Positions 1 through 34,296 of a stretch of DNA of 34,296 nt are shown one piece after another. The stretch is taken from NCBI GenBank assembly GCA_023265625.1, contig JAHFST010000020.1:1-34296 (forward strand), written 5' to 3'. Each line of letters starts with the position of its first letter. The stretch's first letter is position 1. The notes under the pieces are model-generated. The model was not told the origin of the DNA. It did no database searches and saw nothing but the letters and a program-made list of their open reading frames with translations. The stretch is from Deltaproteobacteria bacterium (GTDB taxonomy: Bacteria; UBA10199; JACPAL01; JAHFST01). The position numbers and the translations under genes are program-made.

Positions 1-120
1 CGTCTTAATTTCGAACCTTCGTCTTAATTTCGAACCTTCGTCTTAATTTCGAACCTTCGTCTTAATTTCGAACCTTCGTCTTAATTTCGAACCTTCGTCT
101 TAATTTCGAACCTTCGTCTT
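1..120. repeat. 19-bp tandem repeat array, six perfect copies
   Basis: The unit CGTCTTAATTTCGAACCTT occurs six times head to tail without a mismatch (1-114). A seventh partial copy, CGTCTT, runs into the msrA stop codon. Each unit contains the palindrome TTCGAA. The period is not a multiple of three, so it is not a coding repeat. There are no spacers, so it is not a CRISPR array. Because the array starts exactly at the window edge, its true length is unknown, and an assembly artefact at a contig end is a real possibility. Confidence 0.95.
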
Positions 121-683
121 TAATTGCGGAGGTAGTGGCAGGTGTAGCCATGGGGGTTTTTTTGGAGGTAGTCTTGGTGGTAACCTTCGGCGGGGTAAAA
201 TTCTTGGGCGGGGACAATCTCTGTCACGATCGGCTTGGGCCATTTCTTTGATTGGTTGACCTCCTCTTTAACCTTGATCGCACTCTTTTGCTGATTTTCA
301 TCATGATAAAAAATGGCGGAACGATATTGAGTTCCAGTGTCATTGCCCTGCTTGTTGAGAGTGGTGGGGTCATGTAGGCGGAAGAAATATCTTAAGATTT
401 CTTCATAGCTGATTTTACTCGGATCGTAGTGCAGTTCGACAGCCTCCGCATGCCCTGTGATCCCTGACGAAACATCGCGGTATGTTGGGTTTTTGAGCAG
501 GCCTCCCGTGTAGCCGACGGTGATTTCAGTGATGCCCGGGAGTTGACGCAAGATCTCTTCGACCCCCCAAAAACAACCGCCGGCCAATGTGGCCGTTTCC
601 ATTGTGTTCGACATGGCTCCCCCTTTAATTGGTCCCACTCCCATCATGAACAATGCCATTAGATAAGTGGTGATTCGCTTCAT
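120..683 (-). CDS. msrA: Peptide-methionine (S)-S-oxide reductase MsrA, exported form
   Basis: Reduces methionine-S-sulfoxide in oxidised proteins. The catalytic motif GCFWG (Cys about residue 37) is followed by GYTGG, TGHAEAV and the TQYRS region. A resolving-type Cys lies near the C-terminus in GYTCHYLRN. The protein is 187 aa, normal for the family. The start at 683 (MKRITTYL) is preferred over an upstream in-frame codon because it forms an ATGA overlap with the desaturase stop and has GGGAG about 9 bases upstream. Residues 1-23 are hydrophobic, like a signal peptide without a lipobox, so the enzyme probably acts in the periplasm. No MsrB partner is present. It is probably translationally coupled to the desaturase. 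The downstream flank is the 19-bp repeat array. Confidence 0.95.
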   Translation of the reverse strand: MKRITTYLMALFMMGVGPIKGGAMSNTMETATLAGGCFWGVEEILRQLPGITEITVGYTGGLLKNPTYRDVSSGITGHAEAVELHYDPSKISYEEILRYFFRLHDPTTLNKQGNDTGTQYRSAIFYHDENQQKSAIKVKEEVNQSKKWPKPIVTEIVPAQEFYPAEGYHQDYLQKNPHGYTCHYLRN

Positions 684-1606
684 CGTACTAAGTCTCCCAA
701 GACATCCCAATAACTTTGATAGACATTCTCTGTCGGCAGACTGCCGCGTTCATTCATGAGCGCATGGACCCGCGGCAGGTGATGGAAGGGGACACTGGGA
801 TAAACATGATGTTCAATATGGTAGTTCACGTTGTGCGGCGCAAAGAAAAAAGCCTGAATGGGGTGTATCACGGTGCGTGAATTGTAGCGTTGATCCTCAT
901 TGGGCTGATAGCCGGCATGCTCGGCAATGCCACGGATGCGTAACAAGATTTGTAAAACTGTCATCATCGGGATCATCCAGAGCCAAAGGTAATACCACCC
1001 CGCCTTGGCCCAAAAGAGCAACCCAAACATCAAGACATTGATCGCCAAATGCCAGAAGATCAGTTCAGCACCTTCGATTTGAGGGCCACGTGGGGCCTCA
1101 ATCCCTGAAACGGTCCGTTTGGGCTGTCCCACTTGTTTGACCTGGCGTTTTTTAAAAAAGAAATAACCAATGAATTTAAAGTAGGAGATCCCAGAGAGGT
1201 CTCGCAAGATCTTGCGGGTAAAGCTTTTCATGGCGATGGGATATCCTCCGATCAAACTGATATCAGGATCGTCTGGGACCAGAGGGTCCAGATGATGTTT
1301 GAGATGAAAACGACGATAGGTTTGTTGCGAAAAAAAGAGCGGAGAGGCGCATAAGATTTGTCCGACATAATTATTCCAAGTAGGGGATTGGAACAGGCGC
1401 CCATGAGCCCCGTCGTGCATCAAGATGGCCAAGGCGAGCTGATAACGCGCCATGAGTAAGGCACAGGGCAAGGTCATCCACCATCGCCCAGCCCACGCGG
1501 CCAGGGAAAATAAACTGATAATTCCGATCCAATCGGCGCATAAGGCGCTCCAAGTGTGGGAGGGACTTGGTTGGCTGATGGGACGTAATTCTTGAATGTC
1601 CAGCAT
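680..1606 (-). CDS. Membrane fatty acid desaturase family protein
   Basis: Integral-membrane di-iron desaturase/hydroxylase-like enzyme of 308 aa. The three histidine boxes are visible: HDGAH (64-68), HLKHH (101-105) and HIEHH (263-267). A further His sits in RGIAEHAG. Hydrophobic stretches at about 28-60, 85-95 and 180-220 fit the four-helix topology. The family introduces double bonds into acyl chains or modifies related lipids; the substrate and regiochemistry cannot be read from the sequence. The ATG at 1606 has AAGG about 10 bases upstream. The gene is first in a two-gene unit with msrA and diverges from mgtE across 140 bp. A carotenoid-modifying member of the superfamily is a less likely alternative. 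Confidence 0.85.
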   Translation of the reverse strand: MLDIQELRPISQPSPSHTWSALCADWIGIISLFSLAAWAGRWWMTLPCALLMARYQLALAILMHDGAHGRLFQSPTWNNYVGQILCASPLFFSQQTYRRFHLKHHLDPLVPDDPDISLIGGYPIAMKSFTRKILRDLSGISYFKFIGYFFFKKRQVKQVGQPKRTVSGIEAPRGPQIEGAELIFWHLAINVLMFGLLFWAKAGWYYLWLWMIPMMTVLQILLRIRGIAEHAGYQPNEDQRYNSRTVIHPIQAFFFAPHNVNYHIEHHVYPSVPFHHLPRVHALMNERGSLPTENVYQSYWDVLGDLVR

Positions 1607-1746
1607 GTTTATTTAACCTTTTTTGTGGATGAAGCGAAACCGATGATGGGGCCGCACGACTGGAGGGTGTTCATGGCTTAGAATCTAACCGATTCCGCTT
1701 TCACTTTAAAAGCTTTTTTAGTAGGGACAAGCGGAGTAAATAACGA

Positions 1747-3135
1747 TTGGATCTTATGACGCCTCGACACCGAAAAGTGAGTTACATCAAGAAGATTATT
1801 TTTTCGGATTCTGAAAAGCAGATCCTGCATTTTTTAGAGAGTCTTAAGTCGGACGACTATAGTGAAATTTTTTCCTCTTTGAGCCCGCAAGAAATCGAGA
1901 GATTTGTGGAAGTGGTGTTCAAGAGTCAAAATCTTTCCCAGACGATTAAAGAGATACCCGATGTCATTTTGCCGGAAATGTTGGACATTATTCCCATCAA
2001 AACCTTGACTGAGGTTTTGATAGCCGCCCCTGAAAAATTGGCCTCATTGTTGGTCAAAAAAATCTCCCGAGAAAGAGAAAAAGTGATTTTTGATCAGCTG
2101 CCTCCGGCCCAAGTGAAGCGTTTTGAAAGATTTCTCATGTATCCCGAGGATACATGCGGGTATATCATGTCGCCGGATTTTTTTTCCATTTCACAGGAAA
2201 GCCCTGCGGGACAAGCCGTCGAGGGACTTCGGAAATTTGCCCACAACGATCATATTGTCTACATCTACGTTTTGGATGAGACTCGCTTGGTAGGTGTGGT
2301 GTCGCTGCGCGATCTCTTCCTTGCAGAACCTTCCACTTTAGTGCGTGACCTGATGAGTCGTAAGCTAGTGACCATTCACGTGAATGACGACCGGGAAAAG
2401 GCCGCCGGACTGGTGGCGCAATACAATTATTTGGCCATCCCAGTGGTGAACGATCAATTGGAGATATTGGGCATCATCAAGGTGGATGACATTGTCGATG
2501 TCATTCGAGATGAGTTTACCGAAGATATTCAAAAGATCGGTGGTACGGAGGCCTTGGATGAGCCGTACATGACGATGCCGTTTCGCGGCTTGTTGCGGAA
2601 GCGGGCCGGGTGGCTCACCATTTTGTTTCTGGGCGAAATGCTCACGGCGACGGCGATGGGCTTTTTTCAAAATAGGATTGAACGGGCGGTTGTGCTGGCC
2701 TTGTTTGTCCCCCTGATTATTTCCAGCGGTGGTAATTCCGGTTCTCAGGCTTCCACTCTCGTGATTCGTTCTTTAGCCATTGGTGAAATAACCCTCAAGG
2801 ATTGGTATAAAGTTCTCCGTAGAGAGCTCGGTGCCGGTTTATCGCTGGGATTGTTACTGGGTGGCATTGGTTTTATTCGGGTGACGCTTTGGTCGCTCGT
2901 TTCAAATATCTATGGGCCGCATTGGTTCTTGGTGGCCTGCACTATTTTTACCTCTTTGATCGGGGTTGTCCTTTGGGGCACTATCGCGGGTTCCATGCTC
3001 CCATTTGTCTTAAAAAAATTGGGCTTTGATCCAGCGGCATCCTCCGCCCCGTTTGTGGCCACCTTGGTGGATGTGACTGGCCTCGTCATTTATTTTACGG
3101 CGGCTTCTTTGATCTTATTTCAAGTCTTAGTTTAA
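1747..3135 (+). CDS. mgtE: Magnesium transporter MgtE
   Basis: Mg2+ channel/transporter of the inner membrane. The domains are in the normal order: a helical MgtE_N domain (about 20-130), paired CBS domains (about 140-255) that in this family sense cytoplasmic Mg2+, and a C-terminal membrane domain (about 285-462). The membrane domain carries the signature PLIISSGGNSGSQ near 322-334. A conserved Asp lies in VDVTG of the last helices. The start is either TTG at 1747 (GCGGAG about 11 bases upstream) or ATG at 1756, whose spacing is poorer. No magnesium riboswitch is recognisable in the 140-bp upstream region. The next gene begins 1 bp after the stop, which suggests co-transcription. Confidence 0.95.
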   Translation: MDLMTPRHRKVSYIKKIIFSDSEKQILHFLESLKSDDYSEIFSSLSPQEIERFVEVVFKSQNLSQTIKEIPDVILPEMLDIIPIKTLTEVLIAAPEKLASLLVKKISREREKVIFDQLPPAQVKRFERFLMYPEDTCGYIMSPDFFSISQESPAGQAVEGLRKFAHNDHIVYIYVLDETRLVGVVSLRDLFLAEPSTLVRDLMSRKLVTIHVNDDREKAAGLVAQYNYLAIPVVNDQLEILGIIKVDDIVDVIRDEFTEDIQKIGGTEALDEPYMTMPFRGLLRKRAGWLTILFLGEMLTATAMGFFQNRIERAVVLALFVPLIISSGGNSGSQASTLVIRSLAIGEITLKDWYKVLRRELGAGLSLGLLLGGIGFIRVTLWSLVSNIYGPHWFLVACTIFTSLIGVVLWGTIAGSMLPFVLKKLGFDPAASSAPFVATLVDVTGLVIYFTAASLILFQVLV

Positions 3136-3136
3136 A

Positions 3137-3388
3137 ATGGATACCATGCCGACTGAAATTCAAGGGATGCTCCAAGGTGTTGGCGGTTCTTTTGATTACA
3201 CGACGATCTTCGTTGGAATTGCCTTCAGCATTGTGGGTTGGGGCGCCTGGCGTTATGGGCGCAAGATTCAAAGTGGACGACACATGTTACTGGGCGTGGC
3301 CCTCATGGGGTATGCCTACTTTGTGCCGAATCCCTGGTGGTCGTTTGTGGTGGGATCTCTCCTCACCGGGTTTCTCTTCTGGCCATAG
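3137..3388 (+). CDS. Small conserved two-helix membrane protein, function unknown
   Basis: An 83-aa protein with two hydrophobic segments (about 20-38 and 48-80). The C-terminal half reads ALMGYAYFVPNPWWSFVVG, a motif I recall from small uncharacterised inner-membrane proteins of proteobacteria. The ATG lies 1 bp after the mgtE stop, so the gene is probably translated from the mgtE message by coupling. Its last 73 bp overlap, antisense, the 3' end of the MFS transporter gene. The well-conserved look of the overlapped end argues that this frame is real. No function can be assigned. A role linked to MgtE is only suggested by position. Confidence 0.7.
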   Translation: MDTMPTEIQGMLQGVGGSFDYTTIFVGIAFSIVGWGAWRYGRKIQSGRHMLLGVALMGYAYFVPNPWWSFVVGSLLTGFLFWP

Positions 3389-4536
3389 TAGACATACCAG
3401 GTAAACAGACCCACAGTGGCTGCGAAAGTTAGGACACTGGCGACCTGAAAGGCCAAGCTTGGACCTCCGAACTTCCAAAAGAAACCAAAGAGCAGGCTGG
3501 CTGGGAGCAGGCTCAAACCCAAGAGAAAGTGATAGACGCCAAAGAGCGAGCCGAATCGTTCTTGTTTTGATAAATCGACCAACAAGGCCTTTTCCGGGGC
3601 CTCGGTCAGACCGTAAAATATCCCGTACACCATGAATAGGATGATGAGTGGTGTGATACCCCAGGGGCGCGCGAATAAGCCGTAAATAACCGCGTATAAT
3701 AACCAGCCGAGTAGGACTAATCCGATGCGATTCATTTTATCCGAAAGTTTGCCTAAGTACTGATTGCTGATGGCCTTGATGACATGAAACCCCGCCCAGA
3801 GAAGCGGGAGTAGGGGAATGGCAATGCCCGCCTGTTGTAACCGGAGCAGAATAAAGGCATCGGTGGCATTCCCCAGATTGAAGAGAAAGACGAGCAGAAG
3901 AAAACACTTCAGATGTTTGGGGATAAATGCCCGATCTCGGAGTGAGAATGTTTTTGCAGAGATTGATTCAGACGGTACCGCTCGTATTCTTGTCAGGAAA
4001 ATGAGCGTGAAAAATGACGGCACAATGGCGCACGCAAAGACCAGTCGGTATTGTTGCGGAAAAATCCAGAGCAATCCAGCGGCCAACAGCGAACCAATGA
4101 CGGCCCCCGAGTGGTCCATCATGCGATGAAATCCAAAGGCATGGCCGCGTTGTTCCGGGGCGACACTGGCGGCAATCATGGCATCACGCGGCGCGGAGCG
4201 CATGCCTTTGCCAACGCGGTCACCAAAGCGGATCCCTAAGACCGGCAACCAATGATGGGTCAAGCCCATCAACGACCTGAGGAGTGAGGAGAACCCATAG
4301 CCAAACCACACGAAGCGACGTTTGTCTTTGACCCGATCAGACCAAAAACCGGAGACTAGTTTGAGCAGGCTGGCGGTTGTCTCGCTGATCCCTTCGATGA
4401 GTCCCAAGGCCATGGGGCCGCCCCCCAACACCACGGCGACATAAACGGGCAGGAGCGGAAAGATCATTTCGCTGGAAACATCGGTAAAAAAACTGATCCA
4501 ACCGAGGGTCTTTACATTTTTGGGTAAGGGCTTCAT
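3316..4536 (-). CDS. Major facilitator superfamily transporter
   Basis: A 406-aa polytopic membrane protein. The N-terminus (GWISFFTDVSSEMIFPLLPV), the loop GFWSDRVKDKRR and the segment RFGDRVGKGMRSAPRDAMIA are typical of an MFS subfamily of uncharacterised transporters and place it firmly in MFS. The substrate is unknown. The last ~25 residues (after WYVYYGQKR) are polar and overlap the small membrane protein gene on the other strand. They look like a tail extension rather than a transmembrane part. The ATG at 4536 has no clear Shine-Dalgarno sequence. An AATAAT box lies about 15 bases upstream. It diverges from crcB, with 43 bp between starts. Confidence 0.85.
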   Translation of the reverse strand: MKPLPKNVKTLGWISFFTDVSSEMIFPLLPVYVAVVLGGGPMALGLIEGISETTASLLKLVSGFWSDRVKDKRRFVWFGYGFSSLLRSLMGLTHHWLPVLGIRFGDRVGKGMRSAPRDAMIAASVAPEQRGHAFGFHRMMDHSGAVIGSLLAAGLLWIFPQQYRLVFACAIVPSFFTLIFLTRIRAVPSESISAKTFSLRDRAFIPKHLKCFLLLVFLFNLGNATDAFILLRLQQAGIAIPLLPLLWAGFHVIKAISNQYLGKLSDKMNRIGLVLLGWLLYAVIYGLFARPWGITPLIILFMVYGIFYGLTEAPEKALLVDLSKQERFGSLFGVYHFLLGLSLLPASLLFGFFWKFGGPSLAFQVASVLTFAATVGLFTWYVYYGQKRNPVRRDPTTNDHQGFGTK

Positions 4537-4579
4537 GATGGGTTCGGAATTATTTCACACAGACAGGAAGGTTTTCCAA

Positions 4580-4939
4580 ATGAATAAATTTTTTCTCATT
4601 TGCTTGGGAGGGGCGGTTGGCACCGGGGCGAGGTATCTCCTCTCAGACGCATTTCCCTACGGTACTTTGACGGTCAATGTATTGGGTTCCTTCTTGATGG
4701 GTGTTTTGATGCAGTTGGGTCTGACCACTGATTTGCTGTCACCAACGGCGCGTGTGGTGTTGACCACCGGGTTGATGGGCGGGTTTACCACTTATTCCAG
4801 TTTTAACTACGAGACGATCCAATATTTTCAAAACGGTGAAACTCTCAAGGGGATGATGAATCTTGTGGTGATGGTGGGTGTCTGTTTGGCGGCGGGTTTT
4901 GCCGGACTAGTTTTTGCCAAGCGCTTGATTGGAAACTAG
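4580..4939 (+). CDS. crcB: Fluoride channel CrcB/FluC
   Basis: A 119-aa dual-topology fluoride exporter of the cytoplasmic membrane. Family signatures are present in order: GGAVGTGARY near the N-terminus, GTLTVNVLGSFLMG, and GLMGGFTTYSSF, which carries the Phe/Thr/Ser residues lining the pore in characterised homologues. Four hydrophobic helices fit the size. The start at 4580 is chosen because AGGAAGG lies about 9 bases upstream and the family begins at this point; the frame stays open a further 60 bases upstream. The available leader (under 50 bp) contains no recognisable fluoride riboswitch. A single copy suggests a homodimer. Confidence 0.95.
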   Translation: MNKFFLICLGGAVGTGARYLLSDAFPYGTLTVNVLGSFLMGVLMQLGLTTDLLSPTARVVLTTGLMGGFTTYSSFNYETIQYFQNGETLKGMMNLVVMVGVCLAAGFAGLVFAKRLIGN

Positions 4940-4943
4940 CGAA

Positions 4944-5756
4944 TTAGGGTAGGGTGTTCACGAGGAGTTGGGTCACTCCCTCCGGATTGTCGATATGGAG
5001 CCAATGCCCGCCAGCGAGGCGGTGTAGCTGAACGTTGGCTCCTTGTTGTTTGGCCGCCTCGACTCGAGTGGCCATGGTTTCGGTCATGACGGCGGAGTCT
5101 TGAGCTCGGATCAGATGAAACTCAGGTGTTGCGGTGTGTGCCTGCTCAATCGTGGGCCACCTATCGGTGACGGCAAAATCGTCTAACAACGGGCCAATCT
5201 CCTCAATACAAAACTGCCAGGCAAAACCATCGTCCTTGGGCCTCAAGTTTGTCATCATCCATTGAGTTACGACCGGTCGGAAGCCATAGGGCTGAAAGGA
5301 CTCCATGGCGGCCTCGCGCGTTGGAAAGGGACCGGGATGTTTGCGCAGGGCGACCAATATTTGCCAGGCCTCACTGTCACGCGATGAAGTCCCCGGGTTG
5401 GAATCAACCACCCAAACTTGTTGCAACCCTACGATGGGTTGTGTCGCCACGGCGAGGGCAATCTTGCCACCAAACGAGTGGCCCAATAGGGCCATGGTGT
5501 TGGCGCCAATTTTATCGCGCATTAAATGGCGCACATCTTCGGCACATGTTGCGACGGTATGAGGTGTGGGGAAAGCAAGCGATTGGCCATGGAGCCGCAG
5601 ATCAACCAGTACGCCACCCCATTCTGGTCGAGCCGTGACGACTCGTTGGGCAACAGAGAGCCAATTCCGTCCTCGGCCAAAGATGCCGTGCAGGAAAAAA
5701 AGCCATTTCTCAGGAGAATGAGAGGGCGCCGTGATGAGCTGATGGTGTAAAAAAAT
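4944..5756 (-). CDS. Alpha/beta hydrolase (YbfF-like esterase fold), no canonical start codon
   Basis: The reading frame encodes a complete alpha/beta hydrolase. It has the oxyanion-hole motif FFLHGIFGRG (His23-Gly24 counted from 5756), the strand VLVDLRLHG, the nucleophile elbow GHSFGG (Ser about 94), an acid candidate in VVDSN and the C-terminal GGHWLHIDNPEG with the likely catalytic His. The first GTG (5534) would delete the oxyanion-hole strand, so translation must begin further upstream. Between the in-frame TAG and the HG motif there is no ATG, GTG or TTG; the best candidate is ATT at 5756. It directly follows the SWIB gene, whose stop is at 5758. A rare AUU start, a lost start codon or a base error in a T7 run (about 5749-5755) are the options. 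The substrate is unknown. Confidence 0.8.
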   Translation of the reverse strand: MFLHHQLITAPSHSPEKWLFFLHGIFGRGRNWLSVAQRVVTARPEWGGVLVDLRLHGQSLAFPTPHTVATCAEDVRHLMRDKIGANTMALLGHSFGGKIALAVATQPIVGLQQVWVVDSNPGTSSRDSEAWQILVALRKHPGPFPTREAAMESFQPYGFRPVVTQWMMTNLRPKDDGFAWQFCIEEIGPLLDDFAVTDRWPTIEQAHTATPEFHLIRAQDSAVMTETMATRVEAAKQQGANVQLHRLAGGHWLHIDNPEGVTQLLVNTLP

Positions 5757-5757
5757 G

Positions 5758-6015
5758 TTATTTAAGATGCGCAGAAACTAGCTTCGTCATCTGAAACATA
5801 TTAACTTGTTTCTTGCCGCCGAAGACCTTGAGTAACTTGTCATCCGCGTTGATGTTCCGCCTGTTCTTGGCATCCTGCAACTTGTTCTTTTTGATGTAGA
5901 CCCACAACTTCTTGACCACCTCGGTACGAGGGATTGGATTGGCACCGACGATGGCCGACAGGGCGGCATCGGGTTGAACCGGCTTCATGAACGCAGACGT
6001 TTTTTTCGCAGCCAT
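5758..6015 (-). CDS. SWIB/MDM2 domain protein
   Basis: An 85-aa protein consisting almost entirely of a SWIB domain. Core matches are NPIPRTEVVKKLWVYIKKN, then LQDAKNRRNINADDKLLKVFG and a C-terminal helix. The domain is best known from eukaryotic SWI/SNF chromatin complexes. Stand-alone copies occur in Chlamydiae, Deltaproteobacteria and other bacteria; their role is unsettled, with DNA topology or chromatin proposed. The start at 6015 is fixed by AGGAGGAATT just upstream. The Lys-rich N-terminus (MAAKKTSAFMKP) is typical. The hydrolase gene follows at once on the same strand. Confidence 0.9.
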   Translation of the reverse strand: MAAKKTSAFMKPVQPDAALSAIVGANPIPRTEVVKKLWVYIKKNKLQDAKNRRNINADDKLLKVFGGKKQVNMFQMTKLVSAHLK

Positions 6016-6177
6016 AATTCCTCCTTGAGTTTGGAGGGGGACCATACAGGGTCTTTTTGAGAATTGATAGTGGGAAAATTAGGGGAGCCATAATAAAGAT
6101 TGGTTGAAGATCTAAAACTTTATTGATACGGTGCGTCACAATTTTGGGGACCTTCAATCAAGAAAGGATAGGGGTAT

Positions 6178-7989
6178 ATGGAGTATCTGGTTAATCGTCG
6201 TGACATTGATTTTATTCTGAAGGAACAAATTCATTACGAAAAATTGTTTGAGTTACCGGAGTTTAAAGAATTCACGACCGAGATGTTTGACATGGTGTTG
6301 GATCAGTCGTTCAAGTTTGCCCAGCAGGAGATTGCGCCCCTCAATGCCTCGGGAGATAAAGAAGGTTGCCTGTTTGATGGCAAGACGGTGAAGGCCCCGA
6401 AGGGATACAAAGAGGCTTATCAGCATTTCGCCGAAAATGGTTTCATTGGAATGGATGTTCCTGCCACCTATGGGGGGCAAGGGTTGCCACTGACGGTGGC
6501 GATGCCCGCGTCGGAGTTTTTTAGTGGGGCGTCCGTGTCGTTTATGATGTACCCGGGGCTGACCCGAGGGGCGGCTCATCTGATTGAGACCTGTGGTTCT
6601 GAGGCGTTAAAAAATATCTATGTGCAAAAAATGTACTCTGGCGTCTGGGCCGGGACCATGTGTCTGACCGAACCGCAGGCGGGGAGTGCCGTCGGAGACC
6701 TGAAGACGACGGCCGTGCCGCAACCGGATGGAAGTTATAAGATCAAAGGCGGCAAAATGTTTATCTCCTCCGGGGATCATGATCTCACGGAAAATATCAT
6801 TCATCTCGTGTTGGCGAGGATTCAAGGGGATCCGGAAAATTCGACCAAGGGGATCTCGCTCTTTGTGGTCCCGAAACTGAAGGTGAAGAAGGACGGTTCT
6901 GTCGGTGAATCCAATGATGTGAAGACGGTCAATATCGAGCACAAGATGGGGATCAAGGGGCAGGCGACCTGCACTCTGTCATTTGGGGATAATGATCAAT
7001 GTGTGGGGCACCTGGTCGGGGAACCACGCTCCGGGATGAAACAGATGTTTCAGATGATGAACGAGGCGCGGCTGCTCTGCGGCATGCAGGGATTGTCGAT
7101 TTCTGGAACCGCCTTTGAGCATGCCTTGCAATACGCCAAGGAACGGGTGCAAGGGCAGGGCAAGACCATCGTTGCTTTTCCGGATGTGCGGCGGATGTTG
7201 ATGCTGCAAAAGGCCTACGTGGAAGGGATTCGTTCGCTGCTTTATCATACGGGGTATTACATCGACATGGGCAAGGGGCATCCCAATCCCGAGACGAAGG
7301 CCTACTATCAGGGGTTTGCGGATTTACTGACACCGATGTGTAAGGCTTATGGATCTGACATGGGGTTTAAGGTCACGGAATTGGCGATGCAGACTTACGG
7401 GGGCTATGGCTATATTTCCGAATATCCGATTGAACAGTACATGCGCGATGTGAAGATCTCTTCCATTTACGAAGGGACCAATGGGATTCAGGCCCTTGAC
7501 CTGTTGGGACGAAAACTGCCGCAGAATGGGGGACAGGTCGTGCAGCAGTTTTACGCGATGCTTGATGAGTTCGTGACCAAAAATCAAAATGAACCAGCCC
7601 TCAAGGTGGAATTGGGAGAATTCAAAAAGGCCTTGGATTTGATTGCCCAGGTGGCCATGTCCTTCATGGAGATGACGGGCAAGGGGGATTTTAATTATCC
7701 CATGTTATCAGCCACGCCTTTTCTCAATATGTTTTCCAATGTGGTGGTGGCTTACTACCTCTTGGATCAGGCGGTGATTGCCCACGTGAAGCTCGCCAAG
7801 CTGTTGGAGGAAAAAGTGGATGATCCCTCCCAGCACAAGGGGTTCATCAAGGGGAATGACGAGGCCGCCTATCTTGATGGCAAGATCAAAACGGCGCGAT
7901 TCTTTGTCCATCAGGTCTTGCCGACGGTACGGGCCACCGTCAAATCGATCAATTCAGGAGATCGCAGCGCCTTGGAGATCATACTCTAA
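6178..7989 (+). CDS. Acyl-CoA dehydrogenase, long (about 600 aa) FadE-type
   Basis: FAD-dependent alpha,beta-dehydrogenation of acyl-CoA, the first step of beta-oxidation. The 603 aa match the long subfamily that has an extra N-terminal segment ([12 protein letters not shown]) and an extra C-terminal helical domain. Visible motifs are [18 protein letters not shown] for substrate/FAD contacts, [12 protein letters not shown], and [16 protein letters not shown] with the putative catalytic Glu at 432. The start at 6178 has AAAGGA about 9 bases upstream. Its stop overlaps the pccB start (TAATG), so it is the first gene of the propionyl-CoA operon. Chain-length preference cannot be read. The company of PCC and mutase fits odd-chain or branched acyl-CoA breakdown. 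Confidence 0.93.
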
Positions 7990-9533
7990 TGTCTAATAAA
8001 ATTGCGGAACTCGAAAAACGTCATCAAGAGGCCCTGGAAGCCGGCGGGGCGGAGCGGATTGAAAAACACCACCAAGCGGGAAAATTGACGGCCCGGGAAC
8101 GGATTGATCATCTGCTCGACCCTGGCAGTTTTGTCGAGATGGATACCTTCGTGACGCATCGATGCACGGAGTTTGGCATCGACAAGCAAAAACCTTACGG
8201 GGATGGGGTGGTGACCGGTTATGGCAAGATCGAGGGCCGGATCGTGTTTGTCTTTGCCCAGGATTTTACCGTGTTTGGCGGTTCGTTGGGCGAGGCCTAT
8301 GCCAAGAAGATTTGCAAGGTGATGGATCATGCGATGAAGGTGGGGGCCCCGATGATTGGCCTGAATGATTCCGGTGGGGCCCGGATCCAAGAAGGTGTGG
8401 TAAGCCTGGCGGGTTATGCGGATATCTTTCAACGCAATGTGATGTCCTCCGGTGTGATCCCGCAGATCTCGGCGATCCTCGGCCCGTGTGCCGGTGGCGC
8501 GGTTTATTCGCCGGTCATGACGGATTTTATCCTGATGGCCAAGAAGACCAGTCACATGTTTATTACGGGACCCGATGTCATTAAGGCCGTCACCCACGAA
8601 GAGGTGAGCAAGGAAGATCTGGGTGGGGCGGTGACGCACAATTCTAAATCGGGAGTTGCGCACTTTTTGGCTAATAACGACCAAGATTGTTTGGACCAGA
8701 TCCGCAAACTCTTAAGCTATCTTCCCGCCAACAATATGGAGGATGCCCCGCACAAGGAGACGGGCGATCGTTGGGACAGGCGGGAGGCAGCGCTCGATAC
8801 CTTGATTCCGGACAATGCCAACAAGCCGTACGACATGAAAAAATTGATTGATTTGGTGGTCGATCCGTCGAGCTTTTTGGAGGTGCATGCCCATTACGCC
8901 AAAAATATCTTGGTGGGCTTCGCCCGTATTGGGGGCCAATCCATCGGTATTGTGGCCAACCAACCCGCGGTGCTGGCGGGTTGCCTCGATATCGACGCCT
9001 CGGTCAAGGCCGGACGTTTTGTTCGCTTTTGCGATGCCTTCAATATCCCCATCGTGACCTTCGTCGATGTCCCGGGATTCTTGCCGGGGACGGCCCAGGA
9101 GTGGGGCGGGATCATTCGCCACGGGGCCAAGTTGTTGTACGCGTATTGCGAGGCGACGGTGCCCAAGGTGACGGTGATCACCCGCAAGGCCTATGGGGGT
9201 GCTTACGACGTGATGAGTTCCAAGCACGTGCGCGGCGATGTCAACTTCGCCTACCCCAGCGCGGAGATCGCCGTGATGGGCCCCGACGGGGCGGTCAACA
9301 TTATCTTCCGCAATCAATTGGCGGGAGCGAAGGATGCGGCCAAGGAGAAGGACCGTTTGGTGGAAGATTACCGCAAGGCCTTCGCCAGCCCGTACAAGGC
9401 GGCGGAGCTGGGCTACATCGACGAAATTATCTTCCCGCGGGACACGCGACCGAGGATTATCCAGTCTTTGGAAATGCTAAAAAATAAGCGGGATAAGAAT
9501 CCGCCGAAGAAGCATGGGAATATCCCGCTTTAA
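7989..9533 (+). CDS. pccB: Acyl-CoA (propionyl-CoA) carboxylase carboxyltransferase beta subunit
   Basis: Transfers carboxyl from biotin to propionyl-CoA (or another acyl-CoA) to give methylmalonyl-CoA. The 514 aa are normal for PccB/MmdA. Two crotonase-type halves are seen: N-half with [13 protein letters not shown] and [17 protein letters not shown]-half with [28 protein letters not shown] and [17 protein letters not shown]. The start overlaps the acyl-CoA dehydrogenase stop by one base. The partner biotin carboxylase gene should follow directly but is displaced by 1.8 kb of repeats and two extra genes. Propionyl-CoA is the preferred substrate by context, because methylmalonyl-CoA mutase is in the same gene run. 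A decarboxylase role (MmdA) is less likely because the biotin carboxylase is nearby. Confidence 0.93.
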
Positions 9534-9536
9534 AGC

Positions 9537-9570
9537 AAATCCCCCCTTCCCCCCTTTTTCAAAGGGGGGG
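9537..9570. repeat. Palindromic C/G-rich repeat, copy 1
   Basis: AAATCCCCCC, TTCCCCCC, TTTTTC and AAAGGGGGGG in that order: a hairpin with C6/G7 arms, 3 bp after the pccB stop. It could serve as a terminator-like structure. It is the same orientation as copy 3 and opposite to copies 2, 4 and 5. Two degenerate copies follow at about 9616-9635 and 9646-9663 (CCTTTTAAAAAAGG and CCCTTTCAAAAAGG). Confidence 0.9.
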
Positions 9571-9675
9571 ATGTGGCTATTTCTCTTTTTGAAGAATTGG
9601 AATATGCCCTGTCTTATCCTTTTAAAAAAGGGATAGATCACTGTCTTTCCCTTTCAAAAAGGTACGTTGATGTTG

Positions 9676-9714
9676 CCTCCCCCTTTGAAAAAGGGGGATT
9701 AAGGGGGATTTAAA
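9676..9714. repeat. Palindromic repeat, copy 2 (left arm flanking the DUF559 gene)
   Basis: CCCCCTTTGAAAAAGGGGG is a near-perfect hairpin, followed by ATTAAGGGGGATTTAAA. It is inverted relative to copy 3, so copies 2 and 3 form inverted terminal repeats around the DUF559 gene. The DUF559 frame begins directly after it. Confidence 0.92.
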
Positions 9715-9715
9715 T

Positions 9716-10090
9716 CTGCTTCCCTACAACAAAAATCTAAAAGAGCCCGCTCGTCGTTTGAGAATAGAAATGACCGACAGCGAGAGGAAACTCTGGGCCA
9801 GGCTTCGTGGCAAGCAATTGGGTGGTATCCAATTCTATCGTCAGAAAACCATCGGAAATTTCATTGTCGATTTTTATGCGCCTAAAGCCAATTTGGTGAT
9901 CGAGGTGGACGGCTCACAACATTTGGAGGCGAATCATCTCGAGAAAGACAGACAACGGGATTCATTTTTGCGAGGGCAAAGATTACAAGTTTTACGGTTC
10001 ACTAATTTACAAGTTCTCCAGGAAATGGATGGGGTTTTGGAGTTAATTTTTAAGGTGATTGGTGGGAGTCTCGCCGCAAATCCCCCTTGA
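9716..10090 (+). CDS. DUF559 (Vsr/PD-(D/E)xK-like) nuclease-domain protein
   Basis: A small endonuclease-like protein of the DUF559 family, related to very-short-patch-repair nucleases. Motifs: MTDSERKLWARLRGKQL, FYRQKTIGNFIVDFYAP with a likely metal-binding Asp, and LVIEVDGSQH with the ExD pair. The frame upstream of the first TTG (9758) encodes LPYNKNLKEPARR, which is conserved at the start of this family. Translation therefore probably begins at or near the CTG at 9716, where relatives have Met. The last codons (AANPP) and the stop TGA lie inside repeat copy 3. The gene is thus fitted between two inverted palindromic repeats. It is unrelated to the pcc operon around it. Its biological target is unknown. 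Confidence 0.8.
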   Translation: MLPYNKNLKEPARRLRIEMTDSERKLWARLRGKQLGGIQFYRQKTIGNFIVDFYAPKANLVIEVDGSQHLEANHLEKDRQRDSFLRGQRLQVLRFTNLQVLQEMDGVLELIFKVIGGSLAANPP

Positions 10091-10112
10091 TCCCCCTTTT
10101 TCAAAGGGGGAG
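10078..10112. repeat. Palindromic repeat, copy 3 (right arm; contains the DUF559 stop codon)
   Basis: AAATCCCCCTTGATCCCCC, then TTTTTCAAAGGGGGAG. It matches copy 2 in inverse orientation. The TGA at 10088-10090 within it ends the DUF559 frame. Confidence 0.92.
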
Positions 10113-10146
10113 GTGGATGAATCTCTTCTTGGGTGAGATGTGCGGT

Positions 10147-10205
10147 AATGTATTTCCCCCCCTTTGAAAAAGGGGGGTAGGGGGGATTTAAGGGGTGGGG
10201 GATTT
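10147..10205. repeat. Palindromic repeat, copy 4 (left direct repeat of a 59-bp pair)
   Basis: It begins AATGTATTT, has the hairpin CCCCCCTTTGAAAAAGGGGGG, then TAGGGGGGATTTAAGGGGTG and ends GATTT. It is nearly identical over 59 bp to copy 5, differing only in homopolymer lengths. The stop codon of the minus-strand unknown gene (10204-10206) is formed at its right end. Confidence 0.92.
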
Positions 10206-11100
10206 ATCCCATCCCCGCGATTTCCCGTTCAACCTCTTGCAATGTTTTTTCTAACACGGCTACCATCACTCGGGCGGCATAAATGGGATCGCTTTCCAAA
10301 GGTTTGAGATGATGTGTTTTTGGATCAAACTTCATCGTTCCCTTCGATTCAAATTTTCGGTAGACGGTGCATTCGTAGAGATAACGAAAGGGACTGTGTT
10401 CCTCAAAGGTCGCCAGATGCTTGAGTTGCAAGAGTCGTTGCAAGAATTTTTGATGCAAGATGGCTAGTGCTCGCTCCGGCCCTGCTGGTTCTGCCTGTCT
10501 TTCCCGCAGAATATTGAAGCCAAAGGTAGTTCCCGGTTTTAGGCCGAAATCTTTCAAAAAAGCTAAGAGGCGATCGAGGGTCGGCAAATCAGCATTTGGC
10601 AGATGTCTTTCAATTGCCAGGATAGCGGTCTTGACAGCCAATGGACCGTGGGTTTGACCCACTTCAAGAATGATGCGACGATGACCCGTGGGGAGAAAGC
10701 GTCTCAAGACCTCATCATAACGTTCAACCATATCCAGAGTGGGAGATTCTGGAGGAGGCAGGTCCTGTTCCAGTTGTCGTTGTAGTTCCAATAGGTGATC
10801 GCGAACGACCGTCGCCATCCCTTCGATGAGGGGATGGAATTCAGCCCCTGACGCTTCGGCGCGTCCCAAAAAATGGTCGAGAGTCTGATATCCAGATTTT
10901 ATGGCTTGGGGATCATGGGGTGGCGTGAAGAGTCGTCCCACGATTCGTTCCCCATGGGCCTGTAGAACCTCCGCCAAGGCTTGTGTGATTGAGACAATAG
11001 GAGCCTCTAGGGGGACGCTGCAGACAAATTGTGCCCAGCCACGCACCAATGCCGGTGGAGTACTCAAACCAAGTAGTTTGGAAACTGTAGTGAGAACCAT
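10204..11100 (-). CDS. Hypothetical helical protein between direct repeats
   Basis: A 298-aa protein I do not recognise. It is soluble and largely helical, with no signal peptide or transmembrane segment. Notable stretches are VVRDHLLELQRQLEQDLPPP, RRFLPTGHRRIILEVGQTHG and FRYLYECTVYRKFESKGTMKF. No catalytic motif stands out. The start is ATG 11100 (or the GTG at 11103 immediately before it). A GATAAT box lies 6 bases upstream of the ATG, which would place transcription initiation at or near the ATG. The stop codon sits at the edge of repeat copy 4 and the gene is bracketed by copies 4 and 5. It runs against the flanking pcc genes, which supports insertion as a separate unit. Confidence 0.7.
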   Translation of the reverse strand: MVLTTVSKLLGLSTPPALVRGWAQFVCSVPLEAPIVSITQALAEVLQAHGERIVGRLFTPPHDPQAIKSGYQTLDHFLGRAEASGAEFHPLIEGMATVVRDHLLELQRQLEQDLPPPESPTLDMVERYDEVLRRFLPTGHRRIILEVGQTHGPLAVKTAILAIERHLPNADLPTLDRLLAFLKDFGLKPGTTFGFNILRERQAEPAGPERALAILHQKFLQRLLQLKHLATFEEHSPFRYLYECTVYRKFESKGTMKFDPKTHHLKPLESDPIYAARVMVAVLEKTLQEVEREIAGMG

Positions 11101-11105
11101 CACTC

Positions 11106-11111
11106 AATTAT
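11106..11111 (-). promoter_or_regulatory. Candidate -10 box (GATAAT) for the unknown gene at 10204-11100
   Basis: On the minus strand GATAAT is followed by TGAGTG and then ATG, so +1 would fall on or next to the A of the ATG. No convincing -35 element is seen. This is weak alone but matches the pattern at rplM, accC and the peptide-binding lipoprotein gene. Confidence 0.3.
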
Positions 11112-11209
11112 CGGTAGCGGCACAATAAAGTTGCTCCCGATTTACATACAATTCATGCATATTCGTTTGATATGAGAATAACACTCAATATGGAAGAGGG
11201 TCTCCTACT

Positions 11210-11268
11210 AATGTATTTTCCCCCTTTGAAAAAGGGGGGTAGGGGGGATTTAAGGGGTGGGGGGATTT
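11210..11268. repeat. Palindromic repeat, copy 5 (right direct repeat of the 59-bp pair)
   Basis: Same order of elements and same orientation as copy 4, 1.06 kb away, with the hairpin CCCCCTTTGAAAAAGGGGG and the tail GGGGTGGGGGGATTT. It ends 5 bp before the candidate promoter of the biotin carboxylase gene. Confidence 0.92.
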
Positions 11269-11272
11269 GAAG

Positions 11273-11301
11273 TTGACGGCTTGGGCACAACTCGCTACAA
11301 A
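11273..11301 (+). promoter_or_regulatory. Candidate promoter for accC, leaderless spacing
   Basis: TTGACG (11273-11278), 17-base spacer, TACAAA (11296-11301), then 7 bases to the ATG at 11309. Transcription would start at about 11308. There is no Shine-Dalgarno sequence before this ATG, consistent with a leaderless message. Such a promoter would restore expression of the distal half of the operon after the repeat/gene insertion upstream. Confidence 0.45.
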
Positions 11302-11308
11302 AGCCCCC

Positions 11309-12835
11309 ATGTTTAAAAAAGTATTGATCGCCAATCGTGGCGAGATAGCGGTGCGGGTGATTCGGGCCTGTCGTGAGATTGGGATCAAGACGGTGGCGGT
11401 TTATTCCGAGATTGATCGGGAGTCGCGCCATGTGCGTTGGGCTGATGAGGCCTATTTAGTGGGACCGGCCCCGGCCAAGGAAAGTTATCTGGTGGCCGAT
11501 AAAATCATCGAGGTGGCCAAGCGCAGTGGGGCCGATGCCATCCATCCCGGTTATGGTTTTCTTTCCGAAAATGCCGATTTTTCCGACCTCTGTGCCAAAA
11601 ATAATATCAAGTTCATTGGCCCGCGCGGCGACTCGATGCGCATGCTGGGAGACAAGGTGGCGGCCCGTCGGGTGGCGGCCAAGGTCAAGGTGCCGACGGT
11701 CCCCGGGATGACGGATCCGTTGGATTCGGTCGATCAGGCCAAGCAGTTGGGAGGGCAGTTTGGTTATCCTGTCTTGCTCAAGGCGCGTTCCGGCGGAGGG
11801 GGCAAGGGGATGCGCAAGGTGGAGCGCGTGGAGGAGATGGAATCGGCTTATCAAATGGCCTCCTCCGAGGCGCGATCTTCCTTCAATGACGATGCGCTTT
11901 ACATGGAAAAATATGTCGTGGGTCCGCACCATGTGGAGGTGCAGATCTTAGGTGATGAAGCCGGAAATGTGATCGCGATTGGCGAGCGGGAATGTTCGGT
12001 GCAACGGCGGCATCAAAAGATCATTGAAGAATCACCGTCGCCCTTCATCACGGAGGCCACGCGCAAGAAATTACTCGAGGCGGCCGTGATCTTGGCCAAA
12101 GAGGCCAAATATGTGAACGCGGGTACGATGGAGTTTTTGGTCGATAAGAATCAAGACTACTATTTTTTGGAGATGAACGCCCGATTGCAGGTGGAACACC
12201 CGGTGACCGAGCAGGTCTCGGGGATTGATCTGGTCCGGGCGCAATTGCGCATTGCGGCCGGAGAATCGTTGGATGTTATTGTAGGGGCGCCGCTTGCTGC
12301 GCCCCCACAGAACCGCGGTCATGCCATCGAATGCCGCATCTACGCCGAAGACCCCGATCAAGGCTTCATTCCATCCCCCGGAAAAATTGAGAGAGTGCGC
12401 GAACCCTCCGGCCCTTGGGTTCGGGTGGATTCAGCCGTCTATCCCAGGGCGGAGATTTCTGTGTATTACGATCCGATGATTGCCAAGCTGATTACCTGGG
12501 GACCCACCCGTGAAGAGGCCATCCTCCGGATGGAGCGGGCCCTACGGGAATATCAGATTGTGGGTGTGAAGACGAACCTCTGGTTTCATGAGGCGGTGCT
12601 GGCCCATTCGGAGTTTCGACAGGGGAAATATGATACCGGGTTTGTCGAACGAAACCTAGAGGTGCTCAAGCGCCTGGGACATGAGGGGCATGCGGGTATT
12701 GCCGCCATTGCGGCCCTATTTTTTCAACTCCAAGAGGCGAAGGTAGCGAGTCCGAGAGGCCCGGAGGGATCTTCGACGAATTCCAATGCTTCTTCTTGGA
12801 AACTGGCCGGGCGCCGGGAAGGGATGCGGTCATGA
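11309..12835 (+). CDS. accC: Acyl-CoA carboxylase biotin carboxylase subunit
   Basis: ATP- and bicarbonate-dependent carboxylation of biotin, partner of PccB. The 508 aa begin with the classical MFKKVLIANRGEIAVRVIRA. The ATP-grasp glycine loop KARSGGGGKGMRK lies near 157-170, ECSVQRRHQKIIEE near 227-240 and MNARLQVEHPVTE near 290-302. A tail of about 50 residues ends [12 protein letters not shown]. The biotin-attachment domain is absent from this chain and is encoded by the next gene (ATGA overlap), so the usual PccA is split in two. Near residues 324-334 the loop before RGHAIECRIYAED is about five residues longer than in E. coli AccC and is encoded by a 30-bp palindrome. The start is set by family homology; 14 spurious codons are open upstream. 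Confidence 0.93.
   Translation: MFKKVLIANRGEIAVRVIRACREIGIKTVAVYSEIDRESRHVRWADEAYLVGPAPAKESYLVADKIIEVAKRSGADAIHPGYGFLSENADFSDLCAKNNIKFIGPRGDSMRMLGDKVAARRVAAKVKVPTVPGMTDPLDSVDQAKQLGGQFGYPVLLKARSGGGGKGMRKVERVEEMESAYQMASSEARSSFNDDALYMEKYVVGPHHVEVQILGDEAGNVIAIGERECSVQRRHQKIIEESPSPFITEATRKKLLEAAVILAKEAKYVNAGTMEFLVDKNQDYYFLEMNARLQVEHPVTEQVSGIDLVRAQLRIAAGESLDVIVGAPLAAPPQNRGHAIECRIYAEDPDQGFIPSPGKIERVREPSGPWVRVDSAVYPRAEISVYYDPMIAKLITWGPTREEAILRMERALREYQIVGVKTNLWFHEAVLAHSEFRQGKYDTGFVERNLEVLKRLGHEGHAGIAAIAALFFQLQEAKVASPRGPEGSSTNSNASSWKLAGRREGMRS
12280..12309. repeat. 30-bp palindrome within the biotin carboxylase coding sequence
   Basis: Arms TGTAGGGGCGC and GCGCCCCCACA are complementary at 10 of 11 positions around an 8-base centre. 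It reads in frame as part of the loop VIVGAPLAAPPQ. Palindromes of this TGTAGGGGCG type are, as I recall, common as dispersed intergenic repeats in many bacteria, so this looks like a repeat element captured in a gene. Confidence 0.75.
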
Positions 12836-13335
12836 AATATCATGCCGCCGTCGCTGGACAGTCCATTGAGCTCGAACTGGGTTCGGATGGTGCGGTTTTT
12901 TTGAATGATAAATCCCATCGTGTGGAATGTCGTATCTTAGAAACGGGCCTGCTCTCATTACTGGTGGACGATCACTCCTATGAGATTGTGGTGCGTCGCG
13001 AACTCAAGGGCGGCAAGCCGACCAAAAATGGTTTTGTGGTCGAACTGGCCGGCCATCTGATTCCGGTGCGCTTTGAGGAACCGGGTCAAAAAGGCGCGGC
13101 CGGAGTGAAAGAAGAAGAAGGTTCAGGAACCATTGAATCCCCCATGCCCGGTCGGATTGTGACGATCAAGGTGAGCCTGGGGCAAGAGGTCAAATTGGGT
13201 GAGGGGATTATGGTGGTGGAAGCCATGAAGATGGAAAATGAACTGACGTCCTCCAAATCAGGGAAGGTCAAAGAGATCAAAGTGAAGGTGGGTGAAGCGG
13301 TGGAGGCGGGTCAGGAATTAATGGTGATTGAATAA
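12832..13335 (+). CDS. Biotin carboxyl carrier subunit of acyl-CoA carboxylase
   Basis: A 167-aa protein with a C-terminal biotinyl domain (about 95-167): [12 protein letters not shown], then [13 protein letters not shown] with the biotinylated Lys at about 133, then GQELMVIE at the end. The N-terminal ~80 residues resemble the BT linker region of fused PccA, probably a beta-barrel contacting the carboxyltransferase. A short charged linker (VKEEEGSG) joins the two. It starts by ATGA overlap with accC and ends by TAATG overlap with the mutase gene, so it is translationally coupled on both sides. An alternative upstream TTG (12796) is rejected because it falls inside accC. Confidence 0.92.
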
Positions 13336-14930
13336 TGGCCACCGAACGCAAAGAAAAATTTTCGACGCTCTCGGATATTCCGTTGCCGCCCACGTATCGT
13401 CCGGCCGATGTACGCTCGAATTACCAAGAAGATATCGGGCAGCCCTCCCAGTTCCCTTATACGCGGGGTGTTCATCCCAACATGTATCGCGGTCGCCTCT
13501 GGACCATGCGGCAATACGCCGGTTTTGGTTCCGCCGAGGAGACCAACAAGCGTTTTCGTTATCTCTTGGAGGCGGGGCAGACCGGGCTTTCGGTGGCGTT
13601 TGATCTTCCCACCCAGATGGGGCTTGATTCCGACGCCCCGATGTCGGTGGGAGAGGTGGGTAAGGTGGGGGTGGCGATTGATACCTTGGAAGACATGCAG
13701 CAGCTGTTGGATAAAATTCCCCTGGATAAGGTCTCGACCTCGATGACCATCAATGCGACGGCCTCCACCTTGTTGGCCTTCTACCTGGCGGTGGCCGACG
13801 GGCAGGGCGTGAGCTGGGACAAACTGCGCGGGACGGTGCAGAATGATATTTTAAAGGAATACATCGCTCGGGGAACTTACATCTATCCGGTGGGACCTTC
13901 GATGAGGATCATCACGGATATGTTTCGCTTCTGTAATGAACGGGTCCCCAAGTGGAATGCGATCAGTGTTTCGGGGTATCACATGCGCGAGGCAGGTTGC
14001 AATGCAGTGCAAGAGGTGGCCTTTACCTTGATGGATGGTTTGACTTACTTGGAGGCCGCCCAAAAAGCAGGTCTGGACGTAGACGAGATCGCCTCGCAGA
14101 TCTCCTTCTTTTTTGGGGTGCACAACGACTTCATCGAGGAGATTGCCAAGTTTAGGGCCGCCCGACGCCTCTGGGCCCGTTTGATGAAGGAACGTTTTCA
14201 GGTGAAGAAGGATGAGTCGTGTAAACTGCGTTTTCACACCCAGACCGCCGGTTGCAGCCTGACGGCCCAACAGCCGAAGAACAATATTGTGCGAGTCACG
14301 ATCCAGGCCCTGGCGGCCGTGCTGGGCGGTACCCAGTCGCTCCATACCAATTCCCTCGATGAGGCCTTGGGGCTCCCGACCGAAGAGTCGGCGCGGGTGG
14401 CCCTGCGCACGCAGCAGATCTTGGGGTACGAGTCCGGGGTCGCCAACACCGTCGATCCCTGCGCCGGTTCCTATGCGATTGAATCCCTGACCGATCAGAT
14501 CGAGCAACAGGCCCGTGATTACATCGCCAAGATTGACAAGATGGGCGGGATGTTACGGGCGATTGAGCAGGGATTTGTCCAGAAGGAGATTCAAAACAGT
14601 GCCTATCAATACCAGAAAGATATCGAGTCACGTGAGAAGCTCATTGTGGGGATGAATTCTTTCCCGTTGGCCGGGGAAAAGCAGGGTCCCATCATGAAGA
14701 TTGGCCGTGAGGTGGAGCAAAAGAAACTGGAGCGACTTCACCACTGGCGCGCCACTCGTGACGCCACCCTTTGTGCTCAAGCTCTGAAGGATCTGGAACA
14801 AGCGGCTCGTGGCACTGAGAATGTCATGCCTGTCATTATCCACGCGGTGAAGGCGAAGGCCACTTTGGGAGAGATTGCTCAGGTTTTTCGGCAGTGCTTT
14901 GGGCAGTATCAGGAGAATGTGGTGATCTGA
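13335..14930 (+). CDS. Methylmalonyl-CoA mutase, catalytic (large/alpha) subunit
   Basis: Rearranges methylmalonyl-CoA to succinyl-CoA together with a cobalamin-binding subunit. The 531 aa cover only the TIM-barrel catalytic part. Typical segments are [73 protein letters not shown]-like (here [11 protein letters not shown]), [16 protein letters not shown] and [18 protein letters not shown]. The C-terminal B12 domain (DxHxxG) is absent and no small subunit, MeaB chaperone or epimerase gene is in the window, so those must be elsewhere. Context with PCC favours methylmalonyl-CoA over isobutyryl-CoA as substrate. It ends directly against the convergent tatC stop. Confidence 0.9.
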
Positions 14931-15662
14931 TTAGTTCTTTTTTTCGATAAACCGGATAATCAAAAGACTCACTTCATACAATATCAAAAGTGGTACCGAC
15001 ATCAGAAATTGCGACATCACATCAGGTCCTGGTGTCAAAATTCCTCCCACCAAGAAGGTCAGCACCAGCACATAACGGCGCCAGGAGGCTAACTGCTTAT
15101 GATGCACGACCCCCATCACGGCGAGGGCCACGAGGATGAGCGGGAGTTCGAAGATGCCGCCAAAGGTAAGCAACATCTTGGTGACGAATCCCAGGTAGTC
15201 CTCCATGCGCGGCAGAAACTGGATCTGGGTCCCGGTGAGCAATGAGACAAAAAAATCAAAGCCGAACGGAAAGATCACATAATAACCAAACGCGGCGCCT
15301 CCCACAAAGAGTAGCGTGGAGCTCCCGACAAACGTCATGGCGTAGCGCCGCTCTTTGGCATAAAGGCCCGGGGCGATGAAGAGCCAAACTTGGTACAGCA
15401 GAAATGGCGAGGAGAGGAAGAGCCCAGAAAGCAATCCCACCTTGAGATAAGTCACCACGGCCTCGAGCGGGGAGGTGGCAATGAATGAGGAGCCTGCATG
15501 GAAGTGCCGGATCAATGGTTGTTGGAGAAATTCAAAGATTTGTTTGGAGAAATACAGTGACACCAAGCTCGTTGCGATGAGTGCCAAACTGCCTCGGATC
15601 AAGCAGCCACGTAGGGCTGTTAGATGTTGCACCAGGGACAACTTTTGTTCTTCGGTGGTCAT
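14931..15662 (-). CDS. tatC: Twin-arginine translocase subunit TatC
   Basis: A 243-aa six-helix membrane protein that, with TatA/B, exports folded twin-arginine proteins. Characteristic features: the N-terminal HLTALRGCLIRG, the segment SPLEAVVTYLKVGLLSGLFLSSPFLLYQVWLFIAPGLY with the family Phe/Glu region, and the late GILTPGPDVMSQ. It starts 3 bp after the tatA stop, so the two genes are coupled. It is the last gene of the minus-strand unit and convergent with the mutase gene with no intergenic DNA. Confidence 0.96.
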   Translation of the reverse strand: MTTEEQKLSLVQHLTALRGCLIRGSLALIATSLVSLYFSKQIFEFLQQPLIRHFHAGSSFIATSPLEAVVTYLKVGLLSGLFLSSPFLLYQVWLFIAPGLYAKERRYAMTFVGSSTLLFVGGAAFGYYVIFPFGFDFFVSLLTGTQIQFLPRMEDYLGFVTKMLLTFGGIFELPLILVALAVMGVVHHKQLASWRRYVLVLTFLVGGILTPGPDVMSQFLMSVPLLILYEVSLLIIRFIEKKN

Positions 15663-15665
15663 GCG

Positions 15666-15833
15666 TTATTTGGGAGGATCGAGGAAGTCGTTTTTGACGT
15701 CTTCCAAGGATTTTTTAAATTCCCGCACCCATTTGCCGATTTTAGTGGCCATGCCCGGGAGGCGTTCCGGGCCGATAAAGATCAGGGCCAAGACCATGAC
15801 GATGAAAATTTCTCCGGTGCCTAGGCCAAACAT
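15666..15833 (-). CDS. tatA: Sec-independent translocase protein TatA/TatB
   Basis: A 55-aa protein with one N-terminal helix (MFGLGTGEIFIVMVLALIF), the hinge GPERLP, then an amphipathic, charged helix (KIGKWVREFKKSLEDVKNDF). The short length favours TatA. The N-terminus MFGLGTGE and the GPERLP form are also TatB-like, so it may serve both roles. The start at 15833 has AAGGAAAACC just before the ATG; upstream in-frame residues are spurious. It lies between argC and tatC. Confidence 0.93.
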   Translation of the reverse strand: MFGLGTGEIFIVMVLALIFIGPERLPGMATKIGKWVREFKKSLEDVKNDFLDPPK

Positions 15834-15846
15834 AGGTTTTCCTTTT

Positions 15847-16842
15847 TTATGACAACCCCAACGTTTCTTCAAAACCGCACATCAGATTCATATTTTGCAC
15901 CGCCTGCCCGGAGGCCCCCTTGGTGAGGTTGTCAATCGCACTAAAGATGGAGAGGGTGGGGGCGCTATCGCCACTGACGCCGATGACGCATTTGTTGGTC
16001 ATCGCGACCTGACGAATCTCCGGCAGGATACCCGCGGGGAGGATCTCGACGAATGGTTCTCCTTCATAGAAGTCTTGGTACAGTTTCACCAATTGCTGAT
16101 CGGCCATTTTTTTCTTCGGGACCACATGAATCGCCGAGAGCATGCCGCGATGGATTGGGATCACTTGCGGCGTAAAGGTCACCTGAATCGATTTATCGGC
16201 TAGGAGGCTTAACTCTTGTTCGATCTCCGGGGTATGGCGGTGTCTTCTTCCGACGTGGTAGGGGAACATCGAATCCTTAATCTTATTGGCCAATTCCCCT
16301 TCCACCTTCTCCCGTCCCGCCCCGGAGATGCCCGATTTGGCATCGATCACAATCGGCTTGAGGTTGATTAACTTTTTGTCCAGTAGTGGCGCCAGGCCCA
16401 GGATGGCGCTGGTGGGATAACAACCGGGGTTGGCCACGAGCTGCGCCTTACTGATTTTTTTGCGATATAATTCCGGGAGCCCATAGACCGCTTTTTTTAA
16501 CAATTGAGGGCAGGTGTGTTTGCCGTACCAGGATTCGTAGCTTTCGGGAGAAGACAGTCGAAAATCGGCCGACAGATCAATGACCTTAAGCCCATGCTGG
16601 ACCCAGTTGGCCACGGCCCTCATCGCTTGGTGATGGGGCAGGCAGCAAAAGACCAGTTCGGCGCTCTGCGCCACGTTGGTTTCCTGCAAGGAGCGTAACG
16701 TTAAACCATCCTCACCATAAGGCTTACCGGCCTGTTTTTCAGAAGTGACAAGGGTGATCTGTATCTTTGGATGCTTCTTGAGCAGACGATAGAGCTCTTC
16801 ACCGGTGTATCCGGTGGCTCCGATGATGGCGACCTTGAGCAT
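15847..16842 (-). CDS. argC: N-acetyl-gamma-glutamyl-phosphate reductase
   Basis: NADPH-dependent step of arginine biosynthesis, cytoplasmic. The 331 aa start with the Rossmann motif MLKVAIIGATGYTGEEL. The catalytic Cys is in LVANPGCYPTSAI (about 141) and a conserved segment HRHTPEIEQEL follows. The start at 16842 is chosen because it is the family N-terminus; 24 codons open upstream lie within rpsI. It begins 7 bp after the rpsI stop. The order rplM-rpsI-argC is, from memory, common in Deltaproteobacteria such as Geobacter. No other arg gene is in the window. Confidence 0.96.
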   Translation of the reverse strand: MLKVAIIGATGYTGEELYRLLKKHPKIQITLVTSEKQAGKPYGEDGLTLRSLQETNVAQSAELVFCCLPHHQAMRAVANWVQHGLKVIDLSADFRLSSPESYESWYGKHTCPQLLKKAVYGLPELYRKKISKAQLVANPGCYPTSAILGLAPLLDKKLINLKPIVIDAKSGISGAGREKVEGELANKIKDSMFPYHVGRRHRHTPEIEQELSLLADKSIQVTFTPQVIPIHRGMLSAIHVVPKKKMADQQLVKLYQDFYEGEPFVEILPAGILPEIRQVAMTNKCVIGVSGDSAPTLSIFSAIDNLTKGASGQAVQNMNLMCGFEETLGLS

Positions 16843-16849
16843 AGGATTT

Positions 16850-17254
16850 TTAACGCTTGGAATACTGTGAACGACGACGCGCCCCGCGATGACCGTATTT
16901 TTTACGCTCGACAATACGAGAGTCGCGGGTCAGGAGACCAGCACCGCGCAGCGGCTTCTTGTATTCCTCGTTGGAGGCCAACAGGGCCTTGGCAATGGCA
17001 GACTTCAAGGCATCGGCCTGTCCGGAGGGACCACCACCTTCAATGGTGGCATTCACATCAAATAACCCCGTTGTCCCTGTGGTGGTAAATGGTTGCAAGA
17101 CAATATATCTCAGGGCTTCACGTCCAAAATAATCATTAAAGGCGCGCGTGTTGATGATAATCTTGCCCGCCCCCGGCAGGATAAAAACCCGGGCGATGGA
17201 GGTCTTACGTTTTCCGACGGCATTAAATCTCTTGGGTCCCTTGGCTGGTGGCAT
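16850..17254 (-). CDS. rpsI: 30S ribosomal protein S9
   Basis: A 134-aa ribosomal protein. The N-terminal region FNAVGKRKTSIARVFILPG, the middle IEGGGPSGQADALKSAIAKAL and the C-terminal tail RKKYGHRGARRRSQYSKR, which reaches the ribosomal P site in known structures, are all typical. It starts 2 bp after the rplM stop and is co-transcribed with it. Confidence 0.98.
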   Translation of the reverse strand: MPPAKGPKRFNAVGKRKTSIARVFILPGAGKIIINTRAFNDYFGREALRYIVLQPFTTTGTTGLFDVNATIEGGGPSGQADALKSAIAKALLASNEEYKKPLRGAGLLTRDSRIVERKKYGHRGARRRSQYSKR

Positions 17255-17256
17255 AA

Positions 17257-17691
17257 TTAGATCTCAATGAGTTGAGGTTGCTGGGCCTGATGGGGATGTT
17301 CTGTCCCGGCGTAGACCTTAAATTTGGTTAACAACTGATTCTGCATCCGATTTTTTGGGAGCATCCCTTTGACAGCCTTCGTAATCAGGTCGGTGGGGTG
17401 TTTTACCAACAACTCCCCGGCACTGGTCTCCTTGATACCGCCACGAAAACCGCTATGGCGATAGTACTTTTTGTCAGTCAGCTTTTTGCCCGTCAGTTTG
17501 ACCTTAGCGGCATTGATCGCGATCACGAAATTTCCCATATCTTCATGACGGGTATAGGTGGCCTTGGTCTTCCCTCGGAGCAGCTCGGCGATCTGTGTGG
17601 CAGCCCGACCCAGCACCTTGCCATTGAGGTCAACCAGCACCCAGTCTCGAGGGAGTTCTGCTTTCTTGGCTAAAAAACATTTTTGCTTCAT
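17257..17691 (-). CDS. rplM: 50S ribosomal protein L13
   Basis: A 144-aa ribosomal protein with the usual [50 protein letters not shown] and [11 protein letters not shown], ending with LKVYAG-type residues (here [16 protein letters not shown]). Translation from 17691 matches the family N-terminus. An upstream TTG at 17730 coincides with the candidate -35 box and is rejected. No Shine-Dalgarno sequence precedes the ATG; the bases before it are CCGCCCCCTT. Confidence 0.97.
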
Positions 17692-17701
17692 AAGGGGGCG
17701 G

Positions 17702-17730
17702 ACACTATGGAAAAACGCCTCCCCTGTCAA
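17702..17730 (-). promoter_or_regulatory. Candidate promoter of the rplM operon, near-leaderless
   Basis: On the minus strand: TTGACA (17730-17725), 17-base spacer, TAGTGT (17707-17702). Predicted +1 is about 17695, only about four bases before the rplM ATG at 17691. The perfect -35 box and exact spacing support it; the -10 box is only a partial match. Confidence 0.5.
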
Positions 17731-17782
17731 ACGAAATTATTGGTTTGTTTTCCCAATTTGAAAGTGTTACCGGGGTGGGCCT

Positions 17783-18829
17783 ATGCCGGTTCCGGTGCGG
17801 AGTACGATTCGAAAATTGAAGGGCTATCACCTCGATCAGCCGGCGCATCGGATCAAGCTCAATCAGAATGAATCCCCTTACGATCTTCCGGAGCCCTTGA
17901 AACAAGAAGTCCTGCGTCGCTTGGCCCTGGCCCCTTGGAACCGGTATCCCCTGCCATTCCCGCAGGATCTGCAAGAAAAAATTGCCCAAGCCGAGGGATG
18001 GAAGTCCGATGGAGTTGTGGTGGCGGCAGGTTCTAATTTATTGATCCAGGCCATCATTGTCGCGGGAGCGGTGGATGGGAAAATCTTGACAGTGAATCCG
18101 ACCTTTTCCCTGTACGGCTTAGAAGGGGAGCTCTTGGGTAACAAGATCATTGCTGTGCCTCTCGAAAAAGATTTTTCGTTGCCCGTGGAGCGTTTTCTCG
18201 GGGCGATTCGCAAACACAAGCCGCAGTTGATTTTTTTGCCCAATCCCAATGCCCCGACGGGGAATCTTTTTCCCGAGGAAGTGTTGTTGGAAATTATTCG
18301 CACCTCCAAATCTCTCGTGGTGATCGACGAGGCCTATTGCCACTTTGCCCGTTATTCCCTGTTGCCTCGTTTGGCCAAATTTCCCAACTTGATCCTGGTG
18401 CGAACCCTTTCCAAGGCCTTCTCCTTGGGTGGCGTCCGGGTTGGGTATGCGATGACCGCCCCAAGCGTGGCCAAGGAGCTGCATAAGGTGGTGTTGCCGT
18501 TCAACGTCAATGCCTTCTCCGCCATTACCGCGGAGGTGGTTTTGCAAAATCCTGACTACGTGGAGCAAAGAGTTCAGGAGGTTATTACCGAGCGAGAATG
18601 GTTGTTTCAGGAAATGAAGAAAATTTCTCACTTGAAGGTGTATCCTTCGCAAGCCAACTATCTGTTGTTCCGTTCCCCCAAGGTAAAACAAATTTTTGCC
18701 GGGCTGATCAAACAGGGGATCTTGATCCGTCAGATTACCGGCAAGGGATTGGAGCATAGTCTGCGCGTGACGATTGGCAGTCCCGATGAAAATAGGGCTT
18801 TTCTCACGGCCTTAAAAAGTGTCTCTTAG
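17783..18829 (+). CDS. hisC: Histidinol-phosphate aminotransferase
   Basis: PLP enzyme (fold type I) of histidine biosynthesis. The 348 aa include LNQNESPYDLPEPLK, PNPNAPTGNLFP, VVIDEAYCHFARYS and RTLSKAFSLGGVRVGYA with the PLP-binding Lys at about 211, and the late Arg in LRVTIGSPDEN. It diverges from rplM across about 90 bp. The GGGGTGGGCCT before the ATG is a weak ribosome site. No other his gene is present, so a broader aminotransferase specificity cannot be excluded. The cysteine desulfurase gene begins 4 bp after its stop. Confidence 0.9.
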   Translation: MPVPVRSTIRKLKGYHLDQPAHRIKLNQNESPYDLPEPLKQEVLRRLALAPWNRYPLPFPQDLQEKIAQAEGWKSDGVVVAAGSNLLIQAIIVAGAVDGKILTVNPTFSLYGLEGELLGNKIIAVPLEKDFSLPVERFLGAIRKHKPQLIFLPNPNAPTGNLFPEEVLLEIIRTSKSLVVIDEAYCHFARYSLLPRLAKFPNLILVRTLSKAFSLGGVRVGYAMTAPSVAKELHKVVLPFNVNAFSAITAEVVLQNPDYVEQRVQEVITEREWLFQEMKKISHLKVYPSQANYLLFRSPKVKQIFAGLIKQGILIRQITGKGLEHSLRVTIGSPDENRAFLTALKSVS

Positions 18830-18833
18830 TCGT

Positions 18834-19991
18834 ATGGCTCTCCCCATTTATCTTGATTATCATGCGACGACTCCGCTCGATCCTCGTGTCTTTGCCGAGA
18901 TGGGTCCCTATTTTACGCCATTTTTTGGCAATGCCGCTTCCAAGACCCATGCTTTTGGCTGGCAGGCGGAAGCCGCTGTGGAACGGGCACGGGCCCAGGT
19001 CGCTGCGTTGCTCCACGCCGATCCGCGTGAGGTGATCTTTACCAGTGGGACCACCGAGTCAAATAATCTTGCCTTGAAGGGGGCGATCGAGGCCGTTCGG
19101 CCGTCCGGGGAGCGGCGGCATATGATTACCAGCGTCATTGAACATGACTCCGTGTTAGAGACGGTGCGTTATCTGGAAAAAAATGGTTGCGAGGCAACCT
19201 ACCTTCCCGTGAATCCATATGGCCAGGTTGAGTTGGCGGCGTTAGAAAAATCAATCACCGAGCATACCCTTCTGATCTCCATCATGGCGGCGAATAATGA
19301 AATCGGGACAATCCAGTCCTTGGCTGAGATTGGCCGTATCGCCAAATCGAGGAAGGTCTTGTTTCATACGGACGCGGCCCAGGCCGTGGGAAAAATGGCA
19401 CTCGATGTCGAGGCCATGGGGATCGACCTCTTGTCGTTCTCGGCGCATAAGTTGTGCGGTCCCAAGGGGATTGGGGGGCTCTATATGAGACAGAAGGATC
19501 CTCGGGTGAGATTGTCACCTCAAATGTTGGGAGGAGGGCATGAACGGGGGATGCGCGCTGGTACGTTGAATGTCCCGGCCATCGTTGGTCTTGGCCAGGC
19601 CTGCACATTAGCCCAGTCGGAGATGATCGTGGAGCAGGCACGAATTGGCTCGTTGCGCGATAAACTCCATCATGCGCTGAAGCTGGCATTCCCTGACTTG
19701 GAGTTGAATGGCCATCCCAGCAAACGATTGTCCGGTAACCTAAATGTTAGTTTTTTAGGGATCCGGTCGGATCAACTGATCGGTGCCTTGTCGGATGTGG
19801 CCCTGTCCTCTGGCTCGGCCTGTGCCTCTGGTACCGCCACGCCGTCCCATGTGTTGCAGGCGATTGGTGCGGATGAGGCACGGGTGAGAGGCTCGGTGCG
19901 TTTCGGGTTGGGTCGTTTTACCACAGAATCAGAAATTGATTTGGCCCTTGCCCGTATTATTCCGGTGGTTCAGAAGCTGCAATCTTCATAA
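18834..19991 (+). CDS. Cysteine desulfurase (IscS/NifS family)
   Basis: PLP enzyme that takes sulfur from cysteine for Fe-S clusters, tRNA thiolation and cofactors. The 385 aa contain YLDYHATTPLDPRV, FTSGTTESNNLALKG, the PLP Lys in SFSAHKLCGPKG (about 206), MRAGTLNVP and the persulfide loop SSGSACASGTATPSH (Cys about 330). The start is ATG 18834; the in-frame GTG 15 bases upstream would overlap hisC. No iscU, iscR or mnmA lies next to it, so the assignment to IscS or NifS stays open. Confidence 0.94.
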   Translation: MALPIYLDYHATTPLDPRVFAEMGPYFTPFFGNAASKTHAFGWQAEAAVERARAQVAALLHADPREVIFTSGTTESNNLALKGAIEAVRPSGERRHMITSVIEHDSVLETVRYLEKNGCEATYLPVNPYGQVELAALEKSITEHTLLISIMAANNEIGTIQSLAEIGRIAKSRKVLFHTDAAQAVGKMALDVEAMGIDLLSFSAHKLCGPKGIGGLYMRQKDPRVRLSPQMLGGGHERGMRAGTLNVPAIVGLGQACTLAQSEMIVEQARIGSLRDKLHHALKLAFPDLELNGHPSKRLSGNLNVSFLGIRSDQLIGALSDVALSSGSACASGTATPSHVLQAIGADEARVRGSVRFGLGRFTTESEIDLALARIIPVVQKLQSS

Positions 19992-20010
19992 AATGCGAAT
20001 GTTTCTCATT
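19992..20010. promoter_or_regulatory. Possible Fur-box-like dyad
   Basis: AATGCGAATGTTTCTCATT has the inverted half-sites AATG-GAA and TTC-CATT, similar to iron-regulator Fur boxes. It overlaps the left arm of the longer perfect palindrome. The position between an Fe-S sulfur donor gene and the next gene makes it plausible, but the match is only partial. Confidence 0.25.
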
Positions 20011-20033
20011 TTGATACTCTCAAAATGAGAAAC
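20001..20033. terminator. Perfect 14-bp inverted repeat after the cysteine desulfurase gene
   Basis: GTTTCTCATTTTGA and its exact complement TCAAAATGAGAAAC are separated by 5 bases. It starts 9 bp after the stop codon. No T-tract follows, so it is not a standard intrinsic terminator. It could be a terminator-like or 3'-stabilising hairpin, or an operator for the next gene. Confidence 0.5.
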
Positions 20034-20149
20034 TCCGAGACGGTTAAATCGAGTTGCAAAATAGCGTTAAAAAATATCCTGTTAAATTAGATAGTTGCAA
20101 GTCCGATGCTATTTTTTCTTTGGCATGGGATATGCATTTTGACTGTCTC

Positions 20150-20524
20150 ATGATGGAAACTAAAGAACCTTCGGGGGAGGGTTTTGAGGCGGTTACCGCC
20201 AGTCCTCCTACGTCAACACGTAAATCAAACACTCTTGCGGCTGCCATGGTCAAAGACCAAGTGGTTGGGTTTGGTGACCGCGTGACCTACATTTTTGCCC
20301 ATGATCGCGAGGTGGGATCCATTCACTTTGATCGGTTGCGCGGCGAGATTTTTTACAAGGGACATAATATTCGTCATTTACCGTTGGAGGCTTGGCAGCT
20401 TCAAAAGATTGTTGAGTTACAGAAAATGTTGTCCCAGCATGCACAGTATCATGACTTCGCCAGTTCCTATGGCAAGGCCCTGGAAAAAATCACTTTGGAC
20501 CGGGTTCGAAACGGGCTAAAATAA
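20150..20524 (+). CDS. Hypothetical protein with one copy of a W/F-G-N-G motif
   Basis: A protein of about 124 aa that I do not recognise. The C-terminal part reads VGSIHFDRLRGEIFYKGHNI followed by an amphipathic helix (LPLEAWQLQKIVELQKMLSQ). This resembles two segments of the following protein. It is soluble with no signal peptide. The start is uncertain: the frame is open from TTG 20054, but 20041-20150 is AT-rich and looks non-coding. ATG 20150 or 20153 is preferred, with no clear Shine-Dalgarno sequence. The next gene starts 7 bp downstream, so they are probably co-transcribed. Confidence 0.65.
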   Translation: MMETKEPSGEGFEAVTASPPTSTRKSNTLAAAMVKDQVVGFGDRVTYIFAHDREVGSIHFDRLRGEIFYKGHNIRHLPLEAWQLQKIVELQKMLSQHAQYHDFASSYGKALEKITLDRVRNGLK

Positions 20525-20531
20525 TCTCCGT

Positions 20532-21173
20532 ATGGTCAAAAGCCGCAATATTGGACGGGGAGGGCGCATTGATGGCCTACCACCGGTCGCACCCGAGATC
20601 ACCCCCACGCCGGATCGTCATCTCACCTATCACCAGGATGGTGTTCGTTGGCAATTCAAGGATGGCAAGATTTTGGTCAATGATCTCGATGTTGGTAAAT
20701 TAATCTCGGATAGCCATGAAGAGGTGACCTATTGGATCGGTCTTTCCGATGGGTTGAATGAGTATCGAAAAAAGATGACCAAGTGGGCCCGACGCCAAGA
20801 GCAATGGGGGCGTTTCACCAATGCGGTCGATGCCTTGCTCAACACCTTATTGCGCCATCTAAAGAAGAGTTATGACCGCAGGATGACCGGTCTTTCTTGG
20901 ACGATGGAGCATGGACAATTTGTCTTAAATGGCATTAATGTGCGTTCATTCCTGGATTTGTATCGGTTGCGTCGAACCGAAAAGGCGAGAAAATTTCTCA
21001 AGGGATTAAAGGCCAAATTGGCGACGCTGCTGCAGCACCGGGAAGAGAGCCCTCATTATGACCAGGTGCGCCAAGTGGTGGCAGAGCTGTATCGCGAGCT
21101 GGAACAGGAACTTCCGGATGAGACCACTGCCTCTTTGGTCCCTCTGCTTCCTAGCCGCGCTCGTTCTGAGTGA
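20532..21173 (+). CDS. Hypothetical protein with two copies of the W/F-G-N-G motif
   Basis: A 213-aa soluble, basic and helical protein that I do not recognise. Two similar blocks are seen: GVRWQFKDGKILVNDLDV (about residue 37) and GLSWTMEHGQFVLNGINV (about 124). Each is followed by a long charged helical stretch, and the C-terminal helix runs YDQVRQVVAELYRELEQELPDE. The same pattern occurs once in the protein encoded just upstream. Its 3' end overlaps comEC by 56 bp in another frame, so the genes are coupled. A link to DNA uptake is suggested only by this position. Confidence 0.75.
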   Translation: MVKSRNIGRGGRIDGLPPVAPEITPTPDRHLTYHQDGVRWQFKDGKILVNDLDVGKLISDSHEEVTYWIGLSDGLNEYRKKMTKWARRQEQWGRFTNAVDALLNTLLRHLKKSYDRRMTGLSWTMEHGQFVLNGINVRSFLDLYRLRRTEKARKFLKGLKAKLATLLQHREESPHYDQVRQVVAELYRELEQELPDETTASLVPLLPSRARSE

Positions 21174-23310
21174 TGTTGTCTCGTTTCCAACCGCATTATG
21201 GCTGACCCCGCTGCCGTTGCTCGCCGCTGTTTTCTATTCTCCCCGCACTCCTTCTTGGATCCTGTTGTTGTTTTGGTTCTTGGCAGGCTGGGGATGGGGG
21301 AGTCGGTATTTTCATCAGTCGGTTGATCCGGCACTGTCTCCGTTGCTTGGCGAGCGTGGCCACTATACGGGACGGGTCACGACCGCGCCTCGTCCCATGG
21401 AAGAAGGGTATCAGTTGCGGGTGGCCTTGGAGCAGGAGGCTGCGCTGGGGCCAGCGCGCGGTTTGGTCTTGCTTTCTTCCCCCCTGATCATACCCACAAT
21501 CCAAGAGGGGGATCAGATTCGTTTCGAAACACGACTGCGTTTTCCCACTTGGTATAAAAACCCTGGCTCCTTTAACTATCGACACTATCTTGCACGGCAA
21601 GGGATCCTATTGCGCGGCTCCTTAGAGGAGCCAGGAGATTTACAGATATTGAGTCCCAAACGGTTTCCTTCGTCGCTAGCCCGTTTTCGACATTGGGTGA
21701 GTGACACGATTGGTCGGGCGACACCCTTTCCTGGTGCGGCGGTATTGGCCTCTTTGATAACAGGTGAAACGGCGGCCATCCCCGAGGAGATTGTGGATAA
21801 TTTTCGGCAAACGGGGACGATCCACCTCCTGGCGATCTCGGGGCAAAATATCGGGATGTTGGCCTTCTTTTTTTATTTCCCGATCCTGTGGTTACTCAAA
21901 CGCTCAGAACGTATCCTCCTGACCGTTTCGGTACGTTCATTAGCGACCCTGCTGACCCTGATCCCGGTGGTGGGTTACGTCTTGTTAGCTGGCAGCCCAG
22001 TCTCAGCGGTGCGGGCCGGCTTGGTGTATGGCCTGATGGTGTTGGCCCTTTGGTTGGGGCGGCGTTTTGACTGGCTCTCGGCCCTGGCGGCAGCGGCCCT
22101 AGGTGTTTGTCTCTTTGATCCTAGTGTCGTCTTCTCGGTTTCCTTTCAGCTTTCTTTTGCGGCGGTGTTGGCGATTGGTTGGTTTTCTGAACCCTGTGCC
22201 AGTTGGATTCCCGGGCCCAGGTGGTTTGCCAAGCTCCTGAGCCAAACACTTGTTGCTACCCTCGGCACCATGCCCATCTTGTTGTATCACTTTGGCCAAG
22301 TTCCGCTCATCGGATTCGTGACGAATCTCTGGGCGGTGCCGTTGATGACTGTGATCTTGGGAGGCCTGCTCTTGGGGATAGGGGCGGCGCCGTTTACCCT
22401 GCTGGTGTTGCACGGGGTGGGCGAATTAACGCGCCTCCTCCTTTGGGGCCTGGCTTGGTTTGCAAAATATTCCCTGATGATCGCTTTGCCGATTTTTTCG
22501 TCCGGCGGCAATGGTCAGCTCCAAGTCCATTTTTTGGATGTAGGGCAGGGTGATGCCGCCCTAGTCATAACGCCCCATGGGCATGCCGTCTTGATTGATG
22601 CCGGTGGTTTTTTGATCCCAGGACGTCCGGTGACGTTTGATGTGGGAGCAAAGGTGGTGGCGCCGTATCTGCAACGCGTGGGGGTGAAACAACTGGATCG
22701 ACTCATCCTCTCCCATCCTCACCCCGACCACTTCGGCGGGATGCCCGCGATCGTGCGCCAGTTTCCCATCGGGGAATTTTGGTACAATGGAGAAATTTTC
22801 CCCGATGTTTCTTTTGATACACTCTTATCCGAATTGCAACAACACGGAGTCCCGATCCAAGTGAAACGGGCCCCTGATGCGGCGACCATTGACGACGTGA
22901 CCTTCCGTGTCTTGGCCCCGACCCAACTCATCCCGCGCGACATCAACGACAACTCGCTGGTGGTGCAGGTGAGTTACGGGGGCGTCCGATTTCTTTTCAC
23001 CGGGGATCTGGAGCAATTGGGCGAAGAACGTCTATTGGCGCAAGCGCAGGAAGTTTCATCCCAGGTAGTCAAGGTCCCCCACCACGCCAGCCAGACCTCC
23101 AGCTCCGTCCCCTTGATCGACGCGGTCCACCCGCAATACGCCGTGGCCAGCCTCGGGGAGGGCAACATGTTCCATTTTCCCCGACCGGGGGTGTTGGAGA
23201 AATATCAACGAAGGGGGGTAAAAGTCTTTCGGAGCGATCAAAATGGTGCGATTATATTCAAAACCGATGGTCAGAAAATCATAGTTAGCCCCTTTATTGA
23301 TCTTCCTTAG
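21118..23310 (+). CDS. comEC: ComEC/Rec2 family DNA uptake channel
   Basis: An inner-membrane channel protein for natural transformation. The 730 aa comprise N-terminal helices with a soluble OB-like domain (GHYTGRVTTAPRPMEEG, about 75-180), the Competence domain (LASLITGETAAIPEEI, then HLLAISGQNIGMLA, about 205-440) and a C-terminal metallo-beta-lactamase domain. That last domain has VHFLDVGQGDAALV and LILSHPHPDHFGGMPA (HPHPDH about 533-538), so the metal ligands are intact and the nuclease-like domain may be active. The start at 21118 has AGGAAC upstream and fits the family; the frame is open 60 bases earlier. No comEA, pilQ or type IV pilus gene is in the window. Confidence 0.93.
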   Translation: MRPLPLWSLCFLAALVLSDVVSFPTALWLTPLPLLAAVFYSPRTPSWILLLFWFLAGWGWGSRYFHQSVDPALSPLLGERGHYTGRVTTAPRPMEEGYQLRVALEQEAALGPARGLVLLSSPLIIPTIQEGDQIRFETRLRFPTWYKNPGSFNYRHYLARQGILLRGSLEEPGDLQILSPKRFPSSLARFRHWVSDTIGRATPFPGAAVLASLITGETAAIPEEIVDNFRQTGTIHLLAISGQNIGMLAFFFYFPILWLLKRSERILLTVSVRSLATLLTLIPVVGYVLLAGSPVSAVRAGLVYGLMVLALWLGRRFDWLSALAAAALGVCLFDPSVVFSVSFQLSFAAVLAIGWFSEPCASWIPGPRWFAKLLSQTLVATLGTMPILLYHFGQVPLIGFVTNLWAVPLMTVILGGLLLGIGAAPFTLLVLHGVGELTRLLLWGLAWFAKYSLMIALPIFSSGGNGQLQVHFLDVGQGDAALVITPHGHAVLIDAGGFLIPGRPVTFDVGAKVVAPYLQRVGVKQLDRLILSHPHPDHFGGMPAIVRQFPIGEFWYNGEIFPDVSFDTLLSELQQHGVPIQVKRAPDAATIDDVTFRVLAPTQLIPRDINDNSLVVQVSYGGVRFLFTGDLEQLGEERLLAQAQEVSSQVVKVPHHASQTSSSVPLIDAVHPQYAVASLGEGNMFHFPRPGVLEKYQRRGVKVFRSDQNGAIIFKTDGQKIIVSPFIDLP

Positions 23311-23365
23311 AATATTTTTGTCCATACTGGCAACTCAAGGAGGAAGACTTACGATAGATAAGGGT

Positions 23366-23665
23366 ATGATTGATTTTGATCTCGATAAGTTTTATGCTGC
23401 GATTCTCCTTCCGGAAGAGGAATATTGTACGGTTTTTGTGGTGGTATCGAAGGTGATGGATTTAATGAGAAAAGATATGAAAGAAAAAGCAAAAAAATTG
23501 TCAAATAAGATCAAGCAAGAGTTTCCCTTGGCAGCATCGCTGGTCCGTGGACATATTGGAAAGAAGGGGGTGAAAAATAACTCCGAATCATCTGGCAACC
23601 GCAATATCACCCATCAAGAGGTGAAAACTGTGAAAGACTGGATTCGTCAAGCATTAGAAGGTTGA
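23366..23665 (+). CDS. Small hypothetical protein
   Basis: A 99-aa unrecognised protein beginning MIDFDLDKFYAAILLPEEEY. The middle is Lys-rich (DLMRKDMKEKAKKLSNKIKQ), the C-terminus is HQEVKTVKDWIRQALEG, and there is no signal peptide or membrane segment. The ATG at 23366 has AAGGG close upstream. A strong AGGAGG lies further back (about 23339) without a start at proper distance in this frame. It is 55 bp after comEC and on the same strand. It is more AT-rich than the neighbouring genes. Confidence 0.55.
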   Translation: MIDFDLDKFYAAILLPEEEYCTVFVVVSKVMDLMRKDMKEKAKKLSNKIKQEFPLAASLVRGHIGKKGVKNNSESSGNRNITHQEVKTVKDWIRQALEG

Positions 23666-23673
23666 TACCTTTC

Positions 23674-23997
23674 CTATCGATGCCCCAAATTCTCCCAATT
23701 GAGCACCTTCCAACCAAACGCCTTCTTTTCCATGGTTGTGCGAATTTGGTAAACGCCCCCATCATCCGCCAGCATCGTGAATCCCTCCACCTCGACGATG
23801 TGTTTTTGTAATTCGTTGATGGAGGAGATCTCTACCTTGGTGATTTTATGATTTCCAAAGTCGATGTCCCGGTTTTTTTTGCCGTATTTTGTGAAATATT
23901 TTCCGATAAGATGCTGGGCCCGGTTTGGTGATGGCAACCGACCGCCGCAGGAGGCACAAAGTAATAAGACTACTACGATGAGACAGTTTTTTTTCAT
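23674..23997 (-). CDS. Small putative lipoprotein
   Basis: A 107-aa protein starting MKKNCLIVVVLLLCASCGG: a lysine-rich N-terminus, a hydrophobic core and a lipobox LCASC, so it is probably exported and lipidated. The mature part is charged (KYFTKYGKKNRDIDFGNHKI), ends FGWKVLNWENLGHR and shows no known domain. Codons upstream of 23997 overlap the tRNA gene and are rejected. It lies 13 bp downstream of tRNA-Val on the same strand. No clear Shine-Dalgarno sequence is seen. Confidence 0.7.
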   Translation of the reverse strand: MKKNCLIVVVLLLCASCGGRLPSPNRAQHLIGKYFTKYGKKNRDIDFGNHKITKVEISSINELQKHIVEVEGFTMLADDGGVYQIRTTMEKKAFGWKVLNWENLGHR

Positions 23998-24010
23998 ATT
24001 AAGTAGTATG

Positions 24011-24082
24011 TGGGCGCGACAGGGATTGAACCTGTGGCTTCTACCGTGTGAAGGTAGCACTCTACCGCTGAGTTACGCGCCC
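24011..24082 (-). tRNA. tRNA-Val, anticodon CAC
   Basis: On the minus strand the cloverleaf is complete. Acceptor GGGCGCG pairs with CGCGCCC. The D arm is ACTC/GAGT. The anticodon stem CTACC/GGTAG encloses loop TTCACAC, giving anticodon CAC for GUG valine. A 5-base variable loop follows, then the T arm ACAGG/CCTGT with loop TTCAATC. Length is 72 nt with discriminator A. The 3' CCA is not encoded (CAT follows). Confidence 0.95.
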
Positions 24083-24164
24083 TCCGCTTCGCTGTTCGCT
24101 CACTCAGTGCGAAACGCAGTTTGGCTTTCATAACGATAGGATATGAGGAATGCAACTGGAAATG

Positions 24165-24356
24165 CTACTTGCTCTTGCTCTGAAATCTTTTTCCCACCAT
24201 CGTGATGGTGGTCGTCTCGAGCATGTTGATGAAACGGTAGGTCTTGGTGCTTAGTGCGCGGCGCAGGATTTTGAAAAAACCCCGGATGCCCTTCATGTGA
24301 ATGATGGTAATGGGGTGGAGCAAAACATCCTTGGTCCTGATGACACCGATCAACAT
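24165..24356 (-). CDS. Small basic hypothetical protein
   Basis: A 63-aa protein, MLIGVIRTKDVLLHPITIIH at the start, then GFFKILRRALSTKTYRFINM, strongly basic with no cysteine. The start is supported by GGAGAGCGAT directly upstream of the ATG at normal spacing. An overlapping longer frame (from 24375) has a His/Gln-rich, unnatural composition and is rejected. Function is unknown. It could bind nucleic acid or membrane surface through its basic helix, but nothing in the sequence proves it. Confidence 0.5.
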   Translation of the reverse strand: MLIGVIRTKDVLLHPITIIHMKGIRGFFKILRRALSTKTYRFINMLETTTITMVGKRFQSKSK

Positions 24357-24571
24357 ATCGCTCTCCTACCCTCATATCAACGCATTCCCTGTGCCAAACT
24401 TTAAGGGAATCATATGCCCCTGTGATATTTTCATAAATAACAATAAAAACAATAGTTTATGTGATTTTATGCCCGGGACGTTTTGGGGCTGTGAAGGGCA
24501 AAAAGTGGGGAAAAATTGGCCCAAAATGGGGCCTCCTGTCAACTTTCCGACAGGGCGTGTCATTTTTGTGA
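24357..24571. other. Intergenic region with hairpins, between small basic gene and MltD-like gene
   Basis: 215 bp without a supported gene. The first part is AT-rich (CATAAATAACAATAAAAAC) and may hold the promoter of the minus-strand small gene. Near 24538-24557 CCTGTC and GACAGG form a 6-bp stem with an 8-base loop, shortly after the MltD-like stop codon. No T-tract follows on the minus strand, so it is at best a weak terminator. Confidence 0.4.
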
Positions 24572-26185
24572 CTATCTGACGAGAGTGGGGAGAGTGGGGA
24601 CAGCTGTTTCACGAGCCATCACCGTGTCTGAATTGGACCCAGGATGATGATATTCTAAAAATCGGGCCGCCAAGGTCTCTTGATGATGAGTCGGTAACCG
24701 CAATGCCGAACCGGCCGGGAGGCGGTACTTGCCGTCGTAGACCTCACTAGAGAAGGCCGGATTGAGATCCTTTAGGTCAGAGATAGACACACGGGCCAAG
24801 AAGGAAACTTCAGGGAGTGTCATGGTGCCTGGGAGTTCCACCGTTTCAAATTCTAGTGGGGGACTCATGTGCACGGGCCCAAAGAAACGCTCGCGGTTTT
24901 CATAAACGCCCAGGGCGGCCAGAAAACAGGGGTAAAAATTGCGCGAGGCAAACTTATACCCCCCACCGCGATAATGATTGATAATGGTGCCGATATCCCG
25001 TGTTCCTAAATGAGAGATGGCCCCGAGCAGGTTTCCTGGGCCGGAGTTGTAGGCGTTGATTGCCAACGGCCAGGAATGCAGGAGCTGGTAATTTTTCAAC
25101 AACAGGCGCGCGGCGGCATGGGCGGAACGGAGCGGGTCGTAACGTTCATCCACATGGGTGTCCACCACCATGTAGTTCCTCGCGGTGTCCGCCATGAATT
25201 GCCAAATGCCGGCGGCAGCGACCTTGGAAAAGGCCTTTTCGCGAAATAACGACTCCACAAAGGGAAGGCGGGAAATCTCTTTTGGGACGCCATAACTCTC
25301 AAAGATTTTTTCAAAGTGGCTGAGGTAACGTCCAGAATTAACCAACCCCTCCTTGAAACGGTCCTTGAGTCCAATTTGAGAACGGACCTGATCGCGGGCG
25401 ATGCGAAATTTGTTCGGACCTCGCTCCCCAGCAAAGAGGCTCGCCATCCGCTTTTGTTCTTCCGTGAGTTTCCCGCCTGATTTTTCCCATTGGTCCAGCT
25501 GGGTGAGCACGGATTTGATACGATTCATCTCCTGATTCACGGCGGCATTTCGGTAACTTTTTTTGGCGGCATCCGAGCTTAGATTTCCCAAGCCCTGCCT
25601 CATATCCAACACGGAATACTGAATGCCAAGATTTTCCTCATCATGGAAGGTGACTTGCTTGGTGTCATAGACCCCGTAAATTTTTTGCCAAAATTCCACG
25701 GCCTTGGCGATACTCGGAGGCACGGAAAAATCGCTGTGCGGGCCGGCGCCCCTGGCGAGGGGGGCTGGGATGGGCGAGACTCGGATCAGCCCTGCCAATT
25801 CCTTCTTCTCCAAGGCCTGTTTGGATTTGCGATGGGTCAGTGTCTCTTCGACGGCATTATCTAAAATCTCCCGAGTGGCCGCGTGACGATCTTTTTTGCC
25901 CACGGTCTCATGAGGAGCGGATTTTGGTACAGCGGCCTTAGCGGCTAAGGGGCTCCCTGGTTCCGGGAGGACATCGGGAGCCGGATCTGTTTCCAAACTG
26001 GCCGTCTGGGGATCGATATCACCGAGGGTACTCGCCAATACGGGAGGAGGCAAAGGTTTGGCAATCTCCTGTGCCGTACCCGGATACAGGGTGGTTAATT
26101 CGCTGGAAAGATGACTGAAGGTCAGGTGTAAGCCGCCGGCAAGCGACAGGATAAAGGCCAGAGAGGTGAGTTTTCGATTATGCAC
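24572..26185 (-). CDS. MltD-like membrane-bound lytic murein transglycosylase
   Basis: Cleaves glycan strands of peptidoglycan to 1,6-anhydro products in the periplasm. The 537 aa begin with a hydrophobic anchor/signal segment (about 7-25) and a Pro-rich, variable linker to about 150. The lytic transglycosylase domain has LPFVESLFREKAFSKVAAAG with the catalytic Glu at about 311, then IWQFM and INAYNSGPGNL. The C-terminus (LPEVSFLARVSISDLKDLNP, LRLP) is LysM-like for wall binding. It starts at GTG 26185, sharing one base with the dacB stop (TAGTG), so it is coupled to dacB. There is no lipobox, unlike E. coli MltD. Confidence 0.88.
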   Translation of the reverse strand: MHNRKLTSLAFILSLAGGLHLTFSHLSSELTTLYPGTAQEIAKPLPPPVLASTLGDIDPQTASLETDPAPDVLPEPGSPLAAKAAVPKSAPHETVGKKDRHAATREILDNAVEETLTHRKSKQALEKKELAGLIRVSPIPAPLARGAGPHSDFSVPPSIAKAVEFWQKIYGVYDTKQVTFHDEENLGIQYSVLDMRQGLGNLSSDAAKKSYRNAAVNQEMNRIKSVLTQLDQWEKSGGKLTEEQKRMASLFAGERGPNKFRIARDQVRSQIGLKDRFKEGLVNSGRYLSHFEKIFESYGVPKEISRLPFVESLFREKAFSKVAAAGIWQFMADTARNYMVVDTHVDERYDPLRSAHAAARLLLKNYQLLHSWPLAINAYNSGPGNLLGAISHLGTRDIGTIINHYRGGGYKFASRNFYPCFLAALGVYENRERFFGPVHMSPPLEFETVELPGTMTLPEVSFLARVSISDLKDLNPAFSSEVYDGKYRLPAGSALRLPTHHQETLAARFLEYHHPGSNSDTVMARETAVPTLPTLVR

Positions 26186-27615
26186 TAATTTTGCTCCAAA
26201 CTTTCATCCACCGCCGTCAAAATTTTTTCCTGCAAACTGGCCACGCGTCCCAAGGAAACCCCCGGTCCATTCATGAGGATTGAGAAGGCCACGGGGCGTG
26301 CGGTGTTTGAAAACCAATAACCAGAAAGGGTCACGACTCCATTTAACGATCCTGTCTTGGCTGCGATTTTTCCCCGCAAATCTCCGTTTCTCAATCTATG
26401 TCGAATGGTACCATCGATGCCTGAGATACTCAAGGAGGAGATGAAGGAATCTCGCAGGGGAGAGTGATACATATCCTCCAGGAGGGTGACGAGTTGAGAC
26501 GCCGTCACGCGGGTCTCTCGAGAGAGTCCCGATCCATTGGCCAAGACGTAGCTTTGGGGGGGGATCTTGAGATCGCCAAAGTAGCTTTGGAGCACTCTGA
26601 CGCCTGCCTCGGTGGAACCGGGACTTCCCAATAGTACGGCCCCCAAGGTCTTGAGCAATTGCTCCGCGGTAAAATTGTTACTAAATTTTCCCATGGATTT
26701 GATGACCTCGCTTAAAGGGGGGGATTCATGGGTAAAGATTTTGGTGGCCTCCGACGGCACAAGGCCCGATAAAATTCTTCCATCAAAGCGGATGCCGGCC
26801 TCTTGCAAGGCGGCAATGATAGCCCCCGCGGCATAACCACTGGGTTGAGGGACATCAATGCGCAACGTCGTCCCTCGGGATGGGGGTACCGAACCGGTGA
26901 TGATCAGCTGGTGGTTGGCATCAAGGTGCGCATGGACAGTGGCGCGCCGGCCCCCGCCGGTCTTGGCCTGATTGACGACCGTAATAAAATAGTTGGCGGG
27001 CGACAAAGTCACCACGGGGGGCAGCCCCACCTTATGGGCGGGTTCGACCTGAACCTCGAGACCGTTGAAATTAAAGGCCAATGGGCTGGTGAGAATGGTG
27101 TATTCGGAGCTGCCCCGGTTGGAGACATCCGAGATCAAGGAGTGGTGGTCAAAAAAACTATCATCGACATACACGGCGCCTCTTATCGAACGAATCCCCG
27201 CCGCGCGGAATGAGGCCACCAGGCGCGGCAATTCTTCCGTGATGAGGAGTGGGTCGCCATGACCCTTGATCCAGAGGTTTTGCAACGCTCCATTGGAGGA
27301 GGTCGTGGTGTAAAAATCGGTTTTGAAGGTGAAGTCCGGACCCAGTCTGCGGAGGGCTGCGGCAATCGTCACCAATTTCATGTTGGAGGCGGGATTTAAG
27401 GGTTCATCGGCCTCATGTTGGTAGAGAGTTTTGGCGTCGGACAGTCGGACGATTTTGACGGATAATTTTTCAGGGCACTGCTTGGCGGTGGCGATGATTT
27501 GGTCGATGTTGTGGCGCAGGTCAAGAGGTGTCGTAGCTTCACGGGCTTCCAGGTGTGATGCAGACAACCAGGCAATGAAAAAAAACAAAATAATTTGGTT
27601 CAGTTCCTTAGTCAT
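26185..27615 (-). CDS. dacB: D-alanyl-D-alanine carboxypeptidase/endopeptidase (PBP4 family)
   Basis: Periplasmic penicillin-binding protein that trims or cuts peptide cross-links. The 476 aa have an N-terminal signal peptide (about 1-24). The three active-site motifs are present: SxxK as SNMK (77-80, in NPASNMKLVT), SxN as SNN (about 312-314) and KTG in AAKTGSLNGV (about 420). The long insertion between SxxK and SxN is characteristic of class C PBPs. It starts at ATG 27615 and diverges from the peptide-binding lipoprotein gene across 40 bp. It forms a two-gene unit with the transglycosylase. Confidence 0.95.
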   Translation of the reverse strand: MTKELNQIILFFFIAWLSASHLEAREATTPLDLRHNIDQIIATAKQCPEKLSVKIVRLSDAKTLYQHEADEPLNPASNMKLVTIAAALRRLGPDFTFKTDFYTTTSSNGALQNLWIKGHGDPLLITEELPRLVASFRAAGIRSIRGAVYVDDSFFDHHSLISDVSNRGSSEYTILTSPLAFNFNGLEVQVEPAHKVGLPPVVTLSPANYFITVVNQAKTGGGRRATVHAHLDANHQLIITGSVPPSRGTTLRIDVPQPSGYAAGAIIAALQEAGIRFDGRILSGLVPSEATKIFTHESPPLSEVIKSMGKFSNNFTAEQLLKTLGAVLLGSPGSTEAGVRVLQSYFGDLKIPPQSYVLANGSGLSRETRVTASQLVTLLEDMYHSPLRDSFISSLSISGIDGTIRHRLRNGDLRGKIAAKTGSLNGVVTLSGYWFSNTARPVAFSILMNGPGVSLGRVASLQEKILTAVDESLEQN

Positions 27616-27620
27616 CTTAA

Positions 27621-27648
27621 TTGACAGTCTCTGCTAATCTGATATTTT
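27621..27648 (+). promoter_or_regulatory. Candidate promoter for the peptide-binding lipoprotein gene, leaderless spacing
   Basis: TTGACA (27621-27626), 16-base spacer, TATTTT (27643-27648). Predicted +1 is about 27655, immediately before the TTG start at 27656, which has no Shine-Dalgarno sequence. Confidence 0.45.
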
Positions 27649-27655
27649 TGCAAGA

Positions 27656-29131
27656 TTGAAAAGAGGAATCTTACTTTTAAGTGTCTTTTTTTTGCTCGTT
27701 GTTATTTCCGCGTGTTCAGGGAAGAGTGAAGCGATTCGTCGGGACACCCTGGTAGTGGGTTTGGAGGCCGCTCCGCTGACACTCGATCCCCGGCTGGCGA
27801 TTGACGCTTATTCCACCAAACTGTGCCGGTTGCTCCATCGGGGGTTATTTCGCCTCAATAGTCGGCTGGAACCCATCCCTGATTTGGTGGAGAGTTATGA
27901 ATTTAAGGCCCCGTTGACCTATCATTTTACCCTGAAAAAGGCGCTGACCTTTCAAGATGGGAGCCCCTTGACCGCCGCGGATGTGAAGGCCACCCTCGAA
28001 TCGGTGGTCGATCCCGCCCTGGCCTCACCGTATCGCAGCGCCTTGGAAAAAATCGCCTCCATCGAGGTCACTGGGGATGATCAATTAGACATCACACTCA
28101 AGGAACCCTTGGCCTCTTTGTTGGCCAACCTCACCTTGGGTATTATTCCGGAAAATAATCCGAAGATAGGGGCCGGGCCTTATCAGCTGCAAGAATTCAA
28201 GCCGAACGACCGGGTGGTGTTGGTGCGGAATCCGCATTATTCAACAGCGGCCCGTTTGGATACCTTGATCTTTCGTATCATCCCGGATGACAATCTGCGG
28301 GTCTTGGAATTAATGAATGGCAAGATTGATCTGCTGCTCAACAATGTCCCGCCGCTCTTGGTGGAACCGCTCAGTCATCGTGCCAATTTGCAGGTGCAGA
28401 CCACCCAAGGCATCAATGTGAATTATTTGGGGCTCAACCTCCAAGAGGAGCATTTGCAAAAGCTCGTTGTGCGTCAGGCCCTGGCCTTGGCCTTGAATAT
28501 TCCGGAACTGATCCAGTATCGCATGGCCGGCCTGGCCCATACCGCCAAAGGCTGGCTCGCCCCCATGCATTGGGCCTATGAACCGGAGGTGAAGGGCTAT
28601 GCCTACGATCCCAATGAGGCGCGACGTTTGTTGGATCAGGCCGGTTATCCTGATCCCGATGGGGCGGGTCCGCTGCCGCGTTTTACCTTGACCTTTAAGA
28701 CGTCCACCAAAAAGGATCGGATCGGTTTGGCCAGGCTTTATGCGCGTTATTGGAAAGACGTCGGGGTTGAAGTGAAAATTTTACCTTTTGAGTGGGCGAC
28801 ACTGTTTCATGATATTCAGCTGGGCAAGTTTCAGATTTTCTCGTTGACCTGGGTGGGCTTGACGGAGCCGGATCTGCCACCTCTCGGGGCGAATCGAGGT
28901 CATTACGCCAATCCAGTGATGGATCAGCTCACCGCCGAGGGCCGGCGGGAGATGGATACGGGAAAACGGAAGGAAATTTATTCTTATGTGCAAAAAATCA
29001 TGGGGGACGATCTTCCTTCCATCCCGCTTTGGTATGAGGATAATGTGGCGGTCCAACAAAAAAATGTTAAGGGATTACAGTTGCGTCCGGATGGTTCTTT
29101 TGAGGCGTTGACAGAGGTTTATAAAGAATAG
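27656..29131 (+). CDS. Peptide-type ABC transporter substrate-binding lipoprotein (SBP family 5)
   Basis: A 491-aa extracytoplasmic solute-binding protein of the OppA/DppA/MppA group. The N-terminus MKRGILLLSVFFLLVVISACSG has a lipobox (ISAC) for lipidation. The domain shows LEAAPLTLDPRLAIDAYSTK, YHFTLKKALTFQDGSPLTAADV, GAGPYQLQEFKPNDRVVLVRN and YDPNEARRLLDQAGYPD, all typical of SBP_bac_5. The start is TTG at 27656. Its permease and ATPase genes are not in the window. Placed between dacB and nagZ, it may bind murein peptides, but this is inferred from position alone. The nagZ gene follows after 8 bp. Confidence 0.92.
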   Translation: MKRGILLLSVFFLLVVISACSGKSEAIRRDTLVVGLEAAPLTLDPRLAIDAYSTKLCRLLHRGLFRLNSRLEPIPDLVESYEFKAPLTYHFTLKKALTFQDGSPLTAADVKATLESVVDPALASPYRSALEKIASIEVTGDDQLDITLKEPLASLLANLTLGIIPENNPKIGAGPYQLQEFKPNDRVVLVRNPHYSTAARLDTLIFRIIPDDNLRVLELMNGKIDLLLNNVPPLLVEPLSHRANLQVQTTQGINVNYLGLNLQEEHLQKLVVRQALALALNIPELIQYRMAGLAHTAKGWLAPMHWAYEPEVKGYAYDPNEARRLLDQAGYPDPDGAGPLPRFTLTFKTSTKKDRIGLARLYARYWKDVGVEVKILPFEWATLFHDIQLGKFQIFSLTWVGLTEPDLPPLGANRGHYANPVMDQLTAEGRREMDTGKRKEIYSYVQKIMGDDLPSIPLWYEDNVAVQQKNVKGLQLRPDGSFEALTEVYKE

Positions 29132-29139
29132 ATTAGGAG

Positions 29140-30150
29140 ATGCCGGTGACGATCGAACAACAAGTGGCGCAGCTTTTTGTGTGGGGATTTGAGGGTTATG
29201 AGGCCACCGCCCCGCTGAAACGACTTTTGAAAAAATACCATCCGGGCGGGCTCATCCTGTTTCGCAGAAATATTCATGACCCGGAGCAGGTGCAACACCT
29301 GACCGCCGAACTGCAGCGGGCGGGGCGCAGCCACGGGGCGCCGTTGTTGATGGGGATTGACCAAGAGGGGGGGCGGGTGGCGCGGCTGCATTGGTTTGCG
29401 GAATACCCGCCGGCGGCCGTTTACGGAAAAATTTATCAACGGCAAAAAGGGGTGCATTTTATCGAGGCGGTCGCGCGTTTGATGGCCTGGGAACTGAAAA
29501 ATGTCGGCGTCAATCTCAACTTTGCCCCGGTACTCGATGTGAATTCCAACCCGAAGAATCCGATCATCGGGGATCGGGCTTTTTCGCATGATGCGCACGT
29601 GGTGGCTAAAACCGCCGTGCCTTTTTTTCGCGGACTTTTGTCGGAAGGGGTGATCCCCTGTGGTAAGCATTTTCCGGGTCATGGTGATACCAAGACCGAT
29701 TCTCATCTGGAGCTGCCACGGGTGGAGGTGAGTCGGGAGTCGTGGCGTCGGGTGTCATTGGTCCCGTTTCGCGAGGCGATTCGCCAAGGAATTCCCACGC
29801 TGATGACGGCCCATATTATTTGTCAAAACCTGGATCCGGATCGACCCGCGACCTTGTCGCGTAAAATTATCCACGATTTATTGCGCGAGGAGCTGGGATT
29901 TTCCGGCGTGCTGTTTACCGATGACCTTTTTATGAAGGCCTTGGCGAAATACTCCCTGATCGAATCCATGGTGTTGGCCTTGGAGGCCGGAAACGATGCC
30001 TTCTTGGTGTGCAAAGAGTTCGAGACCCGTTATGAGCTGATGGAACAGCTTGGTGCAGAGGTCCAAAAAAGCCCCTCCCTAAAACGCCGGGTGGAGGAGT
30101 CGGTGGCTAGAATCGCCCTCCTGAAGAAAAAATACCTTAAAAATCAATAG
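29140..30150 (+). CDS. nagZ: Beta-N-acetylhexosaminidase NagZ (GH3)
   Basis: Removes GlcNAc from anhydro-muropeptides during cell-wall recycling, usually in the cytoplasm. The 336 aa lack a signal peptide. Motifs: PLLMGIDQEGGRVARL, GVNLNFAPVLDV, GKHFPGHGDTKTDSHLELP (with the NagZ-specific His/Asp loop, about 175-192) and VLFTDDLFM with the nucleophile Asp at about 261. The annotated ATG immediately follows AGGAG, which is too close. GTG at 29146 would sit six bases after AGGAG and may be the true start. It probably belongs to one unit with the binding protein upstream. Confidence 0.95.
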   Translation: MPVTIEQQVAQLFVWGFEGYEATAPLKRLLKKYHPGGLILFRRNIHDPEQVQHLTAELQRAGRSHGAPLLMGIDQEGGRVARLHWFAEYPPAAVYGKIYQRQKGVHFIEAVARLMAWELKNVGVNLNFAPVLDVNSNPKNPIIGDRAFSHDAHVVAKTAVPFFRGLLSEGVIPCGKHFPGHGDTKTDSHLELPRVEVSRESWRRVSLVPFREAIRQGIPTLMTAHIICQNLDPDRPATLSRKIIHDLLREELGFSGVLFTDDLFMKALAKYSLIESMVLALEAGNDAFLVCKEFETRYELMEQLGAEVQKSPSLKRRVEESVARIALLKKKYLKNQ

Positions 30151-30201
30151 GTTATCTCATCAAAAAAAAGTGATTTGGACGCAACTCGTGGGCATCTAAG
30201 A

Positions 30202-30225
30202 CCCGATAATCATTATGTAATCGGG
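30202..30225 (+). terminator. Possible terminator after nagZ
   Basis: CCCGAT and ATCGGG form a 6-bp stem with a 12-base loop. GAGACGTGTG and then TTTTT follow, so the T-tract is ten bases removed. A modest terminator or the 5' region of the next gene. Confidence 0.3.
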
Positions 30226-30239
30226 AGACGTGTGTTTTT

Positions 30240-31655
30240 ATGGTTGACCTTAATGTTTATTCGAATATCGCGACGTTTTCGCCTTCACTCCATGAGCCTG
30301 TGAAGGAGGATGATTCTAAGAAGAAAGAGAACGTCTCTGATCCCAGTGGCCAGCCAGCCCTGCCTGAACGTGTTCCAGATCTTCCCAAAGCGAGGCCTGT
30401 CACCAAGCCTGCGGAGCATGCCAAGACAGAGGGTCACAAAGATCAGGTCAAAGCAAACGTCACTCATGAAACGGATCATACGGCGGAAAAACATGAGGCC
30501 ACGGCCAAGGAACGGCAGGCCGATTCTTATCGTGCTGGAGATCGGGCCAATACCTTAGAACGTTTGGTCACTAAAGATGCGGGATTGAGACCGGGTGATC
30601 CTGTGGCCCCCAAGCAAGACTCTCAAGAGGCGGCTTTCCGGAATGGGAGTCAGGGGAGCCAAGGCCGGTCGGCGGCCGATGTGGCGCATGAGGCTGAGGG
30701 GATGCTCAAGGGTGAGGGTACAAAAGGGGAGCACGAGACCGGTGGTAAGTTAGCCACGGCGACCTCGCCTGAATCGACGGGCCCGGAACACAAAGATACA
30801 AAACAAGGAAAATTGGCAGAAAAATTGGCAACAGGGAAATTTGTCAAAGGATCGGAATCTGGCAAAGGTCCTGACAAGCCAGCCACCAAGCCAGCGTCAT
30901 CTCATACACAACATCCAGAAGTTGCAACACATCAGCCCAAACTGGCACCTCATTCCAGTGTGGATAAAACAGTTTCTCCCCATGACCAATTTCGCATGCT
31001 GGCGGCGGGCAAGGGGCCTGAGGCGCGTCCTGCTCAAAAGCCAGGTGTGCAGTCCCTCTCATCACCATCACACACAGCGGCGATGGGGGCCTCAGAAACG
31101 AGTGTTGCTAAGGCGTTGCCGGTTGTTGTGGCAAAGTCCGGTTCCACCGTATCCATGGCTCCTCAACCCAAGGAACCGGGAATTTTCAATAAATTATTAA
31201 AAATGTTCGGACTCAAATCAGCGCCACAGGCGAAGACTCCGCAGCTGGCCGCACATCACCCGGTGCCTACCGGTGGCAACGCACCGGTGCCGGCTAAACA
31301 AATTCAAGGGGACCCGCTCGTTGCCGCGGCGCAACCGAAGCAGGCCCAACCGGAGCCACCCCAACAGCCTGTAAGGACCCTCCTCGCTTCGGGCGCCGAT
31401 GCCGGACAAGTTGCTATCAAAGATGCGCTACTCTCGAATGCCGCCCTCTTCACAAGAATGGGTAATGGCGGTCAATCAGTTCACCCCGGGGCCACCAGTG
31501 CGATGATCAAAGGCGCCAAGGACACCTTTGCCAGTATTCGCAAGGGAGAGGGCGCTGATAGCCGTTCTGGTGGGGTGGAGAAGGCGGATAACAGTTCTGG
31601 TAACCTCTACAAAGTCTTAGCCCTTGGGTCGCGGCGCGAACGTGGTTATGCGTAA
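30240..31655 (+). CDS. Large low-complexity, probably disordered protein
   Basis: A 471-aa protein I do not recognise. About residues 15-300 are rich in Lys, Pro, Gly, Glu, Ala, Thr and His with almost no hydrophobic clusters, so it is very likely disordered. It has no signal peptide, transmembrane segment or cysteine that I can see. Islands that could fold or bind are GIFNKLLKMFGLKSAP (about 315-330) and the C-terminal AIKDALLSNAALFTRMGNGG to LYKVLALGSRRERGYA. Composition is reminiscent of hook-length or needle-length control proteins, but no secretion gene is nearby. The start is ATG 30240 with GGGAG 12 bases upstream. It overlaps the glutaredoxin gene tail to tail by 10 bp. Confidence 0.7.
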   Translation: MVDLNVYSNIATFSPSLHEPVKEDDSKKKENVSDPSGQPALPERVPDLPKARPVTKPAEHAKTEGHKDQVKANVTHETDHTAEKHEATAKERQADSYRAGDRANTLERLVTKDAGLRPGDPVAPKQDSQEAAFRNGSQGSQGRSAADVAHEAEGMLKGEGTKGEHETGGKLATATSPESTGPEHKDTKQGKLAEKLATGKFVKGSESGKGPDKPATKPASSHTQHPEVATHQPKLAPHSSVDKTVSPHDQFRMLAAGKGPEARPAQKPGVQSLSSPSHTAAMGASETSVAKALPVVVAKSGSTVSMAPQPKEPGIFNKLLKMFGLKSAPQAKTPQLAAHHPVPTGGNAPVPAKQIQGDPLVAAAQPKQAQPEPPQQPVRTLLASGADAGQVAIKDALLSNAALFTRMGNGGQSVHPGATSAMIKGAKDTFASIRKGEGADSRSGGVEKADNSSGNLYKVLALGSRRERGYA

Positions 31656-31864
31656 AGTTTAGTCAATTCCTGAAAACCACCGATCAATCGATCATCAAAA
31701 AATATCTGCGGCACCGTCTTCATCCCGGTTCGGGCCACCAGGGCATCAAAATCATCATCATCGCTGACATCAATTTCTTCAAAGTTGAGTCCTTTGCGTT
31801 GCAGCAGTGCCTTGGCGGCGTGGCAATAGGGGCAGGAGGTGGTGGTGTAGATTTTTATTTCCAT
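31646..31864 (-). CDS. grxC: Glutaredoxin (GrxC type)
   Basis: A 72-aa thiol-disulfide oxidoreductase. The redox centre CPYC lies at residues 11-14 in YTTTSCPYCHAAK. TVPQIFFDDRLIGGFQEL carries the cis-Pro and the glutathione-binding GG. The protein is slightly shorter than E. coli GrxC, ending soon after the GG helix. The gene is convergent with the disordered-protein gene and divergent from rmuC. No clear Shine-Dalgarno sequence precedes the ATG (ACAACCACGTC). Confidence 0.95.
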   Translation of the reverse strand: MEIKIYTTTSCPYCHAAKALLQRKGLNFEEIDVSDDDDFDALVARTGMKTVPQIFFDDRLIGGFQELTKLYA

Positions 31865-31957
31865 GACGTGGTTGTTTATTCTTATTTGACGCTTTTGTAA
31901 ATCCTCGGGGGGATTTTATTTGCCATCGTGAAGCCGGGGCTTTATGATCCGTCCCAC

Positions 31958-33052
31958 ATGACTCCTCTGACCATTGTGTTACTCCTGGTGGTATTTTTTG
32001 CCGGCACCTTGATCGCCTATTTTCTCCTCGCACAAAGAAAAGGAAATGACACTCAGGCCGTACTTTTCAAACAAGAATTAGATCAATTGCGCCAATCGTT
32101 GGAGGGGAATACTCGAACCCTCAATGATCAGCTCTTGTTGCTCAATAAAGAGGTGGCCAACCAGTTGCAAAACAGCCTGAAGACGATCAGCGACTCCAGC
32201 CGGCATGTCGGCGACCGCTTGGACAATGCGGCGCGGGTGGTGGGGGAGGTGCAGGGGCGTTTGGGGAAATTGGAAGAGGCCAGTACCAAGATCTTTGAGG
32301 TGGGGAAAGACATTGCCAGTCTGCAAGAAATCTTACGGGCGCCTAAGTTGCGTGGCTCTTTGGGGGAATTATTTTTGGGGGATTTGTTGGCCCAGGTGTT
32401 GCCGAAGGATTACTTTGAACTCCAATACGGATTTCGCAGCGGGGAAAAAGTCGACGCCATCATTCGATCGGCGCAAGGGTTGATTGCGGTGGATTCCAAG
32501 TTTCCCCTGGAGAATTTTGTTCGGTTGCTTGAGACCAAGACGGAGGAAGAACGCAAGCTGGCCCGGCGGGTGTTTTTGAATGACGTGAAGAAGCATATTG
32601 ATAGTATCTCGACCAAATACATCCTGCCTGGCGAGGGGACGCTTGATTTGGCCCTGATGTATATCCCTGCCGAGAATGTCTACTACGAGATCATGCTGAA
32701 AAATGAGGGCACCGAGAAGGATCTGCTCCGCTATGCCAATGACAAGCGGGTCTTCCCCGTTTCGCCCAACAGTTTTTATGCCTATCTGCAAACGATTGCG
32801 ATTGGGTTGCGGGGCATGAAATTGGCCGAAGGGGTGAGGGAGGTGTTGGACAATGTCTCGGGCCTCAAGCGGGACTTTGCCAAGTTTGGGGATGATTTTG
32901 CCAAGGTTGGAGTTCACTTGTCGCATGCCCGGGGGAGTTTTGAATTGGCCGATAAGCGCCGCGAGAAATTAGGGGAAAAGATGGAGACCATGGAATTGCC
33001 CGAAGTGCGCTCGGAAGGCACGTTACGCATGCTCAAGGAGGCCGAATCATGA
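31958..33052 (+). CDS. rmuC: DNA recombination protein RmuC
   Basis: A 364-aa membrane-anchored protein of the RmuC family, which limits inversion/rearrangement at repeats and is predicted to be nuclease-related. The N-terminal helix (MTPLTIVLLLVVFFAGTLIA) is followed by a coiled coil (about 35-120), then the RmuC domain: LRGSLGELFLGDLLAQVLP, VDAIIRSAQGLIAVDSKFPL with the conserved Asp and K, LMYIPAENVYYEIM and FPVSPNSFYAYLQTIA. The start at 31958 is chosen because the anchor helix begins there; an in-frame GTG at 31928 is possible. Its stop overlaps the next start (ATGA). Confidence 0.93.
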   Translation: MTPLTIVLLLVVFFAGTLIAYFLLAQRKGNDTQAVLFKQELDQLRQSLEGNTRTLNDQLLLLNKEVANQLQNSLKTISDSSRHVGDRLDNAARVVGEVQGRLGKLEEASTKIFEVGKDIASLQEILRAPKLRGSLGELFLGDLLAQVLPKDYFELQYGFRSGEKVDAIIRSAQGLIAVDSKFPLENFVRLLETKTEEERKLARRVFLNDVKKHIDSISTKYILPGEGTLDLALMYIPAENVYYEIMLKNEGTEKDLLRYANDKRVFPVSPNSFYAYLQTIAIGLRGMKLAEGVREVLDNVSGLKRDFAKFGDDFAKVGVHLSHARGSFELADKRREKLGEKMETMELPEVRSEGTLRMLKEAES

Positions 33053-33876
33053 CAGGGGGCAAACCAGGCAACGGGGCGAAGCCCCTGATCTATGCGGTTT
33101 CCGATGCCACGGGCGAGATGGCGATGAGTATCGCCGTGGCAGCCCTGCGGCAATTTACCCAGCCCGGCATCATGGTCCTGCGTCGGGGCAAGGTGACGAA
33201 TCAAGATCGGATTGCCAAGGTGGTGCGGGAGGCCAAGGAAACGGGCGGGTTGATTGTTTTTACCTTGGTCTCGCAAGAGTTACGTCAGATGCTGCTGCAA
33301 GCGGCGTCCGAATCCAATCTGACGGCCGTCGATGTGATGGGGCCTATCTTGGAGCAATTCACCCAGTATTTTCACGCCACGCCCTCGGACCAGCCGGGTT
33401 TGAAATACCAACTGACGGCGGAGTATTTTCGTCGTAACGAGGCCGTGGAATTTACCGTCAAGCACGACGACGGGCTCGGGCTGGAAAGTATTCAACAAGC
33501 GGACATCGTCTTGCTCGGCATTTCCCGAACATCCAAGACCCCGCTCTCGATCTATCTGGCCTATCGAGGTTTCAAGGTGGCCAACATCCCGTTGGTGCGA
33601 GGTGTGACCTTGCCCCAGGAGGCGCGTCTCTTGGATCCGCGCAAGATTGTCGGCTTGACCATCTCCGGAGAAAAACTTTCAGAGCTGCGCGAGACCCGCC
33701 TACAAAAAATCGGCCGGCCCATTTCCGACGATTACGCCAACCTAGAGTCGATCCGCCTAGAACTCCAATACGCCCAAAAAATCTTCAGTGAGATTGGCAA
33801 TGTCGCCATCATCGACGTCACCACCAAGGCCATCGAAGAAGTCGCGAGCGAGATTTTGACGGTGTTGGGGAAATAG
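33049..33876 (+). CDS. ppsR: PEP synthase / pyruvate,phosphate dikinase regulatory protein (DUF299)
   Basis: A bifunctional kinase/pyrophosphorylase that switches PEP synthase or pyruvate,phosphate dikinase off and on by ADP-dependent threonine phosphorylation. The 275 aa start IYAVSDATGEMA and carry the P-loop-like GISRTSKTP (157-165), VANIPLVRGVTLP and an IGLTISGEKL-type segment (here VGLTISGEKLSELRETRL). The target enzyme gene is not in the window, so PEPS versus PPDK cannot be decided. It is coupled to rmuC by a 4-base overlap. This pairing has no obvious functional logic. Confidence 0.93.
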   Translation: MTGGKPGNGAKPLIYAVSDATGEMAMSIAVAALRQFTQPGIMVLRRGKVTNQDRIAKVVREAKETGGLIVFTLVSQELRQMLLQAASESNLTAVDVMGPILEQFTQYFHATPSDQPGLKYQLTAEYFRRNEAVEFTVKHDDGLGLESIQQADIVLLGISRTSKTPLSIYLAYRGFKVANIPLVRGVTLPQEARLLDPRKIVGLTISGEKLSELRETRLQKIGRPISDDYANLESIRLELQYAQKIFSEIGNVAIIDVTTKAIEEVASEILTVLGK

Positions 33877-33887
33877 CCTCTAAGTTG

Positions 33888-34256
33888 TCAAATTGTTCCT
33901 TTCAATTCCTTCATAATTTCCCTTTTGAGTTTCTTAGCATTCGGTAGCTTCCCCGCCAGGGATTTTGGAAGTTTGTTGGTCAATTGATACTCCGCTACAC
34001 CAACGGGTTTATCGATGCCATGTAGGGCAAACTCCACTTCAAACTTATCACGATTGGCACACAGGATGATGCCAATGGAGGCGTTTTCACTTTTCTCTTT
34101 GACGTATGTGTCTAATATGTTCAGGTAAAAATTCATCTTGCCTGCATACTCCGGCTGGAAGCCTCCCGCCTTTAGTTCTTCTGTGGTGTTCATCGTTATG
34201 TGGCCCAGACCTGAATCCTCCTCGAAAACAGTAACCTTTTTTAATTCCTGCGCCAC
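33888..34256 (-). pseudogene. DUF1016/YhcG-type PDDEXK nuclease, C-terminal remnant
   Basis: 122 codons whose C-terminal ~90 residues match the end of DUF1016 (YhcG) nucleases: ELKAGGFQPEYAGKMNFYLN, then ASIGIILCANRDKFEVEFAL and KPVGVAEYQLTNKLPKSLAG. The N-terminal DUF1016_N domain and the Asp-bearing strands before the ELK motif are missing. Residues 1-28 do not resemble the family. A TGA stop lies in frame three codons before the GTG start, and no other frame to the window end restores the domain. This is most likely a 5'-deleted or rearranged gene; expression as a small protein cannot be ruled out. It is convergent with ppsR, 11 bp apart. Confidence 0.7.
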
Positions 34257-34296
34257 ATAATTCTTTCAGTAAAGTCGATCCCCTAACTAAAAAGGA

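Follow-up and report, generated by a model that had tools for sequence, protein, structure and literature searches.

Nucleases of the DUF559 family are widespread, but to our knowledge there is no consensus on what they do. In the deltaproteobacterial contig analyzed here (the window, 34,296 nt), a member of this family is enclosed by palindromic repeats so tightly that gene and repeat share bases, raising the question of whether the two belong together and, if so, what kind of system they form.

Architecture of the locus

The frame between the repeats matches DUF559 (PF04480) with 115.5 bits against a cut-off of 20.6 over profile positions 2–108 of 109, and its translation reads ...LNLLPYNKNLKEPARRLRIEMTDSERK...LAANPP*. 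The inverted arms around it (copies 2 and 3 in Table 1) are 36 nt each, 97% complementary, and spaced by 366 nt, bearing out a sequence-only reading of this DNA that had placed the frame between inverted repeats. That reading also had the end of the gene right: NPP and the TGA (10079–10090, the stop codon being 10088–10090) are read from the right arm. Its third claim, a CTG in the place of an ATG, agrees with L204 and L205, the two nearest relatives sharing this repeat, which have ATG there, although the CTG (9716–9718) begins 5 nt past the left arm and not 1–2 bp. The next ordinary start is a TTG at 9758, and the window copy appears either to use the CTG as start or to have lost its start; the AAGGGGG of copy 2 may double as a ribosome binding site.

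Five sites in the window contain the core CCCCTTT-N3-AAAGGGG (10 matches, every site being matched twice, vs. 0.30 expected by chance; 0 of 100 shuffles). These shuffles and the control placements described below rule out a chance origin of the repeat–gene layout. Each arm is in turn one end of a doublet (copies 1 and 2, copies 3 and 4), and the gene thus lies between two complete doublets; the doublets were not mentioned in the sequence-only reading. Each doublet consists of one C5 end and one C6 end, with the gene facing both C5 ends, and copy 1 pairs with copy 4 at 97%. The spacer of the left doublet (9572–9675) contains degenerate pieces resembling older repeat copies (TCCTTTTAAAAAAGGGA, CCCTTTCAAAAAGG).

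The two copies of the extended repeat segment are nearly identical, and the 299-aa ORF between them shares one insertion with the DUF559 gene. The ORF matches no Pfam family, and a search of 45 other genomes of the phylum gave no homologue. It is therefore ruled out as the second component of a general system and is possibly a passenger. An Rfam search of positions 9400–11400 found no known RNA element.

Table 1. Features of the DUF559 insertion (window coordinates)
Feature	Position	Strand	Basis
Triplex repeat copy 1, outer "B" end (C6/G6; AAATCCCCCCTTCCCCCCTTTTTCAAAGGGGGGGA) of left doublet	9537–9571	-	repeat pairing
Triplex repeat copy 2, "A" end (C5/G5); G-tail toward gene, hairpin on far side	9676–9711	+	
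DUF559 (PF04480) nuclease gene, apparent CTG start	9716–10090	+	profile match, alignment, structure model
Triplex repeat copy 3, "A" end; encodes NPP and stop codon	10078–10113	-	
Triplex repeat copy 4, outer "B" end of right doublet	10155–10189	+	
Extended repeat segment, direct copy of 11208–11268	10145–10206	+	read from sequence
299-aa orphan ORF between direct repeat copies	10204–11103	-	
Triplex repeat copy 5	11220–11251	+	
Whole insertion, about 1.77 kb, in the carboxyltransferase/biotin carboxylase interval	9534–11308	.	missing in relatives

A triplex code in the repeats

Since the 1990s, E. coli has been known to contain a kind of repeat, successively named BoxC, PIT, and TM-ECO, to which neither a function nor a mode of spread had been assigned. 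H. influenzae was the third of the genomes from which PIT elements were originally reported. The triplets of purine-motif triplexes are G.G:C, A.A:T, and T.A:T. The tails of the repeats flanking DUF559 genes vary by lineage (GGGGGATTT, GGATGGGGG, GGGGTGG, GGGTGAGGGG, GGGGGTGTT), and a single rule covers all of them: read in mirror order, the purine arm of the hairpin gives the tail, each A appearing as A or T. When only G positions are used to anchor the register, A or T stands at 283 of the 295 positions opposite an arm A (96%), and the mirror is the better fit for 49 of 72 distinct arms, compared with 10 that are better fitted by a direct copy. The tail code is that of the purine-motif triplets, and the DUF559-flanking repeats therefore qualify, as sequences, as intrastrand-triplex motifs. 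Their pyrimidine–purine–purine (Y-R-R) blocks, with a tail mirroring the purine arm, match the sequence definition of the BoxC/PIT/TM elements, a kinship absent from the sequence-only reading. Furthermore, the tail lies on the side expected of a triplex motif in 220 cases vs. 58, and in the repeat nearest the gene it points toward the gene 109 times and away from it 36 times.

Both groups of repeats share the pyrimidine arm, the purine arm, the triplex-coded purine tail, and an intergenic location, and the C5 and C6 ends of the window doublets resemble the type A and type B copies of E. coli, whose inverted pairs always contain one copy of each type (PMC4666352). They differ in that the DUF559 repeat sequences vary by lineage and have a partner in DUF559 (YcjD in E. 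coli), whereas Holder et al. 2015 reported no mobility gene near TM-ECO motifs (PMC4666352). Triplex formation in vitro has been reported for the E. coli motif (PMC4666352), and for the present repeats it is predicted from sequence. In DNA folding energy, single repeats surpass shuffled sequences by only a small margin, because the C/G tracts pair in many ways, and hairpin stability was left out of the evidence for this reason.

Fold and relatives of the nuclease

The AlphaFold model of the window protein (pLDDT 86.4) was compared with known structures using Foldseek, matching NGO0050 of Neisseria gonorrhoeae (3hrl, E 1.6e-7) and, second-best, the EDxHD homing endonuclease I-Bth0305I (3r3p, E 1.1e-4, TM 0.63). 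The match to Vsr (1cw0) is weak (E 0.28), and PDB matches to enterotoxin B chains (E > 0.2) are noise. Residues E28, Q48, D57, F58, E68, D70, and G71 are invariant across 67 DUF559 sequences, and H74 is nearly so. The modeled fold and this acidic core indicate a PD-(D/E)XK nuclease of the Vsr/EDxHD fold, and YcjD had earlier been assigned to the PD-(D/E)XK superfamily (PMC1189080).

NGO0050 is a DUF559 structure solved as a structural-genomics entry, for which the literature searched gives no description of a function or of a link to repeats; a gonococcal DUF559 locus (L163) has a triplex-type repeat on both sides. I-Bth0305I has the fold of its catalytic domain in common with DUF559, and the insertion of a gene at a recognized sequence would fit homing. 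Unlike I-Bth0305I, the DUF559 gene here lies outside introns or fractured genes and has its own flanking repeats, which are also dispersed without the gene. Vsr and Caulobacter VsrA likewise share the fold; unlike Vsr, whose defining features are the nicking of T:G mismatches and a link to a cytosine methyltransferase, the window gene is repeat-flanked, and we see no link to mismatches or a methyltransferase. VsrA is itself a DUF559 protein, which induces the SOS response in the absence of a methyltransferase and has been proposed to act in mismatch repair (PMC12907096), and part of the family may function in repair.

Flanking repeats across bacteria

An enrichment of flanking repeats had been named beforehand as the result on which their association with DUF559 depended, and it is found in two sets of loci. 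A scan of genome contigs yielded 80 DUF559 loci spread over many phyla. At 48 of 78 of them, the highest-scoring inverted repeat around the gene reaches a score of at least 14, which none of 390 control placements at the same loci does. A second, independent set, drawn from the phylum of the window and including the host genome's own other DUF559 copies, gives 17 of 32 and 0 of 192. A repeat with C-hairpin and G-tail stands on both sides of the gene at 61 of 102 DUF559 loci from many phyla (vs. 0 of 408 control placements at the same loci) and on at least one side at 84 of 102 (vs. 29 of 408).

The motif search found no C-hairpin/G-tail motif at the remaining 18 of the 102 loci, several of which (L052, L107, and L110) do have a two-hairpin repeat that this search missed. 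At these three loci, from Clostridia, Flavobacterium, and Bifidobacterium, two successive hairpins are followed by a final G-rich end, which by sequence looks like a related but distinct architecture.

The stop codon is formed inside the right repeat at about ten of 66 loci (e.g. L204, L205, L095, L190, L192, L036, L003, and L166). In two elements from separate genomes, L204 (about positions 1090–1750 when oriented to the gene) and L205, the triplex repeats are themselves enclosed by a further inverted repeat (about CGAGTGGGTAAA / TTTACCCACT).

Cognate repeat families

The host genome (2.93 Mb) contains four DUF559 genes, three of which have three different repeats: the CTTTGAAAAAG type in the window (contig C19), the CTCCTTACAAAGGAG type (C31), and the CCTCTTACATTAAGAGG type (C36). 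A separate repeat family for each paralogue was not part of the sequence-only reading. The fourth gene (C26; L004, 1501–1749) is probably decayed, missing its N-terminal part and having a repeat on one side only. By pattern searches of the host genome, the window family comprises 24 exact and only 3 inexact copies, the C31 family 20 exact copies and one with a single mismatch, and the C36 family 9 exact copies and many variants. Most of these dispersed copies are inverted doublets, 33–67 bp apart, and among same-family inverted pairs within 1 kb, a gene-sized spacing occurs only at DUF559 loci. The C31 and C36 doublets share the topology of the gene-bearing element of their family, hairpin-tail-X-tail-hairpin for C31 and tail-hairpin-X-hairpin-tail for C36, as if they were gene-less versions of the DUF559 element. 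C36-type doublet ends read (A)TAACACC...GGTGTTA(T), and many of these doublets (L133–L162) open with TAACACC right at gene ends, where the first bases of the repeat can supply a TAA stop.

The pairing of protein and repeat extends beyond the host. The more alike two proteins are, the more alike their repeats tend to be, across phyla as well (Mantel rho 0.15, p 0.003; the result holds with repeats permuted within phyla), and flanked close protein relatives of other phyla in Desulfuromusa, Thermodesulfovibrionia, Scalindua, and Desulfobacca have the CCCCCTTTnnnAAAGGGGG form of the repeat. In the window's phylum, the median excess of triplex motifs over a reversed-pattern control is 90 in genomes with DUF559 and 10 in those without (p 0.004). 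Both this correlation and the Mantel rho are modest. In G008, a genome of the same class with a large triplex-motif excess, several of the eleven DUF559 matches are fragments with internal stops, which looks like repeated gain and decay of DUF559.

The sequence-only reading compared the locus to REP-associated transposase (RAYT) systems, and the likeness stands for the layout. REPIN-RAYT systems (REPtrons) and the DUF559 system have in common a small gene flanked by palindromic repeats, the intergenic dispersal of the same repeats, frequently in inverted doublets, a number of enzyme genes that in most genomes is one or a few, and vertical stability in some clades. The likeness does not extend to the parts: the enzyme of REPIN-RAYT is a Y1 HUH transposase of the IS200/IS605 type, whereas here it is a PD-(D/E)XK DUF559 protein, and in place of the GTAG/CGTC tag the DUF559 repeats have the mirror-coded third block. 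In the host genome, the repeats end in GGGGGATTT, GGGGGTGTTA, or GGGGAGAGGTC, and no GTAG/CGTC tag is found at the hairpin end. As in REPIN-RAYT, the flanking repeats recur elsewhere in the genome in inverted doublets. The DUF559 system probably works like a RAYT system, but it is not one, since it lacks these two defining features.

It is nevertheless conceivable that the repeats are ordinary REPs moved by a RAYT or another Y1 transposase, with DUF559 as a passenger or chance neighbor. The REPtron-like layout, the ten Y1_Tnp genes (the RAYT superfamily) of the host genome, and the occupation of the same E. coli intergenic sites by BoxC and REP/BIME alleles would agree with this, yet none of the ten genes has these repeats nearby, and we reject RAYT-driven repeats for the host genome on this ground. 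Together with the missing tag and the flanking of DUF559 loci but not of control placements, this makes the explanation very improbable in general. Our literature search, which covered sources outside subscription journals, found no paper linking DUF559 with REP-type repeats, and judged by title and abstract, none of 14 papers that name DUF559 appears to deal with such repeats.

Insertion sites and mobility

The window insertion lies between the genes for a carboxyltransferase (7989–9533) and a biotin carboxylase (ATG at 11309). In relatives, these two genes are neighbors, separated by 4 bp in G001, 5 bp in G013, and tens of bases in G019, showing that the block is missing there; by this comparison it is a recent insertion. 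The sequence-only reading had named, as speaking against its proposal, the situation that all relatives carry the same gene at the same locus without repeats; here, the gene is missing from the relatives' operon.

Presence/absence polymorphism is also found in Cyclobacterium, where copies at different loci have only some 700–900 bp in common. The site of L080 is without the gene in G047, with flanks 90–95% identical and 225 bp between them, and in G050, while G046 and G049 have part of the repeat array at this site and the gene is missing. A repeat block of about 115 bp stands on either side of the L080 gene as two direct copies, where G049 has a single copy and no gene, which looks like an insertion into a pre-existing repeat via repeat homology. 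Inverted repeats, a feature of classical IS elements and MITEs, are present; no target-site duplication is seen at the junctions compared in the window operon and in Cyclobacterium, where identities are too low for base precision. An origin from phages or plasmids is rejected, as only 3 phage and 42 plasmid records encode a relative, none of them close.

These sites bear on a reading in which the selfish element is the gene, of the homing type, and its enzyme cuts a repeat; repair from the gene-bearing locus, steered by the homology of the repeats, would copy the gene in, and the repeats would multiply by other means. The gene-free sites in the window operon and in Cyclobacterium fit it, with junctions that are only approximate and cutting that is presumed, as do the position of the window gene between two complete doublets, the two repeat blocks of L080 against the single one of G049, and the EDxHD homing endonuclease as second-best structural match. 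Homing alone, however, does not account for the separate dispersed repeat family of every DUF559 paralogue, nor for a repeat number that tracks the presence of DUF559. We consider it unlikely as the full account, although it competes closely with the reading that we favor, and both may belong to a single process.

In the Burkholderiales, the DUF559 gene occupies one syntenic place across Variovorax, Ramlibacter, and Polaromonas, as RAYTs often do, and by its position resembles a resident partner more than a transposon. The "mobile unit" of the sequence-only reading is thus supported for the window, where the operon site is empty in relatives, and for Cyclobacterium, but not for the Burkholderiales, and the vertical inheritance of some repeat/DUF559 pairs at one locus counts against a mobile system. 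Such stability would be expected if DUF559 were a Vsr-like host repair enzyme acting on mismatches or secondary structures, with the repeats being its substrate or gathering around it and no selfish mobility involved, and the Vsr-type fold and the SOS-linked VsrA (PMC12907096) point the same way. Yet matching repeats boxing the gene in many phyla and several paralogues with a repeat family each are unexpected of a repair enzyme, and the presence/absence and multi-copy patterns also argue against this explanation, which we regard as improbable.

A probable two-part system

We conclude that DUF559 and its flanking repeats probably form a two-part selfish system, similar to REPIN-RAYT in its effect but with a different enzyme and chemistry. 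In the mechanism we infer, a repeat in single-stranded form would fold into a hairpin, on which the G-rich tail could lie back as a third strand. The DUF559 nuclease, with its Vsr/I-Bth0305I fold, would recognize repeats of its own family in their folded state and nick or cut at or beside them, and repair of the break would copy repeat doublets, and occasionally the gene between doublets, to other places. These new places would be mainly intergenic and ones already holding a repeat.

A more specific proposal can be put forward only tentatively, and we would not count on it: that a Vsr/EDxHD nuclease recognizes the triplex of the repeat, or the hairpin beneath it, and thereby drives its spread, which would make DUF559 proteins the first class of non-HUH repeat-partner enzymes to be described and would explain the BoxC/PIT/TM repeats in very many bacteria. 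Joining DUF559 with BoxC/PIT/TM makes a single testable system of two orphans, one for which a related solved structure (3hrl) exists. Such a system would mean that REP-type partnerships arose independently a second time, on the basis of a restriction-like nuclease, and it would be a candidate for an enzyme that reads a DNA triplex inside cells. DUF559 is a likely partner enzyme for orphan BoxC-type repeats in very different bacteria.

ycjD and BoxC in E. coli

The ycjD–BoxC pair of E. coli K-12 offers a single gene that is missing from many natural strains. This DUF559 gene lies between sapF and fabI, with BoxC-type repeats downstream, and is found in phylogroups A, B1, and C and a few others (PMC12817139). 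Among 60 genomes taken evenly down the ranking of matches, the 37 ycjD-positive strains have 11–27 BoxC-type places (median 18) and the 23 negative strains 1–21 (median 3; p 1.8e-8). This correlation follows the phylogroups, and some ycjD-negative strains keep 9–21 copies; being confounded by phylogroup, the counts are consistent with the two-part model without being independent proof of it. The ycjD locus is unsuitable as an empty-site test, as ycjD-negative strains have an efflux operon there (PMC12817139).

Depending on the strain, the flgK/flgJ (L222, L227, L228) and argE/ppc (L221, L223–L226) intervals contain BoxC or classical REP/BIME elements at the same spot. They were rejected as clean empty sites, since the BoxC alleles are replaced by REP/BIME and there is no precise insertion point, and the pattern looks as if two unrelated repeat systems were using the same intergenic sites.
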